A stretch of 64,000 bases of DNA from Chloropicon primus. Lineage: Eukaryota; Chlorophyta; Chloropicophyceae; Chloropicales; Chloropicaceae. Within the stretch, counting starts at the first letter, position 1. Each line of letters starts with the position of its first letter. The translations under genes were made by a program, and so were the position numbers. This document shows positions 1-64,000 of this stretch, piece by piece. The notes below the pieces were generated by a model that worked only from the letters and a program-made list of their open reading frames with translations, did not search any database and had not been told where the DNA came from. The stretch covers positions 124,001-188,000 of the forward strand of contig CP060768.1 of the NCBI GenBank assembly GCA_023205875.1, read 5' to 3'.

Positions 1-249
1 TCAAGGTGACCTCCCCGGGCTGCCCCTCTACAAGTCCTCTCGTCCAACTCGCACCCCTGGCTCCTCGAAGCCACTGCAAATCATCAAGGTGACCTCCCCG
101 GGCTGCCCCTCTACAAGTCCTCTCGTCCAACTCGCACCCCTGGCTCCTCGAAGCCACTGCAAAACATCAAGGTGACCTCCCCGGGCTGCCCCTCTACAAG
201 TCCTCTCGTCCAACTCGCACCCCTGGCTCCTCGAAGCCACTGCAAATCA
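1..249. repeat. three tandem 83-bp units
   Basis: Three almost identical direct copies start at 1, 84 and 167. The third differs by a base or two at its start. The array may continue to the left of the window. Because 83 is not a multiple of three, each copy changes reading frame, so the array cannot encode a normal repeat protein. On the minus strand one frame of the unit reads as part of an algal ankyrin repeat. Confidence 0.9.
28..240 (-). pseudogene. ankyrin-repeat gene remnant
   Basis: The minus strand reads CRGAARGGHLDVLQWLRGA, the typical core of ankyrin repeats in large algal ankyrin families (C..AARGGHL.VLQW). A normal unit is 33 residues (99 bp). Here the unit is 83 bp and the next copies fall out of frame, so only one repeat is legible and the rest turns into nonsense. 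I read this as the decayed edge of an ankyrin-repeat gene whose body may lie left of the window. The call rests on one motif; the family is seen, the gene's state is inferred. Confidence 0.5.
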
Positions 250-328
250 TACTGACTTATGTTATCCCACCGGTTTAGTGGCGACCCTACACTGGTGGAC
301 GAGGAGAGACGCCAGCGATGGGAGGATA

Positions 329-751
329 ATGGTGTCGGGGAGGTTCGACCAGGAGGAATGTCGAGACCAGGTGGAGGCGTTCAAGCGCAAGTTCGACGAA
401 TTCAACGACGCAGACCCCATCAATCGTTGGTCTGCCGACCAAACGTCTGACACTACGTCACAGCTCGCGACCGGCAGCACCACCTCTGCCCTCCCTAACG
501 CTGGTGTTGCTCGAGGGTCAGCAGGGCGGGAGCTGACGTTCACCACCCAGCTACAGGGAGTGGGGCAGGGGCGTGGATCGGGGACACTGCGGGAGGTTCC
601 TCTGGCCGGCACGGCTATGAAGGCCCTTGCAGCTACGGCTCGGCCTCTACGAACCGAGGAGGTCAAGCTCATCATCAACAAATGGCCAAGCACGAGGGCG
701 AACGAGGAGGAAAAGAGAGAGAGAGAAAAGACGACTCAGTCCTGCCGGAAA

Positions 752-784
<33 letters not shown>

Positions 785-844
785 TCCTTTGGTCTCCTTT
801 CGTTTCGAGCCCTCGCACACATCCAGAGGTCTTGTGGCTCTTAG
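329..844 (+). CDS. hypothetical protein or gene fragment
   Basis: An open frame from the ATG at 329 gives about 171 residues. The first 60 look protein-like (charged helix QVEAFKRKFDEFNDADPI). The rest is low complexity and runs through a GTC-type microsatellite near 760-785 that is read as poly-valine. I recognise no domain. It lies beside the broken ankyrin array and may be a remnant of a larger gene. An antisense frame of similar length (693-262) is equally open, so coding is unproven. Confidence 0.25.
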
Positions 845-1026
845 CATCATCTTCCTCCTCCTCTGCCCTTGGATCGATTTGTTCTCAAAAAAAAAGAAAA
901 AAAAAGGTATGATTGTTGTAAAATTTCAATACGTTATATTTTGTTTGTGCAATATACTACTGACCACGCAGCGCACCTGCCTCCGCGCTCCCCCTGACCC
1001 AAACACCCCCGCCCCCATTCGTTCAT

Positions 1027-2181
1027 TCATGACTCTTGGAGCAGAAGGAGGGCCTGCGCCTCCGAGGCGATCTGCTCGTCCTCTGCCATCAGCCTCCTGG
1101 TCCTCTCGGCGCTCTCCTCGGCGCTGATGGTGTCGCCAGAGTCCTCGGAGTCCCGGGAGGTGCTGCCGCTCAGTCCGCTGCTCGCCTTTGTCCGCCCGCT
1201 CGAGGCCGAGGCGATCCCGGCGCTGGCGCCGAGGGGAAAGTTGGTGATGGCCGCAGCGCCCCTGATCTCCCTGGCCGCCTGGTCGTAGGCCAAGGCCGCC
1301 TCCTCGGCGGTGTCAAAGGTTCCCAGCCAGACCCTGCAGCCCTTGGAAGGGTCCCTGATCTCCGCGGCGAACTTGCCCCAGGGTCTCTGCCTCACGCCCC
1401 TGAACTTGGCGCTCGCCTGCTTCTTCTCCATCACCCCGGCGCTGTGCGGCCTCAGGGGGTGGGAGCCGTGGCCCTTGCTGTTCCTCCTGGCGCTCCCGAC
1501 GGAGAACCCGGTCGTCCTCTCGGGGATGGGGACGGAGCCGTAGGCCAGCTCGGCGGACGGCCTCCTTCCGCTCGCTGGGATGGCGATGGGGGCCGACTTC
1601 TCCAGGCTCTTGCCCGGGATGCAGGTCGTGAATGCGCTCGTGGGGGACACTCCGAGGGGCGTCTCGATCTTCACGCCGGCGTCGGCCTGGCTGCTGCCGT
1701 GGTGGTGGTGGTCGGCGGCAGCCATGGCGGCCGCGGGGTGGTGGTGCTTCTGGGCGGCGGAGGCCTGGGCCATCTGGGGCCACTGGGTGGTCTGCTGCTG
1801 CTGCTGCTGGTTCATCAGGCCGCTGAGGGCCCCGACCTTCTTGGCCGCGGGCTTCTTCGCCGCCTCCTGCTGGAGCTCCTGCTGCTGCTTCATCATCTGC
1901 TGCAGGAGGCCAAAGTTCACCGCGGGGTTCAGGGGGGAGAACGCCGCCGCGGCGGCCATGTGCTGCTGCTGCTGCTGCATCAGGAACGCCGGGTTCATCG
2001 CCAACGCCGCAGCACTCATCGCCAACGCCTGCTGCTGGGCCTGCTGCTGGGCCTGGCTCACCCCAGGTCCGGGTCCACCACCGGCGCTCGCCCCTTGGGG
2101 GTTCCCCGCCGCCGCTGGGTCGTTCAAGTTCATCGCACCCGCCGCCTGGAACCCCCAAGGGGTCGTCGGGGACGCGTACAT
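1027..2181 (-). CDS. AP2/ERF-domain transcription factor
   Basis: Intronless, 384 residues, starting at the ATG at 2181. A single AP2/ERF DNA-binding domain sits at about residues 258-314: [19 protein letters not shown], then the [16 protein letters not shown] core and the NFP end. This is the ERF layout, with one domain rather than two. The N-terminal 250 residues are rich in Gln, Ala and His (several Q5-Q6 runs, HHHH), as in activation regions. The C-terminus is Ser-rich then acidic. In plants such proteins bind GCC-box or related sites in stress and developmental genes; the target here is unknown. A GA-rich 5' flank lies upstream. Confidence 0.93.
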
Positions 2182-2502
2182 GATATCTATCTCTCGATGC
2201 TGGTGATGATGATTGAATGAATGAATGAATGAATGAATGAAACGAGAGAGAGAGAGAGAGAGAGAGAAAGAGGAGAGGTCAGCTCAAAAAGAAGAAGAAA
2301 AGGTACCGGTTTTCAGAATCACGACGAGCGAACGACGAACCCCACAAGAAAACGCTCGCGACGGTTACGCACCTCGTCAACGGTTCCACTCGTCGTCAAT
2401 CCAAGTCAAGTCCAGTGAAAAAAGCAATCAATCCCTTCTCGCCCTTCTAAAAACCGAGAGAGAGAGAGAGAGAAAGAGAGAAGGAAGAAGAAGAAGAAAA
2501 AA

Positions 2503-2538
<36 letters not shown>

Positions 2539-3280
2539 CTCTTCGTTCAGGAGACGTCCATTTCCTTTCGTTCGTCGCTCGTCGCTCACCTCGTCTTCGT
2601 CTTCGTCGTCGTCGTTCTCTCTCTCTTGTGCGCGGTCGTCTCGTCTTCGTCTCGTCTCTCTCTGTGGATTTCCAGATGCCGCGCCATTTCAAGATAAAAA
2701 AAACGATAAAAGAATAACAAGGGAATCTCAACACGAGCGAACACAACGAGAAAAATGGAAAGAATTTGAATTCTCGCCTCAGAGTAGAAATCGCCGTGTT
2801 AGCAAGTCGCGTCACGTGCGCTGGAGCTGATTCAGCGTTGTTCTCTATATGAAGTAAGTTTTCCTACGGAGGGGGTGTGACGCGGCGACCCCGTGGGTCC
2901 GGCCCCACTGGCCTTGGCGCGCGCGCGCCGAGTTTGGGTTCGAAAGCCAATCCAATCCATTGCTTCCTTCCACGACAAGCAATCCATTGCTTCCTTCCAC
3001 GACAAGCAATGCATTGCTTCCTTCCACGACAAGCAATGCATTGCTTCCTTCCACGACAAGCAATGCATTGCTTCCTTCCTCGTCCTCGTCTTCGTCTCCG
3101 TCACCTGGACGATCACGTGGTTCTTCTCCGGATGTGACTCACCCGGAAGCGGAAGCGGAAGGCGCGAAGTGAAGCGACGCTTTTGCTCTTCGGACTCTAC
3201 GCGGTTTCGTTACACTCGAACTCGAACCGAGACATCCAGCAAGACGCCACCTTGGGGTCCCTTTCAAGCTGCTGGCGACC
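2182..3280. other. intergenic region between divergent genes, rich in microsatellites
   Basis: No convincing gene. It separates the minus-strand AP2 gene from the plus-strand SPFH gene. It holds a (GAAT)n run at about 2214-2240, GA tracts near 2246-2270, 2456-2476 and 2508-2536, CTTCGT-rich sequence near 2590-2660, and a 27-bp tandem repeat at 2953-3082. The open frames across it are low-complexity artefacts. Confidence 0.7.
2953..3082. repeat. 27-bp tandem repeat, about 4.7 copies
   Basis: Units start at 2953, 2980, 3007, 3034 and 3061 (last partial). The core is TTGCTTCCTTCCACGACAAG. The first two copies begin CAATCC and the later ones CAATGC, so the variant spread by unit duplication. The unit is a multiple of three and open in several frames, but it sits in the 5' flank of the SPFH gene and I see no sign that it is translated. 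Confidence 0.9.
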
Positions 3281-4421
3281 ATGACCATGACCATGTCCAA
3301 CAACAACACGGGAGGAGAGGGAGAGGTAATGGAATTACCTTCAGCACAATGCCGCCGCAAAAGAAAAAGAAACTGACTCCTCCTCCTCCTCCTCCTCCCA
3401 TTTTCTTCTCAATCATCATCAATTCATCGTATTGCAAAAAAAGTACGAGGAGTTGCAGCAGGTATCGTACGTGCAGAACCCCGTGGCCGGCAGCGATGCA
3501 TCACCACCGACACACCATCACGTCGTCGAGATGGTTCCCCCCAAGCCAGTGGCTGGGATGACGACCCCACACCACCACCAAGATCCCCATCATCATGCAT
3601 CCCCATCATCACCATCACCATCAGCTTCTTATTTAGGTGGTGGTGGTGGTGGTTTTGCTCACGACAGGCCGGAGAGCGAGAACCGAAGCCTTTTTTGCCC
3701 GAACTTCAAGTCGTGCTGCATCTCTGTCCTGATCCCTCATGTGAACTGCGGATCGTGCGTTGTGGTGAAGGAGAACACGTCGGTGTTCGTGCAGCACTGG
3801 GGGGAGACCACCGCAGTGATCAAGAAGCCTGGCTTGTACTGCATCAATGTCGTGGGGAGGAAGGTGACGCACATGAACCTGAAGAACCACGTCAGGGAGA
3901 CGCCTTATCCCGGGGTCAAGTGCCTGGACGTGAACTCCAACCCAATCTTGGTCGGAGGGGCCATGTACTACAGGGTGGAGGGCGTCGAGGCCGCAGTGCT
4001 GAGCGTGAGCAACAGGATCAAGTTCATGATGTCCCAGTTCGAGGTCGTGCTGAAGCAGGTGTGCAGCAGGTACCCCTACGAGGCGGACGAGCGCAACCCC
4101 CACAGCCTCAAGTCGGAGAGCTTTGCGATCGGGGAGGAGATGAAAAGGCTGATGCAGGAGAAGGTGAACTTCTGCGGGGTGAGAATCACGTCCTGCGTGC
4201 TGACGGACTTGTCCTACGCCCCGGAGATCGCCCAGCCCATGCTCATGCGGCAGCAGGCGGAGGCGATGGTAAAGGCTCGGCAGCTCATCGTGACGGGGGC
4301 TGTGCTGATGACGGAGGACGCCATCAACACACTCGAGGCCAAAGGAGTCAAGTTCACGGACCCGGAGAAGGCCCTCATCATTCGCAACCTCCTTTCCATG
4401 ATCTGCGGCAAGGAGACTTGA
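3281..4421 (+). CDS. SPFH/band-7 membrane-scaffold protein
   Basis: Two exons are proposed. Exon 1 (3281-3325) encodes MTMTMSNNNTGGEGE. An intron starts with GTAATG at 3326, and the acceptor is at 3443, 3458 or 3461 (all in frame). Exon 2 runs to the TGA at 4419-4421, giving about 340 residues. After a His/Pro/Ser-rich, poorly ordered N-terminus, the band-7 core begins near the CCISVLIPHVNCGSC stretch. It includes VKENTSVFVQHWGE and YPGVKCLDVNSNPI, and ends in the helical QQAEAMVKARQLIVTGAV segment typical of the prohibitin/stomatin/HIR superfamily. Such proteins form oligomeric scaffolds on membranes. Cysteines before the core might be acylated (inference). Confidence 0.85.
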
Positions 4422-4862
4422 GAGGAGGAAGCCACAGACCACGGACCGTGTACGACCACCATTGTGCCTTTCCCCCGATGTTTATCTACAACCTACTACA
4501 ATTTTCACACACACACACACACACACACGAGGATGGGATGGCATGGGATGGAAAAATTTTTTAGCAGAGAAGGAAGGTACAACCTCACCCTCTCCCTCTC
4601 TCCTTCCCCTCCTCCTCCCTCCCTCCCTCGATGCATGCCTTTGCCTTTGCCTTTCGTCTTCTTTCCCGTCGGTTCGTCTCCCGTTTCCTTTCATAACGCG
4701 TTGACAACCGTTTCGACTTCCCTTGGACAGCTTCGCTCCAGTCGCGCTCCGCTCCGCTCCTCCCGAGAGACAGAGAGTGAGGGAGAAGAGGTGGGGGAGC
4801 ACGTGGCGGGCGGAAGCGGATGACACCCCTGGACCTCACCGAACACCACTTCGCGACACGAC
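4422..4862. other. intergenic: 3' flank of SPFH gene and promoter of RWP-RK gene
   Basis: Contains a (CA)n run at about 4506-4528, TCCCTCC-rich sequence at 4585-4630 and a GCTCC repeat near 4738-4760. No gene is supported. Confidence 0.6.
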
Positions 4863-5806
4863 ATGCGAGACCCAAGGTGCTTCCCTTGGAATGAGGACGA
4901 GCAACCCAAAGTGGTCTACCGAAGTTTGTACCAGAAAGGTAAAAGACAGCGACTTTTTTATCTGTCAGAAGATGGTGACTCGACGACAACAAAGCAACGC
5001 ACTGACTTCCCCATCTCCTCCCTCCTGACTTCCCCTCCCCAAGGCGTGGAGCAGAACGTGCTTGAGGTCTACCACCACAGCAAGGAGGTGTGGTACCACG
5101 AGTATAGGTTCTGCTCCTCCGAGGCACAAACCATCACTGGGGTTGTTGTGGACGAGAAGAACGTGATCACGAGCCAGACCAAGGCCAAGATCTGCATGGA
5201 TGACATTGACAGGACCTTGGAGAGCTTTGCAGAGAGAGCGCTGAGTGCCGGCTTCGAGTTCTGCTACACTTACTCGTGCAACATAAAGAAGTCCAATTCG
5301 TTTGGCATCGACTACTGCATCACTTCGCCTGACTCCCTGCCGCACACCGTGAAGGCCAAGGACTGCGGCGTTCATCGACCACCGGTGAGCAGCGTGAAGA
5401 TGAAGATGGAGAAGAAGAAGGTGAAGGTGAGTTGTTGAGAGCTGAGGCACATTGTGATCATCGACTGACGATTGTGTGGTGCTCACTTGGAAAGAAAACC
5501 GACATGGATATCACGCTGGTAAGGAACTGCTTCCACTTGCCGATGAACGTCGCGACTCAGAGGCTGAAGATCGGGTCGACAGCCCTGAAGAAGATCTGCA
5601 GGAAGCACGGCATCATGCGTTGGCCGTACAGGCGCATCAAAGCCATCGAGAAGCTCATCCAGCAGCTGGAAGAGACCGGGGCGACGGAGAACTTTCACTT
5701 TGAGGCGGAGGGGCAAGTCATCAGGGAGAAGCTCCAGGACCTTTACGTCGAGAAGGAGCAGCTGCGTCTGAATGGCAATACGTTCGAAGCAGCCGCCCTG
5801 GAATGA
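4863..5806 (+). CDS. RWP-RK domain transcription factor
   Basis: Three exons: 4863-4938, 5044-5426 and 5495-5806. The introns are GTAAAA...AAG (105 bp) and GTGAGT...AAG (68 bp). The spliced protein is about 256 residues. The C-terminal third carries the RWP-RK domain: DITLVRNCFHLPMNVATQRL, then KIGSTALKKICRKHGI and the signature RWPYRR, followed by an amphipathic coiled-coil-like tail. RWP-RK proteins are plant and algal DNA-binding regulators of nitrogen response (NIN/NLP) or gametogenesis (RKD/MID). The N-terminal part shows no PB1 or NLP GAF-like domain that I can recognise, so it is nearer the short RKD type. The first intron is a multiple of three and has no stop. An exon upstream of 4863 cannot be excluded. 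Confidence 0.88.
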
Positions 5807-6032
5807 AACATACTGTAGTATTAGAGATGGCAAAACACTTCTTTTCTGTTACTACATCCGATCGATTCTTCTCCTCGTACGCAGTACTTGAGAGAAGGAG
5901 CAGCTGCTGCGTCTGAATGGCAATCCGTCCTCTGAAGCAGCCGTCCTCGAATAAAGAACATAGAGAAACACTGTACTGTAGTATTAGAGATATCAAAACA
6001 ATTCTTTTTTCATCGATTCTTCTCCTCGCTCG
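5750..6032. repeat. tandem duplication of the RWP-RK gene 3' end
   Basis: About 5750-5880 (last codons and 3' UTR) recurs at about 5891-6030. The shared stretches include GGAGCAGCTGC, GTCTGAATGGCAAT, CTGTAGTATTAGAGAT and GATTCTTCTCCTCG. The second copy has small indels and a TAA stop instead of TGA. It is a non-coding relic that may supply an alternative 3' end. Confidence 0.85.
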
Positions 6033-6055
6033 TCCGGCTTTTTTTTAGCTCAGCC

Positions 6056-7780
6056 TCAGCTCACTTCGAGCTTTTTTAACAAAGTCTCAGAGTACCCCGG
6101 AGAGTAGTACTTGACAATCTCGTCGGGATAGCTGCTGCTGATGGCGTTAATACTTTCCTTCGCTTCGTCATCTTCTTCTACTGGCAGAGACAAGACCTTG
6201 GCCAGAGCCCCTGAAGAGACAAAGGTGCTCCTTCCGTTCGGATCGTTTGGCAAAACCTTGGAGACTTGCAAGAGGATCACCTTCAGCACACCCATGTGCT
6301 CCACGCCCGCGGACTCCTGTACGAGCGTGTTCAGAGCCTGCATGTGTGTGAGTTTCGCGATAATGGCTTTCAGAGCGCGCTTGCACTTGGTCTTGAGGTC
6401 GTCGCTGCTCGTTGGAGCTATTTGGCACGACATGAAAGTGGAAAGGACGCCGATGTCAGCCACGGCCTTGGCGTGCTCTGGTGAGTGGCGGCCAATCTGA
6501 CCGATGCTCCAAACGCTTGCGCTCTTCAAGTGATCCTCGCCCTCGCTCTCCAGGGCGTGCTGCAAGGCTGGCAGACCCTTGGAGGAGATCACAGCCAGAC
6601 TCAAGGTCTCGCTGAAGGCGGCGATGTAACCCAAAGCCATGATTCCTGGAAGCCTGTTGTTTCCTTCCGTCTCGGACACGTACTCGACGAGGGCGCCGAC
6701 ACCGCCATTTCCTACGATGAGCTGCGCGAGCTCGGGCGTGTGCTTGGCCACCTCCCTGACAACGGTAGCGGCGTGCTTTCTCACGAACTGGTCCGCGTCC
6801 TTGAGGCACAAGAAGATCTTTGGGAAGATCTCCGCCTCGACGACGACCTCCGCCAAGTCCACCGAGTGCTTGGCGATCTGACCCAAGCAAGCGCAGACCT
6901 GCCTCTTGAGCTTGCTGTCCGGGTGGACGATGAGAGGGGCAAGGTAAGACACCGCACCGGCGTCAACAACCGCCTGGGCCTGCTCTGGGCTATGTTTAGC
7001 AATGTCAGCAAGGGCACTGGCAGAGATCCTCTTCAAGCTAAGCTCTGGCTCCTGCACGCAGAGAACGAGGCAGCCGATAGCTCCGGCGTCCACAACAGTC
7101 TGGGCAAGCTCGGCGTTGTGTCCTGCGATGTATCCCAAGGCCCACGCGGCGGCCTCCTTCACGCCGGGCTCGAACTCCTCCAGGCAGGCCACCAAAGAAT
7201 CGAGGGCGCCGCTGTCGACGACTGCCTGCGCCAAGGCTGGACTATGCTTTGCCACCGCCCTGAGCACGAAGGCTGCTGCCTTTTTGTAGAAACGGTTCTG
7301 CTCGCTCAACGAGTACACGAGTTGAGGAAGAATTTCATTCTGGACCACGGCCTCCGCGAGGTCGTCGCTGAAGTTTGCCAAGCGTCCCAAAGCAAGAGCA
7401 GCAGACTGCTGAATGCTTGGCACGTTGTCTAGGAGCAAAGGTCTCAGCAGAGCCATGACACCAGCTTGCTGGAGGGCGTCCACATTCTATTCGTGATTGA
7501 GAGGGGCAAGGAAAGCAGTTTGTTCCAATTCCCGAGTCAGTCCCACGGCCAAACACAAACACAACACACACACACACGCACACGCACACACAAAGACAAA
7601 CAAACAAAAGGTGCACACCCCAATCGATGGATTCGTCGTCACTTCATCTCTCTTCATGACAATTAATGGCTTGGTCCTTACCTGAGGCCTGGTCGCGAGC
7701 TCCGCCACCGTCTGCACGAAAGCAACGCGGTGCTTTTGGTATTGCTCGAACACCTGCAACACTGTCCTTGAGCTCGCCAT
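6056..7780 (-). CDS. PF16: SPAG6/PF16 armadillo-repeat protein of the axonemal central pair
   Basis: Two exons: 7780-7682 and 7486-6056, with an intron of 195 bp (GTAAGG...TAG). The protein is 509 residues, the length of human SPAG6. Exon 1 gives MASSRTVLQVFEQYQKHRVA, the conserved N-terminus of PF16. The rest is a run of ARM repeats with the family phrases AAALALGRLANFSDDLAEAV-like, FEPGVKEAAAWALGYIAGH and HSPEQAQAVVDAGAV. In Chlamydomonas and mammals PF16/SPAG6 stabilises the C1 microtubule of the motile-cilium central pair. Its presence, intact, implies that some life stage makes a motile 9+2 flagellum. It is divergently paired with the WW/IQ gene at 8961. Confidence 0.95.
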
Positions 7781-8142
7781 AATCTTTCAACTTGGATTGG
7801 ACTTTGGAAAACAACCTCAATGCCTTGACTCAAAAAAAGTCAGTCGTCAAGCAAAAGTTTTCTTTTTCTTTTTTCTTTCTCTCCTCTCTGTCTGTCTCTC
7901 TGTCTCTTTCCCTCTGCTGTGGTTGCTCGGAAAGTCCGTTCCCCTCGAGGCCTCGTTCCCTCTGATGAAGCAGTCGGTCCGCGGCACCCGTAGACTCCAG
8001 TCGCCTTGGTCAATTGCTCCGCACGCACTCTCTCTCTCTCTCCTCAAGCGATTGGTGATGAGGAAGCCCCTCGATGGTCCCCTCTCTCCACCGGTTCCTC
8101 CCCTAAACGGACAATTGCTTGAAGGAGAGAGAGAGAAGACGA

Positions 8143-8178
<36 letters not shown>

Positions 8179-8824
8179 AGAGAGGACTTTACTACAAGGG
8201 AACAGGCGTGCTCGCTCTGTCAAGGGGTTCGTTCGTGTGCGTTCCCACGCACGCTCCTCTCTCTCGCGAGCGATTAACGCAATACCCTCTCGGTCAAAGT
8301 TGGAAGGAGGTCGAGGATTTCCTTTCCATGGGATCCCGTGTATTCTACTCATGACGTCACCTCGAAACAGGAATTGCGCATAAGAGAAACTTCTAATAAT
8401 GAACTGATGATCCCATGGAAAGGATATTGGAGAACGGCTAGGAAATAGGAGAGCGCCTCGTCGTCGAACGTTGTTTTGTGACGTTACTTGTTCCCACCCA
8501 GGATCCACACCCCTGCTTGCTTGCTTGGCTTGCTTGGTCCCCTTCGCGTCCTCCCTTCACGTCCTCCCTTCTCCCTTTGCGGCCCTTTCAATTGCCAAGG
8601 CCAAAGTGTGCCCTGCTGCATTGCATTGAGCCATACTGCCATTTACGGCACAGGAGTCGACTGACTGCAGTGGTGGTGGGACTCCCTGCTTCACTTCACT
8701 TGTTGTTGTTGTGTATTGTTGATTCGCTGCAACGCATTGTGTCTAGAGCTGCTTTGAGCCAAGTGGAAGGACATGGCATGGGAGTGAAGCCCGCCTTCCC
8801 TTGGTGTAGCTGCTGAGTGAAACA

Positions 8825-8855
<31 letters not shown>

Positions 8856-8960
8856 AGGGAATACCTTGAGCAAGAGGGGATACCACCGCTTAATTTCCTC
8901 CTCTCCAAGTAGTAGGAAGTGAGAGCCAAGAGAGAGAGAGAGAGAGAAGCAAGCAAGAGG
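7781..8960. other. 1.2-kb region between the divergent PF16 and WW/IQ genes
   Basis: No gene is supported. It holds (CT)n near 8028-8043, long GA runs at about 8147-8177 and 8829-8856, and a 15-bp perfect inverted repeat (8321-8335 and 8409-8423, core CCTTTCCATGGGATC) with a 73-bp spacer. The spacer contains the palindrome TGACGTCA near 8351. A GCTTG repeat lies near 8515-8535. Confidence 0.6.
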
Positions 8961-10142
8961 ATGGGGGAGAGCAGCACAACGACAACGAAATCTGCCAAGG
9001 ACAGGAAGCTGGAACAGATCCTCAAAGTGTCCACGGAGCTGGACTTGGATCCAATACACGACGTGGAGCTGTTCTGGATTGTGGAGGAGTACCTGTCTGC
9101 CCCTCTCCCTGCGAACTGGTCGAAGATTAAGACGCCAACAGGGGAGGAAACTTATGTCAACTCGACCTCAAAGATCACGATTCGCGAGAACCCCGTCAAG
9201 CCCCGGTTCAAGAAGCTTGTACAACTCATGCGGCACTGCGAGAGCAAGAAGTCTGTCCTGGATGAAGTCTCCGTCCTGGAGCTGTGGACGCCGATAGCCA
9301 AGGTGCAGGACATATTAGACATGGCAAGGTACCTCAAGATCGATGCTGTGGCGGAGCCCCACTTGCTGTGGATCGCCAAGCTCGCCATCTTGGAGGGACT
9401 TCCTGAGGGTTGGAAGGAAGTTCGGAACGAGGACGGCACAACGTCGTACTTGAACACGCTGACCAACCAAAAGTTCTCTCAGCACCCCTTGGACGATCAC
9501 TTCGAGGGGCTGATCAGGGTAAACAGAAGCAGGGGGGTGCCCCAAACGAGTTTGAGGCCGGACTTGTACGAGTGGCAGCCCGAAATCAAGTTCGACGAGG
9601 TGGAGTTCAAGCCGGAGGAGAAGTGGCTGCACAGGCGGGTCCACCGCCAGCCAGCGAGCGGCAAGTGGATCCCCTACCTTGACGTCCTCGGCGAGAGGAT
9701 CTGGTATAACCTGGAAACGAAGAAGGAGACCACAGACTTGTACGATATCAAAATTTTGCCAGCAGCCTTGTGCCTGCAGCGCAGCTGGAGGAGTTACACC
9801 GTTCGCCGGGACATGTGGCGGATTCACAAGGCCGCCCTCGTGATAGGAAAGTACGTGAAGCAAAGGAGGTTCAGGAAATTCGTGAAGAAGCTTCAGGCGG
9901 AAAGGAAGCTGGCTACGGTTACCCTCCAGAAGTATCGGCTGAGCATGCTGAAGAGGGTGGAAGCGAGCAAGGTCGCCTTCGAGAGGCTGGGATCGATTGG
10001 ATCCAGGCCAGGGCGGAAAGCGAAGGCCAATGTATCGGGAATCATGTCGAGCGGCTACAGCTTCCGTTCCGTGAGGCGAAAGGTCATACATATTCAGAGA
10101 GCGTACAGGGCGTACCTGGAGCGAAAGAGGGTGGGAAGGTGA
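8961..10142 (+). CDS. WW-domain and IQ-motif protein, possibly ciliary
   Basis: Intronless, 393 residues from the ATG at 8961 (the frame is open further upstream but only from GTG). Two WW-type modules are visible: LPANWSKIKTPTGEETYVNS, and about 100 residues later LPEGWKEVRNEDGTTSYLNT. Both have the first W and the aromatic/NT end. The second half is basic and helical, with IQ-like motifs at ALCLQRSWRSYTVRR and VIHIQRAYRAYLERKR that could bind calmodulin. CEP164-type basal-body proteins begin with a comparable WW module, and the divergent neighbour is PF16. A basal-body or flagellar role is therefore an inference from domain type and neighbourhood. Confidence 0.8.
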   Translation: MGESSTTTTKSAKDRKLEQILKVSTELDLDPIHDVELFWIVEEYLSAPLPANWSKIKTPTGEETYVNSTSKITIRENPVKPRFKKLVQLMRHCESKKSVLDEVSVLELWTPIAKVQDILDMARYLKIDAVAEPHLLWIAKLAILEGLPEGWKEVRNEDGTTSYLNTLTNQKFSQHPLDDHFEGLIRVNRSRGVPQTSLRPDLYEWQPEIKFDEVEFKPEEKWLHRRVHRQPASGKWIPYLDVLGERIWYNLETKKETTDLYDIKILPAALCLQRSWRSYTVRRDMWRIHKAALVIGKYVKQRRFRKFVKKLQAERKLATVTLQKYRLSMLKRVEASKVAFERLGSIGSRPGRKAKANVSGIMSSGYSFRSVRRKVIHIQRAYRAYLERKRVGR

Positions 10143-10229
10143 CGGAACCGATAGCCGACGAAAAAGGGAAGAAGGGAAGCCTCTGCCTTTGTACAAATCA
10201 AATCACACACACAGAATAATGAAATAAAA

Positions 10230-11351
10230 TTAGCTGCTGAAGCTTATGTAGCTTATCTTTTTACACTCCCCTCCCTCTGCAAGGTCGAAACACACCTTGT
10301 GGAACTTCCCACTTGAAGTAATCACCACGAGCGTGTTCTCTTTCGTGCCGAAGGAGCACGCTGACGTCGAGTCGTCCCCGAGCCTGTACTGAGCCAAGGA
10401 CCACTTGGAATTGAAGTAGTCAGGGACAAACCTCTTCCAAACCGTCGTGAGGGTCTGGGAAGCGTCGTGCTGAGACGAGATGATGGGCCAAATGTGCACC
10501 GTGCCCTTGGATGACGTGGCAGCAAGGTAGGCGTTGGAGGGGGAGAAAGCTATGGAGTAGATCTGCGCCCGGTCGCTCCCCCTCCTCAGCTCCTGCTCCA
10601 GGTACTCCCCAGTGTTCTCCCTCGGCGTCGTTCGCCATATCCTTACAAGAGTCCCCTTCTCGGACGCCGAGGCGACCAGGCTGCCGTCCAGGGAGAGGGC
10701 TACGCACGCCAGGTTGCTCGTGTGCGCCCCATTGATGAAGTTCGACCTCCTGTGGTCCAGGTGCTCTATCCTGATCTGCCCGACCTGCAGCCCCGGACAG
10801 ACCAGCACCGCCTTGTCCTGTTGCGAGGACAAGGCGCAGAGCCCGAGGGGATTATCCACGGATTCCAGCTGCTGAAGCTGCTTGAGGTCCTCAAAGTTGT
10901 AGATGAAGATCTTGTTCTTCAGGGCCACGACGATCTTGTCCCTCCGAAGCCTCACCCCAAGCACCCTGCTATGAAAGCCGAGCTCGCCTATCCACTTGCA
11001 CTGGTGGTCGTCCCAAATGAGAACCTTCTCTGTCGGGAACGCGGGGAACTCTCCCCCTCCGACTATCGCAAACAAGTTGCTCCGAAAGAGCATCTCCACC
11101 ATACCTATCCCACCGAATGCACAAACCCCGCCACCGCCGTGGCCCTTCCCGTTTCCACCTCCTCCTTGGCTCTGCAGAGCACCTGCCCGTCCCTGTGCCA
11201 CCCCGAAGTTCCTCCGTATGGTCTCCTTGAATGGGTCGCAGTTGTACACCCTGATGCCTGCCTCCGTCCCGCATGCGAAGCATCCTCCCGTCTGGTTGAA
11301 CCGCACGAAGAGGGTCCTCCCCTGGTCACCTCCGTGGTCTCCACCCTGCAT
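10230..11351 (-). CDS. PROPPIN WD-repeat autophagy protein (WIPI3/4, Atg18 family)
   Basis: Intronless, 373 residues, ATG at 11351. The start LFVRFNQTGGCFACGTEAGI and the blade FEDLKQLQQLESVDNPLGLC are typical of PROPPIN beta-propellers. The diagnostic phosphoinositide-binding loop is ELRRGSDRAQIYSIAFSPSN, with LRRG and a preceding GTLVRIWRT blade, closest to WDR45/WDR45B. A Gly-rich insertion lies at about residues 60-75. These proteins bind PI3P on the phagophore and organise ATG2 and lipid transfer. The 3' end converges with the WW/IQ gene, with only 87 bp between the stops. Confidence 0.92.
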   Translation of the reverse strand: MQGGDHGGDQGRTLFVRFNQTGGCFACGTEAGIRVYNCDPFKETIRRNFGVAQGRAGALQSQGGGGNGKGHGGGGVCAFGGIGMVEMLFRSNLFAIVGGGEFPAFPTEKVLIWDDHQCKWIGELGFHSRVLGVRLRRDKIVVALKNKIFIYNFEDLKQLQQLESVDNPLGLCALSSQQDKAVLVCPGLQVGQIRIEHLDHRRSNFINGAHTSNLACVALSLDGSLVASASEKGTLVRIWRTTPRENTGEYLEQELRRGSDRAQIYSIAFSPSNAYLAATSSKGTVHIWPIISSQHDASQTLTTVWKRFVPDYFNSKWSLAQYRLGDDSTSACSFGTKENTLVVITSSGKFHKVCFDLAEGGECKKISYISFSS

Positions 11352-11714
11352 ACTGCTCTAGAGAATGGAATGGAATGGAATGGCCAACAGCCAAACCAAA
11401 CCAAACCAAACCAAAAAAAAACTCAGGAGAGGAGTCTAGCCTCCCTTCGCCTCGCCCCTGGAAGTTCGACAAGGGAAGGGTCAGTGGGGGGTCGAAGTCC
11501 TTGCGCCTCCTCCCCTTCCGTCCCTCGTTCGGCTCGCGCTCTGTTGGGTTGGGTTGGGTGCACCTCACTCCGCGGCAAAACAGCAATTCACTTTTCTTTT
11601 TTGCTCTCTCTCCCTGGCCCTGGGGGGGGAGAGGTAGGGGATTGGATTGTTGTTGTTGTTTGGAGAAGTGAGTGGATGGATGGTGCGTGACTTTAATACA
11701 ATGGAAGGGGAGTT
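11352..11714. other. intergenic with short tandem repeats
   Basis: Upstream of the PROPPIN gene. It holds GGAAT-type repeats at about 11362-11383, (CCAAA)n at about 11392-11415, a GGGTT run near 11547-11558 and TTGTTG near 11649. I see no gene. Confidence 0.6.
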
Positions 11715-13221
11715 TTATTGCGCCACCAGGGCGCTGGTTGTTCCGTTGAGTTTTGCTGCCCAGCTCTCCAGCCTTGTGGAAAGGCCTTGGACTTGCTCGT
11801 GCGTGAGGACCCTGGGCTGGACCCAAGAGACGGTCACGACTCCAGAGACTTGGTTGATCATACCTTTGACCATGCCTCTCGCCATGGCCTGCATGATCAC
11901 GACCTCGGCCTCCTCCCTCGATCCGAGCTTCGCCCTCGAAGCTATCTCGTCCAGCGGGACGCTCCTGCTGTCCGGAGGAAGGGAGAACAGATACTCTACG
12001 AGGCAAAGCAAGGTGATCTTGTTCCTAAGGCTGTCGGCTTTCTTCACAAGCTCTGGCTGCCTGTTCAGGGCGCTGGAGTAGCGCTCGCAGATCATGTCGT
12101 AAGCGTACATGTCCCCCTTGTTGAAGCACTTGAGGAGGGCATGAAGCCACTCAAACTCGGTGCCCACCAAAGCGGTAACGATCGGGTGCAGCAGGAGCTC
12201 GCCGAAGTTGAAGATGCCCTCACCAAGAAGGGCCGCCAGGGACACGTCAACCGCCAGGCTCAGCCTAAAGTCCGAGGGCAGGGTCTCTGTCTTGACGTAA
12301 GCGAGGTAGAGCAAGGAGTTCTTGTAGAACTCGTCAAAGTTTCTGTTCACCTTGTGATACTGGCTCGACAAAGAGTAGACGCTAGCAGTCACAGATGGGT
12401 CCGCGTCCTCGATCTTGTCCAGCATCTTCAAGCCTGCCTCCATGAGCTCGCTCGCTTTCTCGGTGTTCCCGCTCTGCAAGAAAAGCTGACCCACGCTCAT
12501 CTTAAGATACAGCGTCGGCTCCGTGTCCACCTTGTCCGCTTCCTTCTCCCCTTCCTTGCTGCTGCTCGCCCCGCCGCTCGACGACAGAGGGGACGAACCC
12601 GAAGCCGCGTCGTCAAGAAGCTTCTTCGTGCACTCCAGGAACTCCACAGCTTGCTGAGGCAGCGTGTGCTGCTGAGACACCTTGACAGCGATCTGCGCCA
12701 ACTTCAACGAGTTCAACCGCAAAGCAAAGAGAAGCACGAAGTTCGTGTACAAGTCGATCAAAAGTCCAGGTATTCTCTGAAACTCCGCATCCTCGACGCA
12801 ATCCTCCAGCAGGAGGGAGAGCTGATGCCAAAGCTTTTGCTCGCACTGAAGACAAAAAAGAAGAAGAGAGAAGAAGATCCAAGCAAACAAAAAGGAAAAA
12901 ACGAAACGAAACCGTGTCAGACGATGCGATGAGGAAACGCAAACGAAGAACGACGAAGACCACGCCAAACGCTCCGGCTCTCCTGGTCGATCGATCGGAA
13001 CGAGCGAAGCCAACGAACGAACGATAGTGTTTTGGGTTTGGGTTTGGTTCGATCATCGATCGTACGATCGAGTTTCTTACCATCTTCTTGAGGTTGTTGC
13101 ATTTGTCTTTGACGTTTTGCGTAAAAGCTTTCGCTGCGTCTTGGCTGAGCAAGGTTCCCGTGATGTACTCGCAAGCCTGGGCGACCTGCTCGCTGCTGCC
13201 GTGACCCATCTGCGTCGCCAT
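11715..13221 (-). CDS. RPN9: 26S proteasome regulatory subunit RPN9 (PSMD13)
   Basis: Two exons: 13221-13081 (MATQMGHGSSEQVAQACEYI to NNLKKM) and 12845-11715, with a 235-bp GTAAGA...CAG intron. The product is 423 residues. Exon 2 opens CEQKLWHQLSLLLEDCVED, then a TPR-like helical region, and ends in a PCI domain (FEWLHALLKCFNKGDMYAYD; ITLLCLVEYLFSLPPDSRSV; final SWVQPRVL with helix). A Ser-rich, acidic insertion interrupts the helical region (SGSSPLSSSGGASSSKEGE). RPN9 belongs to the 19S lid and contacts RPN10 and RPN5. The gene shares a divergent promoter with the HotDog gene at 13652. Confidence 0.95.
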
Positions 13222-13651
13222 AGTGATCGATCGTCTCTCCTCTCTCTCTCTCTCTCCGATCGATCATTCAAAAAAATTCCCACCGATCGCGATCGATCCG
13301 ATCGTGGCGAGGAGGGGGAGAGAGAGCCGCTCTAAACGATCGCGATCGATCGAGGGGCGAGGACGGCGACGGAGGGGGGAGGGAGTTCGGACGATCGAAG
13401 CGCCTCGTCGCGAGCTTTCGGGAGGACCCTCTCTTGCGATCTTGCGAACGATCGATCGATCGCTCTGGTCAATCCAACTCGATCGATCGATCGAACGAAC
13501 GAACGAACGAACGAACGAACGGATTATTTTTGTGGAGTGACAGAGAAGTGACGGAGTAAGCGTCTCGTCACGGGAGGAATCTCTCTCGTGAGCGATCTTG
13601 CGAACTTATCTTCCCTCCTCTCCTCTCCTCTCGTCTCGTCTCGTTGGTTGG
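13222..13651. other. divergent promoter of RPN9 and HotDog gene
   Basis: Very rich in CGATCG words (13222-13500), followed by an (AACG)n microsatellite at about 13490-13524. A block near 13399-13450 (GCGCCTCGTC...GCGATCTTGCGAAC) recurs in diverged form at about 13560-13606, so the promoter contains an internal duplication. Confidence 0.6.
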
Positions 13652-14793
13652 ATGAGGACGGGAGGGGTTCCGGTGCCAAGAACGTCTCCAGGTCTTTCCA
13701 GCGGTGTGTCCCTTCGCCGCCTCTCTCTTGCGTTTGCGCGACAGCGAGGTCGTAACGGCCGCGGTCGTCCCAAGGGAGCTTGCCTCGGTACCGGAGACTC
13801 GAAAATGGCAGAGCGTCAATGGATGTCCAGCAGGAGGGAGAGGGAGCTCACGGAGCGGCTGGTGCAGTTGTCGTGCATACTGGCAGAGGAAGACGAGGAG
13901 GTCCCCGATATACCAGACAACGCGTGCGAAACGTGGACAGAAGCCGACGTTCGGGAATACTATCGCTCCAAGGGAGCGTACACACCGGAAGGGGAGTTCG
14001 CCCAAGGCCTGGTCGGGCAAGAGGTTCCTGGTGGCTCCCTGGAGCAGAACAGGAAGCTGAGGTGGAGCGACCCGATGGATGACATTGGAACGCCGCCGCT
14101 TGACGCCGCCGCTTACCAGGAAGCGGCTTTCGAGCACGGGATACCTTGCAGGCCAGACGGACTTTTTCCGCCCTCGGACCCGACATTGGAGCGACTGACG
14201 AAGGACCCGCTCTTCAAGCCCTTCGAGAAGCAGCTGGTTGACAAGGTGAGTCGTCCCCCTTCCTCTCGCCTCTTTGTGCCTGCGTGGCTCTGACGCCAGG
14301 ATCGCGATCTCTCGTCGTCGTCCTGCAGAGGGACAAGCTTGTGTCCGCTGAGAACAGCTGGGCATCGGGGAACTCCGCTGCCGCGAACTCTCGCATCGAC
14401 TTGAGGTGCTTTTTGTACGTGGGGGGGGAGACCAGCGATGGGAGCAGTGTTGGATCCAGGCTCGAGGGTGCTGTCAGATTTGGGGACAACGCGAGTATAG
14501 GGAACGGGTTCTCTGCTCACGGAGGCGCCGTGGAGACGGTCCTCGACGAGGCCACCGCGGAACTTTGCAAGGCCACCCAAGGGGTCATGTGCTACACCAC
14601 GCAGGCCGACTTCAAGCTCAAGCAGCCCGTGGCCTTGCACAAGACGTACGCCATCGAAGCAGAGATCACGAAGCTTGGGATCAGGGGAATGAGAATATTC
14701 GTGGATGCGAGGCTGAAGGATGACCAGGGCAACGAAGCTGCTGTCTGCAGCGTTCAGCTTGCAAACGTGGCAAAGATAAGCTCGAGGAGCTAG
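13652..14793 (+). CDS. HotDog-fold acyl-CoA thioesterase-like protein, probably organellar
   Basis: Exons 13652-14245 and 14329-14793, with an 83-bp intron (GTGAGT...CAG). If translation starts at 13652 the product is 352 residues and begins with an Arg/Ser-rich stretch (MRTGGVPVPRTSPGLSSGVS) that looks like an organelle transit peptide. An internal ATG at 13805 (MAERQW) is the alternative start. Exon 2 holds a 4HBT/HotDog domain: VRFGDNASIGNGFSAHGGAV leads into the long central helix ETVLDEATAELCKAT, then a sheet-rich part. This resembles the THEM4-like group, whose members hydrolyse long-chain acyl-CoA in mitochondria. The substrate is not readable from sequence. Confidence 0.82.
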
Positions 14794-14815
14794 AGAAAAG
14801 CCTGTATTATATGAG

Positions 14816-15676
14816 TCAAACAGAGTTGTAACTGCTGCCCACGAGGTCGTTGAGGTGGTAGTGCACCTTATAGTGCTGCTGCTTATAAGAAATGTACGCG
14901 ATCAGTATGCCAAGAAGGGAGCCGGCGAGGACGTCCGTCGTGTGATGCCAGTAGTCAGACACCCTCGACGCAGCAACGAAGAGAGCGCCGCAGCTTGGAA
15001 GGCTGGCCACGAAGAGCTTCCACGGATGCCCCTCCTCGTCAAAGGCGTCGAGGAAGTTGATAAGGAAGAGAGTCAGGTACCACTGACTTCCAAAGGACAG
15101 CGAGCTGTGACCCGATGGAAAGCTCCTTCTGCCCTCGGCTACCACAGCAGGATCCCCCGTGCAGGCTGGGTACCCAGGCGAACTGAAGGGGATCGGATCA
15201 GGGACGTTGTTGTCGAAACATCTGGCCAGAAAATCTGGACGAGGCCTTCCTATCATCAGCTTGAGAAAGCAGGTCAAGCAGTTGGTGAAGCCCAGGGACA
15301 TGAACAGACCTAAGAGAGCGTGATGAAGCTGCCTTCCCGTTGTCCTCTTGATGGACTTCATGCACATGACTATTACGAGGCAGGGGAACAATATGCACGC
15401 CGGTAGCAGAGCCCAAGAGGGAAACGAGTTGGGTCTCAGAGGATAAGAGTAAGTCCCAGACGCCAACTCTCCTTCGGTGATGTACTTCTCAAAAGCAGGC
15501 GAGGGGTCGGCCACGATGCTCACGAATATGAGAAGGAGGACGAAGAGCCAGTCCATGAAGTAAGACAGCCTGTCGCCCTTCGCTTTGAACTTGTATTCGC
15601 TCCTCGTCCCGTGGGCCTTGAGGCTGCTTCTGCTGAGATGCCTGAAGGTCTGGAGCTCGTGCATATCTGAATCCAT
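14816..15676 (-). CDS. PAP2-family lipid phosphate phosphatase
   Basis: 286 residues from the ATG at 15676. The frame is open further upstream without an ATG, so a 5' exon is possible. The three PAP2 catalytic motifs are present: KLMIGRPRPDF (KxxxxxxRP type), FPSGHSS (PSGH) and SRVSDYWHHTTDV (SRxxxxxHxxxD). Six hydrophobic segments surround them, as in plant LPP and animal PPAP2 enzymes. It should dephosphorylate phosphatidate or related lipid phosphates in the ER or a chloroplast membrane. Its stop codon lies only 23 bp from that of the convergent HotDog gene. Confidence 0.93.
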   Translation of the reverse strand: MDSDMHELQTFRHLSRSSLKAHGTRSEYKFKAKGDRLSYFMDWLFVLLLIFVSIVADPSPAFEKYITEGELASGTYSYPLRPNSFPSWALLPACILFPCLVIVMCMKSIKRTTGRQLHHALLGLFMSLGFTNCLTCFLKLMIGRPRPDFLARCFDNNVPDPIPFSSPGYPACTGDPAVVAEGRRSFPSGHSSLSFGSQWYLTLFLINFLDAFDEEGHPWKLFVASLPSCGALFVAASRVSDYWHHTTDVLAGSLLGILIAYISYKQQHYKVHYHLNDLVGSSYNSV

Positions 15677-16283
15677 CTTGCCTGGCCTCCGACCGTGCGA
15701 CGACGACGGAGAGGCTAATACCAGACAAACGTGTTGTTCACTTGCGTCCCCGTTAAGGCTCTTTGCCCTTCTCGACAACGAAGAACTCGCAATGGCTGCC
15801 GCCCACTCACTTTGCTGGCTGCTGTGTCAGCTTCTTCTAAAGAAGTGCAAGCACCTCAAGGACAACTCCGGATCCATCCATCCATCCCAGGAGGAGGAGG
15901 AGGCCAGCACCAATGAACCTAGGTCCAAGGTCGGCCACAGGCAGCACCAGGCCACCATCAAGGTGACCAAAATCTCTGTCTGAGCTCTCTTTGCCCGTGA
16001 AGGCCTTGTGTTTGTTTGTGGGATAGAAACCAAAAACCAAAAAAACGTGCGTCGAAGAGGGAGGACCTTCTTGCCTCTCTCCGCTCCACAGGCAGGCGAA
16101 GCGTTGATCGTGAATCTTCTTCTTGCAATGAACCTCACTTCCTTCCTTCCCATCCGGAGTAAGAGGCGTGAGGTCAGGACTTGGTTCTGTGCTGCCTCGT
16201 GCCTCGGCATTGCTTTCTGCTGCTCGGTAACGCACGAGAGGAAGTCTTGATGAATTACAACACACAGCAAGCCTAGCTGCTTG
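15677..16283. other. intergenic between two minus-strand genes
   Basis: Upstream of the PAP2 gene and downstream of the acyl-CoA dehydrogenase. A GAGGAGGAGG stretch lies near 15890-15902. Open frames on the minus strand look low quality; one could hide a short 5' exon of the PAP2 gene. Confidence 0.4.
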
Positions 16284-18200
16284 TTAAAACTTGGATTGCA
16301 GCGGGGGGGGAGCGCTTAGGCTTGAGCTAGCAGCAACGATCGCACGTGCGGAGGAGAAATCCAGGTGACCCAGATCGACGCTGGACTCTGGTGAGCTCGC
16401 CGCGCTTTTGCAGTAGGCTGACGCGACAGCGTCCCCCAAAGAACTGCTGGAGTGAGACGATGGGAGGCTTCGGCTGCTGTGCTCCACGAGCAGGCTAGAG
16501 ACGAGAATTTTGCACAGGGAGAAGACCAACCTCTTCAGCTGACCCAGATGCTCGTCCCTCTCCGCCTCACGTGCCTTGCCCTTGTCCCCGAACGCCTGCA
16601 CCAAGCTCGACACTTGCCTCTTCGCGTCGTGGGCCATCTTGGTTACTGTTGCGATGGACTTGTGCAGGTCTTGGCCAGGGGGAGCACCCTGCTTCCCGGA
16701 CAGCAGCGCGCGTGTTGACCGCGACAGCAACGCAGTTGCCCCGCGGCCGCTGTCTGCCAGCATCGCTCTCAAGACATCGAGGCATAGCACGTTCGTTGGA
16801 CCCTCCCAGATGGGCAGAACCAGGGAGTCTCGAAAGATTTCCGGGATCCCGGTGCTCTCGATGTACCCTTGACCGCCGAAGAACTCGAGGCACTCGCTTG
16901 CGGACCACACAACTTGCTTGGCGGTGTACAGCTTACAAAGCGGTGTCAGAATTCTCAGCATCGCTTTCTCGTCCTCCATGGCTCTTCCAGATTCGCTAAG
17001 CCCGAGAAGGTAGACCGCCTCCATCGTCATGGCAAGGCTCGCTTGAGCATGCACCTCGAAATGGGCAAGAGTCTGGATGGCGAGAGGCTGATCCACCAGC
17101 AGCTTGCCGAAAACCGCCCTCTTCTTCGCGTAATCGAGCGTGATGCAGGCGATTCTCCTGATGTACGACGCCGCGGTGATCGAATTGTGCAACCGAGTGA
17201 TGTTCATCAGAGCTGAGATTTGGGCAACGCCTCGTCCCCTCTTCCCAATTCTGCGGCAAGGCACCCCCACGAGCTCGAGCTCGGCCGTGGGAAGCTGCCT
17301 CGTTCCCAGCTTATCCTTGAGCCTCCTCAACCGTATCCCGTCGGTCCTCACCCTGCCTTGCTCATCCCTTACCTCGACGTAGAACAGCGACAGGCCTCTT
17401 GTCCCCTTCACCATCTCGCCATCCTCCCCGATGTCACGGGCCAAGGTGAACGCCATGCGGGCATCCGTTGCGCTGCTGAACCACTTGTAACCGAAGAGCC
17501 TCGCGTTGGCCCAAGCGCCTACCTCCCCGCCCTCGTCCAACGGTTTCGCGACAGTTTCCACGCCCGAGGCAACGTCCGAGCCACCCTGGATCTCGGTCAT
17601 CCACTGACCACTCGTCCAGAACCGAAGCGGATCCCTCGACACGAGGTTGCCGAACGCACGCCGGTACACCATGTCCTCCCTTCCCAGGAGCTCGCACAGC
17701 CTCGCCGCCCCGTCCGTCATCGCGAGCGGACACGAATACAGGCCCGAGCTCGCGTTGAACATGTAAAGCTTCGAGAATTGGAACACTCGGCTCAGCTCCC
17801 CGTAATTCTCACGCTCGAACGCAGCAGCAACAAGTCCTTCCTCTGCTGCAATGGCGTGGAGTTTCTTCCACGCCTCGCTCGTCCAGAGGTTCACTCTGGC
17901 GTGTTCCTCGTTGTCTTGCGAGACCTTGGACCACGCCAAGTCCCTCTTCCGTGCCGCTGCCACCAACCTTGGCTCAGATTCACGCTGCCCTGCCTCCCTC
18001 CCGAGCTCATGAACCTCCGTCACGCACCTCCAGCCCCAGCTCTCGAGCTCTCTCAAGGCATCTGTGTACCCCTTACGACTTCTGCCTCTCCCTCTCCTGG
18101 CCCTTTTCGAGAAATAACGATCGACCGTGTCGCGCAAGTAAGCATCCCCGAGCCAAGCGTGGCTGATCCACGGCTGATGCGTCCTGTCCTTGTCCGCCAT
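16284..18200 (-). CDS. AidB/ACAD11-like acyl-CoA dehydrogenase
   Basis: Intronless, 638 residues, ATG at 18200. The middle carries the flavin-binding acyl-CoA dehydrogenase signature WMTEIQGGSDVASGVE (the MTE.QGGSDV form typical of AidB-type enzymes). The C-terminal helical domain has FGGQGYIESTGIPEIFRDSL and PIWEGPTNVLCLDVLRAML, also AidB-like. Residues 1-100 contain a basic stretch with many Arg, and the last 100 residues are Ser-rich helices beyond the core. AidB-type enzymes use FAD; bacterial AidB also binds DNA in the alkylation response, but DNA binding here is not shown. No clear C-terminal peroxisomal SKL is present (the end is QSKF). Confidence 0.9.
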   Translation of the reverse strand: MADKDRTHQPWISHAWLGDAYLRDTVDRYFSKRARRGRGRSRKGYTDALRELESWGWRCVTEVHELGREAGQRESEPRLVAAARKRDLAWSKVSQDNEEHARVNLWTSEAWKKLHAIAAEEGLVAAAFERENYGELSRVFQFSKLYMFNASSGLYSCPLAMTDGAARLCELLGREDMVYRRAFGNLVSRDPLRFWTSGQWMTEIQGGSDVASGVETVAKPLDEGGEVGAWANARLFGYKWFSSATDARMAFTLARDIGEDGEMVKGTRGLSLFYVEVRDEQGRVRTDGIRLRRLKDKLGTRQLPTAELELVGVPCRRIGKRGRGVAQISALMNITRLHNSITAASYIRRIACITLDYAKKRAVFGKLLVDQPLAIQTLAHFEVHAQASLAMTMEAVYLLGLSESGRAMEDEKAMLRILTPLCKLYTAKQVVWSASECLEFFGGQGYIESTGIPEIFRDSLVLPIWEGPTNVLCLDVLRAMLADSGRGATALLSRSTRALLSGKQGAPPGQDLHKSIATVTKMAHDAKRQVSSLVQAFGDKGKAREAERDEHLGQLKRLVFSLCKILVSSLLVEHSSRSLPSSHSSSSLGDAVASAYCKSAASSPESSVDLGHLDFSSARAIVAASSSLSAPPPLQSKF

Positions 18201-18648
18201 GCTCTTTCCAGCAACCCTTCAACCCCACCAGGACACCTGCAAACCTACCCTGTTCTCTGACAGACACACTCGAAACCTTGCCTTCTTCACCAAAAGCGAG
18301 GTCAGTCCCCAAAGGTACCGGGCGTGTGACCCACCAATACGAAGGTCTTGAGACGTACTTTCGCTCCAGCCCGGTCTTCCTCGATGTACGTGACCTCCGT
18401 TGCCACAATCCTGTGCCAAAGTCCCCTCCTTTCCCTCCTCCTCCCTGCAAGATTGCAATCTTGGACTCTCCTCTCTGTAAAGATGGATGATTTACCCTTT
18501 TCATCTTCATCGCTGGAGGGGGATAGGAGGTATCGTCGGTTGGCAACTAGGGCCAGGTCCTCCGTTGACTTTTGAGTGGCTTGGATTGATTACCACACTC
18601 CACACCAGAGTCCTTGATCACCTCCTTGATCACCTCACCTCACCTCTG

Positions 18649-18693
<45 letters not shown>

Positions 18694-18736
18694 CTGGCAC
18701 TTGCTGGAACTTGGCCAGTGGTTGGCACCAAGGAGT
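18201..18736. other. divergent promoter with (GT)n microsatellite
   Basis: Between the acyl-CoA dehydrogenase (minus) and JmjC (plus) genes. A CT tract runs directly into (GT)n at about 18651-18693, only about 45 bp before the JmjC ATG, so it is probably in the 5' UTR. Confidence 0.6.
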
Positions 18737-19894
18737 ATGGCAGAGGCAAAGGGTTCCCAAGGGGAGGCCGTGGGAGTCGAGAGCGAGCACCATGGCGATG
18801 TGTTTGCGATTGAGAAGAAGCACATCAGCGAGATAACCCCAGAGGAGTTCGAGACAAAGTATGTGAACAGGGCTATGCCCATAATCCTTCAAGGGATCCT
18901 CGACACTTGGCCAGCCTATGGGGTGTGGAACACGGAGTACTTTGAGAGGGAGCTCGGGGAGGAGTTGGTACAGGTTGCCTTCGGCAAGGAATGGAAGAAG
19001 ATGACCATCAAGGATTACATTTCGAGTTACAGCGAGTACGAAGAAGAGTACAGGAACTCTGGAAAGCCTTCACCGTACCTGAGGACCTGGAACTACACCG
19101 ACAACCACCCGGACTTCGAGTCGACGTTTGACTCCAGCGAGTATTTCAGAGACTTGTTCAAGAAGTTTCCGAAAAGGATGAGGCCACCATTCTCGTGGCT
19201 CTTCCTTGGTCCCCAAGGAGTGGTCACAAGCTTACATGAGGATATCTGGCACACCGACTCTTGGATAGCACAGCTCGAGGGTCGCAAGAAGTTTTCCCTC
19301 TACCACCCGGGACAAAGAAAGCACCTCGAATACGTCGCAGAGAGCAGGGAGTCCGAGTTTGTGGACCCGCTGCGGCCAGATCTAGTCAAGTTCCCCAACT
19401 TCAAAAAAGCCTCTGCCATCGAAGGCTACCTCGAGAAAGGTAAGTGGGTCACACCCCACACGCGCGCTTGCTTGCTCTCTCCGTCCGCATCTTTCCCCTG
19501 CTTGGACGTCACCCCTGACCCCTGTGCTTCCCATCCGTCCCTTGATGCTTTGCATAACCGACAACGACGTGAAGGCGAGATCTTGTACATCCCCAGGCGG
19601 TGGCCGCATCACGCAGTCGGCTGCATGCGGAGCGTCTCACTCACGGAGAACTTCTTCTCGGCGTGCAACAAGGACGTGATCATCCCCAAGTGGGAGTCAT
19701 ACGTGCAGAGAAGGATGAAGTGCGAAAAGATTTTGGGAAGGGAGCTGAGGGCGAGCGACAATCTGATGAAATTCTGTTGCCACGGTGGAACTTTGCCGGC
19801 GAGGCTCGTCATGCAAATCCTCGGAGCTTGTGACCAGGACGACGACGACGAAGGCCCACAAGTGGAAGCCAGCAGTGAGGAGACCGAGAACTAG
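18737..19894 (+). CDS. JmjC-domain oxygenase
   Basis: Exons 18737-19439 and 19575-19894; the product is 340 residues. The intron (GTAAGT...AAG, 135 bp) is a multiple of three with no in-frame stop, so retention would insert 45 residues. A cupin-8/JmjC fold is shown by FSWLFLGPQGVVTSLHEDIW, which contains an Fe-binding HxD (HED), by LEGRKKFSLYHP (the 2-oxoglutarate-binding Lys region), and by the distal His in YIPRRWPHHAVG. The organisation resembles JMJD-type hydroxylases of protein side chains rather than multi-domain histone demethylases, as there is no PHD or JmjN domain. The C-terminus is acidic (DQDDDDEGP). Confidence 0.9.
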   Translation: MAEAKGSQGEAVGVESEHHGDVFAIEKKHISEITPEEFETKYVNRAMPIILQGILDTWPAYGVWNTEYFERELGEELVQVAFGKEWKKMTIKDYISSYSEYEEEYRNSGKPSPYLRTWNYTDNHPDFESTFDSSEYFRDLFKKFPKRMRPPFSWLFLGPQGVVTSLHEDIWHTDSWIAQLEGRKKFSLYHPGQRKHLEYVAESRESEFVDPLRPDLVKFPNFKKASAIEGYLEKGKWVTPHTRACLLSPSASFPCLDVTPDPCASHPSLDALHNRQRREGEILYIPRRWPHHAVGCMRSVSLTENFFSACNKDVIIPKWESYVQRRMKCEKILGRELRASDNLMKFCCHGGTLPARLVMQILGACDQDDDDEGPQVEASSEETEN

Positions 19895-20285
19895 AAGGGA
19901 TCATGGTTCATCTCCTGCAATGACGTCGTAACACCATAAGATATTCTGTATATGTAACAAATGAAACCCAAGTGTAAGCTTCTTTTGGCATCACCATCAT
20001 CATCATCTCATCGTCATCATCATCTCATCGTGATCATCATCGTCATCATCACTATCTCTCAAACTCCTTACAGTGTTTGGGTCACCCTCACTTGTTGAGG
20101 GACAGAACGAAAGAGGAAGAGACAGCAGCCCCGCCTGTGACCTCTTGCCTCCCTCCCACCCCGCCCCTCCTTCATCATCACCGCCATCGCCACTTGGCGC
20201 CACCCCGCGCCCCTCTAGCTGCTTGATCTGGAAATCCTAAGCTGAAGCTGTCACAGAGAGACAGAAGAGAGAAGCAGCGGTGGTG
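19895..20285. other. intergenic with (ATC)n microsatellite
   Basis: 3' flank of the JmjC gene and promoter of the first prolyl hydroxylase. An imperfect ATC/TCA run spans about 19990-20052. No gene seen. Confidence 0.6.
19953..19957 (+). promoter_or_regulatory. TGTAA poly(A) signal of the JmjC gene
   Basis: TGTAA lies about 60 bp after the JmjC stop, the usual place and sequence of the chlorophyte polyadenylation signal. Similar TGTAA words follow several other genes in the window. Confidence 0.5.
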
Positions 20286-21697
20286 ATGGCAGTGCGGAGT
20301 ACTAGTCCAAAGCGGGAGGGGAGAGGGAGGGGGCGGAGCCTTTCACTTGCCTCCCTCTTCCTCCTTACTTTATTTGGAGCAACACTTTGTGCCAGAGGTA
20401 AGCCAAACTTTCAAAGGTCTGAGCCTTCCCAGTGGAGTGGAGGACAATACACACACAGGTGTGCCGGGTCTCTTTCCTTGGCGCGCAGTTTGAAGGCAAA
20501 GGAGGAGTATTGAGTGTGTCGCGGCATGGAATGCGGTTACTGACAAGCTCTCGACTTCATCTTTGTGCAAAGGCCCTAGCTGGAGCAAAGCAGGTCAAAC
20601 GACCACGGTGGAGACCACAAAGTTCTCGAACAAGCTCTTGCAGGAGACTGAGTTTTCGGTCAGCGTAGGGGGAGAGGAGAGGACGGGAATATGGATCGAG
20701 CCCTTCTCGTGGCAGCCAAGGGCCTTTGTGATTCACAACATTCTCTCGGAGGAGGAGTGCGACCATTTGGTGGGCCTGGCAGAGCCAGTTGTGGAGGCCA
20801 GCACAGTAGTTGTGGACTCAGCACAACGCACATCGGGCGTCTCCTCGGCGAGAACAAGCTTCGGAACCTTCCTTCGAAGGTACCAGGACGAGATTGTGGG
20901 ACGAGTCGAAGAGCAGGTAAGCAACGAGACCCACCCAGCCCTCCACTCGCCCCCAAAGCAAGCTTGTTCGAAGCTGCAGATGAACCCAGTTCACCTTCTA
21001 GGCGGAGTATCTGACACCGGGTTGCGATTGTTTGTAACGCTTTACTGGCAAGGTTGCCCTCTTGACGGGGATTCCCATGCCTAACGGCGAGTCTCCCCAA
21101 ATCCTGAGGTACGAGCAGCACCAGAGGTACACGAAGCACGAGGACTACTTCGATCGGTCGTACTTGACCGACACGGATGGCAGGCAAAGGATAGCCACCA
21201 TACTTTTGTACTTGTCCGACGTCGACGAGGGGGGGGAGACCAACTTCCCGATGGGGAAGATCTCGCGAGAGTACCGTGACGAGCATGGGGAGGGCGCCAA
21301 TCACGTGAACTCGGAGTGCGGCGGGTCCTTGCAGGCCGCTGTGAAGCCCAAGAAAGGGGACGCCTTGCTCTTCTACAGCATGGATCCCTCTTCTACGTAC
21401 GAGGACCGTGACTCGCTTCACGAGGGCTGCCCCGTCGTTGAGGGCTTGAAGTGGTCCGCCACCATCTGGATGCATCAGGGGCACTTCAGGGACAAGGAAT
21501 ACAGCACGGAGCCCGCCAAGTGCGAGGACAGCCACGAGAACTGCGAGTCTTGGGCCAAGACGGGAGAGTGCGAAAAGAATCCAAGCTACATGAAACCGAA
21601 TTGCAAGCTTAGCTGCGGCTTGTGCAGGCAATGCCAGAAGGGTGACGTCCTCTGCGAGAGAAAGAACCGGTTCCTGGACGCTCCAAAGAAGCCATGA
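20286..21697 (+). CDS. prolyl 4-hydroxylase with ShKT tail (copy 1)
   Basis: Three exons: 20286-20397, 20573-20916 and 21053-21697; 366 residues. Exon 1 encodes a signal peptide or anchor (SLSLASLFLLTLFGATLCAR). The dioxygenase domain has the Fe ligands HxD (TKHEDYF) and a distal His (SLHEGCP), with the 2-oxoglutarate-binding Lys in GLKWSATIWMH. A C-terminal six-Cys ShKT domain follows (CEDSHENCESWAKTGEC...CKLSCGLC). Plant and algal enzymes of this kind hydroxylate Pro in cell-wall glycoproteins in the ER/Golgi. It is the first of a tandem family and is the most diverged copy: it has a separate signal exon, and the other two start with a cytosolic tail and anchor. Confidence 0.93.
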
Positions 21698-22065
21698 ATC
21701 CTCCATCTCCTCCTCTGGTGCATTCATCCCATGGATAGGTAGAAGAACACCAAGGTGCGGGGACTTTGGAAGGATTGTGACGACGGGAAGGAAGCATGAT
21801 GCAAGCGGGGAAGGCTCTGGACGAAAGAACGTCTCGCAACCTTTCCGTAGACCACTCACTCGACATGTTCCGCTTCCTGAGTGTTCGGAAAAAGGGGGGG
21901 GGCGCAAATTGATTCAGAGGGAGCAAAGGACAGAGGGTTGGAGTTGGTCTACGGCGGTGAGACGGTCCCCTCGAGGGTGACGACGGCAACGACGACAACA
22001 ACGCTACGGGGACGATCACTCAAGTCTTACTCCTTCTTTGACCTTCCATCCTTGTACCTGAGGAT

Positions 22066-22426
22066 GTCCATGAGAAAGATGAGGCTGTTGTGGAAAGGTG
22101 CTGGCCTCGGTGCTCGCATACTTTGTGTTGTTCAAGGAGAAAGGGGACGAGAGGGACCACAACATCTACGTGAAGGAGGTGAAACTCTCCCCGCCACCAT
22201 CTGGATGCACCAAGGACACTTCAGGGATAGTCTTTACCGCGCGGAAGCGGGAGTGTGCGAGGACAAGCACAAGAACTGCAAGTCTTGGGCCGCGAAGGGG
22301 GAGTGCCAGACGAAAGCAAGCTCAGTGAAATTGCATTGCAGGCTCAGCTGCGGCATTTGCCACAAGTGTCAAGAGGGAGACGTTCTCTGCGAGCGAAAGT
22401 ACCGATTTGCGGGAGCCCAAGCGTGA
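22066..22426 (+). pseudogene. deleted prolyl 4-hydroxylase copy
   Basis: The anchor region of a hydroxylase (GAGGCTGTTGTGG, then a reading like LASVLAYFVLFKEKG and RDHNIYVKEV) is joined near 22190 directly to the end of the catalytic domain (ATIWMHQGHFRD) and an intact ShKT tail (CHKCQEGDVLCERKYRFAGA). Roughly the 250 residues that carry HxD and the distal His are missing, so it cannot be an enzyme. The head and tail are not in one frame. The tail is almost identical to copy 2, so the loss is recent or the tail has been homogenised. Confidence 0.85.
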
Positions 22427-22997
22427 GAAGGACGAAGCAGGATCCTGCTGTAATGCAATGAAACAATTTTCTTATCCACGGTTGTCCATTGTCTTGCTTC
22501 CACAACAACCGAGTACGAGAGGTGGAGCAAGGTGAGGCAATGGACCATTACCGCCTTTCTCGTGTGATGGACCACAAACCGAACCCCTCCATCCTCCATC
22601 AGTGGACCATCACCCGCTCACTGGATCTTGACCGTCGGTTACTTTCCTCTCGCCCAATGTCGATGTAACGGAAATCTTGCAGCAGCGACTGGCGCCGCTG
22701 TGGTGACGAGGAGGACGAGGACGAGGACGAGTGAACCTGAGGGAGGGCGACCGACCGCGCAGTGGAGATGTTGGCGCCGGCGAGGAGGAGGACCCTCCAG
22801 TCTCACCCTTCGCCCGACCTCCCGACCTCAAGCGGCAAGACGACAACGGGCTTCGACGACGGCGACCAGAATTTTGGTGGGTACGATGCCGACAAGGTGT
22901 TCTACCGAAAGGCGTGGAGGACGATGACGGCGAGCAGGGTGGTGACGAGGCTGTTGGGACTCGCACTGGCGTCCGCCTTGCTGTTCTTTCTGCTGTA
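22328..22997. repeat. segmental duplication, left copy (partner 24014-24683)
   Basis: About 670 bp recur 1686 bp downstream with only a handful of differences. Three substitutions are easily seen, in the words CGCCGCTG/CGCCACTG, CAGTGGAG/CAGTGAAG and AAGACGAC/AAGACAAC. The block covers a gene tail, the whole 340-bp spacer and the first 75 codons of the next gene. Identity ends abruptly after the membrane anchor. Confidence 0.9.
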
Positions 22998-24112
22998 CGA
23001 GCCCATGTCTGTGCCGCAGGCTGTGCGCATGGAGCAGAAGAACAAGGACAGGAGGGACCACAACAATTACGTGCACGAGCTTGAGGTCTCCCTGGACGCT
23101 GCAGGATCAGCAGGAACGCGGATCGAGCCCTTCTCGTGGAAACCGAGGGCCTTCACGATACACAACTTTCTCACGGAGGAGGAGTGCGACCACCTGGTGG
23201 CCCTGGCGGAACCAAAGCTGGAGGCGAGCAAAGTCGTTACGGACCACAAGGAGCGCAAGTCATCGTTATCGTCGGCGAGGACGAGCTACGGAACTTTCCT
23301 TCAGCGATACGCTGACGAGATTGTAGGACGAATAGAAGAGAAGGTAAGCGTGCTGCATTTCCACTCCCTCCTTTCCTCTCCCTGCCACCCCTCCCCGCGC
23401 GTGCGTGGGTGCACAACTTCGGTCACGGTGGCTTACTGATTGAACACGCGGCGCGTCTTGCTATCGATAGGTTGCCCTCCTGACGGGAGTTCCCGTCGCG
23501 AACGGCGAGAGTATGCAGATTCTGAGGTACGAGCTGCACCAGAGGTACACGAAGCACCCAGATACGCACCCCAGGGAGTACTTGAGGGACACGGATGGCA
23601 GGCAGAGGATAGCGACCATACTTCTGTACTTGTCTGACGTCGACGAGGGGGGGGAGACCAACTTCCCGATGGGGAAGATCTCGCGAGAGTACCGTGACGA
23701 GCATGGGGAGGGCGCCGACCAGGAGAATCGCGAGTGCGGCGGGTCCTTGCAGGCCGCTGTGAAGCCCAAGAAAGGGGACGCCCTGCTCTTCTTCGGCATG
23801 GATGGCCAGAACACGTACGAGGACCCCTACTCGCTCCACGAGGGCTGCCCCGTGCTCGCGGGCAGCAAGTGGTCCGCCACCATCTGGATGCACCAAGGAC
23901 GTTTCAGAGACATGGAGTATAGCCTGGTATCATCCGAAGTGTGCGAGGACAAGCACAAGAACTGCGAGCATTGGGCCAAGCAAGGGCAGTGCGAGGCCAC
24001 CGAAGCGTACATGAAATTGTATTGCAGGCTCAGCTGCGGCATTTGCCACAAGTGTCAAGAGGGAGACGTTCTCTGCGAGCGAAAGTACCGATTTGCGGGA
24101 GCCCAAGCGTGA
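22768..24112 (+). CDS. prolyl 4-hydroxylase with ShKT tail (copy 2)
   Basis: Two exons: 22768-23343 and 23471-24112, with a 127-bp intron (GTAAGC...TAG) at the same codon position as intron 2 of copy 1. 405 residues. It is a type II membrane protein: a cytosolic tail of about 60 residues, then the anchor LLGLALASALLFFLL. Fe ligands HxD (TKHPDTH) and distal His (SLHEGCP), with Lys in GSKWSATIWMH. It ends in a ShKT domain and CERKYRFAGAQA. The catalytic core from LYLSDVDEGGETNFPMGK onward matches copies 1 and 3 almost word for word, while the substrate-proximal region before it varies. Confidence 0.93.
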
Positions 24113-24683
24113 GAAGGACGAAGCAGGATCCTGCTGTAATGCAATGAAACAATTTTCTTATCCACGGTTGTCCATTGTCTTGCTTCCACAACAACCGAGT
24201 ACGAGAGGTGGAGCAAGGTGAGGCAATGGACCATTACCGCCTTTCTCGTGTGATGGACCACAAACCGAACCCCTCCATCCTCCATCAGTGGACCATCACC
24301 CGCTCACTGGATCTTGACCGTCGGTTACTTTCCTCTCGCCCAATGTCGATGTAACGGAAATCTTGCAGCAGCGACTGGCGCCACTGTGGTGACGAGGAGG
24401 ACGAGGACGAGGACGAGTGAACCTGAGGGAGGGCGACCGACCGCGCAGTGAAGATGTTGGCGCCGGCGAGGAGGAGGACCCTCCAGTCTCACCCTTCGCC
24501 CGACCTCCCGACCTCAAGCGGCAAGACAACAACGGGCTTCGACGACGGCGACCAGAATTTTGGTGGGTACGATGCCGACAAGGTGTTCTACCGAAAGGCG
24601 TGGAGGACGATGACGGCGAGCAGGGTGGTGACGAGGCTGTTGGGACTCGCACTGGCGTCCGCCTTGCTGTTCTTTCTGCTGTT
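24014..24683. repeat. segmental duplication, right copy (partner 22328-22997)
   Basis: Second copy of the 670-bp block. It holds the tail of hydroxylase copy 2, the 340-bp spacer and the start of copy 3. A TGTAA word at 24135-24139, just after the stop, is a likely poly(A) signal and is present in both copies. Confidence 0.9.
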
Positions 24684-25614
24684 CGAGCAAGTAGAACTCG
24701 ATGACAGAGACCGCAACGTGTACGTGCACGAGCTTGAGGTCTCCCTGGACGCTGCAGGATCAGCAGGAACGTGGATCGAGCCCTTCTCGTGGAAGCCGAG
24801 GGCCTTCACGATACACAACTTTCTCACGGAGGAGGAGTGCGACCACCTGGTGAGCCGGGGCGAGGCCGAACTCGAAAGGAGCAGAACCAAGTCCACCGAA
24901 GATGGTGTGAGCAGGGTGGACAACATCCGGACATCCTATGGAAGCTGGATAGCCCGGTACGAGGACGAGATTGTGGGACGGATTGAAGAGAAGGTTGCCC
25001 TCCTGACGGGAGTTCCAGTTCCAAACGGAGAAGAGATTCAGATTCTGAGGTACGAGCAGCACCAGAGGTACGAGCCGCACAGGGACACCTTCCTCCGGGA
25101 GTTCTTGAGCGATGAAAGGGGCCGGCAGAGGATCGCGACCATACTTCTGTACTTGTCTGACGTCGACGAGGGGGGGGAGACCAACTTCCCGATGGGGAAG
25201 ATCTCGCGAGAGTACCGTGACGAGCATGGGAAGGGCGCCGACCAGGAGAATCGCGAGTGCGGCGGGTCCTTGCAGGCCGCTGTGAAGCCCAAGAAAGGGG
25301 ACGCCCTGCTCTTCTTCGGCATGGATGGCCAGAACACGTACGAGGACCCCTACTCGCTCCACGAGGGCTGCCCCGTCGTTGAGGGCACCAAGTGGTCCGC
25401 CACCATCTGGATGCATCAGGGGCATTCCTTGTGGGGAGAACATGGTTTGGACATGCTGAAGGGCAGGTGCCGGGACTACAACAGACGCTGCGAGTCTTGG
25501 GCGGACCGCGGGGAGTGTGTGACGAATGCCAGGTACATGAAAAGGACTTGCAGACGCAGCTGCGGCGTGTGCGAGGAGCGAAAGGACGACGCTTCAGGCA
25601 GCGGCAAGGCGTGA
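24454..25614 (+). CDS. prolyl 4-hydroxylase with ShKT tail (copy 3, intronless)
   Basis: Single exon, 386 residues. Its first 75 codons are nearly identical to copy 2, then it diverges (FEQVELDDRDRNVYVHELEV). The domain is complete: HxD in EPHRDTF, distal His in SLHEGCP and Lys in GTKWSATIWMH. The ShKT tail is of a different kind (CRDYNRRCESWADRGECVTN...CRRSCGVC) and lacks the CERKYRF extension. The intron that splits copies 1 and 2 is absent and the exons are joined exactly (RIEEKVALLTGVPVPNG), as expected from intron loss or conversion by a processed transcript. Confidence 0.93.
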   Translation: MLAPARRRTLQSHPSPDLPTSSGKTTTGFDDGDQNFGGYDADKVFYRKAWRTMTASRVVTRLLGLALASALLFFLLFEQVELDDRDRNVYVHELEVSLDAAGSAGTWIEPFSWKPRAFTIHNFLTEEECDHLVSRGEAELERSRTKSTEDGVSRVDNIRTSYGSWIARYEDEIVGRIEEKVALLTGVPVPNGEEIQILRYEQHQRYEPHRDTFLREFLSDERGRQRIATILLYLSDVDEGGETNFPMGKISREYRDEHGKGADQENRECGGSLQAAVKPKKGDALLFFGMDGQNTYEDPYSLHEGCPVVEGTKWSATIWMHQGHSLWGEHGLDMLKGRCRDYNRRCESWADRGECVTNARYMKRTCRRSCGVCEERKDDASGSGKA

Positions 25615-25762
25615 CACGCATATCGTGAATGCTGTGACGACGGCGACGGCGACGGACGCCTGCGGAGAGAGGTGTTAGCACTTAAGGAACGTAATAAACG
25701 GACGACTTTATCGCAGACTTTAGCGTTGAGGCACTGGAGCGTATGGGCTTTCCCTCTCTCTC

Positions 25763-26448
25763 TCAAGCGGACGAGTCCGGCACGTGAATGTTGGTCAGCA
25801 GCTGGAACGCTGGTCCGTACTGCAACCCTGCCTTGTGCAGGGCATCGTACACCGCGACGGAGTCCCTTTTTTGTGTGCAGCAGGAGAAGGAACACAGGGA
25901 CAGAGACAAAGAGAGAGAGAGAGACCAAGTCAGTCAGACCAAGAGCCCGAGAAGTGCGACTTCGAGGGGGAGGAGGGCGGGGTCCTCACTCACCTCGGCA
26001 CCGTCGCCGAGACGCGTTGAGCGTCCGTGGACCTGTGCGCCATGTCGGCCCTCCTGCGCTTCTCCGCGAGGTGGTACGCCCTGAGAAGCTCCTGGAGAGC
26101 GTTCATGTCATCCCCGAGGAGCACCTTGGCCACCTCCGGGTCCTTGGACGCCTCCTCCAACCTCACAGGATCATCCCTTATCGCCCTTTTCGAGACGGCA
26201 AAGGAAGAGAGAGAGAGAGAAAAGAGAGAGCAAAAGGAAAAAAAACGTTTCAGCAAAGCGCACACACCCGAGGAGGAGAAAGCCATGCTCCACTCTTCCT
26301 CCTCCTCCTCCTCCTCGTCGTCGTCGTCGTCGTTGGTGTTGGTGTTCATCCTCTTCACTCCAATGGGAGGGACTTACTTTTGGAATGCGGCGGGGTCGAC
26401 GGCAGTTCCGTCTTCGTTCCTCGCGTAAGGATCCTTTCCAGTAGACAT
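25763..26448 (-). CDS. small helical protein, STI1-like, three exons
   Basis: Exons 26448-26378, 26185-25994 and 25865-25763 join in frame (GTAAGT...AAG and GTGAGT...AAG introns) to give 121 residues starting MSTGKDPYARNEDGTAVDPA. The middle (DPVRLEEASKDPEVAKVLLG) resembles the short helical DP-rich STI1 repeat of co-chaperones, but the match is by eye. The last exon reads YDALHKAGLQYGPAFQLL, which recalls the polyketide-synthase dehydratase phrase (GLxYGPAF), probably by chance. I do not assign a function. Two GA/CT-rich introns explain why only fragments look open. Confidence 0.65.
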
Positions 26449-26935
26449 AGTACTATGACAGACAAGAAGCAACACCCACGACGGCCGACGACGCTCGCTC
26501 TCTCTCTGTTCGCTCTGCTCTCTCTCTCGCCGCTTCGCATGAAAATAACGCTCTCCGAATGGACGAAACGCTCGCTCAGTTATAGGAACGTCACTAGTAA
26601 AATATTGTATACAGAGTCTGGTAGATTTCACGTAGAGTAACGTCGATAACGGATGTTTTGTGTTAGCGTTCGGGGAGTGAAATTAATGTAAAAACGGGAG
26701 GGGACGAGGGTTTTAGACCTAGAGACGAGTTTTGGCGACCGAGTTCGTGTTGAATTGTAGTTCGTCAGCGGGTTTCGGGTGCGCTCTTTGGTGTTCCAAG
26801 TGTTTTGACGCGTGCTTCGCGAAAGTTTGGCTCTCGATCTTTCGAAAGAGCCCTCGCTTGACGCGTTTGGTGCTCGTTCAGTGGGTCTCTCTCTCTCTCG
26901 AAGGTGAAGGTGAGGCAGGCAGGTGCGTGGGTGGG
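26449..26935. other. divergent promoter of the small gene and the RRM gene
   Basis: An AT-richer stretch lies at about 26580-26700 (TAAAATATTGTATACAGAG), followed by the recurrent promoter motif at 26837-26858 and a (CT) tract at 26886-26898. No gene seen. Confidence 0.55.
26837..26858 (+). promoter_or_regulatory. recurrent promoter motif (RRM gene)
   Basis: ATCTTTCGAAAGAGCCCTCG continues with CT. The full 22 bases are identical to 41816-41837 upstream of PEX11. The site lies about 78 bp before the RRM start codon, on its coding strand. The palindromic core is CTTTCGAAAG. Confidence 0.6.
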
Positions 26936-27544
26936 ATGGTCGAGGACAGCAATGGTGGTGGGGCGGTGGAGGAGGGGAGCGTCGAGGTCATCACGGGCTT
27001 CGTGGGGGGGCTCCCGAGGGAAATCTCGGACGAGGAGGTCCTGGAGAAGTTCAAGGAGTACGAAGGCCTGAGCGTGGACGTCAAGAGGTTCCGGAACACC
27101 CTGCAGTCGAGGGGGTACGGGTTCGTCGTGTTCAGGACGGAGGAGGGCTTGAAGCGAGCGATCGACGAGCTGCACGAGACGGAGGTCTTCGGGAGGGAGA
27201 TCTCTGTGGAGCGGGCGCTGCCGAAGCCTGAGTCGACCAAGGGGAAGGGGAGGAGGAGGCGCAGGGGGAGGCGAGACAGCGGAGAAGCCGCGGCGCCGGA
27301 GGGCGACCAGAGCTTCCTGTACGAGCAGGTGGACACCCTCTTGAAAGAGAAGGCGGAGATCGCCCAAGAGAACGCCCGACTCCTCGGCGAGGGTCGCACG
27401 ATGGCCAAGGAGCTGGAGATCCTCGGCGAGACCGCGGCGGCTCAGGCGAAGAAGTGCAAGGACTTGGAGAAGAAACTGAAGAGGTCCGAGGAGAAGGTGG
27501 AGGCCCTGGAGGCCGAGCTGAAGGACCTTCAGAAGGGGGGGTAA
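26936..27544 (+). CDS. RRM-domain RNA-binding protein with coiled coil
   Basis: 202 residues from the ATG at 26936. One RNA-recognition motif lies at about residues 20-95: RNP2 is FVGGLP and RNP1 is SRGYGFVVF. A basic linker (KGKGRRRRRGRRD) follows, then a C-terminal heptad-like coiled coil (LLKEKAEIAQENARLLGEGR to VEALEAELKDLQK). RRM plus Lys/Arg linker suggests a nuclear or nucleolar RNA-binding protein that dimerises. No orthologue is recognised. The start is chosen as the first ATG after the promoter motif; the frame is open for 68 codons upstream but without a strong start. Confidence 0.88.
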   Translation: MVEDSNGGGAVEEGSVEVITGFVGGLPREISDEEVLEKFKEYEGLSVDVKRFRNTLQSRGYGFVVFRTEEGLKRAIDELHETEVFGREISVERALPKPESTKGKGRRRRRGRRDSGEAAAPEGDQSFLYEQVDTLLKEKAEIAQENARLLGEGRTMAKELEILGETAAAQAKKCKDLEKKLKRSEEKVEALEAELKDLQKGG

Positions 27545-27644
27545 AGGCGCGGCGTCCGCCATCGAGTCCCAAAGGCCATAAAAATAAGTATGGAATACAA
27601 TCAATCAGTTTTCAATCTAGGACGAGCCATCTATAAATAAGTTA

Positions 27645-28358
27645 CTAGATCGAGAAGAACGAGTAGGAGTGGTCGCCGCCGACACCACCGCGCAGTGTCC
27701 CGGTCCGCCCTTGAGTCGAGTGCACGCACACGAAGTTGCCTCCGCTCTCCGATACGCCCACGACGGCGACGTCGAACTTCGGCCGCTCGGCCGCTCTCTT
27801 TGATCCGCGGACGTCCCTCCTGCACAGTGGGCACGACGCGTTGCGCGCGAGCCACGCCCCCAAGCACCTCTCGTGGAATATGTGGCCGCAGTGGGGCAGC
27901 TCCGCCACCTCGTCCCCATCGCCGAACCTTGCCATACAGACGCAGCACTCGGTGTTGCTATACTTGTCTTCGGTCTTCTTCGGACCCGACGCGTGGTAGG
28001 AGAACCTTCGAAGGGGAACGACGGCAGTGCTGACGGCCTTCCGCTCCAGCGAGGTCCCGTCCTCGAGACTCCCGCCACCCTGACCCGTCCTCCTCCTCCA
28101 CAAGCCCGTCCTCTTCCTCCAGCACCAGGTGAGTTGTGCTATGGTGATGCCGACGGCGAAGAGCACGACCGCGGGAATGATGATGACGGTCATGGGGTGG
28201 TGATGGGCGCCATGCTTTCCCAGGCTCTTGACGTAAGAATCGATCGCATCCGTCGCCGTGGCGTTCAACTCGTACGCCCAAAACGGCTCTATCTCATCGA
28301 TCTCTACGATCTCTGTGAAGTTGCCCACCATCTGTTCCGTAACGTTCGAGGTCTGCAT
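27645..28358 (-). CDS. membrane-anchored RING-H2 E3 ubiquitin ligase
   Basis: 237 residues from the ATG at 28358. One membrane span (VIIIPAVVLFAVGITIAQL) separates a short N-terminal part with NxT sites from a cytosolic tail. The tail holds a RING-H2 finger: CCVCMARFGDGDEVAELPHC, then GHIFHERCL, then CPLC, a C3H2C2 pattern as in plant ATL ligases. The ATL-type Pro before the third Cys is absent or shifted. It should recruit an E2 and ubiquitinate membrane or secretory targets. A 5' exon giving a signal peptide is possible, as upstream codons LAPPAWLLHSI are hydrophobic. Confidence 0.85.
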   Translation of the reverse strand: MQTSNVTEQMVGNFTEIVEIDEIEPFWAYELNATATDAIDSYVKSLGKHGAHHHPMTVIIIPAVVLFAVGITIAQLTWCWRKRTGLWRRRTGQGGGSLEDGTSLERKAVSTAVVPLRRFSYHASGPKKTEDKYSNTECCVCMARFGDGDEVAELPHCGHIFHERCLGAWLARNASCPLCRRDVRGSKRAAERPKFDVAVVGVSESGGNFVCVHSTQGRTGTLRGGVGGDHSYSFFSI

Positions 28359-28736
28359 CCTTTTCCTTCTTTCGATGGAGTGAAGCAACCACGCGGGTGG
28401 CGCGAGCGTCCAAGACAAAAGTGTTGTCTCGAAAGGCTCCCGCCATCACCTCTCGCCCATCACCTCGGTCCCCGTCTCTCACCCCGTCACGCGCGTGACC
28501 CCTCCTCCTCTCGGGGGGTCACGGGCAAAATGGCCGGGAGGAAATCTCCTGCTCCTGTTGCTGCAGCCCGTAACCGCCTTGCCTTTGGACCAAAACCAAG
28601 GAGAGGGAGAGGTTTTGAGGGAAACTGCGCTGCACCCCGCAACCCGCAAGAGGCTTGCTTGTGAAAGGTTGTTAAATTACATTGTTGTTGTTGTTGTTGT
28701 TGTTGCTTTCTCCCTTCCTCCCCTGCTCGTCGTGGA
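28359..28736. other. intergenic with (TTG)n
   Basis: Promoter of the RING-H2 gene and 3' flank of SEC16, both on the minus strand. A (TTG)n run lies at 28682-28706. No gene is supported. Confidence 0.5.
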
Positions 28737-31700
28737 TCAAAAACTGATATCCTGGTACTCGTCGTCGTCATTGCCTTGCTGCGGGAAGTCCCAGCTGCTT
28801 GTCGGGGGTGCCTGGCCAGCGTCTTGGGCGGGATCGGTGGGAGGTACCTCGCCCGGAGGCTTGTCGTCCGAAGGGTTGCTGCCGAAAGCCATCGGCATGG
28901 GCTCCGGCATCAAAGGCGCCGGGTCCGCGGCTGCCCCCCCGTCCGAGGCGTCCACCGCTGCCGGCATGAACATCGCAGGGGAAGCTCCTGAGTCTGGCGC
29001 CGCGGCTTCCTGGGTTTCGGTGGCCGAGCTCTCCTCCCCCGCAGCTGGAGCAGGTGGCATGAACACGGACGGGGAAGACCCGTCCGAAGGAGGCTTGAAC
29101 ATCGTGGCAGAGGCGCCGAAACCCGGCACGAGGGGCTTGGAAGGGGCAGCGCTCGAGCTGGAGCCCCCTCCAGACGACGCCCCGGTGTTGAAGGTGTCCA
29201 CGTACCTCGATCTCACCGACCTCCTGTCTCTCGGCGCTGCAGGAGCGGCGGGGGGCGGAGGACCTCCAGTGGGCACGCTGGCCTCGGGCTTGGCGTCGTC
29301 CGCCGCGGGAGCGGCCGGCGCGAAAGAAGCCGAGGTGGGCGGGGGTGGCAAGGCCCCTCCCGCTTTGGGGGGATCCTTGCCCTTCTCGCGCCACACTTTG
29401 AGGTCCTCGTCGAAGAAGAAGGTGTTCTCTTCCTGACCCAGCTTTGCTTCCTTGGAAGGATCGCTGACGCTGCTTCGTATCAGGTTTCCAAAGGACGATA
29501 GAGCCCCCCGGAACAGGTTTCCTCCGGAACCAGTACGGGCGTGGCTGCTGGCCTTCGTCGCACCAGCCTGCTTCTTCTCACCATTCGCCTGCTCCTGGCT
29601 GGGCTTTGCTGGGGCCTGGGCACTCGGCTGGCCCGCCGGCTCCTGCGGTGGTGCTTGGTGGTACTGCTGCTGCTGCTGCTGCTGCTGCCCCTGGGGAACC
29701 TGGAACATTCGCGGGGTCCCCTCGTTGCTGTTGGTGTCACCCATCACCAGCGAGGTGATTCCCCTGTCAAGCCAACCCAAGATCTTGTTGCCAATGTTTC
29801 CGATGTTTCCGATGTTCCCCCCAGAGTTATGCAGCCTCTCCATCAGGGTCTCTGCCGTGTACTTGCACAGTGTGAGCTCAGGCGTCAGCTTTCCCGTGCC
29901 CAGTTTTCCGAGCACGGCTTGAATGTATTTCGCCCCCCCGTTCAAGTTCCCCAATTCCAGGAGCTTGGTGGCGTACAAAAGCTTGTAGGGCTGGAACGCG
30001 TACGACACGTATTGGTTGTTCTGCTGCGTTATCAACCACTCGTAAACTTCGGTGAGAAGGATGAACTTTGTGTGCAGGGATCGGAACCTCATGGTATCAA
30101 GTCCAACCAAGCACAGCTTGGAAGTCTCCGTGTAGGGCTCAAGTTCGTAGCACCCCAAGATGTAGCACAAATGCGCGGCAAAGGTATCGCTGGAAACGAG
30201 ATCGTCACCGAGCTGCTTGATCCCCAGATTCTTCCATTCTTTTCTGTTGTTTGCTAATATACAAAGCGCTTTCTTCCACGAAGACAGTGGTGAGGAGGCG
30301 CCTTCCGCGTACGAGGAATAGGGAGAAGGGGATGCCTCTGCCGGCGTGGCGTTCTTGTCCTTTCCAGCGCTGTTAAGAAACCCGAAGCCCGATCCCGAGT
30401 CTCCACCAAAGAAGCCGCTGCTGCTCCTCTGGTGGTTGGAATCGCCCTGGCCGCTCAAACTGTTCAGCGAGGAAGAGGAAGCATTTCGAGCTGGGCCACT
30501 CGACTCAGCGACGCTGTTGATCAGCCTCTCAAGAGGGCTGTCCTTCACTAGACACGTGTTGGTCATCGCGGAAACGATCTCGCAGTACTTCTCCTTTCCC
30601 ATGGTTTGCGCCAGAACAAGGGCGGGGCCCCACACCTGACCTTGGATCGCCACTTGCAGTGCTTCCAAGCTTTTTCCCTGGCACAAAAGACTCTGCATCT
30701 GGCCCGCCGCTTCGGCGGAATCGAGTTGCTGGAAGCCGGTCTTCAAAGGGGATTCGCCCAGGTTGCTGTTGTAATAGTCACTGCCCGGCGCGGCAGCACC
30801 GTTTTGGGCCCCGTTCCCCTCCTCCGAGAGCAAAATCTCCGCGATCTGCTTGCACAAGTCAGGGTGAGGCAGCTTTGATAGCTTTTCACAATGCTGGACC
30901 AGTACATTCAGGACTTTCGTGCATGTCAGCTCGCTTGCGTTGCCGCTTCCTTTATACTTCTCCGAAAAGAATTTCAGAAGTGTTGATTTGACTTGTCCCT
31001 GCCTCATACTCGACAACGGGCCAGAAAACGCGTCCATGAGGTCTCTCTCATCAGAGAACCGTGATTGAACCCCCGCAGGACAACTCTCCTGGATGTATTC
31101 CCCCATCCCAACGACCTTGATCTGCTGCAGCTGTGGGGAGTACAAGCACAGCCGCCCTCCGAATCCAAAGGCGGCCATGGCACACGCAGGCCTGCCATGA
31201 GTCCCGCTGCCGCTTCCTCCGCCCGAAGCTGGTTGAGATGGTTGAAAGCTGGTATAATGCTGTTGCTGCATCCCGCTCGGAGGTCCGGGTTGATACATTT
31301 GATCCGGAGCATTTTGGTACTGCATTTCACTGGGCACCATCGGAGCGGGATTCTGCCCATTCTGCCCGTTGTAGTTGGAGTAAGAATCCCACCCGCTTGA
31401 AGTGGCTGGCTGGGATGAAGCAGAGGCCTCGTGCGAATTGGCTTGCGGCACCATCAAAGTCGGCGCTGCCTGATTTGGCGGGGCGCTTGATGACGACGAT
31501 GCACCCAAAGGAACGGGCATCATCATGGCAGGCTGCTGCGGCTGCCCATAAGTCTGTGGCTGGTCATAAGTCTGCGGCTGCCCATAAGTCTGCGACTGGT
31601 CCACGTTCGAGTAACTGTTGTAACCCCCACCATAATCTGCGCCAGTCGAATACGCGTTGTTGTTGTTATTGTACATCCCACCTTCTTGATAGAACTGTTG

Positions 31701-32672
31701 CTGCTGTTGCTGCGGCTGATACAGTTCGGGCTGCTGCTGCGGCTGCTGCTGCTGCTGCGGCACCGGAGGTTGGTACACTTCCGGCTGCTGTTGCTGAGAA
31801 TAATCGTAAGCTTCCTGCCGATAAGCTTCCGGTTGCTGCTGCTGCTGCTCCGCGTAACCGTAGGGCGAAGTCGTCGAGTAGTCAAAATTGTTGCTCAAGT
31901 CACTCCCTTGACTCTGCTGGTGCGAGTGGGCATACGACTGGTAGCCGCTCTCAGCGCCGCCGTACCCTTGTTGCTCCTGGCCGCCCCCCGCTTGATATTC
32001 CGCGACGGGGGTCTGGTCCTGCGCAGTCTGCGAGCCGCTTCCATAGTTGTCGAAGAAATCCGCTTCACTGGTGCCCTGGGTCGCCCCGAAAGGCCCGCTC
32101 GCAGCATCCCCTCCGTAGGTCGGTGGTGTCTGCACCTCCTGGTACGTCTGCTGCACTTGCGGGTTGAACACGGCCACCTCATCCTCGGCATGCAGGTACT
32201 CTGACTTGTGATGGGCTTGGAGATCATTCTTCACCTGACCCGTGTGCTCCACCCTCCCTGCATTTGCATTCCCTCCCTCGTAGCCGTCAAAATACGAGGC
32301 GCCTCCGTCAGCCTCCGTCCCTCTCGCGAGCTTCTCCGTCACTCCAAACGCCGCAGCGACCGAACCCGTCGCCTGCTCCTCCTGTTGCTGCTGCTGGCGA
32401 CCACCGAACAAGTCGTCCTCATCATCATCCGCGTTCCCAAATGGATTCGAAGCCGCGAGAGAGTACGTCAACTCTTCCACCTCCTCCTCCACCTGAATCC
32501 CTTTCCCTTCCGGAGGAGGAGAAGGAGAAGCATCTCGAGCAAGGGACACGAAAACTTTCTCAGGCTCGTCGCCGTCGCCGTCAGCGGTTACGTCCCCCCT
32601 CTCCGCCGTTACGTCCTCCTCCTCGTCAAGGCGGTCCCCCTCCTTCAACTCCTCGTCCTCCACCGACTCCAT
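28737..32672 (-). CDS. SEC16: SEC16 COPII coat-assembly scaffold
   Basis: Intronless, 1311 residues from the ATG at 32672 (MESVEDEELKEGDRLDEEED). The acidic N-terminus is followed by a long, Gln/Tyr/Ser-rich disordered region of prion-like composition. The central conserved region contains GPLSSMRQGQVKSTLLKFFS and then the ACE1-like helical solenoid (WGPALVLAQTMGKEKYCEIV; WKKALCILANNRKEWKNLGI; LGDDLVSSDTFAAHLCYILG). The C-terminus is Pro/Ala-rich and ends DDDEYQDISF. SEC16 marks ER exit sites and organises SEC13/SEC31. It shares a divergent promoter with RPF2. Confidence 0.93.
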   Translation of the reverse strand: MESVEDEELKEGDRLDEEEDVTAERGDVTADGDGDEPEKVFVSLARDASPSPPPEGKGIQVEEEVEELTYSLAASNPFGNADDDEDDLFGGRQQQQQEEQATGSVAAAFGVTEKLARGTEADGGASYFDGYEGGNANAGRVEHTGQVKNDLQAHHKSEYLHAEDEVAVFNPQVQQTYQEVQTPPTYGGDAASGPFGATQGTSEADFFDNYGSGSQTAQDQTPVAEYQAGGGQEQQGYGGAESGYQSYAHSHQQSQGSDLSNNFDYSTTSPYGYAEQQQQQPEAYRQEAYDYSQQQQPEVYQPPVPQQQQQPQQQPELYQPQQQQQQFYQEGGMYNNNNNAYSTGADYGGGYNSYSNVDQSQTYGQPQTYDQPQTYGQPQQPAMMMPVPLGASSSSSAPPNQAAPTLMVPQANSHEASASSQPATSSGWDSYSNYNGQNGQNPAPMVPSEMQYQNAPDQMYQPGPPSGMQQQHYTSFQPSQPASGGGSGSGTHGRPACAMAAFGFGGRLCLYSPQLQQIKVVGMGEYIQESCPAGVQSRFSDERDLMDAFSGPLSSMRQGQVKSTLLKFFSEKYKGSGNASELTCTKVLNVLVQHCEKLSKLPHPDLCKQIAEILLSEEGNGAQNGAAAPGSDYYNSNLGESPLKTGFQQLDSAEAAGQMQSLLCQGKSLEALQVAIQGQVWGPALVLAQTMGKEKYCEIVSAMTNTCLVKDSPLERLINSVAESSGPARNASSSSLNSLSGQGDSNHQRSSSGFFGGDSGSGFGFLNSAGKDKNATPAEASPSPYSSYAEGASSPLSSWKKALCILANNRKEWKNLGIKQLGDDLVSSDTFAAHLCYILGCYELEPYTETSKLCLVGLDTMRFRSLHTKFILLTEVYEWLITQQNNQYVSYAFQPYKLLYATKLLELGNLNGGAKYIQAVLGKLGTGKLTPELTLCKYTAETLMERLHNSGGNIGNIGNIGNKILGWLDRGITSLVMGDTNSNEGTPRMFQVPQGQQQQQQQQYHQAPPQEPAGQPSAQAPAKPSQEQANGEKKQAGATKASSHARTGSGGNLFRGALSSFGNLIRSSVSDPSKEAKLGQEENTFFFDEDLKVWREKGKDPPKAGGALPPPPTSASFAPAAPAADDAKPEASVPTGGPPPPAAPAAPRDRRSVRSRYVDTFNTGASSGGGSSSSAAPSKPLVPGFGASATMFKPPSDGSSPSVFMPPAPAAGEESSATETQEAAAPDSGASPAMFMPAAVDASDGGAAADPAPLMPEPMPMAFGSNPSDDKPPGEVPPTDPAQDAGQAPPTSSWDFPQQGNDDDEYQDISF

Positions 32673-32733
32673 TGCGATGCTCTGCTCGCTCGACGCCTCT
32701 TCGGTGACCCAAATGAGAGCCAACTCTTTCCAA

Positions 32734-32753
32734 CGAGGTGTCGATCGAAAGAT
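32734..32753 (-). promoter_or_regulatory. recurrent promoter motif (SEC16)
   Basis: On the minus strand this reads ATCTTTCGATCGACACCTCG, matching the motif seen upstream of other genes. It lies about 62 bp before the SEC16 start on the coding strand. Confidence 0.55.
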
Positions 32754-33002
32754 ATCGACGAGACGCTTCCGCCTCGTGTCTCTCCCTTGACACCTACCCC
32801 TTTCCCTGCGCTCCAGTCCCCGCGCAGAGCCACCTCTCCTCCCGTCGCGTCGCCCCTCCTCGCGCGCTGATCGATATCGCGATCACTCCTTCGATCGATC
32901 GAGGCGCCGCCGACGGAGAAGCGCGCGAGAGAGGGAGCGAAGGGCGGCGACAAGGGGGGGGAGAGACCAAGCGGAAGCGATCAAGTGAAGCGTCTGGTCG
33001 AG

Positions 33003-33020
33003 ATCTTTCGTTTGATACTT
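33003..33020 (+). promoter_or_regulatory. recurrent promoter motif, distal copy (RPF2)
   Basis: ATCTTTCGTTTGATACTT, identical to the proximal copy 187 bp downstream. Confidence 0.55.
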
Positions 33021-33189
33021 TTTGTGACTCGTTTGAGGTTCATTTGGGTCACCGAAGGGGAGGATTGAGATCTGCGAGGTGCTGGGAGGTCCTGAGACCG
33101 AAGAGGGAGGGAGGTTTGGAGCGAGAAGCGGCGGGGAAGGAGACGGAGAGGGAGGGAGCCGAGTCCATCACGTCAAGAGTTTGTTCGAG

Positions 33190-33207
33190 ATCTTTCGTTT
33201 GATACTT
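33190..33207 (+). promoter_or_regulatory. recurrent promoter motif, proximal copy (RPF2)
   Basis: ATCTTTCGTTTGATACTT, 70 bp before the RPF2 start codon. Confidence 0.6.
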
Positions 33208-33276
33208 TTTTTGTGCCTCGTCGTCGTTTGGGATTGAGAGGGAAGAGGTTTTGAGAGGTTCTGATTCCGGCCGGCC

Positions 33277-34221
33277 ATGGTGCAGAGGGGTAAGAAGGGG
33301 AAGGATCCTCGCCTGGGCGTCACGAAGACGACCAAGGTGGAGGCCAAGACGAAGAAGGGGAAGAGGTTCTTGGAGAGCAGGGCTCCGCAGCAAGTGGAGT
33401 ATTGCAAGCATTTGCTGTTGCTGTACGGAAGGAAAACGAGCCAGACTGTGAAGGACGTTATGGTGGAGCTGAAGCATATGAGAGATAGAAACGAGTGCAC
33501 TCACTTGACGCGGAAGAATGAGAACATCGTGCCGTTCGAGACCGGTGGAGAGACGAGCTTGGAGTTCCTTTCCGGGAAAACGCACTGCGGGGCCTTCGTG
33601 GTGGGCTCCCACACGAAGAAGCGCCCAAACAACTTGATATTCGGCAGGGTGTACGACGAGAAGGTGTACGACTTGCTGGAGGTTGGGGTGGACGGGTTCA
33701 GAAAGCAGAACAACGAGGTGAACACCGTCTTCAGCCCCAAGCCCAGCTTCGCCTTCGCTGGTGACGAGTTTGAGAACGACGAGGAATTCAAGCAATTCAA
33801 GTCCATCATCCTGGATTCGTTCCGGGGACGCATCGTGGACAACATCAACCTCAAGGGCGTGGACAGGGTGATCATGTGCACGCCCATCTACTCATCGGGC
33901 GCGTCGAAGAGGAAGCAGGTGATGATGAGGCACTACGCCATCAAGCTGAAGAAGAGTGGGACGAGAATCCCAAGGGTGGAGTTAGTTGACATTGGCCCCA
34001 GCTTGGATCTGTCGTTCAGGAGGAGCAGAGCAGCCCCAGTGGACGTCGAGAAGGAGGCGGTGAAGAAGGTGGACGAGGCGATCAAGAGGAAGAAGGTCAA
34101 GAACGTGAGCGATGACATTTTGGACGGAACCGTAGGAAGGATCTGGATGAAACCCCAGGACATCGACGCCGTGCCGCTGAAGAAGCCCAAGGGAAAGAAA
34201 TCAAGGCCGGTGGAGGAGTGA
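33277..34221 (+). CDS. RPF2: RPF2, Brix-domain ribosome biogenesis factor
   Basis: Intronless, 314 residues, ATG at 33277. The basic N-terminus (KGKRFLESRAPQQVEYCKHL) leads into a Brix domain: LYGRKTSQTVKDVMVELKHM, FLSGKTHCGAFVVGSHTKKR, and VIMCTPIYSSGASKRKQVMM, with IPRVELVDIGPSLDLSFRR near the end. RPF2 with RRS1 brings the 5S RNP into the 60S precursor in the nucleolus. The basic tail (KKPKGKKSRP) fits nucleolar location. TGTAA at 34318-34322 is a likely poly(A) signal. Confidence 0.96.
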   Translation: MVQRGKKGKDPRLGVTKTTKVEAKTKKGKRFLESRAPQQVEYCKHLLLLYGRKTSQTVKDVMVELKHMRDRNECTHLTRKNENIVPFETGGETSLEFLSGKTHCGAFVVGSHTKKRPNNLIFGRVYDEKVYDLLEVGVDGFRKQNNEVNTVFSPKPSFAFAGDEFENDEEFKQFKSIILDSFRGRIVDNINLKGVDRVIMCTPIYSSGASKRKQVMMRHYAIKLKKSGTRIPRVELVDIGPSLDLSFRRSRAAPVDVEKEAVKKVDEAIKRKKVKNVSDDILDGTVGRIWMKPQDIDAVPLKKPKGKKSRPVEE

Positions 34222-34317
34222 CGAGCGAGTCGGGGAGGCCACTTCTCACACACGGCACTTCTCTTTCAGCTTTTATGTACACTACAGTAATAAGTCAGGA
34301 GGAAGGGACGGTGTTGT

Positions 34318-34322
34318 TGTAA
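34318..34322 (+). promoter_or_regulatory. TGTAA poly(A) signal of RPF2
   Basis: TGTAA lies 97 bp after the RPF2 stop in a short T-rich region between convergent genes. Confidence 0.4.
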
Positions 34323-34401
34323 TTACTTTTTCCCACGCACACACACACACATCATCATCATGTTCCCGGCGCGAGCCAACCCCCGACTCCAATTCTGCCT
34401 C

Positions 34402-35519
34402 TCAGGCCTGGTACCGCGGCGTCAGCTTGAACGAGGTCACCGCTTTTCGGATATCCGTGATGTACCTCTGAAAGGCAGGAATGTCGGTCTGGATTCTGAG
34501 GGTCGCAAGCTTATCGAACCCCGATGCGATCGCAAGCAGAGTGACGGACTTGTACGGACAAACCCCGAGCAGCTTTCTTTCCTCCTCTGTGCACGTCTCT
34601 GGGCTTGCCGACTGGGGCGGCGTCAAACAGAAGAGAAACGAAACATCGTCAGAACGACGTAAGAAAGCGATCCAGTACCCCCTCCCCCGCCCATGCCAAT
34701 TTGCAGGTCACTTACCAGCTCCCAATCGTAGTACGTCACCCCCTCCTTGTCCTGCCGCTTGTTTGCTCTGAACACATCTGCCTTTCGCAAAGCTCCCGTA
34801 AGCGTGTCCGGCGGCAAGGCCCCCAGCAGTGCCTCGATGGTTCCCGCCTTGAAGACGTCATCCAAGTAAGCCGCAGCCGATGCGTCGTCAGGAAAGTCTG
34901 TTATGGCCACCTCCACGCTTTCGAGGATTCCCTTGCCCGTTACCGGGTCGGTGAAGTCCGACCAAGTGTACCTCTTGGCGTCCGATGCGTTCTTCTCAAG
35001 CGGATTTTCGCTGCATCGCCACCTCATGGGCACAACGAGGGAAGCAACGAGGCCATCGGCGCTGCCTGCGCCCCCGCCCTCCCCGGCAGGGGAGGAGCTC
35101 TCCCAGTCCAGAGCGTTCGAGGGCCCGGCCCTGGGACGAGTCCAGGTCGAGAGCGTCTTCCCCTGAAGTGCGGCTCCTTTGTCGTAAATGATCTCAGACT
35201 CCCCGGCGCCCCACGCCCTCGAGCTCACCCCCTGTAACGTCGCCGTCGACGCCACGAGCGCCAAGGAGGCCCGGCGAGACACTGGCAGTGGGGTCTGACT
35301 CCCACCGGTGGCGGTGGACGCACCACCGCATTCTCGCTTCACCGGTTCCTCGCCATCCCGCGATGGGAAGGCCCCGTCACCGATGCTCTGGTCGCCCCTC
35401 TTCCCCTGCCACGCTGCAGTTCGCCGGCGTGGACCCCCTCGTCCACATCCACCCCTCCGTTGGACACAATCCAGCTGCAAACCCAAGCGCATCCCTAGGC
35501 CGAAGACACCAGTATCCAT
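34402..35519 (-). CDS. PsbP-domain protein of the thylakoid lumen
   Basis: Exons 35519-34716 and 34611-34402 with a 104-bp intron (GTAAGT...CAG); 337 residues. The N-terminus is a bipartite plastid/lumen targeting sequence: an Arg/Gly-rich transit part, then a twin-arginine segment (SRRASLALVASTATLQGVSS) with an AxA-like site (RAWGAGE), so Tat import is likely. The mature part has the PsbP fold signatures YTWSDFTDPVTGKGILESVE and GVTYYDWEL; exon 2 ends in the helix and strand KLATLRIQTDIPAFQRY...SFKLTPRY. PPD proteins assist photosystem assembly. This one is a PPD-type rather than PsbP itself because the loop lengths differ. Confidence 0.88.
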
Positions 35520-35785
35520 CGAAAGCCCTCGATGCGTACTTTCGTCTGGTGCGCCTCCCTCTCGCTTCCACCTCAATCCTCGTGCCCGAGGGAGGTCCAC
35601 CCCTTCCTCCACTCCTTCACCCTCTCCACGACCTCCTTCTCCAAATGGGCGAGCCCAGCGACCGCAAAACCCAAACCCAACCAAGGGTGGTATCAATCGA
35701 AAGCCCTTGATGCGTACTTTCGTCCTGGTGCGCCTCTCTCTCGCTTCCCCGCGTCTCCCTTCGCCTCAATCCTCGTCCCCAGGGT
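35510..35785. repeat. duplicated promoter block between PPD and SDR-LHC genes
   Basis: About 75 bp at 35510-35587 recur in diverged form at about 35689-35780. The shared words are TCGAAAGCCCT-GATGCG, TACTTTCGTC, TGGTGCGCCTC and CTCAATCCTCG. Spacing is 179 bp at the 5' side and 193 bp at the 3' side. It spans the first codons of the PPD gene on the minus strand. Confidence 0.8.
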
Positions 35786-35862
35786 CCTGACTCTCCTTAT
35801 CCAAAACTCGTGGCCGAGAGTGAAGCAGAGAATAGTGGAGGAGGACAGAGTCGAGGCGTACG

Positions 35863-37443
35863 ATGGCGACGGGCGTGAGGCATGGCGCTTCGATCCAATG
35901 GACGCGGACACGAGGGAGCGTCTTGAGTTGCTGCTCCAGATCCAAAACAAAAGCAGCACCAACTTTCGTCGATCCAAGTGCAGGGATGAGGATGAAGATG
36001 AAGATGAAGATGAGGATGAGGATACCAGTGGCTTGCTCTTCCTCCTCCTCCTCGTCGTCGTCTGTTGCTACTGTGAAGGAGGAATCGTCGGGAAGTACGG
36101 GCTCGGCTTACGTTGCGGGGTCGACGGGAAGGACGGGACAGAGGGTCGTGAGGGAGCTCGTAGATGCTGGACTCAAGGTGAAGGCTGGAGTGAGGAGTTC
36201 TGACAAGTTCAGGGACACTTTTGACGAGATTCTTTCGTCACAGGACAAGGCAACGAGGCTGAGCTACGAGATGACGAGCTTGGAGGACGCTGAATCCCTG
36301 GAGAGGGGCGTCAGCGGCGCGGATGTTGTGGTGTGCTGCCTGGGAGCTCCGGAGGATGAATTCAACTTTGACAACCCGAGGAGAATCGACGGGGATGGAA
36401 CGATTGCTCTGATTGACGCGGCCAAGGCGAGCGGGACGGTCGAGCACTTCATTCTGGTCACATCCCTGGGCACTGGAAGGTTTGGCTGGCCGGCTTCCAT
36501 TCTCAACCTCTTCTTCGGCGTGCTGCACCACAAGAGGAGGGCGGAGGAGCACCTCCTGGCCAGCGGCTTGAGGTACACCATCGTGAGGCCTGGGGGGATG
36601 GAAAGGCCGACGGACGATTACTACAAGGAGCACAAGATGGTGGTGAAGGGGGAGGACACCCAGTTCGGGGGGCAGGTCTCGAGGACTCAGGTCTCGTGGT
36701 GCGTGAAGGAGTGCGTCCTGAACCCGGCGGTCTGCGAGAACAAGGTGTTGGAGTTGGTCACCAAGGAGATCAACCCGGGAAAGAAGAAGGACGAGGCCAA
36801 GGCGTTCGAGGAGTACGACACCAGCGTGATCGACCAGATCACCAAGATCAAGTCCGCCGGCGACCCAACCGTCGTGGGCTCTCCGGCGTGGTATACCGCC
36901 AAGTACGCTTACACGCCGAGCAAGCTCGACGCCCTCGTCCGGGCGATGGGGTTCAAGGGGACCGCTCCGGAGGTCGTGAACGGCCGGCTCGCCATGCTGG
37001 CCCTGGTGGCGGGCCTCGGGGAGGAGCTCGTGAGCGGGAAGCCCATCGGGCAGCAGGTTGTGGACCAGTATTTCGGAATCGCACTGACCATCGCCGCGGT
37101 GACCTCGGGGAGCCTGGTTCCGCTGGTCAAGGGGGTGGAGGTGAAGCACGCGGACCTCGGACCCTTCAAGTCCGTCGCGGAGAAGCTGAACGGGAGGGTC
37201 GCGATGCTGGCCTTCTCCTACCTCGCCCTCGGGGAGTCCTTTGGGGAGAAGAGGCTGGCGATCGACGCGGTCAAGGCCTCGTTCGCGGAAGTGACGGGCG
37301 TGCTGGCGAGCCTCGACTTCAAGGCGATCCTGTTCGGCTCGGCCATCTTTCTGCTGCTGGGCCTCACGACCTCGCTCGCCACCTTGGCCCCGATCCAGCT
37401 GCTGCTCGGCGGCGACGACGGGGGCGAGGAGGAGGCATCATGA
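35863..37443 (+). CDS. chloroplast Tic62-like SDR fused to light-harvesting-like helices
   Basis: Intronless, 526 residues, ATG at 35863. The N-terminus is a Ser/Arg/Lys-rich plastid transit peptide that also contains a KMKMKMRMR run and a Ser tract. Next is an atypical SDR Rossmann domain: AYVAGSTGRTGQRVVRELVD, VVVCCLGAPEDEFNFDN, FILVTSLGTGRFGWP and YTIVRPGGMERPTDDY, closest to Tic62-type proteins. After residue about 350 come two chlorophyll-binding-type helices, VVNGRLAMLALVAGLGEELV and KLNGRVAMLAFSYLALGESF (ExxNxRxAM), then a third hydrophobic segment and an acidic tail. It probably sits in the thylakoid membrane with the SDR in the stroma. Whether it binds pigment or helps pigment insertion is inferred. 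Confidence 0.9.
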   Translation: MATGVRHGASIQWTRTRGSVLSCCSRSKTKAAPTFVDPSAGMRMKMKMKMRMRIPVACSSSSSSSSSVATVKEESSGSTGSAYVAGSTGRTGQRVVRELVDAGLKVKAGVRSSDKFRDTFDEILSSQDKATRLSYEMTSLEDAESLERGVSGADVVVCCLGAPEDEFNFDNPRRIDGDGTIALIDAAKASGTVEHFILVTSLGTGRFGWPASILNLFFGVLHHKRRAEEHLLASGLRYTIVRPGGMERPTDDYYKEHKMVVKGEDTQFGGQVSRTQVSWCVKECVLNPAVCENKVLELVTKEINPGKKKDEAKAFEEYDTSVIDQITKIKSAGDPTVVGSPAWYTAKYAYTPSKLDALVRAMGFKGTAPEVVNGRLAMLALVAGLGEELVSGKPIGQQVVDQYFGIALTIAAVTSGSLVPLVKGVEVKHADLGPFKSVAEKLNGRVAMLAFSYLALGESFGEKRLAIDAVKASFAEVTGVLASLDFKAILFGSAIFLLLGLTTSLATLAPIQLLLGGDDGGEEEAS

Positions 37444-37976
37444 GGAATGATGATGGGCCAAGAAGAAGAAAGAGGAGCATAATTTTTCTTTGTATTTGTA
37501 CGACCAGACCATTTTTTCATTTTTTGGTTTGCCGCGTCCGCCATTCTCGCCGCTCTCATCTTGGTCTCCATCTTGGTCTCACACTCCAGTCCCCTCACCC
37601 ACCGCCCCGTCCCCTCACCCACCACCCTCTTGACACGACACGATCCACGAAGCGAGCGAGGGTTCTTTGGAAAGAGGAAGAAGAGTCGAACCCGACCACC
37701 TTTGATCCTTCTCGCCCCTCCACCCTCCACCCTCCACCATCCCTCCTCCCTCCTCCCTCCTCCTGTCCACTCATCTTGGTCTTGGTCTTGGTCTCCCCAG
37801 GGTTTTCTCTCAATCATAACGCCTGCGGAACCGTTTCAAAAAAAAAGGCATTCAAAAGGGCGAACCACAGGGGCGAGAGCCAAAAAAAGAAAGGCGACAC
37901 TTTGGAGCGGAGAAAGAGGTACGAAGACGAAATATTGAGGGAGGGAGATCATTGCCGGACGAAACTAGACCTTGCG

Positions 37977-37997
37977 ACCTTTCGAAAGAGCCGTCGG
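37977..37997 (+). promoter_or_regulatory. recurrent promoter motif, distal copy (AM1-like gene)
   Basis: ACCTTTCGAAAGAGCCGTCG: same palindromic core and GAGCC tail as the sites at 26837 and 41816. Confidence 0.55.
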
Positions 37998-38162
37998 TCG
38001 GAAAGATTGAGTCACGGGAAGGGGATCCACGGACGGGACACGTGGGGATGGAGACCTGGTGGTGAGGCAAGGCAAAGAGGACCGGGGTTTACCGACGAGG
38101 TGGAGGGCGAGGACGATGAAACTGGGTGACGGGACCATTGACTGACGAAAATAGACCTCCCG

Positions 38163-38180
38163 ATCTTTCGTTTGGCACCT
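38163..38180 (+). promoter_or_regulatory. recurrent promoter motif, proximal copy (AM1-like gene)
   Basis: ATCTTTCGTTTGGCACCT, 186 bp after the distal copy. Confidence 0.5.
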
Positions 38181-38502
38181 CTTTTAGAAAGATTGAGTTG
38201 CGTGGTGAGGATCCGTGACGCTCGATTGAGGTTTTTTTTTCGGCACTGGGCACGCAAGCCAAGCAAGGCGGACGTGTGGGGCCGGGGCGAGGAGAAGGGC
38301 ACGAACGGGGTGCGGGACGATCGCCGAGCGATAGCACGCATCGCGAGCTCTCGGTCCTGTGGACGCCCGAGTCGTCGTTCGCGACGCTAGATTGACACCG
38401 CACGACGCCGAGACGAGACGGGGGAGAGGTCTTTTCTCGACTGCTGCCCTTGCCAAGCCAACCAAAGGTCTCCGAGAACAGCGGTACTGCTGCTGTGACG
38501 AT

Positions 38503-40185
38503 ATGGAGAATACGACGCGAGAGGAAGAGGACAAGACGTTGGGGATCATGCCAGGGGACGCCGCGGCGGACCCCGTGCCCGCGGCGGACCTCGTGCCCGA
38601 CGCGGAGGAGGGGGGGGTCCTCCTGGTCAAGCGGACCGACAGCGAGTACGTCGAGAGCATCTACCAGGCGGTGCAGGTGGCGTGCTCGTGCTCCGGCAGC
38701 CACTCGATGCAACTCCCCGGGAGGGACAAGATCCTTCAAGTGATGAGAACGAATTCGGAGCTCGTTGGCAAGAAGGAGTCCGGGTTCACGAGGTGGAAGA
38801 ACGCGCTGGACTTTCTCAAATTGACTGGACTCGTTTACACGGTGCCCAACTCGGGCACGTTCGTCACCAAGGAGGGAGGGACCATCGGCAACATCTTGAA
38901 CCTCCTCCAGGATGGCATCCGCGTCGAGAACGAGGCGGTCCAAGCGGACGTGAGGAAAATTATTCAAGGCATCAGCATTTCTCGCAGCAGCTCCTCCTCC
39001 TCCGGATCCATCATTGCCGAGGAACCCGAGGATTCCGACGCAAAGGGCAGCAGCGAGGAGGAGATCGCGGCCGAGATTCTCCAGGACCTTAAGTTCACCA
39101 AGGAGCCCGCCGGCATGGCACTCGTTGCAGCCAAGCAGCGCGGTGGGGCCGGGGCGAGGAAAAGCGCCCGGCAGCCAAAGAAGAAGAGGGGAGGGCAGGG
39201 CCCCTCCTCGTCGTTCGACCCCTCCACCGTGGGCTTCAAGCTCAATGGCCCGTGGGAGCCAAAGAACGAGGACGAGGAGGAGGAGTACACCGCCTTCCTG
39301 ACCATGCTGGTGAACGGAAACACGAACGTGACGAGCTGGACCCACGCGAGGTTGAAGAAATCCGTTGCCGCGATTTTCGGGGTCCTCCACGCCGCGCCCA
39401 GGGGCCTCACGAGAATCCAGCTCAGGAACGCTGCCCGCGCATACGTCGGGGACACGGGCCTGCTCGATTACACCATAAAAGTTCTCGTGAATCTCCAGCT
39501 TTGCGGGTTTTTCATGAACAGGACGACCGATCCCGTGAACGGCAAGCTCTTCTACACGGTGGATTACATCGCTGACAACGAGGGGAAGAAGCCTTCGTTC
39601 CAGGCTGCGGCAATCTCCCCCCTGCCTGGCCACGAGGACGCGAACGCCCAGACCAACGAGAACGTTCCTCCTGCAGAGGCATCAGAGGGGGAGGACCCCA
39701 ACACCCCCGTCCTCCACGGCAGGAGAGCGGGGGGCAAGAGGAAGGCTCCCGCTCCCATGAGATACGAGGACTACTACAATTCCACTGCCGGGTCAGGGCG
39801 CAAGGACAAGACTGCTGTGGTGGCCAAGCCGCCAGTCAAAAGGAGCAGGTACTTCAAGGCCGTGCAGAACAAGAACGTGCAAAACAGCGAGGCGACCAAC
39901 CCGATTCCTCCAAAGCTGGAGGGCAGCTTTGCCTGGAGGCAGCAGAGGGTCAACGACGCGCAGGAGAACATGATTGTCGGGGGTAATCAAGACATAAGTA
40001 CCGCGGCCGAGGTGAACAACATCGTCTACGAGGCTGCGAGCCAAGCCCAGGGAGCCAACATGCAGACCAACTGGATGAAACAGTACCTGACGAACGAGAT
40101 CCTCAAGGAGATAACCGGGGCGCAGCAGGATGTCCACCAGCTCCGAGAGGAGTTCAACAAAGTTATCTTCACCTGTCTTGGGTGA
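38503..40185 (+). CDS. AM1/SWI1/DYAD-like protein, candidate meiosis regulator
   Basis: Intronless, 560 residues, ATG at 38503. About residues 45-115 look like a winged-helix module (RDKILQVMRTNSELVGKKES; LDFLKLTGLVYTVPNSGTFV). The central part contains RLKKSVAAIFGVLHAAPRGL and LRNAARAYVGDTGLLDYTIK. The GDTGLLDY phrase with the preceding AAR helix is the hallmark shared by plant AM1/SWI1/DYAD and the MS1/MMD1 PHD proteins. No PHD finger follows, which favours AM1/SWI1/DYAD. In plants these proteins control entry into meiosis and protect cohesin. The C-terminus has a basic segment (RRAGGKRKAP) and a helical end. Orthology is by motif only. Confidence 0.7.
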   Translation: MENTTREEEDKTLGIMPGDAAADPVPAADLVPDAEEGGVLLVKRTDSEYVESIYQAVQVACSCSGSHSMQLPGRDKILQVMRTNSELVGKKESGFTRWKNALDFLKLTGLVYTVPNSGTFVTKEGGTIGNILNLLQDGIRVENEAVQADVRKIIQGISISRSSSSSSGSIIAEEPEDSDAKGSSEEEIAAEILQDLKFTKEPAGMALVAAKQRGGAGARKSARQPKKKRGGQGPSSSFDPSTVGFKLNGPWEPKNEDEEEEYTAFLTMLVNGNTNVTSWTHARLKKSVAAIFGVLHAAPRGLTRIQLRNAARAYVGDTGLLDYTIKVLVNLQLCGFFMNRTTDPVNGKLFYTVDYIADNEGKKPSFQAAAISPLPGHEDANAQTNENVPPAEASEGEDPNTPVLHGRRAGGKRKAPAPMRYEDYYNSTAGSGRKDKTAVVAKPPVKRSRYFKAVQNKNVQNSEATNPIPPKLEGSFAWRQQRVNDAQENMIVGGNQDISTAAEVNNIVYEAASQAQGANMQTNWMKQYLTNEILKEITGAQQDVHQLREEFNKVIFTCLG

Positions 40186-40251
40186 CATTTTGACCAACAC
40201 ACGCCACCATAACATCCCCCCTCTGTTTAGTAAATTCAATTCACTGTAGCA

Positions 40252-41274
40252 TCATGCGCTCTCCCTCTCTAGGAGGTCAACCACCTCCACGACCACATCG
40301 GTCCACCCAGCGAGTCCGGGCTTGTCCGGGGCGTAGACTTTTTCCTCCTCAAAGCCGCTCCTGATGCAGGCGTCGTGAGAGGTTCCCCCGATGCAGCAGC
40401 TGTAGACGTCAGTCCTCCCAGTCAAGTGCTTCCAGGCTTTGATTGCCGACGGGGATCCAAAAGTGACGACGACCGCCTCTCTTGCCGCAATCTCCTGCTG
40501 CTCTGTCAGCCTCCCAACGGGCCGAGTGGAGTACGTGTTGATCCTGGTGACTTTGAACCCCCTTGAGGCCAGGCCTCCCTCGATGTCGTTGCTCGCGAGC
40601 TCGCTTGATGGGTACACGACTACTGGAGGTTGGCGATCCCCCCCGCGCTGGTCGCCCAAACCAGGTGCCGACAAGGGAAGCTCGCTTGCCATGACTTTCC
40701 CTGTCGCTTTCGAGGGGGTGAAGCGTATCAGGTGCCCCGCGCCGCCCTCCTCGAGGGTCTTGGACGTTCCCATTCCTATGGACGCCACCCGAGGCCAGCC
40801 CGGACTCCCCGCTTGGCGCCAGCACTCCGTGAAGACTGACGCCGATTCCGGCGACGTGGTCACAAACCAAGCGACCTGCCCCTCGCAACTTCGCAGTTTG
40901 TCCACGAGCTGGTCGATGCCTTGGGCATTCCGCGTGTGCTCTACCAGCGGCAGCTCGAACGTTTTGATCCCCCTCCCCTCCAGCCTCGCTCTGAGCTTGT
41001 CGTTCTTGGACTCCTCTCGCGTCAGGAACACCAGGGGACCCTCGCTCGAGGGCGACGACGAACAGGGTGTGCTGACACGAGATCGCAGTCGCGAAGGTCC
41101 GAGGAACCCCTTGCCTCGCGCCCGTCCCCCTCTCCTCCTCGGCGACGACGGCGTCCTCCGACGACTGGCCACGGTGCGTACGCCACGATCGCGCCCGCCA
41201 TCGACCGGCGCCCCTCCCCTCACCCCTTTCCCTGCGCCCATGGAGCAGACTGCCACCCTTCCAACGCTCTGCAT
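40252..41274 (-). CDS. hemD: uroporphyrinogen-III synthase (HemD), plastid
   Basis: Intronless, 340 residues, ATG at 41274. Residues 1-80 are a Gly/Arg/Ser-rich transit peptide. The enzyme follows with VFLTREESKNDKLRARLEGR, AWFVTTSPESASVFTECW, VASIGMGTSKTLEEG, FTPSKATG, VVVYPSSELASNDIEGGL, INTYSTRPV and VVTFGSPSAIKAWKHL, the usual order in HemD. It cyclises hydroxymethylbilane with D-ring inversion, in the chloroplast branch of haem and chlorophyll synthesis. Stops of this gene and the AM1-like gene converge within 66 bp. Confidence 0.93.
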   Translation of the reverse strand: MQSVGRVAVCSMGAGKGVRGGAPVDGGRDRGVRTVASRRRTPSSPRRRGGRARGKGFLGPSRLRSRVSTPCSSSPSSEGPLVFLTREESKNDKLRARLEGRGIKTFELPLVEHTRNAQGIDQLVDKLRSCEGQVAWFVTTSPESASVFTECWRQAGSPGWPRVASIGMGTSKTLEEGGAGHLIRFTPSKATGKVMASELPLSAPGLGDQRGGDRQPPVVVYPSSELASNDIEGGLASRGFKVTRINTYSTRPVGRLTEQQEIAAREAVVVTFGSPSAIKAWKHLTGRTDVYSCCIGGTSHDACIRSGFEEEKVYAPDKPGLAGWTDVVVEVVDLLERESA

Positions 41275-41815
41275 CGTCCTGATGAGCCACTCCAAGGCCC
41301 AACCTGCTCCAAGCTCCCAAGCTCGTGCCCCTTACCAAAACTGCTCAAACCACAAGCTCCTGGGTCTCACAGCGAGTCAAAACGACCAAGCGCCCGAGGA
41401 ATCGAAAGCTTGTGAGACGCAACTTCACCGAGCACCACCCTCTACCCTTCCAGTTCCGTCCTCTCCGTCCAATTCCTTCCCGTATGCTCCTGGATGGCCT
41501 CCTCCGACCTGCACGACAACCTGGATGCCTCTCGACGTAGCGGAGCACTCCGTTGGTCAAAACAGTCGATCAAGAGGTCAATGGAAAGCTCGCGAGATTC
41601 TCTTTCCTGATGCGTGCACTCCTTGGCCCCCTTGCCTCGTCCCCAAGCTCCGCGCTTCAAGAGGCGACGACGAACGACGACGAACCAAGCGATGGCGTGG
41701 CGCCAAAAAGTGTCTCGAAGAGAGAAGGGGAGAGGGGCGGAGGAGGAGCGGTCTGAGGGGCGGAGGGGGGAGGCAGGGACCCGATAGGCGGAGAAGTGGG
41801 AAGCTTGGTGTCTTT

Positions 41816-41837
41816 ATCTTTCGAAAGAGCCCTCGCT
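41816..41837 (+). promoter_or_regulatory. recurrent promoter motif, distal copy (PEX11)
   Basis: ATCTTTCGAAAGAGCCCTCG then CT: 22 bases identical to the site upstream of the RRM gene 15 kb away. Confidence 0.6.
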
Positions 41838-42003
41838 CGAGAGAAACGTCGCTGTTTTGAGGCATTGACGGACGGAAAGTCTTCGCTCTTCGCTCTGGAA
41901 GGCTCGGCTTCCCAGCAGCAGAGGGAGGGAGAGAGTGGCGCGCAGGTTAAGTTGCGGCGGGAGGGGGAAGAGGGAGTGGAATCATCGGAAGCGTCTTTGT
42001 CTC

Positions 42004-42026
42004 CTCTTTCCAAAGAGCGGTCGCTT
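42004..42026 (+). promoter_or_regulatory. recurrent promoter motif, proximal copy (PEX11)
   Basis: CTCTTTCCAAAGAGCGGTCG, with C instead of G in the core; 188 bp after the distal copy and about 62 bp before the start codon. Confidence 0.5.
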
Positions 42027-42088
42027 GCTAGGGATTCTGGAGGGAAGGCGGAGGGAAGGAGCCAGGAGCGGCATCGGCATCAACAGGT

Positions 42089-42969
42089 ATGCCATCGTCC
42101 AGCAAGGGGAAGGTGGACAAGACCGTCGCGTTCCTTTCGAAGAGGGATGGCATCGATAAGGTACTGAAGCTTGCCAAGTACCTGTCATCCCTCGGCGTGG
42201 AGCTGAGCCACGGGGGTGAGGGCGGTGGTGCCAGCAGCGGCGGGCGCGGAGGAGGGAAGCTCAAGGACCTGGAGAGCGCCTTGTCCTTGTCGAGGAAGGC
42301 CTTCAGGCTTGGCAAGTTCCTTGGCAACGTGAACAAGCTCGTGGAGCTTCGGGAGAGGGAGAGGAAGAGGGCAGAGGACGCGGCAAGGCGCGAGGTTGGA
42401 AAGGGAGACGGGTTCCGGAAACTCGTGGAGGAGAACTACTTCCTCAGCAGGCGGACGTTCCTGGTTCTGTCTCTGGTGAACAACTGCAGCGAGGGGCTGT
42501 ACTACTTTTTGGACCAGCTGCAGTTCCTGGTGAAGGCGAAGGTCTTGAAGAAGTCCGACACGATCAAGGGCATCAAGAGGACGGCTGCTGTTGCGGAGCT
42601 CCTGAGTTACGTGGCGGACACCCTCCTCCTCGGTAAGTAGGACACCTGGTGCGACAGAGGGGTTGCGGAGCTTGCCGTTCCTCTGGGGAAGTGGTGGTCC
42701 CTGGTGACTCGCAGCAGCAGCACACACTGACAACACGCTCGTCGTCCCTTTGCTTGCTTGTCGAAACAACACGGGGGTCGGGCGCCCCAGTCCTCGACGG
42801 AAAATCGGGGGAGGACATGTGCTTCAGCACGATGCAGAACTTGGCGGACTTCTTGATGGCGCTGGACGACATCAGGGACAGCGAGGGCGGTTTGGGCGAC
42901 CCCAGGTTCCTGTCGTGCCTCGGCCTGGTCAGCGCACTCATCGGGATCAGGTCGAAATGGAAGAAGTGA
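42089..42969 (+). CDS. PEX11: PEX11 peroxisome-division protein
   Basis: Exons 42089-42632 and 42791-42969, with a 158-bp intron (GTAAGT...CAG); 240 residues, near the family length. The N-terminus KVDKTVAFLSKRDGIDKVLK and the amphipathic helix SRKAFRLGKFLGNVNKLVEL are typical, followed by SLVNNCSEGLYYFLDQLQFL and a hydrophobic C-terminal segment (PRFLSCLGLVSALIGI) ending in a basic tail. A Gly-rich insertion lies at residues 40-55. PEX11 bends the peroxisomal membrane and recruits the fission machinery. Two motif copies 188 bp apart precede it. Confidence 0.92.
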
Positions 42970-43024
42970 GGACGGCATGACCTGCTGCCAAAGCGTGGTG
43001 GCTGGCGGGGATTTTCATTGGTGA

Positions 43025-43044
43025 CCGTCCTCGGTCGAGGACGG
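43025..43044. other. 9-bp perfect hairpin between PEX11 and the ACT gene
   Basis: CCGTCCTCGGTCGAGGACGG: arms of nine bases with a two-base loop. It lies 55 bp after the PEX11 stop and could sit in its 3' UTR or in the 5' region of the ACT-domain gene. Confidence 0.7.
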
Positions 43045-43064
43045 TTGTTAGTTACCCTCACGGC

Positions 43065-43583
43065 TTGCGACATGTATACAAGTCTAGTCCTTTCTGGCCA
43101 ATTCCAATTGCCGCTTTCATTGTTGGTCATTTGGTCCCTCCTCCCGTTTCTCGGAGTACTCTCAGGACTACTGCTCTGTCCCAACCCCCCATTGTACTGC
43201 GGGGAGAGGAGAGACTCCATGCTAACTGGAGCGAAGGCAACTTGGGTAACTCCAACAGCTCTGACCGCAGCAACTTCGTGGAGATTCGTGTCTCGAAGGT
43301 CGAGGACACGACGACGACGGAGGAGAAGTACTCGGTGGACGTGTGCGGCAAGGACCGGAGCGGCCTGCTTTGCGACATCACAAGAGCCCTCAAGTCCCTG
43401 GATCTGGTGGTCAAGAAAGCTTTCGTGAAGACTGGGGTGAGTGGCACCGTCAGCGATACCTTTGAGGTCAACAAATCCAACTGCAAGCTGAGCACCGAGG
43501 AGATTGAGAAGCAGCTCTCGGAAACCCTGCAGGAGATGCAAGCAGAGGCTTGCGATAAGCAGCAGAAGGCGTCGTCGTCGTAG
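43065..43583 (+). CDS. ACT-domain protein, 5' end unresolved
   Basis: The frame up to 43583 encodes at its end YSVDVCGKDRSGLLCDITRA, then LKSLDLVVKKAFVKT, GTVSDTFEV and a C-terminal helix. This is an ACT domain of the plant ACR/GlnD-like kind, which binds small metabolites such as amino acids. There is no ATG in this frame before the domain. The real start must come from a spliced 5' exon, perhaps the ATG at 42977 with the GTGACC donor near 43019, or from ATG 43072 in another frame. The upstream residues are hydrophobic (FWPIPIAAFIVGHLVPPP), possibly a transit peptide. Domain is certain; gene model is not. Confidence 0.65.
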   Translation: MRHVYKSSPFWPIPIAAFIVGHLVPPPVSRSTLRTTALSQPPIVLRGEERLHANWSEGNLGNSNSSDRSNFVEIRVSKVEDTTTTEEKYSVDVCGKDRSGLLCDITRALKSLDLVVKKAFVKTGVSGTVSDTFEVNKSNCKLSTEEIEKQLSETLQEMQAEACDKQQKASSS

Positions 43584-43696
43584 CGACGAGAGAGAGAGAG
43601 AGAGACGCGTTTGGCTTCAAGACTTTGGGGGGGCCTCCGAAAGACTTAAACTGCGCCTGTTATGTACCATACAATATTTCGATTATATGCTATGTG

Positions 43697-44257
43697 CTAT
43701 TGTTTGGCTGTCTGAACATTGATTCGTGCTCTCGCGTTAGGTGGGTAGGTCACGTCCACAATGAGGTACGCAAACTCCCAGTCACTTCCCTTTTCATACA
43801 TGTCCGCGTGGATGGTGGCTCTTCCGTTCGGTCCGCTCGCTTGGAATTGGACCTGGCAATGCTCCGTTCCATCCTCCTGCCTCACCATCCTGTGAGAGAT
43901 CCTCTGCCTCGCCCTTCTATTCCTGCTGTCGCTGCCATAGCCTTTGATGGGGCTCCCTAGCCTGACCATGACTCTCGGATCTTGCTGTATCCGCTCAAGC
44001 GCTTTGTTGTACACCTTATCCGCCGGCTTCTCCACGAAGAGCTCCGTCACCACGTAGTACGCCAAAGTTGCCGCGATGGCCAACCCTCCCGCAATCACCA
44101 CAGAGTAGGAAGCTCCCTCCACCGCGGTCACCGGACCTGACACAAAAACGAAACAAAAAGTCCAAAGACAACCGAAAGAACGAATGAATGAAACAACGTC
44201 GTCAGCTTCCGTGAATCCTCTCACGAGAGGACGACGCACCAGCTTCGCCTGTCTGTG

Positions 44258-44307
<50 letters not shown>

Positions 44308-44682
44308 TGTGTGCCGCTTACCTTTTGGTTCGTGGAAGAAAGTGCTCAAGGCTTCCTGGTCTTTCTGTTGGAGGGAAGAGAGCGCCTCCTCTCGCGCTTT
44401 ACCCTTCCCTCCCGCTTTCGTCGCGAAGGAGGGTCTCTTGCTCGACACGGAAGCGACCTGGCTCTCGCTTGCCCTCATCCAATGCCTCGCCACATGTTGA
44501 TGAAGTTGCGTCACACCCTCTTTCCCTTTGATGCAAACACTCTTCACGCATTTCTCGGCAAGGGTGTGGTGCGTTCTCAGAGCAAAACTAGCGCCATGCC
44601 TCGTCCCTTCCTTGACGACGAGCTTACCTAGCGTCCAACTCACGAAGGGACCCAGTCCTCGCACAGCTGCCATCCCGTTCAT
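43697..44682 (-). CDS. TIM21: TIM21, inner-membrane import subunit
   Basis: Exons 44682-44322 and 44136-43697, with a 185-bp intron (GTAAGC...CAG) that contains the (GT)n/(CT)n tract at about 44270-44314. 266 residues. The N-terminal part is a basic, Ser-rich mitochondrial presequence. Exon 2 has one membrane span (YSVVIAGGLAIAATLAYYVV), then the TIM21 domain: ELFVEKPADKVYNKALERIQ, RVMVRLGSPIKGYG, RISHRMVRQEDGTEH and ATIHADMYEKGSDWEFAYLI. TIM21 links the TIM23 complex to TOM22 and to respiratory complexes. An upstream in-frame ATG at 44772 is the alternative start. Confidence 0.92.
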
Positions 44683-44795
44683 CCCAACCACCTCTCTCCT
44701 CTCTCCTCTCCGGAGCCGCCGACCGACCCTCTCCTCTCCTCTCCTCTGATCCCAAGGAAAAGAAAAATTCATCCAATCCTCCAACCAAGATCAAG

Positions 44796-45605
44796 CCAGG
44801 ATGGAGGGCAGAGGAGGGACTTCAAACCATGTTTAGGAACGATTAAAAGGCGTTTGCCGGAAAGAAACTTGGTTCAATCGATACAACAGGTCTCTTGAGC
44901 TTGAGATCGAACCCAACATTGCCTTGTCTCCTTGGCATCTTCTGGAAACAGCACCAGCACCAGCATCGAGAACACCAGCCAGGATTGAGGGCAGAGGAGG
45001 GACTTCAAACCAAGTTTAGGAACGATTAAAAGGCGTTTACCGGAAAGAAACTTGGTTCAATCGATACAACAGGTCTCTTGAGCTTGAGATCGAACCCAAC
45101 ATTGCCTTGTCTCCTTGGCATCTTCTGGAAACAGCACCAGCACCAGCATCGAGAACACCAGCCAGGATTGAGGGCAGAGGAGGGACTTCAAACCAAGTTT
45201 AGGAACGATTAAAAGGCGTTTACCGGAAAGAAACTTGGTTCAATCGATACAACAGGTCTCTTGAGCTTGAGATCGAACTCAACATTGCCTTGTCTCCTTG
45301 GCATCTTCTGGAAACAGCACCAGCACCAGCATCGAGAACACCAGCCAGGATTGAGGGCAGAGGAGGGACTTCAAACCAAGTTTAGGAACGATTAAAAGGC
45401 GTTTGCCGGAAAGAAACTTGGTTCAATCGATACAACAGGTCTCTTGAGCTTGAGATCGAACCCAACATTGCCTTGTCTCCTTGGCATCTTCTGGAAACAG
45501 CACCAGCACCAGCATCGAGAACACCAGCCAGGATTGAGGGCAGAGGAGGGACTTCAAACCAAGTTTAGGAACGATTAAAAGGCGTTTACCGGAAAGAAAC
45601 TCGGT
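44796..45605. repeat. 183-bp satellite, four full copies and one partial
   Basis: Unit boundaries (the word CCAGGAT) recur at 44796, 44979, 45162, 45345 and 45528, exactly 183 bp each. Copies differ by single bases (GGCGTTTGCC/GGCGTTTACC, CGAACCC/CGAACTC). The fifth copy ends at about 45605, ten bases before the start codon of the DUF952 gene. The array fills the whole 930-bp gap between TIM21 and that gene. No long ORF runs through it; 183 is 61 codons but stops occur. Confidence 0.95.
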
Positions 45606-45614
45606 TCCTTCGTC

Positions 45615-45992
45615 ATGTACTACCACCTCGTGCCCCAAACGGAGTGGAGGCTGTGCCAGGAGGAAGGCAAGCCGTACTACCCGAAGACCTACGAGGCAGA
45701 TGGCTTCACGCACTTGAGCGATAACACGGATGTGCTGCTATCAATAGGGAACCACTTTTACAAGACCATACCGGGGCGTTTCCTGGTTTTAGAAGTCGAC
45801 CCAGCCAGGCTGACCTCGGAGGTGAAGCTGGAGCCAGCTGCACCTGTTGGAGAGATCAAGCCACACGATACGATAGACGAGAAGCTCTTTCCCCACTGCT
45901 ACGGGCCCATCGACCTGGCAAGCGTCGTGAAGGAGCTCAAAGTCGACAGGAGCGATGACGACGGAGCGTTCCTCGGGCTGGAGAAGGCTTGA
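45615..45992 (+). CDS. DUF952 family protein
   Basis: 125 residues from the ATG at 45615. It opens MYYHLVPQTEWRLCQEEGKP, then YEADGFTHLSDNTDVLLSIG, a long strand region FLVLEVDPARLTSEVKLEPA and FPHCYGPIDLASVVKELKV. This fits DUF952, a small ADP-ribosyltransferase-like fold with conserved HL and FIHLS-type phrases (here FTHLS). Biochemical function is not established. The start codon abuts the 183-bp satellite, so its promoter must lie in the array. Confidence 0.85.
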   Translation: MYYHLVPQTEWRLCQEEGKPYYPKTYEADGFTHLSDNTDVLLSIGNHFYKTIPGRFLVLEVDPARLTSEVKLEPAAPVGEIKPHDTIDEKLFPHCYGPIDLASVVKELKVDRSDDDGAFLGLEKA

Positions 45993-46127
45993 GGAGGTGC
46001 GTGCGAGAAAAAATGGTTCCACAACAGCAACCTACTATTCGTATTCATATATATTATGTGTTTGTATTCATGCATTCTTCTCTTGGTTCTGGTGCCGAGC
46101 ACCACCAAAATAGTTGAGGGGCGTTCA

Positions 46128-47759
46128 TCATTGCCAGAGCAAGTACCCAATCTCATCCCACATATCGCAGGCTTCTGTCCTGAAACCGGCGGTGACGTTC
46201 GGCATGGTGTCGGTGAAGTTCATCCACACCCTCGACTGCTGATCGAATTGTGGCCAGGGCACCTGCGACTTGGGCTTCAGGACAGAAGATTCGTCCAAGG
46301 ACTTGGCCGTGACGAAGTCAATCCAGTAGCTTTGCGTGTGCAGGCCCAGCTCCTCGTCCGAACGCGTTCTCTTCAGGTACTTCATCGATGGCTCGGCAAA
46401 GAGGTCAAAGACGAAGGGGAGCTCCACGCCATGGCAAGAGTGACCCTCGCAGCAGAAGGCGTAAGGCCCCCAAAAGTCGCTCGTGTAACCATAACCAAAG
46501 TTGTACGTGAAGGTGGGGAGTCCCTGGGCTCTGAAAGACTTGGCCATAAAACGCGATGGACAGGTGAAGAGGTAATCGGTGGCGAGCTGCTGCAAGGCGA
46601 TCCTGTTGTCCTCGCCGGTGTACTTAGCATACATCTGAGCCACCCGGAACATGTGCGTGCCGAACAAGGCGAACAGGGCAAGGTCGTACGCCTCGTAGTC
46701 CAAAGGGAAACCGACCGCGGCGTAAATGAACGGGCGACCGTCCTCCCTGTTCGAGCCGGTCAGCAATGGAACTTTTGACTGCATCTCGCCATTCTTGTAG
46801 GCAAGGTAAGGGTGGATCGGGATCTCCTCATTGCCGTACGTTGGCATCCACGGCAGCACGTAGTGAATCGGCTGCGGAAGCGGAACGACGACGATGCTCT
46901 CCTGTATATCAACCAACGTTTCCAACTTCTTTGACCTCAGGCACTCGGTCACGTTCTGCGCATCCAGGCACTGAGCATCCTCAATGAACTGCGTGTAGTA
47001 CTTGTTGTCCCTTCCATACTGAATGAAGGGGATGCTCAATGGCCCGCTTTCCACGATAGCCCTGTGAAAGAGTCCCTTGCTCAAAGGAGAAACCAGATGA
47101 GAGATAACCGACATGGCTCCCGCGGACTCCCCTCCCACAGTGACCTGGTCCTTGTTCCCTCCGAACAACTGGATGTTATCTTGCACCCATTGCAGAGCTA
47201 GCCGCTGGTCCTGGAGCCCAAAGTTCCCCTTTATCTCAGTCTTGTGCGTCAGCCAACCCAAAGCACCCAACCTGTAATTCAAGTTCACAAGTATCAAGTC
47301 CCCTGCTCTTGCGAATTGCAAACCATTGTAAGCAACGCAGCCTCCAGCTCCTTCGAAGAATGACCCTCCGTGAATGAAGACGTAGACCGGCCAGCCTCCT
47401 TTGGGTGGAGTCTTGTCTGGGATGTAAACGTTCAAGTACAAGCAATCTTCTGACTGCTTGTCAGGACACATCAAGTCAGGCAACTTGCACATCTGAGGGC
47501 ACCCTGGAGCGAACTCGGTCGCGTTCAGGGTCTCAGTCCAGGGCGTTGGAGGTACTGGCGATGCAAAGCGAAGCTCGTTCACCGGAGGCTGGGCGAACGG
47601 TATCCCAAGAAAGCTCACTGTGCCATTGGCTCTTGAGCCTCTCACCGGTCCAAACTTGGTGATAACAAGAGTATCATCGTGCTTGGCAGCAGCAAAAGTG
47701 GAGAGAGCGGCAAGCAAGATCAAGATGGTGAGGTGTTTGGACCCAACCATGACTGGCAT
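46128..47759 (-). CDS. secreted type-B carboxylesterase (copy 1)
   Basis: Intronless, 543 residues from the ATG at 47759 (the ATG at 47750 is equally possible). The signal peptide is KHLTILILLAALSTFAAA. The alpha/beta-hydrolase has FLGIPFAQPPVNELRF, the oxyanion loop HGGSFFEG, nucleophile Ser in VGGESAGAMS, the acid in GSNREDGRPF and catalytic His in SCHGVELPFVF. The cysteine pair pattern EDCLYLNVYIP is present. Several NxT/S glycosylation sites occur. Type-B esterases hydrolyse carboxylic esters; the natural substrate is unknown. It is a tandem paralogue of the gene at 48130. Confidence 0.93.
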   Translation of the reverse strand: MPVMVGSKHLTILILLAALSTFAAAKHDDTLVITKFGPVRGSRANGTVSFLGIPFAQPPVNELRFASPVPPTPWTETLNATEFAPGCPQMCKLPDLMCPDKQSEDCLYLNVYIPDKTPPKGGWPVYVFIHGGSFFEGAGGCVAYNGLQFARAGDLILVNLNYRLGALGWLTHKTEIKGNFGLQDQRLALQWVQDNIQLFGGNKDQVTVGGESAGAMSVISHLVSPLSKGLFHRAIVESGPLSIPFIQYGRDNKYYTQFIEDAQCLDAQNVTECLRSKKLETLVDIQESIVVVPLPQPIHYVLPWMPTYGNEEIPIHPYLAYKNGEMQSKVPLLTGSNREDGRPFIYAAVGFPLDYEAYDLALFALFGTHMFRVAQMYAKYTGEDNRIALQQLATDYLFTCPSRFMAKSFRAQGLPTFTYNFGYGYTSDFWGPYAFCCEGHSCHGVELPFVFDLFAEPSMKYLKRTRSDEELGLHTQSYWIDFVTAKSLDESSVLKPKSQVPWPQFDQQSRVWMNFTDTMPNVTAGFRTEACDMWDEIGYLLWQ

Positions 47760-48129
47760 ACGTCGGGAGTGCCCTCCTTCTTTCCAAGACAAGGCGTTGG
47801 CGGCTGCTGACCTGGCCTTTGAGGCAATGTGGGTTATCGGATTTTTGTCCATGGGATGAATGTACCCGATCACATCAGGCACATCAGGGACAAGATGGAG
47901 GAGGATGGGCCCATCGTGGTGAGAAAGGATGCTCTCCCCCCCCGAACCATTGCTCCCTGCCTGCCTGCCTGTCCCTCTCTCCCTCTCTCTCCCTCTCTCT
48001 CTCTCCCTCTGCTCCCCCAGTCTGTCGAGCAGCGAGAGGGAGGTGTTTTAATATAATATCTAATAACTTTTACACGTTTTGGATGGTTGATGGAGATACA
48101 GAGGGTTGATCCTTGCTCCTCGTCTTTGA
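47760..48129. other. spacer between the two carboxylesterase genes
   Basis: About 370 bp with a CTCC/CT-rich tract near 47970-48008. In-frame ATGs upstream of copy 1 (47852) make a longer N-terminus possible but the signal peptide argues against it. Confidence 0.5.
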
Positions 48130-49776
48130 TCACAAGATGCCAGGCTCACGGTAATAGCCGACACTATCCCAAAAGTCGCACTGATCCTTCTTGAACTCCG
48201 TGATGGTCGCCGGGTGGGCGCTCGAAAAGTTCATCCAGACATCCCCCTGAGCCTGCCCGTATTTTGGCCAAGGGAGCTGGCTCACAGGTTGGTTTGGATC
48301 GCCGCTGAGGATGAAGTTCGACCAGTAAGTATTCATCTTCTTCGCAAGGGTCCTCTCCTCCACAGTTGCGTTCTTGATCGAGTTGATGTTGTTGAAAACG
48401 AACATGAGCTCGCCGCCGTGGCAAGGGTGGTCCGTGCACACTTGACCCCACGTGCCTGGCCCCCAAAACATGCGCGTGGGGTAGCCAAAGTCGTACAAGT
48501 ACGCCCCAATCTTCGAGTAAGCCTCCGACACGAACCTCCCAAGGCACTGGAAGAGGTAATCCGTCACCAGCCTTTCGATGACTGGCCTTTGGTCCCCGTG
48601 GCCCTGAGGAGGATAGTGATACAAGGCCTGCGGGCCCTTGGTGCCGAACAGGGCCAAGACTGCCACGGTGTATTCCGCCCGATTCATCGTGACGTTGTCA
48701 AAGCCAAAGACGAAGACTCTGGCGTCCTCCAAGTTGCCGCCCACCAGGACTGGTATCTGTGAAGTTTGGCCCTTCGACATAGCGAGATAGGGATGCACCG
48801 GCAAGTCCGCCGTCCCTATCGTAGGCGTCCAAGGCATCAAGATGATGTCCGGGTTAGGGAAGGGGAAGATGTCTGCCTGAGTCTTGTCCATGATGCTGAC
48901 AATGTCCTCGGCCGTGATTTTCCTCATGCAGCTCAGGAAGCCCGCGCCGTCCGAGCAGCCACTCTCCGCGACAAACTTGTTGTAGAACCTGTTGTTCTTA
49001 GGCGTAGTAAAAGGCAGCGCAATTGGACTGCTCTCGATAATGGCTTTTGAGAACAAGCCCTGCGAGTGGGGTGCCGCCATGTGACACATCACACTCACAG
49101 CTCCGGCACTCTCTCCGCCCAGAGTTACCCTCGTGTTGTCACCCCCGAAGCTCTCGATGTTGTCGCGCACCCACTGGAGGGACAAGATTTGATCTTGGAA
49201 CCCATAGTTGCCCTCGATGTCGCCGTACTCCAAGAATCCAAACGCTCCCAGCCTATAGTTCATCGTCACCAGGATGATCCCGTTCTCAGCAAACCCAAAG
49301 CCAGCGTACGCCAGCGTGCCGGCTGCCCCGTTCTGAAACGCTCCACCGTGTATGAAGACGTAAACTGGCCAGCCCTCTGCAGGAGGCTCGCTGTCTGGCA
49401 CGAACACATTGAGGTAGAGGCAGTCCTCTGACTGCTTTGGAGGGCACATGATGGGAGGCAGCATGCACGTCTGTGGGCAGCCGGGGCTGAAGTCAGTGGC
49501 ATTCAAGACTTCAGTCCAAGGCTCCATGTTTACTGGTGAACTGAACCGAAGATCTCCTACTGGTGGCTGGGCATAGGGTATTCCCATGAAGCTTACTGTT
49601 CCATTGGTGCGAAAGCCTTGTATTGGGCCATTTGGTGTCTGAACAAGCGTTGGCCTGGACCCACCGTTGGCTCCAACACCCCTCTTGCTCCTATAGTCTC
49701 GAACAGCCTCACAAGTATGGCAGGCCAACACCAAGGCCAAAGCGGCTAGAGCAACAAGCACCCCTCGTCGTGACAT
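48130..49776 (-). CDS. secreted type-B carboxylesterase (copy 2)
   Basis: Intronless, 548 residues from the ATG at 49776. The signal peptide is RRGVLVALAALALVLACHTC. Same architecture as copy 1: FMGIPYAQPPVGDLRF, EDCLYLNVFVP, HGGAFQNGAAG, nucleophile GGESAGAVSV, acid in GGNLEDARVF and His in HPCHGGELMFVF. Sequence identity to copy 1 is clear along the whole length but moderate, so the duplication is old compared with the hydroxylase cluster. Both are transcribed leftward. Confidence 0.93.
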   Translation of the reverse strand: MSRRGVLVALAALALVLACHTCEAVRDYRSKRGVGANGGSRPTLVQTPNGPIQGFRTNGTVSFMGIPYAQPPVGDLRFSSPVNMEPWTEVLNATDFSPGCPQTCMLPPIMCPPKQSEDCLYLNVFVPDSEPPAEGWPVYVFIHGGAFQNGAAGTLAYAGFGFAENGIILVTMNYRLGAFGFLEYGDIEGNYGFQDQILSLQWVRDNIESFGGDNTRVTLGGESAGAVSVMCHMAAPHSQGLFSKAIIESSPIALPFTTPKNNRFYNKFVAESGCSDGAGFLSCMRKITAEDIVSIMDKTQADIFPFPNPDIILMPWTPTIGTADLPVHPYLAMSKGQTSQIPVLVGGNLEDARVFVFGFDNVTMNRAEYTVAVLALFGTKGPQALYHYPPQGHGDQRPVIERLVTDYLFQCLGRFVSEAYSKIGAYLYDFGYPTRMFWGPGTWGQVCTDHPCHGGELMFVFNNINSIKNATVEERTLAKKMNTYWSNFILSGDPNQPVSQLPWPKYGQAQGDVWMNFSSAHPATITEFKKDQCDFWDSVGYYREPGIL

Positions 49777-50419
49777 CACAGCAATGGTGCACAAGGGAAG
49801 GAAGTCGACTCGCTCAACCCGCTCGCTTCAGTCACCTTGCACTTCCTTGTGACTGACTCCTCTTGGCCTCCGCCTATCGATAGGACTGCTGAAGGGGGGT
49901 GGCGCAAGCTACACAAACTTTGGGCACACCTCAACGAGGAACCCAATCAAAAAAGATGGAGTCTTGGTCCCTGCTTGAGCCCCCTTCCACCGTCTCCCTC
50001 TCCGCTTGGACTGAAGTACACAATAGGCTCGCCTCACAAGCAAACTGGATAGGCTAAACTGGAACAAAAGTGGCAACTGAGTGGCAACTTAAAAACGTGA
50101 TTCGTCTCCAGTTCCAGCAAACTGAAAACTGAGACTATAGACTATAGACTGAGAAAGACAGAGACAGAGACAGAGGCAGGGAGACATCAAGGGGATGGTG
50201 CTTCCTTGCTTCCTTGCTTCCTTGCTTGGGGCAAGATTAGGGCGTCACTCGTTTCAATTCTTCAGAGACACCGCTTTGGGGCGAGCCTGCTGTGTTGCGG
50301 CCTAGAAAGTCTTACGAAAATAGTTGCTTGTCGTTGCTCTGAAATAACAACAACAAGGAACCGCGAGGGCGGTTCGTGGCTTAAAAATCATTATGTTACA
50401 AATCAATACCACCGAAGCC
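49777..50419. other. intergenic between minus-strand esterase and mL45-like gene
   Basis: Contains GACTATA and GACAGA short repeats (50131-50182) and CTTGCTTC repeats (50204-50228). An open plus frame (50206-50448) is weak. No gene supported. Confidence 0.5.
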
Positions 50420-51511
50420 TCAAAGCCTCGCAGCTAGCCTCCACCTGATCCCAGAGCCAGTCACCAACTTTTTTCCTAGCCCCCTCTCGAACACCCAGTA
50501 CTCTGATACGTCGGTCATATCGTTCACGCTTCCGGCAACAATGTTTCCTGAGGCGTCGTAGGCCGCCAGGCTTTGCTTGGAGGAGATCTTGCACGTCAGC
50601 TGAGCGAACTGAACTTCGGGCGCCACCTGAACCACCCTTCCTTGCATCAACTCCAGCTTCAAGTCCTCGACTTTCCAGTCCAGTTTCTCCCACCCGTTCT
50701 TCTTCCTGTCCATCAGCTCTTTCTTGTAAACCCTCATGGCCTTCTCCGTGACGTTCTCCTCGATCTTCTTGCGGCTCCCTTTCGAGGCAGCCTCGTTGAT
50801 CGTCTCGTAGAGCTGCGCGAGCTCCACCTTGAGGTCCCTGAGCTTGAAGTTTGGGATGCCCTGCATGCATTTGCTCAGCGTAAACAGGGACTTGCCTGTG
50901 TTCACGAAGTACCTCTGCCACCTCGCCCTCCAGCCCTCCACCGTGAGAAGAGACTGCCAGGTCAGAGTCTCTTCCTTCTTCCAGGGCTCGACGAGTATCC
51001 CAGGAGACACGAACACAATTTTCAAAGGCACACTCGCACCCATGGGCCTGTTGATCGGTGCCCGAGGCTTTCCTGGCCGCCCCTTTGCGTACCCCCTGGC
51101 ATCCATCACCACCCCCTCCATCCCCAGACACAAGCCACCCCCTCCACCCCCTCTGGCCACTCCCTTGCCTCTGTTCTCCACCTTGTCCCTTGTCCCCATT
51201 CCACCTTGTTGTGCATCACTCGTCGCCATCAAACTCGTTTTGAATCCGGCCAAGGTCGACAGAGCCTTGGACGCCATCCATCCCACACCATGAACCGCAT
51301 CCTCCACCTTCCCAACCCTCGTGGTCCCCCACAAGTCCCTCCTCCAAGCTGGGCCTTGGCCATGCCCATCCCCATGGCCAAGCCTCTTCGAGTCTTCCGT
51401 CCTCGTATAGAATCCTGTCAAGCTTGACGTGAGCGACATGGAAGACATCCCGATGCTCCGATGGATCGCCCTCTCATGCTTGACGACGTTCAGGACCCGT
51501 GACATCATCAT
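50420..51511 (-). CDS. Tim44-like domain protein, probable mitoribosomal mL45
   Basis: Intronless, 363 residues from the ATG at 51511 (MMMSRVLNVVKHERAIH), which looks like a mitochondrial presequence with basic and hydroxylated residues. A Gly-rich middle (GVARGGGGGGL) precedes the conserved part: TLTWQSLLTVEGWRARWQRY, FKLRDLKVELAQLYETINEA, VTEKAMRVYKKEL and the beta-rich end SEYWVFERGLGKK...GIRWRL. This is the Tim44-like fold as in mL45, the exit-tunnel protein that anchors mitoribosomes to the membrane. Tim44 itself is less likely because the N-terminal Hsp70-binding region is missing. Confidence 0.78.
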   Translation of the reverse strand: MMMSRVLNVVKHERAIHRSIGMSSMSLTSSLTGFYTRTEDSKRLGHGDGHGQGPAWRRDLWGTTRVGKVEDAVHGVGWMASKALSTLAGFKTSLMATSDAQQGGMGTRDKVENRGKGVARGGGGGGLCLGMEGVVMDARGYAKGRPGKPRAPINRPMGASVPLKIVFVSPGILVEPWKKEETLTWQSLLTVEGWRARWQRYFVNTGKSLFTLSKCMQGIPNFKLRDLKVELAQLYETINEAASKGSRKKIEENVTEKAMRVYKKELMDRKKNGWEKLDWKVEDLKLELMQGRVVQVAPEVQFAQLTCKISSKQSLAAYDASGNIVAGSVNDMTDVSEYWVFERGLGKKLVTGSGIRWRLAARL

Positions 51512-52120
51512 GGCGCACCTCTTCACCCCTTTAGGTCGTCGACTGGCAGCACAAGCACAAGTGACGGCGGAGCACGAGGACGGCGGGGTTCACCATCACC
51601 ATCACCGTCACCGTGAGGACGAGGACGAGGACGAGGGCGTGAGGTGACGCGGCCTCTCGACAGAGCGACACAAGGCGTCCGCTATCTTCGCCAAGTTGGA
51701 GAGAAGAGAGAGAGAGAGAGAAGAGAGGAGGAGAAGATGGAGGGATCCAGATGGATGGCTTTGATGGATTGAGCAGCAAGGTTTGGCATTGAGTACGAGG
51801 AGCTTGGTTCCGCATTCGTGGGAGAGTTTGCGGGGTGGCTCTGCGTTGGTACCGGAAGGAGTCGCCGTCTTTGCCATCGCAACCAAGTTGTAGAGAGGAA
51901 GGGAGAGGGGTCAATCAGAAGGGAGGGAGGGACCCAGATTGATTGACCTGGCTTGGCTTGGCTGGCTCGGCTTTGCTGGTGTGGAGGGGAGAGAGAGGAG
52001 GGGAGGGGAGGGAAGGTTAAGGCTGGATTGATTGAGATAGTGTGCCTACTGAAGGGTCGTCGATTGCTGAGGGAAGGGGAAGGTCTCCTGGGGAAACTGT
52101 GACGACGAGGACCAACCAGG
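51512..52120. other. divergent promoter with duplicated block, spacing 187 bp
   Basis: Blocks at about 51675-51765 and 51861-51950 share CTTCGCCAAGTTG/TTTGCCATCG-CCAAGTTG, GAGAG runs and GGGATCCAGAT/GGGACCCAGAT. The last word is 187 bp apart. GAGAGA tracts lie at 51705-51720. No gene seen. Confidence 0.6.
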
Positions 52121-52450
52121 ATGCTCGACTGTCAGGAGCTGGTGGAGGGTGTGAGGAGGGGAGCGAGGGAACAGGCGGAGGTGGTGGAGGAGATCGCTGC
52201 CTTGAGGGTGGAGGGGAGCGAGGAGGGGTCGCTGGGACGGCTCGTGGAAGCTTACGAGGCGAGCGCGACAAAGATAAGAGAAGCGGTGAAGACGAGAAGC
52301 AAGGGGTTCTCCGTCCTGAATGCGGTCTGGCTGGGCGAGGCGGCCAGCAAAGCGCTGCAGGACCAAATCAACGAGTGCGATGCGACGATACTGTCGCTGA
52401 TCAAGGAGACTAGGTCCGCACTGGACGCGATAAACGTGGTCGCAGAGTGA
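52121..52450 (+). CDS. small all-helical protein, function unknown
   Basis: 109 residues from a good ATG at 52121: MLDCQELVEGVRRGAREQAE, then two further predicted helices with AVKTRSKGFSVLNAVWLGEA and LQDQINECDATILSLIKETR. Heptad-like spacing of hydrophobic residues suggests a coiled-coil partner subunit. I recognise no family. TGTAA at 52496-52500 is a likely poly(A) signal, and codon use is like that of neighbours, so it is probably real. Confidence 0.6.
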   Translation: MLDCQELVEGVRRGAREQAEVVEEIAALRVEGSEEGSLGRLVEAYEASATKIREAVKTRSKGFSVLNAVWLGEAASKALQDQINECDATILSLIKETRSALDAINVVAE

Positions 52451-52495
52451 GGTCGCTCTCGCGCGCGTTGTACCAAAACCAAAACTGACTTGACT

Positions 52496-52500
52496 TGTAA
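52496..52500 (+). promoter_or_regulatory. TGTAA poly(A) signal
   Basis: 46 bp after the stop of the small helical gene, between convergent genes. Confidence 0.45.
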
Positions 52501-52560
52501 AACTACAAACAAAAAAATAAACCCGATAGCGACGGAGCTCGTTGCCACGAGACTCGCTGG

Positions 52561-53640
52561 CTAGGTGCACTCCAGCCTCAGGCCCGCGAGCGCCTCGAAG
52601 CCCCCCCTCTCGTCCTCCCTCCTGGCGTACTCGTAGCCCAGATCCATCAGTTTCGTGACCCCGTCAAAGGACTTGAGCTGCATGAAGTCGAAGAAGTCGT
52701 CCTGGAGGGCCTCGTCCTTCATGTAAGTGAGGTAGATGTCCTGCTGCTTCGGGACGTCCGGGAGGCCCATCGTCTCGCCAATCACTCCCTCGCTGTACCT
52801 GTCCTTGAAGTACACCAAGTCCTCCCGCTCCTCCTGGTCGGAGTTGGTCGGATTCGTGATGAGCCTGTAGAGCGGCCTCCGACCGGTCTCCGACTTCGAC
52901 ACGTAGTTGTTCTTCAGGGCGCTCCCATCGATGCACAGCCTGCCCCTGAAGGAGGAGAAGGGCTTGTAATCGAGCAGGAACGGGATGTGGACGCTCGCCA
53001 TCAAGGCCTCGATCAGGTCCGACCTGCTCCGGAAGGAGCTGACGCGGGTCCGCTTCAGGGGCAGGACCTCGAGGACGCAAATCCCGACGCGAGACTCGCA
53101 CAGCTTGTGGGCGTCCTCTGGAAGGAGCTCCTCGAGCCACTCCCTGACGAGCCTCCCCCATACGCCGACTAGAGCGAGAGGCCTCTCGTATATTTTGTTC
53201 TCCTCCGCGAGCCGGTACGCGACCTTGGCCGAGTGCCTGAAGTCAATGCCGCAGGCCACGAGGGCAATGGCAAGGGCCCCAGCGCTCGCCCCCAGGAGAT
53301 TCGTGCCCTTGAGGTCGTACCTCTCCCCCAGGTACTCCAGCACCCCGGCATTCCACCAAAAATAGATGCCCCCCCCAGGGAACGAGACGATGGGACGAGA
53401 AGGAGAAGGGGAAGGAGAAGGAGGAGCTTCTTGGGCGGAGGAGGACGAGTGCCTCCTCATTTCCACCCTCCCCCTCCTCAGCCCGGACCTTCTTCCTCCT
53501 GTGGTGGTGCCAACATGATGATGATTGTGTTGATGATGATGATGATGATGTCGATGGCTGGTGCCCCTCCTTGGTCGTCTCGCTGCGCAGGAGGAGGAGC
53601 GCGCGGAGGATTTTCGACGGGATAAGAGCCCACGCCGCAT
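52561..53640 (-). CDS. patatin-like phospholipase
   Basis: Intronless, 359 residues, ATG at 53640. The N-terminus is Arg/Ser-rich with a long His tract (SHRHHHHHHQHNHHH) and may be an organellar transit peptide. The patatin domain starts at about residue 85: the oxyanion loop FPGGGIYFWWNAGVLEYL, nucleophile Ser in GASAGALA and the dyad Asp in CIDGSAL. The rest is helical and ends at the gene end without a further domain. Enzymes of this kind deacylate glycerolipids, and algal members act on plastid or storage lipids. Substrate unknown. Confidence 0.9.
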   Translation of the reverse strand: MRRGLLSRRKSSARSSSCAARRPRRGTSHRHHHHHHQHNHHHVGTTTGGRRSGLRRGRVEMRRHSSSSAQEAPPSPSPSPSRPIVSFPGGGIYFWWNAGVLEYLGERYDLKGTNLLGASAGALAIALVACGIDFRHSAKVAYRLAEENKIYERPLALVGVWGRLVREWLEELLPEDAHKLCESRVGICVLEVLPLKRTRVSSFRSRSDLIEALMASVHIPFLLDYKPFSSFRGRLCIDGSALKNNYVSKSETGRRPLYRLITNPTNSDQEEREDLVYFKDRYSEGVIGETMGLPDVPKQQDIYLTYMKDEALQDDFFDFMQLKSFDGVTKLMDLGYEYARREDERGGFEALAGLRLECT

Positions 53641-53856
53641 CGTCGTCGTCGCGATCCCTTCGCTCAGTCGCAGAAAGAAAGGTGTTTCTGCTGCTGCTGC
53701 TGCTAATGCTAATGCTAATGATGATGATCCTTTCGAAGTTGTTCACCCCCTGGCCGTTCCCCAAGACCGAGAGGTCGTTGGAAAGCTCGTGCGACGAGGA
53801 TAAGCGCTACGCTTCCGTCCGCGCCTCTTGGCCGCTCCGCTCGCCGTCGCCCGGCT

Positions 53857-53895
<39 letters not shown>

Positions 53896-54271
53896 TTCTC
53901 TCCCGGCGCATCCCAGCCACAGATTCTGCGCTGCCAAAGAGGAGCGGAGGAGGAGCATTGAGGAGGAGGCGGAAGGAGGCGTCGTGTGTTCTCTTGGTCT
54001 TTCCAAAGAGAAGAGAAGAATCCATCGCACTTGATCTGAACACCACATTCCCGTGACGTGACCCAGGGAGAGGTTTGAGGTGAAGGTTGAAGGGATAGCC
54101 TGCGGAAGGTGACACCAGCACGGCCTCTTTCCCCCCAGACTTCGAAAAGAGATTGAGGTCGCTGACGAGGAGAAGCACATTGTGTCCCGGACTTCTTGAC
54201 TTCTTCTTGTTCTTCTTGTTCTTGTTGTGTTGCCCAGGGAAGAGAGAAAGAGGGGAGGAGGACGAGTCATC

Positions 54272-54373
54272 ATGGAGGACGAGGAAGAAGAGGAAGAGGC
54301 AAAGAAAGGGAGTGCAACCAATTTGCTGCAATCGCTCATCGCCCGCATGATCACCGAGAGCAGTGTGCAGTAA
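54272..54373 (+). CDS. candidate 33-residue peptide or first exon
   Basis: The ATG at 54272 opens MEDEEEEEEAKKGSATNLLQ and then SLIARMITESSVQ, an acidic head followed by an amphipathic helix, before TAA. A GTAAGC donor overlaps the stop, so it may instead be exon 1 of a spliced gene. An open frame after an AG near 54546 (LLKAIREDLSERE) would need a different phase. A motif copy at 53997 lies upstream. Weak evidence. Confidence 0.25.
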   Translation: MEDEEEEEEAKKGSATNLLQSLIARMITESSVQ

Positions 54374-54531
54374 GCAAGAGAAGCAAGAGATGGAACAGAG
54401 AACCCCTCCCCACCCCCCCTCAAAGAAAAATTACGGCCACCACCAACCAAAAATGGAGGAGGAGGGCAGTCAGAGAGCTCTCCATCCATGGGAAGAAAGG
54501 CCAGCCCACCGCTCCCTCACTCCGCTTGCTC

Positions 54532-54553
54532 CTCTTTCGACAGAGCCGTCTCT
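54532..54553 (+). promoter_or_regulatory. recurrent promoter-type motif
   Basis: CTCTTTCGACAGAGCCGTCT. It lies far from an annotated start, so it hints at an unannotated transcript or a relic. Confidence 0.4.
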
Positions 54554-55078
54554 TGAAAGCAATACGCGAGGACTTGAGCGAGCGAGAGAGCGGGAAAGGA
54601 TTCTCATTCATTCATTGGTTTGTCGTGAGAGGAGAGGCCTTCGTCCATTCGTTGGCAAGCATTAGCGATGCTCCTCCTCCTGCCCTGCGTCCGTTCCGTC
54701 TCTTTTTTTTTTCGATATTTTGGTTCTGCTGACTCATCAGATTACGTTCTTTGGGTGACGTTTTAATGGGATACGTCTCTCCATACATATTATAACGCCT
54801 TTGTGAAAACAGAATTACCATTAAACATGATAATTGTACTTTCTTAAGAAAACGTATTCTTTGAGAGATGGATTAATGTTCGATTTTGAAGTTCTTTGGC
54901 GGACTTCTCCCGTCCATCACGTGCAAAAAGCCCTGCAGCACGTGAGGGTGGGCCCTTCAAAAAGCGAAACGTGAAGCACGCTTGACCTCGAGGTGAGTTG
55001 GAGAGCAAAGCGCGCGGCGGTGTGTGATCGGGTGCGGCGGGGACGATGCCACCGAGACCACCTCCTCCGTCGTCTCGT

Positions 55079-55100
55079 GACCTTTCGATTGAGCCGTCTC
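55079..55100 (+). promoter_or_regulatory. recurrent promoter motif (BFN/UVR gene)
   Basis: GACCTTTCGATTGAGCCGTC, about 290 bp before the start codon, on the coding strand. Confidence 0.5.
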
Positions 55101-55389
55101 TCTTTTTTTTTGGACTCCAACTCCGAACAAGGTTTTTGGTTTTGTGGTTGTTTGTGCCGTGCGTGTTTCCTCTGACGAGGTTTTCTCTCTTCGTCTCTTC
55201 ATCTCTTCTTCGCCTTGCCTGGTTGCTCTTAGTTGCTCACCCCCAGCTTCTCTTGTACTTCGGCAGCGAGCGAAGCCCCGGTCCCGGTGCTTGAGCTCCG
55301 GAAGCCTCGAAGCCAACCGCCATCGCCATCCCCTTTCCCATCACCACCACCACCACCACCACCATCGGATAACGTTTCAACTTCGGATA

Positions 55390-56599
55390 ATGTTGCTAGT
55401 GGCCTCCTCGAGAAGCTCATCGATAACCAGCAGGATTATTCAGACGGCGGGAGGTCGCTTTTGTGGGACGACGCCGGCGGCGAGGGGAACGCCGAACCAG
55501 CAGCGCTTGAGCTCCTTGAGCTCCTCCTCGAGCAAGCTCGTTCTTGGGAGGGACAGAGAGGCCCGCTCGGCTTGGACAAGAAGGGTGGTCCCCCGTGCGG
55601 AGTTCGACGGGAGCAGACGCGTGGGAGAGCCGGCGGGGGACGATGAGGACGACTCGCTCGTGCAGGTGAGAAACGAGAATCGAAACCGGCCCCCCTATCC
55701 GATGACTCATCCACCAAATCGATCATCCGCTCACACGCGCGCGCTTCGCTCTTATCCCCCAACCCTCCAAACGACAACAACAACAACAACAACAGGTGAC
55801 GGTAGAGCGCGTCGTCAAGTCCGACAAGAATGAGGCGAGCGTGCTTTACCTGTCCCTCCTGGACAGGAGCGGCTCCATCATGCCCGTCTACGTCGGGGAG
55901 GCGGAGAGCGTGGCCCTGGACATGGAGCTCTCCAACAAGAGGACCACGGCGAGGCCCATCATGTACGACCTCTTCAAGTCCTTCGTGGAAACTTCGGGCT
56001 ACGAGCTGAGCCACGTGATCATCGACGACCTCAAGTCGAAGACGTACCACGCGACGTGCTACTTCAGCGACCTGGACAAGCCGGCCGGCGTGACCATCAA
56101 GCTCGACAGCAGGCCGAGCGACGCCCTGAACCTCGCCGTGAGGTTCAACAAGCCCGTGTACGTCACCAAGGTGGTCCTGGAGAAGGCGAGGGACTTCCTG
56201 ATCCCCTCGGACAAGGTCGTTCACTTCAAGGCGGAGGGCCCGCACTTCAGGGAAGTGATGGACAACAACCGCATGAGCCGCACGCGCCCCCTGGGCAAGG
56301 CCGGGAGGGAGGAGATCGAAGCGAGCATCAGGAGGCTTCTGATGCACTACGTCGACCCGGACATCGTGGAGCTCCAGGCCAGGCTCCAGGTCGCCGTGAG
56401 CAAGGAGCTCTACGAGGACGCTGCCAAGATCAGGGACGAGATGGGGGAGGCCATGAGCAAGGACAGGATGGCCTCGGTCTGCGTGGCCATGGAGTCCGCG
56501 GTGAACGACAAGCGCTTCGAGGAGGCCGCCGTCCTGAGGAACACTTTCCTGTTCCTCAGGGAGCAGAGGGACAAGGAGGATAAGAGAAAGATCGCCTAG
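55390..56599 (+). CDS. plastid bifunctional-nuclease-domain (BFN/DUF151) protein with UVR motif
   Basis: Exons 55390-55665 and 55796-56599, with a 130-bp intron (GTGAGA...CAG preceded by CAA repeats); 359 residues. Exon 1 is a plastid transit peptide (MLLVASSRSSSITSRIIQTA). Exon 2 has the DUF151 domain: IMPVYVGEAESVALDMELSN, VIIDDLKSKTYHATCYF and LDSRPSDALNLAVRF. A linker and two helical UvrB/C-type motifs follow (LQARLQVAVSKELYEDAAKI; MESAVNDKRFEEAAVLRN). This matches plant BBD proteins, which have nuclease activity and regulate stress responses. Confidence 0.92.
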
Positions 56600-56718
56600 G
56601 CAGGGGACCCCAACCAACAACAACAACAACAACAACATTTGACACATTACTCGCAACAATATCTTTGTAGTAGTAAGGAACGCAACACATTTTTAACAAA
56701 AACCCGGCAGAACAACAC

Positions 56719-57165
56719 TCACAGACAGACAGAGAGAGGGGGGGGGGAGCGCAAGCCACTTCCTTCCTCCTCCTCCTCCTTCCCTGGGCCCATTCGAAGA
56801 CAGTTGGGGTGATCGTTGATGACAGCCCTCAGAACAAGCGTCCACTCATCGTCCCCATCGAGACCGGAGTCGAGCTCAATATTACCGAACTTCAACAGCA
56901 CACGAAGGCAGTCGTAGCTGCAACGGTCCACGCTTTCGTGGGCGGCTTCCAACGCATACGAGACGCCAACCTTGACCATCTTCTCAAGATGGTCGGGCAT
57001 GTCAAACATTGCCAAAATGCGTAAGGACGAATCCCATCCGCCTATGTATGTGCGTGAGCGGGCATCAAATGAGGGTGAGAGAGCGAGTGCGACCCATTCC
57101 TCAAGCAACTCACGAATAACACGCCCCCTCCAGGGCTTCCAAACACCAGAAGAGGGGGGTGTCAT
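56719..57165 (-). CDS. ankyrin-like ORF overlapping the end of the repeat-nuclease gene
   Basis: 148 residues. Its ATG (57165) overlaps the TGA of the upstream minus-strand gene in an ATGA arrangement, unusual for a nuclear gene. About residues 60-125 (KVGVSYALEAAHESVDRCSY, then DCLRVLLKFGNIELDSG and LRAVINDHPNCLRMG) resemble two degenerate ankyrin repeats. It could be a separate gene, a spliced 3' part of the neighbour, or a remnant. A plus-strand frame covers the same stretch. Confidence 0.4.
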   Translation of the reverse strand: MTPPSSGVWKPWRGRVIRELLEEWVALALSPSFDARSRTYIGGWDSSLRILAMFDMPDHLEKMVKVGVSYALEAAHESVDRCSYDCLRVLLKFGNIELDSGLDGDDEWTLVLRAVINDHPNCLRMGPGKEEEEEGSGLRSPPPLSVCL

Positions 57166-60100
57166 GCATCAATCATGGCAATCATGGCCTCGTGTTTCCT
57201 TTTCTTGTTCCGCAGCGAAACAAGCAGCTGGTGCGCTGCGCCCTCGTCGCTGCACGCCTTCAGCTTGGCGGCGAGCGTGCCGATCATGTTCATCAACTTC
57301 GCGTTCTCCTTGTTTAACACGGTCCGCAACTCTTTGACGGGATCCAATCCCAGGACCGACAGAGCGTCCCCGCATGCGACTACCGCGTCCACAAACCCAG
57401 GCTTCAACATGCGCGACGCGAAGGCGTTCGAACCCGCTATCAGCACGCCGCCTTTGCCGACCATCTGCTCGAGCTCTTCAAGCACGGCGTAAAGTGCCTC
57501 GGGATCGTCGAACTTCGCCGCAACGCTATTGCAAACAAAGGTCTGGAGATTCTTGATACCGAAGCGCGTCCTCAGCGTGTCGAGCACGGCGTAGAGCGCG
57601 TCGGGATCGTCGAACTTCGCCGCAACGCTGTTATTCACAAAGGTGATACCGAAGCGCGTCCTCAAAGTGTCCAGCACGGCGTAGAGCGCTGCGGGATCGT
57701 CAAACCTCGCCGCAACGCCTCCTGAAACAAAGGTTTGGAGACTCTTGATGCCAAAGCGCGTCCTCAAAGTGTCCAGCACGGCGTAGAGCGCTGCGGGATC
57801 GTCAAACCTCGCCGCAACGCTGTCTGAAACAAAGGTTTGGAGACTCTTGATGCCGAAGCGCGTCCTCAAAGTGTCGAGCACGGCGTAGAGCGCGTCGGGA
57901 TCGTCAAACCTCGCCGCAACGCCTCCTGAAACAAAGGTTTGGAGACTCTTGATGCCAAAGCGCGTCCTCAAAGTGTCCAGCACGGCGTAGAGCGCGTCGG
58001 GATCGTCAAACCTCGCCGCAACGCTGTCTGAAACAAAGGTCTGGAGACTCTTGATGCCGAAGCGCGTCCTCAAAGTGTCGAGCACGGCGTAGAGCGCTGC
58101 GGGATCGTCAAACCTCGCCGCAACGCTGTCTGAAACAAAGGTCTGGAGACTCTTGATACCGAAGCGCGTCCTCAAAGTGTCGAGCACGGCGTAGAGCGCG
58201 TCGGGATCGTCAAACTTCGCCGCAACGCCATCACAAACGAAGGTCTGGAGACTCTTGATACCGAAGCGCGTCCTCAGCGTGTCGAGCACGGCGTAGAGCG
58301 CGTCGGGATCGTCAAACTTTGCCGCAACGCCACCACAAACGAAGGTCTGGAGACTCTTGATACCGAAGCGCGTCCTCAGCGTGTCGAGCACGGCGTAGAG
58401 CGCGTCGGGATCGTCAGACCTCGCCGCAACGCCACCACAAACGAAGGTCTGGAGACTCTTGATACCGAAGCGCGTCCTCAGCGTGTCGAGCACGGCGTAG
58501 AGCGCGTCGGGATCGTCAAACCTCGCCGCAACGCCACCACAAACGAAGGTCTGGAGACTCTTGATACCGAAGCGCGTCCTCAGCGTGTCGAGCACGGCGT
58601 AGAGCGCGTCGGGATCGTCAAACTTCGCCGCAACGCCATCACAAACGAAGGTCTGGAGACTCTTGATACCGAAGCGCGTCCTCAGCGTGTCGAGCACGGC
58701 GTAGAGCGCGTCGGGATCGTCAAACTTCGCCGCAACGCCATCACAAACGAAGGTCTGGAGACTCTTGATGCCGAAGCGCGTCCTCAAAGTGTTGAGCACG
58801 GCGTAGAGCGCGTCGGGATCGTCAAACTTCGCCGCAACGCTGTCACAAACGAAGGTCTGGAGACTCTTGATGCCGAAGCGCGTCCTCAGCGTGTCGAGCA
58901 CGGCGTAGAGCGCGTCGGGATCGTCAAACTTCGCCGCAACGCCATCACAAACGAAGGTCTGGAGACTCTTGATACCGAAGCGCGTCCTCAGCGTGTCGAG
59001 CACGGCGTAGAGCGCGTCGGGATCGTCAAACTTCGCCGCAACGCCTCCTGAAACAAAGGTTTGGAGACTCTTGATGCCGAAGCGCGTCCTCAAAGTGTCG
59101 AGCACGGCGTAGAGCGCTGCGGGATCGTCAAACCTCGCCGCAACGCTGTCTGAAACAAAGGTTTGGAGACTCTTGATGCCGAAGCGCGTCCTCAAAGTGT
59201 CGAGCACGGCGTAGAGCGCTGCGGGATCGTCAAACCTCGCCGCAACGCTGTCTGAAACAAAGGTTTGGAGACTCTTGATGCCGAAGCGCGTCCTCAAAGT
59301 GTCGAGCACGGCGTAGAGCGCTGCGGGATCGTCAAACCTCGCCGCAACGCTGTCTGAAACAAAGGTTTGGAGACTCTTGATGCCGAAGCGCGTCCTCAAA
59401 GTGTCGAGCACGGCGTAGAGCGCTGCGGGATCGTCAAACCTCGCCGCAACGCTGTCTGAAACAAAGGTTTGGAGACTCTTGATGCCGAAGCGCGTCCTCA
59501 AAGTGTCGAGCACGGCGTAGAGCGCGTCGGGATCGTCAAACCTCGCCGCAACGCTGTCTGAAACAAAGGTCTGGAGACTCTTGATGCCGAAGCGCGTCTT
59601 GAGCGCCGTGAGGATGTCAAAGAGTTTCTCCGGATCGTCGAACTTTGCAGCGACGCCGCCGCAGACAAACGTGCCCAAGTTGGTTATGCCGAACTTGGGA
59701 TCTTGCAACCCTTTGATGCTTTTCTCGAAGGCTCCCGTCAGGACACGCGAAGGCACTCCGGGGGTGGCCATGAGCTTTCGCGCCAGGTCGAGATCACCAC
59801 CCACGAGCGTCGCGACGCGCTGCTCGGCGGCTTCAAACTCCTTGCTCATGCGCGCCCACACGTCCGCGGCGGCATCGTTGGCGGCGGCGTTGTCATGGTT
59901 GCTGCTCGGGCACGCCTTGGTCGCTGCAGCACCGCCTTGATGGATGCGCTGCGCGACGGCGGTCACAGCAGCTGACGCGGCAACGTTCGGTAATTGCGAC
60001 TCGGTGACGACGACGAGCACGTTGTCCCCCCACTGCGAAAGCTGCTCGAAGTGTGCGGCGCCCACGCGCAAGCGGACCACGAACGCGTCAGGGAACATTT

Positions 60101-60446
60101 CGCGGAGCTTGGTCGTCTTGCGTTGGTCGCGTCCCACGTCGGAGTCGCCGTGCGTGAAGCCCGGGTCGTACTCGAACAGCACTTCCGTGCCATTCGTGAG
60201 CTTGAAGAACGCATCGGTGTTGTGGTGGGTCTTGCCTTCCGTCAGGTGCTTCGCGAGCGAGCGCCCGGTCACGCCCTGCTCAAGCAAGCCGTTCTCAAAC
60301 AACAGCTGCGCCACATGCGCGACGTGACGTGTCTCGGCCTTGGACGCGCCGATCGGAGACGGCACGTCGTAGTCGTCGACACGGCGGCGTTTGCTCGGCG
60401 GCGCGTCCGACGCCATGACGCGCACCTCGAACGCGACCCTTTCCAT
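57162..60446 (-). CDS. Vsr/DUF559-like nuclease fused to 22 TALE-like 34-residue repeats
   Basis: Intronless, 1094 residues. Residues 15-25 are a nuclear-localisation motif (PPSKRRRVDD). Residues 40-150 contain THHNTDAFFKLTNGTEVLFE, YDPGFTHGDSDVGRDQRKTT and REMFPDAFVVRLRV: this fits the D...ExD...H...D..K...vvRiR pattern of Vsr-like, DUF559-type PD-(D/E)XK nucleases, with D78, E92 and D94 as candidate metal ligands. Residues 252-995 are 22 tandem repeats (21 of 34 residues, one of 30), consensus FGIKSLQTFV..xVAA.FDD then P.ALYAVLDTLRTR. Variation concentrates at repeat positions 11-13 (SDS, SGG, CDG, CDS, CGG, CNS), 17 (R/K) and 22 (D/A). The last 99 residues are helical and basic. Repeat length and helix-turn-helix pattern recall TAL effectors. 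DNA binding is a hypothesis. Confidence 0.75.
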   Translation of the reverse strand: MERVAFEVRVMASDAPPSKRRRVDDYDVPSPIGASKAETRHVAHVAQLLFENGLLEQGVTGRSLAKHLTEGKTHHNTDAFFKLTNGTEVLFEYDPGFTHGDSDVGRDQRKTTKLREMFPDAFVVRLRVGAAHFEQLSQWGDNVLVVVTESQLPNVAASAAVTAVAQRIHQGGAAATKACPSSNHDNAAANDAAADVWARMSKEFEAAEQRVATLVGGDLDLARKLMATPGVPSRVLTGAFEKSIKGLQDPKFGITNLGTFVCGGVAAKFDDPEKLFDILTALKTRFGIKSLQTFVSDSVAARFDDPDALYAVLDTLRTRFGIKSLQTFVSDSVAARFDDPAALYAVLDTLRTRFGIKSLQTFVSDSVAARFDDPAALYAVLDTLRTRFGIKSLQTFVSDSVAARFDDPAALYAVLDTLRTRFGIKSLQTFVSDSVAARFDDPAALYAVLDTLRTRFGIKSLQTFVSGGVAAKFDDPDALYAVLDTLRTRFGIKSLQTFVCDGVAAKFDDPDALYAVLDTLRTRFGIKSLQTFVCDSVAAKFDDPDALYAVLNTLRTRFGIKSLQTFVCDGVAAKFDDPDALYAVLDTLRTRFGIKSLQTFVCDGVAAKFDDPDALYAVLDTLRTRFGIKSLQTFVCGGVAARFDDPDALYAVLDTLRTRFGIKSLQTFVCGGVAARSDDPDALYAVLDTLRTRFGIKSLQTFVCGGVAAKFDDPDALYAVLDTLRTRFGIKSLQTFVCDGVAAKFDDPDALYAVLDTLRTRFGIKSLQTFVSDSVAARFDDPAALYAVLDTLRTRFGIKSLQTFVSDSVAARFDDPDALYAVLDTLRTRFGIKSLQTFVSGGVAARFDDPDALYAVLDTLRTRFGIKSLQTFVSDSVAARFDDPAALYAVLDTLRTRFGIKSLQTFVSGGVAARFDDPAALYAVLDTLRTRFGITFVNNSVAAKFDDPDALYAVLDTLRTRFGIKNLQTFVCNSVAAKFDDPEALYAVLEELEQMVGKGGVLIAGSNAFASRMLKPGFVDAVVACGDALSVLGLDPVKELRTVLNKENAKLMNMIGTLAAKLKACSDEGAAHQLLVSLRNKKRKHEAMIAMIDA
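57462..59693. repeat. in-frame 102-bp coding repeat array
   Basis: About 22 units of 102 bp (one short unit of 90 bp near 57580-57670). Two nucleotide-level subfamilies are visible. One reads GTTTGGAGACTCTTGATGCC with CTCAAAGTG; the other reads GTCTGGAGACTCTTGATACC with CTCAGCGTG. The second kind fills the middle of the array and the first kind flanks it, which points to block duplications and unequal exchange. Confidence 0.9.
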
Positions 60447-60890
60447 ATGAATTATGAATTAATTTCCAGCTCACCTTAACATTCAATACGTAACGTCCCC
60501 GCTGTCCACGCAAAACAGAAACAACCTACTCGCGGGGGGAACCTCCTTCTTCTTCGCGACGGACGACGGAGGGAGGCAGAGGGAGGGAGGGAGGGCGGTG
60601 AAAAACGAAACCTTGTCTCTTGCTCTTTCGATTGATACCTCGGTCGACAGGTTTGGCGTCCGGAGTCGTTCGCGGGAGCTGGCCAAGGAAGATATTTTCT
60701 TAGGCTTGAGCTTGGAAGGCCTACCTCCGCTCGAGAGGGTCAGGGGCGTCGCGACTCGCGAGGCTTAAGGGCTTCCTTCAGTCGGCGGGCCACGAAGGGT
60801 TCGCTCGCTTGCCCTCTGCAGGTCCCGCGGCCACCTTGCCGGGCGCGACGGGGGACGACGACGGGTGAACCTTGGACGGAGAGAGAGAGG
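60447..60890. other. divergent promoter of repeat-nuclease and MARCH genes
   Basis: Short. Contains GGGAGG repeats (60569-60596) and one motif copy at 60622-60643. No gene. Confidence 0.55.
60622..60643 (+). promoter_or_regulatory. recurrent promoter motif (MARCH gene)
   Basis: GCTCTTTCGATTGATACCTC, combining the ATTGATAC half of the RPF2 type with the CTCGG end of other sites; about 250 bp before the start codon. Confidence 0.55.
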
Positions 60891-62060
60891 ATGGAGATGA
60901 AGGAGGTTGTTGAGGCAGGGGAAGTGCGGCTGGAGATCGCGGAGGGGGAGGGGACGAGCTCCTCGTGGGAGGCCGCGAGTGATTCGGGTTCCGATTTCGA
61001 GGTCGGTTCGGACGAGGAGGAGGCGTCGAGGCACGGGGAGGACACCTCGCCCTGCTCCGTGCTGCCCTCGACGAGCGGAGGCGGCGGTTGTCGCTCGTCG
61101 TCGGGCTGCTTCGGCACCCCGGAGATCGTGTACTGGGGGGGCGGGCAGGACGGCAAGGTGCCCGAGGACCCGGGAGAGGACGAGCCCTACTGCAGGATCT
61201 GCTTCGACGGCCCTCACGAGGACGGCCCCTTGTTCCGCGCTTGCGACTGCAAGGGGTCGGTCGCTTACGTCCACTACGAGTGCCTGTCGAGGTGGGCCGT
61301 GGACGCCCAGAGGGCGGAGTGCGAGCTGTGCCACTCCAGCTTCAGGCTCCCGGAGGGGATGAAGCCCTTCATCCCGAAGACGCCCATTCTGCACAAGGCC
61401 TGCACGATCGCCGCGGAGTCCATGTCGAGGAGCACGGCCCTCTTCAACCTCCTGCCTTCCGGCTCCGGGGCCGTTACATCCAACAGCGCCATCGTGTACC
61501 TGAGCGGCTACGGGCACCAGAGGGGCTGCACCGAGCTCGGGATCTGCCGCTTTCCCACGGCGTTCCCTCGGGGCATCCTGGGCGAGGCCATGACGCCGGA
61601 GGAGTGGAAGCGCGTGATCCGGCGCATCAACAGAGTCAGCGGGAAGATGATCAACATGGGCTGGCGCTTCGTCATCTTCATCCTGTGCCTGTTCCTGAAC
61701 ATCTGCCTGATCGTCGTGCTGTCCTTCATCGACCACGCCGCGGTCATACCGTTCATGTTCGCGGTCATCCTCATCCAGCTGCTTCCCGCGGTCCTCTTCG
61801 CGTTCATCACCAACTACCATAACGCCAGGGTCCACGCGCAGCTCACGAGGCTCTGCTCCGACCTCTCCGAGGAGTTCGCGCCCTCGGGCGTCACGTTCGG
61901 GTTCCACTGCATCACCGCGGACCTAAGGCATAGGGGAAGGCTTTGGAACCCCTACGCCGTGCACCCCGTCGGGGAGCCCAAAGTCATCAAGTTCCTCACC
62001 GTGGAGATCGGCACCGGCATCACGTTCGGATCCGCCGGGATCTCCCGCCGCGAGGGTTGA
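60891..62060 (+). CDS. MARCH-type RING-CH membrane E3 ubiquitin ligase
   Basis: Intronless, 389 residues, ATG at 60891. The N-terminus is acidic and Ser-rich. The RING-CH (C4HC3) finger is YCRICFDGPHEDGPLFRACD, then CKGSVAYVHYECLSRW and CELCHSSF. Two membrane spans lie at about residues 260-310 (WRFVIFILCLFLNICLIVVL and IPFMFAVILIQLLPAVLFAF). MARCH ligases ubiquitinate membrane proteins for turnover in endosomes or ER. The C-terminal cytosolic tail has no recognised motif. Confidence 0.92.
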   Translation: MEMKEVVEAGEVRLEIAEGEGTSSSWEAASDSGSDFEVGSDEEEASRHGEDTSPCSVLPSTSGGGGCRSSSGCFGTPEIVYWGGGQDGKVPEDPGEDEPYCRICFDGPHEDGPLFRACDCKGSVAYVHYECLSRWAVDAQRAECELCHSSFRLPEGMKPFIPKTPILHKACTIAAESMSRSTALFNLLPSGSGAVTSNSAIVYLSGYGHQRGCTELGICRFPTAFPRGILGEAMTPEEWKRVIRRINRVSGKMINMGWRFVIFILCLFLNICLIVVLSFIDHAAVIPFMFAVILIQLLPAVLFAFITNYHNARVHAQLTRLCSDLSEEFAPSGVTFGFHCITADLRHRGRLWNPYAVHPVGEPKVIKFLTVEIGTGITFGSAGISRREG

Positions 62061-62871
62061 AGGGCGCGGTGATCCGAGTGCGGTTCTTTCGCGGGTTCAT
62101 CCGGCTGAGAGCTTGGGTAAACGACGACGCGAATCGATGCTGCTGATGCTGCTGATGACGAGTGAGTGAGACCAAAGCAGCATGTGCCCGATGGATGAAA
62201 AACGGCGAAAAGAAACGATCAAAAGTATAATATTTCCCCCTGTTTTTTCTTTAGCTTGTGTAGCAAGAATTATTCTGCGTGCTCGGACGATCCGAAACCC
62301 AACGCACGGGCACACGTGAGTGAGTGGAGTGAGCGAGAACAACAATCCTCCCTCGGTCTCCTCCACGGTCTCCACAAAGAGAGAGTTCGAGTTCGAGTTC
62401 GAGTTTTCGGCCTAAGACGTCCCCGCGCCGAAACCATTTCAAAACCCAAAAAAAAAAAAAAGAAAGGTTTCGTGTAGATTTCGCAAAGAGACGAGGAGGA
62501 GACGAGTGGAGCGACGGAGGGGCGAAGAAGAGGGCGAGGCCTCGAGGTTGGCCTGGCACACGAGCACACCGCAGGCGAGGGCGTACGCGGGGACGACGTC
62601 GGCCATGGTGTGAGACAAGGAAAACATGGAACGAAGCTCCTTGTCAAGAAGAACACACACGACACGACTCGCGCGACGGCGCGGGACGCGGTTTTGCTTT
62701 CTTTTTTCTTTTTGTTTTGAAAGAGAGAATCCCCTTGGCGCGGTGCGGAGGATTTAGGGTTTCGTAGTGGAGACGGTGAAAATTGGGATCGAAATTGAGT
62801 TGTCTAGATTCTTGTGGGAGTTTGTTCCATTGCGTAGGTGAGTTGCCTAGGGAGGGATCGGTGTTGAAATC
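62061..62871. other. intergenic before enhancer of polycomb
   Basis: Short GAGTTC repeat at 62385-62405 and an A-run at 62447-62461. A T-rich stretch with TTTTGAAAGAGAGAATCCCC at about 62716-62735 resembles the promoter motif. A minus ORF of 55 codons from 62606 (MADVVPAYALACGVLVCQ) is not supported. Confidence 0.5.
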
Positions 62872-64000
62872 ATGACGACGAGGACGTCTTTCCGGCCAAG
62901 GCAGGTGGACATCAACCGCCTGTTGCCTTTGGTGAGAGATCTGAGGGACTTGGATACCGGAGACAGCTTCGCTTCGAGGGGAGTGACGCACGGCCACGAG
63001 GCTCTCGATGCCGAGAACGAGAAGATCCTGACGGTGAAGCAGACGAAGAAGGCCATCGCGGAGATCCCCATACCTATCGTGAACACGGTGTCTACGTACG
63101 AGGAGGACTACAGGCCGGACTTCAACAGGTTGGGGACCTACATCCGGGCGCCCGTGCAGGCCAAGCCCGGGGAGGTGATCGAGTACGACCTGGATGACGA
63201 CGACGAGGCGTGGCTGAGGGAGTTCAACCGCCCGAGGAAGGGGGAGTGGGAGGAGTCCGAGGGGCAGGTCCACCTGGAGGAGGACAAGTTCGAGCTTATG
63301 CTGAACAAGCTGGAGTTTGCTTGCGCGGAGGCCGCGGAGCGGGCGACGACGGGGGGGAACGCCTCGTCCAGCAACATGAATAACCACACGATTTATTTGC
63401 AGAGGGAGATCGCGTTTGATGCCCTGAGGACGGCAACCGGGGCCAAGTACTCAGTCCTCTCTGCGGTGTACAACTACTGGCGCCAGAAGCGGGCAAAGTG
63501 GAACAAGCCCCTGCTCAGGAGGCTCCAGGCCCCGACCTCCGCGAGCGACACGAATCCTTACAACGTGTTCAGGCCGAGGGAGAAGGCCAACAGGCCCCAG
63601 ACGAGGAGGAGGAGGGAGAACAACCTGCAGAGCTTTGAGAAGATGAAGGAGCTCAGGGTGAACATGGAGATGGCGAAGGAGCTCCTGGAGTGGGCGATGA
63701 AGAGGGAGAGGAGGAAGAGGGACTTCGTGTGCTGCCAGTGCGACTTGCAGAAGCTGAAGATAAAGCTGCACCACGATCCGAAGAGCATGCAGGAGGCCAT
63801 CGACTCGGAGGCGCTGTCGGCGGCAAAGTCGAGGTCGAGGAAGTACGCGGAGCAGGAGGCCAAGGCCAAGGAGGTGGAGCACGCTTCGCTGGCGAACTCC
63901 ATCCCCGGGATTTTCCCGCACAAGCCTCTCCTCGAGTCGTTCAGGAGCGAGGAGAAGGTCAGGAAGAAGAAGCGGAGGGACGGCGACCCGAGGAGCAAGC
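62872..64000 (+). CDS. EPL1: enhancer of polycomb (EPL1/EPC), partial
   Basis: ATG at 62872; the frame is open to the window end (376 codons), so the 3' part is missing. The EPcA domain is clear: FRPRQVDINRLLPLVRDLRD, EIPIPIVNTVSTYEEDY, YIRAPVQ, EYDLDDDDEAWLREFN, then VYNYWRQKRAKWNKPLLRRL, NPYNVFRPREKANRPQTRRR and NNLQSFEKMKELRVNMEMAK. EPL1/EPC is the scaffold of the NuA4/Piccolo histone acetyltransferase that couples ESA1/TIP60 to nucleosomes. This gene shows that the coding content continues past the right edge. Confidence 0.95.
   Translation, partial: MTTRTSFRPRQVDINRLLPLVRDLRDLDTGDSFASRGVTHGHEALDAENEKILTVKQTKKAIAEIPIPIVNTVSTYEEDYRPDFNRLGTYIRAPVQAKPGEVIEYDLDDDDEAWLREFNRPRKGEWEESEGQVHLEEDKFELMLNKLEFACAEAAERATTGGNASSSNMNNHTIYLQREIAFDALRTATGAKYSVLSAVYNYWRQKRAKWNKPLLRRLQAPTSASDTNPYNVFRPREKANRPQTRRRRENNLQSFEKMKELRVNMEMAKELLEWAMKRERRKRDFVCCQCDLQKLKIKLHHDPKSMQEAIDSEALSAAKSRSRKYAEQEAKAKEVEHASLANSIPGIFPHKPLLESFRSEEKVRKKKRRDGDPRSK

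Follow-up and report, generated by a model that had tools for sequence, protein, structure and literature searches.

A 64,000-nucleotide stretch of Chloropicon primus DNA (hereafter the window) encodes a 1094-residue protein with a nuclease-like N-terminal domain and an array of 22 repeats. The reading that we favour, tentatively and with somewhat less than even confidence, is that of a lineage-specific, probably nuclear C. primus protein, in which the N-terminal domain would be a degenerate, EDxHD/Vsr/DUF559-type PD-(D/E)XK nuclease, and 20–22 helical-hairpin repeats would form a solenoid keeping this nuclease on its substrate, most likely nucleic acid. The substrate would be contacted by a patch of repeat positions 11–13, 17, and 22, and the array would evolve as 102-bp units are gained, lost, and mixed, with the framework residues kept.

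Organization of the open reading frame

The ORF spans positions 57162..60446 of the window on the minus strand, as do all features given below. Both the ORF list and the translated sequence agree with the preliminary description of a 1094-aa ORF with a basic motif resembling a nuclear localization signal (NLS). This motif, PPSKRRRVDD, covers residues 16–25 (60372..60401); we call it NLS-like by its basic sequence, not from a prediction tool, and judged from its sequence the protein is probably nuclear. The probable PD-(D/E)XK domain (residues 36–150; 59997..60341) is followed by a linker (residues 151–251; 59694..59996), which is mostly helical in a low-confidence structure model, and by the array of 22 repeats (57462..59693). 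The C-terminal tail (residues 996–1094; 57165..57461) is basic with a net charge of +5. A downstream ankyrin-repeat ORF, present here as a truncated start (56719..57165), overlaps the stop codon (ATGA); the part of it that is shared with other gene copies ends at 56792. The duplicated segment starts at 60435 and does not include the initial 11 nt of the ORF; the inherited start is therefore probably Met11, with its ATG at 60416.

The N-terminal domain as a candidate nuclease

The head had been proposed to be a Vsr/DUF559-like nuclease. D78, E92, D94, K110, and R125 are located as first read, and H99 and D107 also fall within the pattern. D78, E92, D94, H99, and D107 are invariant in a seven-sequence alignment (A3) composed of the window domain and six EDxHD/DUF559-like domains, those six having been fetched by the EYDG-H pattern itself. 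The secondary-structure elements are predicted in the order H H E E H E H E, which is compatible with a PD-(D/E)XK fold, at a pLDDT below 50 in this region. Hence, the proposal remains plausible as regards the kept D...ExD...H...D pattern and the order of elements, whereas Pfam is silent on the domain.

Against a profile of a subset selected by eye, the domain scored above all 5000 shuffles (rank 1/5001), and in hhalign it exceeded all 300 shuffles, yet with a probability of only 49.6%. The full 81-sequence profile placed the domain second of 2001, behind one of the 2000 shuffles, and hhalign with it gave 17.7%. Against 726 background ORFs of C. primus, both profiles put the domain in first place. 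When the EYD-H motif was masked, the domain was not special, ranking 579 and 671 of 5001; when the motif was kept and the rest shuffled, it ranked 4 and 10 of 5001. BLASTP aligned it at 28% over 112 aa with the nuclease end of a DUF4379-repeat protein (E 0.002, a one-comparison value). Taken as a sequence match, assignment to the EDxHD/Vsr/DUF559-like nucleases is plausible, with a weak fit that depends on the choice of comparison family.

The masked-motif result bears on an alternative that we regard as unlikely, namely that the protein is a repeat-rich orphan carrying a nuclease motif by chance, its array being a structural or disordered minisatellite product and the whole lacking enzyme activity. 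This result, being not significant, agrees with such an orphan, and so does the outcome that, at E up to 10, no family for the domain was found in Pfam, PHROGs, NCBIfam, or PADLOC; the five kept motif positions speak against it.

The sole PDB sequence matching the domain (E 0.77) and the match in phage PH357 (E 2), found when phages were searched with the nuclease domain, are chance matches, the phage protein having no ExD. A 12-bit match at C10 was rejected, as no nuclease-like ORF was seen at the site. Viral scans with the domain and with alignment A3 yielded 5 and 292 pattern stretches, respectively, and none was confirmed.

The domain shares the ExD...H pattern with DUF559 (PF04480). The cut-off of PF04480 was passed by two of the four viral comparison proteins (L043 and L102), both of which are also matched by the DUF559-related MTES_1575 below its cut-off; the window domain did not match PF04480 at E up to 10, nor did any place found in the genome. 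In the EDxHD/Vsr-like homing endonuclease outgroup, as presented in PMC12350094, an ExD...H nuclease stands beside several CapR/DUF4379/DUF723 modules, which are thought to add sequence specificity; the modules are of ~60 aa, precede a C-terminal nuclease, and occur in phages and bacteria. The C. primus protein resembles this group in combining an ExD...H nuclease domain with repeated modules, but differs in having its head at the N-terminus, 34-aa repeats, an algal host, and a domain too distant for Pfam. The viral proteins L117 and L064 carry DUF4379 plus the ExD...H pattern.

Composition and constraint of the repeat array

The array consists of 22 repeats as previously counted, 21 of 34 residues and one (unit 21) of 30. 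Tandem Repeats Finder delimited 57644-59598 with a period of 102, 19.2 copies, and 96% matches. Codon variation was measured on 53 of the 65 units of the three gene copies. In these 53 units, variation is concentrated at repeat positions 11–13, 17, and 22, in accordance with the first reading, and variation extends to position 18 (F 50, S 3) and position 29 (D 50, N 3). There are two or three states per variable position, with position 17 basic throughout (R 35, K 18). At 29 codons, pN is 0.0037 and pS is 0.165, giving a pN/pS of ~0.02; the protein framework is thus kept, and the array is a constrained coding sequence with its framework under strong purifying selection. This kept framework argues against the repeat-rich orphan; the low confidence of the structure model and the differences of the array among otherwise identical gene copies are in keeping with it. 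Part of these differences, together with the C14 frame, may be sequence error.

Codons 11–13, 17, and 22 taken together have a pN of 0.25, about the neutral rate; this near-neutral change, combined with the constraint on the 29 codons, speaks for the favoured reading, as does the basic residue at position 17. For codons 11–13, pN is 0.236 compared with a pS of 0.165 at the other 29 codons, and their own pS is 0.52. The expectation that positions 11–13 vary faster than synonymous sites is therefore not supported in the 53 units of the three copies: their rate is approximately synonymous and not clearly above it.

The array is acidic, with a net charge of -10 and a pI of 5.0, which is unlike most nucleic-acid solenoids. 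This acidity is consistent with a solenoid that binds protein instead of nucleic acid, whether a partner, a protein of a pathogen, or the ankyrin protein encoded next to it, with the head acting as an effector or persisting only as a fold remnant. Binding of protein would also fit the repeats' lack of a match to any nucleic-acid repeat family in Pfam or PDB at E up to 10. We consider it possible but rather doubtful: the NLS-like motif and the kept catalytic-type residues are better suited to work on nucleic acid, and all 53 units have a basic residue at position 17.

Comparison with known repeat families

The structure model has a mean pLDDT of 54.9, and the helix limits of repeat 1 differ from those of repeats 2–5. 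Foldseek with this low-confidence model gave no PDB match at E up to 0.001; relaxing the limit to E 10 gave 142 matches, TALE is named by none of the best 50 of them, and we give this comparison no weight. Six Pfam families, TALE not among them, were matched by two repeats at E up to 10; the best was DUF3482 (E 0.0085, 16 bits, below its cut-off of 29.2). The whole ORF matches DUF4113, YAcAr, and seven others in Pfam, but these hits add up feeble similarities of the individual repeats and were discarded as noise. At E up to 10, three units matched three PDB sequences and the repeat profile A1 matched six, again without a TALE.

The link to TAL effectors that had been suggested is accordingly not borne out by the Pfam and PDB matches of the repeats or by the charge of the array. 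The 33–35-residue repeat length of TALEs is found in 21 of the 22 units, each of 34 aa. TAL effectors, TALE-likes, and STAR proteins (PMC11417379) share with the algal protein 34-residue repeats and few variable positions, 12–13 included by number. The algal repeats differ from those of TALEs in varying also at positions 11, 17, and 22 and in forming an acidic array. Natural TALEs are not known to carry a nuclease head.

A reversed relative of the PPR/OPR/RAP type, i.e. an RNA-binding helical-repeat protein with its parts in the opposite order, was also considered and appears improbable. RAP proteins combine helical repeats with a restriction-endonuclease-like (REase-like) fold and are expanded in Chlorophyta; in RAP/OPR/HPR proteins, which are largely organellar, the repeats lie in the N-terminal part (PMC8190603). 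The likeness consists in helical repeats joined to such a fold, and the 34-residue unit is near the lengths of PPR (35), TPR (34), and OPR (38–40) given in PMC8635915. In contrast, the algal protein has an N-terminal head, its motif reads as NLS-like and not as an organelle peptide, and it has no match to PF08373 (RAP), which finds two other loci in the genome (C11 and C12) and none of the three gene copies. PPR, TPR, and OPR are absent from the six Pfam families matched by two repeats at E up to 10, although Pfam may hold no OPR model. There are precedents both for helical repeats with an REase-like fold (RAP/OPR, in green algae) and for EDxHD nucleases that carry repeated modules.

Plasmids were searched with the repeats, and the three matches (E 2–6) are due to chance. 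A Cellulomonas match to the repeats, the one confirmed among 238 pattern stretches, is a short piece of an unrelated enzyme ORF, which we take to be phosphoglucomutase-like. Viral scans with the repeats and with A1 gave 3 and 27 pattern stretches, none confirmed. No relative of the protein was found in the profile, PDB, viral, phage, and plasmid searches that were run.

Gene copies and recent duplication

The gene is present in three copies in the genome, on C9, C14, and C15, the last being the window copy. A recently duplicated segment at 56792..60435 (C15:180792-184435) is common to C9 and C14, and outside the array the shared parts are identical except for one G missing in C14. The upstream region shared elsewhere is missing from the window copy, which breaks off within the downstream ankyrin ORF; from its sequence we regard it as a very recent partial duplicate, probably derived from the C14 locus. 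On C9 and C14, the ankyrin-repeat ORF is 292 aa long and overlaps the gene by ATGA; this co-duplication and overlap would suit a protein-binding solenoid.

The C9 copy, again as read from sequence, is a patchwork insertion, whose insert continues into a 1.2-kb stretch with 99.75% identity to C19. The same ends and a target-site duplication in every copy, as expected of a transposon, were not encountered: the ends of the C15 segment differ from those on C9 and C14, and no further occurrence of the segment's end parts was found. The reading of the 5-kb segment as a homing element or transposon was rejected. A 436-aa frame runs across the joined C9 flanks, but the downstream half of this frame is shared with C19, so the apparent interrupted gene is an artefact of the join; when the flanks are joined at the further end, the frame stops six residues past the junction. 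Short repeats of 3–4 bp (TGA, CCAC) flank the C9 and C14 segments; we attribute them to chance.

Implications

Guidance of the nuclease-like head by DNA is possible. The boldest form of the idea is a self-made eukaryotic nuclear nuclease with a modular helical-repeat code that has no relation to that of TALE, PPR, or PUF; positions 11–13, 17, and 22 would read the target, and unit exchange would re-write the array. We think this quite unlikely. Should the array indeed read nucleic acid, an alga would possess a natural repeat-guided nuclease, from which a new programmable binding scaffold might be derived. As a protein binder, it would still represent a helical-repeat family absent from the searched libraries, with simple, countable variation and perhaps a nuclease domain, in a lineage, Chloropicon, that belongs to the abundant picophytoplankton of the ocean.

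Organization of the ORF and its neighbors

The ORF at 57162-60446 on the minus strand encodes 1094 residues and was recovered as previously described, with 22 repeats, of which 21 have 34 residues and unit 21 has 30. A basic motif, PPSKRRRVDD (residues 16-25), which we take to be NLS-like, precedes a roughly 115-residue head domain, a linker, the repeat array, and a basic C-terminal tail with a net charge of +5. Downstream lies an ankyrin ORF (56719-57165, minus strand; L003:4567-5445 and L002:208-1086 in the stretches carrying the other copies). Its ATG shares bases with the repeat-gene stop codon (ATGA) in all three copies. The two ORFs could possibly form a two-cistron transcript, which would be unusual for a nuclear gene; polycistronic transcripts have been reported in green algae (PMC11291117).

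The duplicated segment adjoins a plus-strand ORF (55796-56599) with a bifunctional-nuclease domain (PF02577) and UVR motifs, and on its opposite side lies a plus-strand ORF (60891-62060) with a RING-variant domain (PF12906). Elsewhere in the window, a 183-bp unit is tandemly repeated 4.4 times at 44794-45607 (98% matches), and three copies of an 83-bp unit lie at the edge of the window (1-250, 98% matches).

The head domain

The head domain has no family in Pfam, PHROGs, NCBIfam, or PADLOC at E values up to 10, and PDB sequences gave one chance match (E 0.77). We presumed it to be a nuclease of the EYDG-x-Y/F-W-H kind, and at least 120 viral stretches were fetched by this pattern. The first profile contained 81 cores, left from the 86 of 120 listed stretches that were long enough after redundancy was removed. 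With this profile one of 2000 shuffles outscored the head domain, which took second place, and the hhalign probability was 17.7%. The second profile contained 29 cores (36 chosen by eye from the listed stretches, minus seven that were too short); here the head domain ranked first of 5001 in the shuffle set, with an hhalign probability of 49.6% that none of 300 shuffles reached. Both profiles place it on top of 726 C. primus ORFs.

The motif was masked in a control because the comparison family had been selected by it. The masked head domain ranked 579 and 671 of 5001, which is not significant, and the domain with its motif retained and the remainder shuffled ranked 4 and 10 of 5001. In an alignment with six viral EDxHD/DUF559-like domains, Asp78, Glu92, Tyr93, Asp94, His99, and Asp107 are kept in all seven rows, the other six having been selected by the motif pattern. 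One of these viral proteins, L117, is 28% identical to the head domain over 112 residues and carries DUF4379 repeats N-terminal to its nuclease-like domain. A low-confidence model of residues 12-454 (mean pLDDT 54.9) gives the head domain the order H H E E H E H E. The nuclease-like domain of the preliminary description keeps its motif residues Asp78, Glu92, and Asp94, but the family libraries are silent and the masked profile test lends no significance; we consider it fairly probable that the head domain is a nuclease of the EDxHD/Vsr/DUF559-like kind.

The repeat array

The repeats gave nothing above any cut-off in family libraries including Pfam, the weaker matches contained no TALE, PPR, or TPR, and PDB sequences gave no convincing match. 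No prokaryotic or viral relative of the repeats was found, and among eukaryotes the C. primus genome was covered. The TALE-type repeats proposed earlier found no counterpart in these comparisons, and a natural TALE-nuclease appears unsupported. In the same low-confidence model, a single clear helix spans roughly positions 21-33 of each of repeats 1-5. The first half of the unit forms a complete helix in repeat 1 (positions 6-17); in repeats 2-5 this half is interrupted or partly absent. With a net charge of -10 across 744 residues and a pI of 5.0, the array is acidic; this argues against nucleic-acid binding, although a basic residue (Arg or Lys) occupies position 17 in all 53 units analyzed.

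The three copies have 65 units (22 on C15, the contig of which the window forms positions 124001-188000, 23 on C14, and 20 on C9), of which 53 were kept for codon analysis; the 12 left out were first, last, short, frame-broken, or divergent. Across these 53 units, which are few and related so that the counts are not independent events, the 29 framework codons have a pN of 0.0037 and a pS of 0.165. The low pN indicates that the repeat framework is kept by selection. The five variable codons (11-13, 17, and 22), chosen post hoc from the same data, have a pN of 0.246 and a pS of 0.43, and codons 11-13 alone have 0.236 and 0.52 (24 distinct units). Positions 11-13, singled out in the preliminary description, do vary more than the framework, but not clearly faster than synonymous sites. 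The variable positions change at a roughly neutral rate, which fits relaxed or diversifying change and is no proof of positive selection. Aspartate and glycine at position 12 are encoded by two codon pairs, GAC/GGA and GAT/GGT, which may be linked to TCA and TGT at position 11.

Comparison and origin of the three copies

The C9 copy (DNA match C9:569489-572242) has an open frame with 20 repeats, and the C14 copy has a broken frame with 23 unit starts. About 5.0 kb is common to C9 and C14 (C9:568595-573590); this stretch takes in 0.9 kb of upstream sequence as well as a 292-residue ankyrin-repeat ORF. The window copy shares only C9:569489-572928, beginning 19 nt before the inherited ATG (60416, probably Met11) and ending inside the ankyrin ORF; lacking the shared upstream region, it may not be expressed. 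Outside the array, the only difference between the common parts is a single G absent from a run of six in C14. Pairwise MAFFT alignments of the arrays, ambiguous in register, show between 24 and 70 substitutions at aligned positions, with 128-308 bases in gaps, for each pair. These differences reflect either turnover far faster than point mutation or, in part, assembly error. According to PMC12301720, the assembly was built from Nanopore reads, polished with Illumina data, and compared visually with short-read contigs. In our judgement, 102-bp repeats are poorly corrected by polishing and the G absent from C14 resembles a homopolymer error, and for these reasons we do not call the C14 copy a pseudogene.

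The C9 insert continues directly into 1.2 kb (C9:573587-574792) that is 99.75% identical to C19:105332-106538, forming a composite insertion beside the C14-type segment, and four bases at the junction, TCCG, are common to both templates. The end points of the C15 copy differ from those of the others. Neither of its outer flanks has a complete second copy: the 492-bp flank has no match but itself, and the 525-bp flank has seven additional short matches (43-92 bp at 74-91%). A transposon or homing event was set aside as the source, given the differing end points and the junction of the C9 insert with the C19-like 1.2 kb; we read the copies as a patchwork of templated duplication. C14 as source of the segment is a guess: a 133-residue open frame crosses the segment end there, which is no real test, since the joined C14 flanks give frames of 233 and 183 residues.

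Relation to known proteins

Searches on TALE-like repeats, Chloropicon, and algal repeat nucleases, covering titles and abstract openings outside most subscription journals, returned no description of this protein. The main text of PMC12301720 has no word starting with "nuclease", and the main texts of two TALE-inspired repeat screens do not contain the word Chloropicon. The protein was not encountered in the literature searched, in line with the preliminary description; similar logic is known from two kinds of protein. RAP/OPR proteins combine helical repeats with an REase-like fold (PMC8190603); RAP was found in the C. primus genome at C11 and C12 and not in the three repeat-protein copies. 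DUF4379-repeat proteins like L117 have been described as a large outgroup of EDxHD/Vsr homing endonucleases in which CapR/DUF4379 modules are repeated, and in these nucleases a similar nuclease-plus-repeat logic is already known (PMC12350094).
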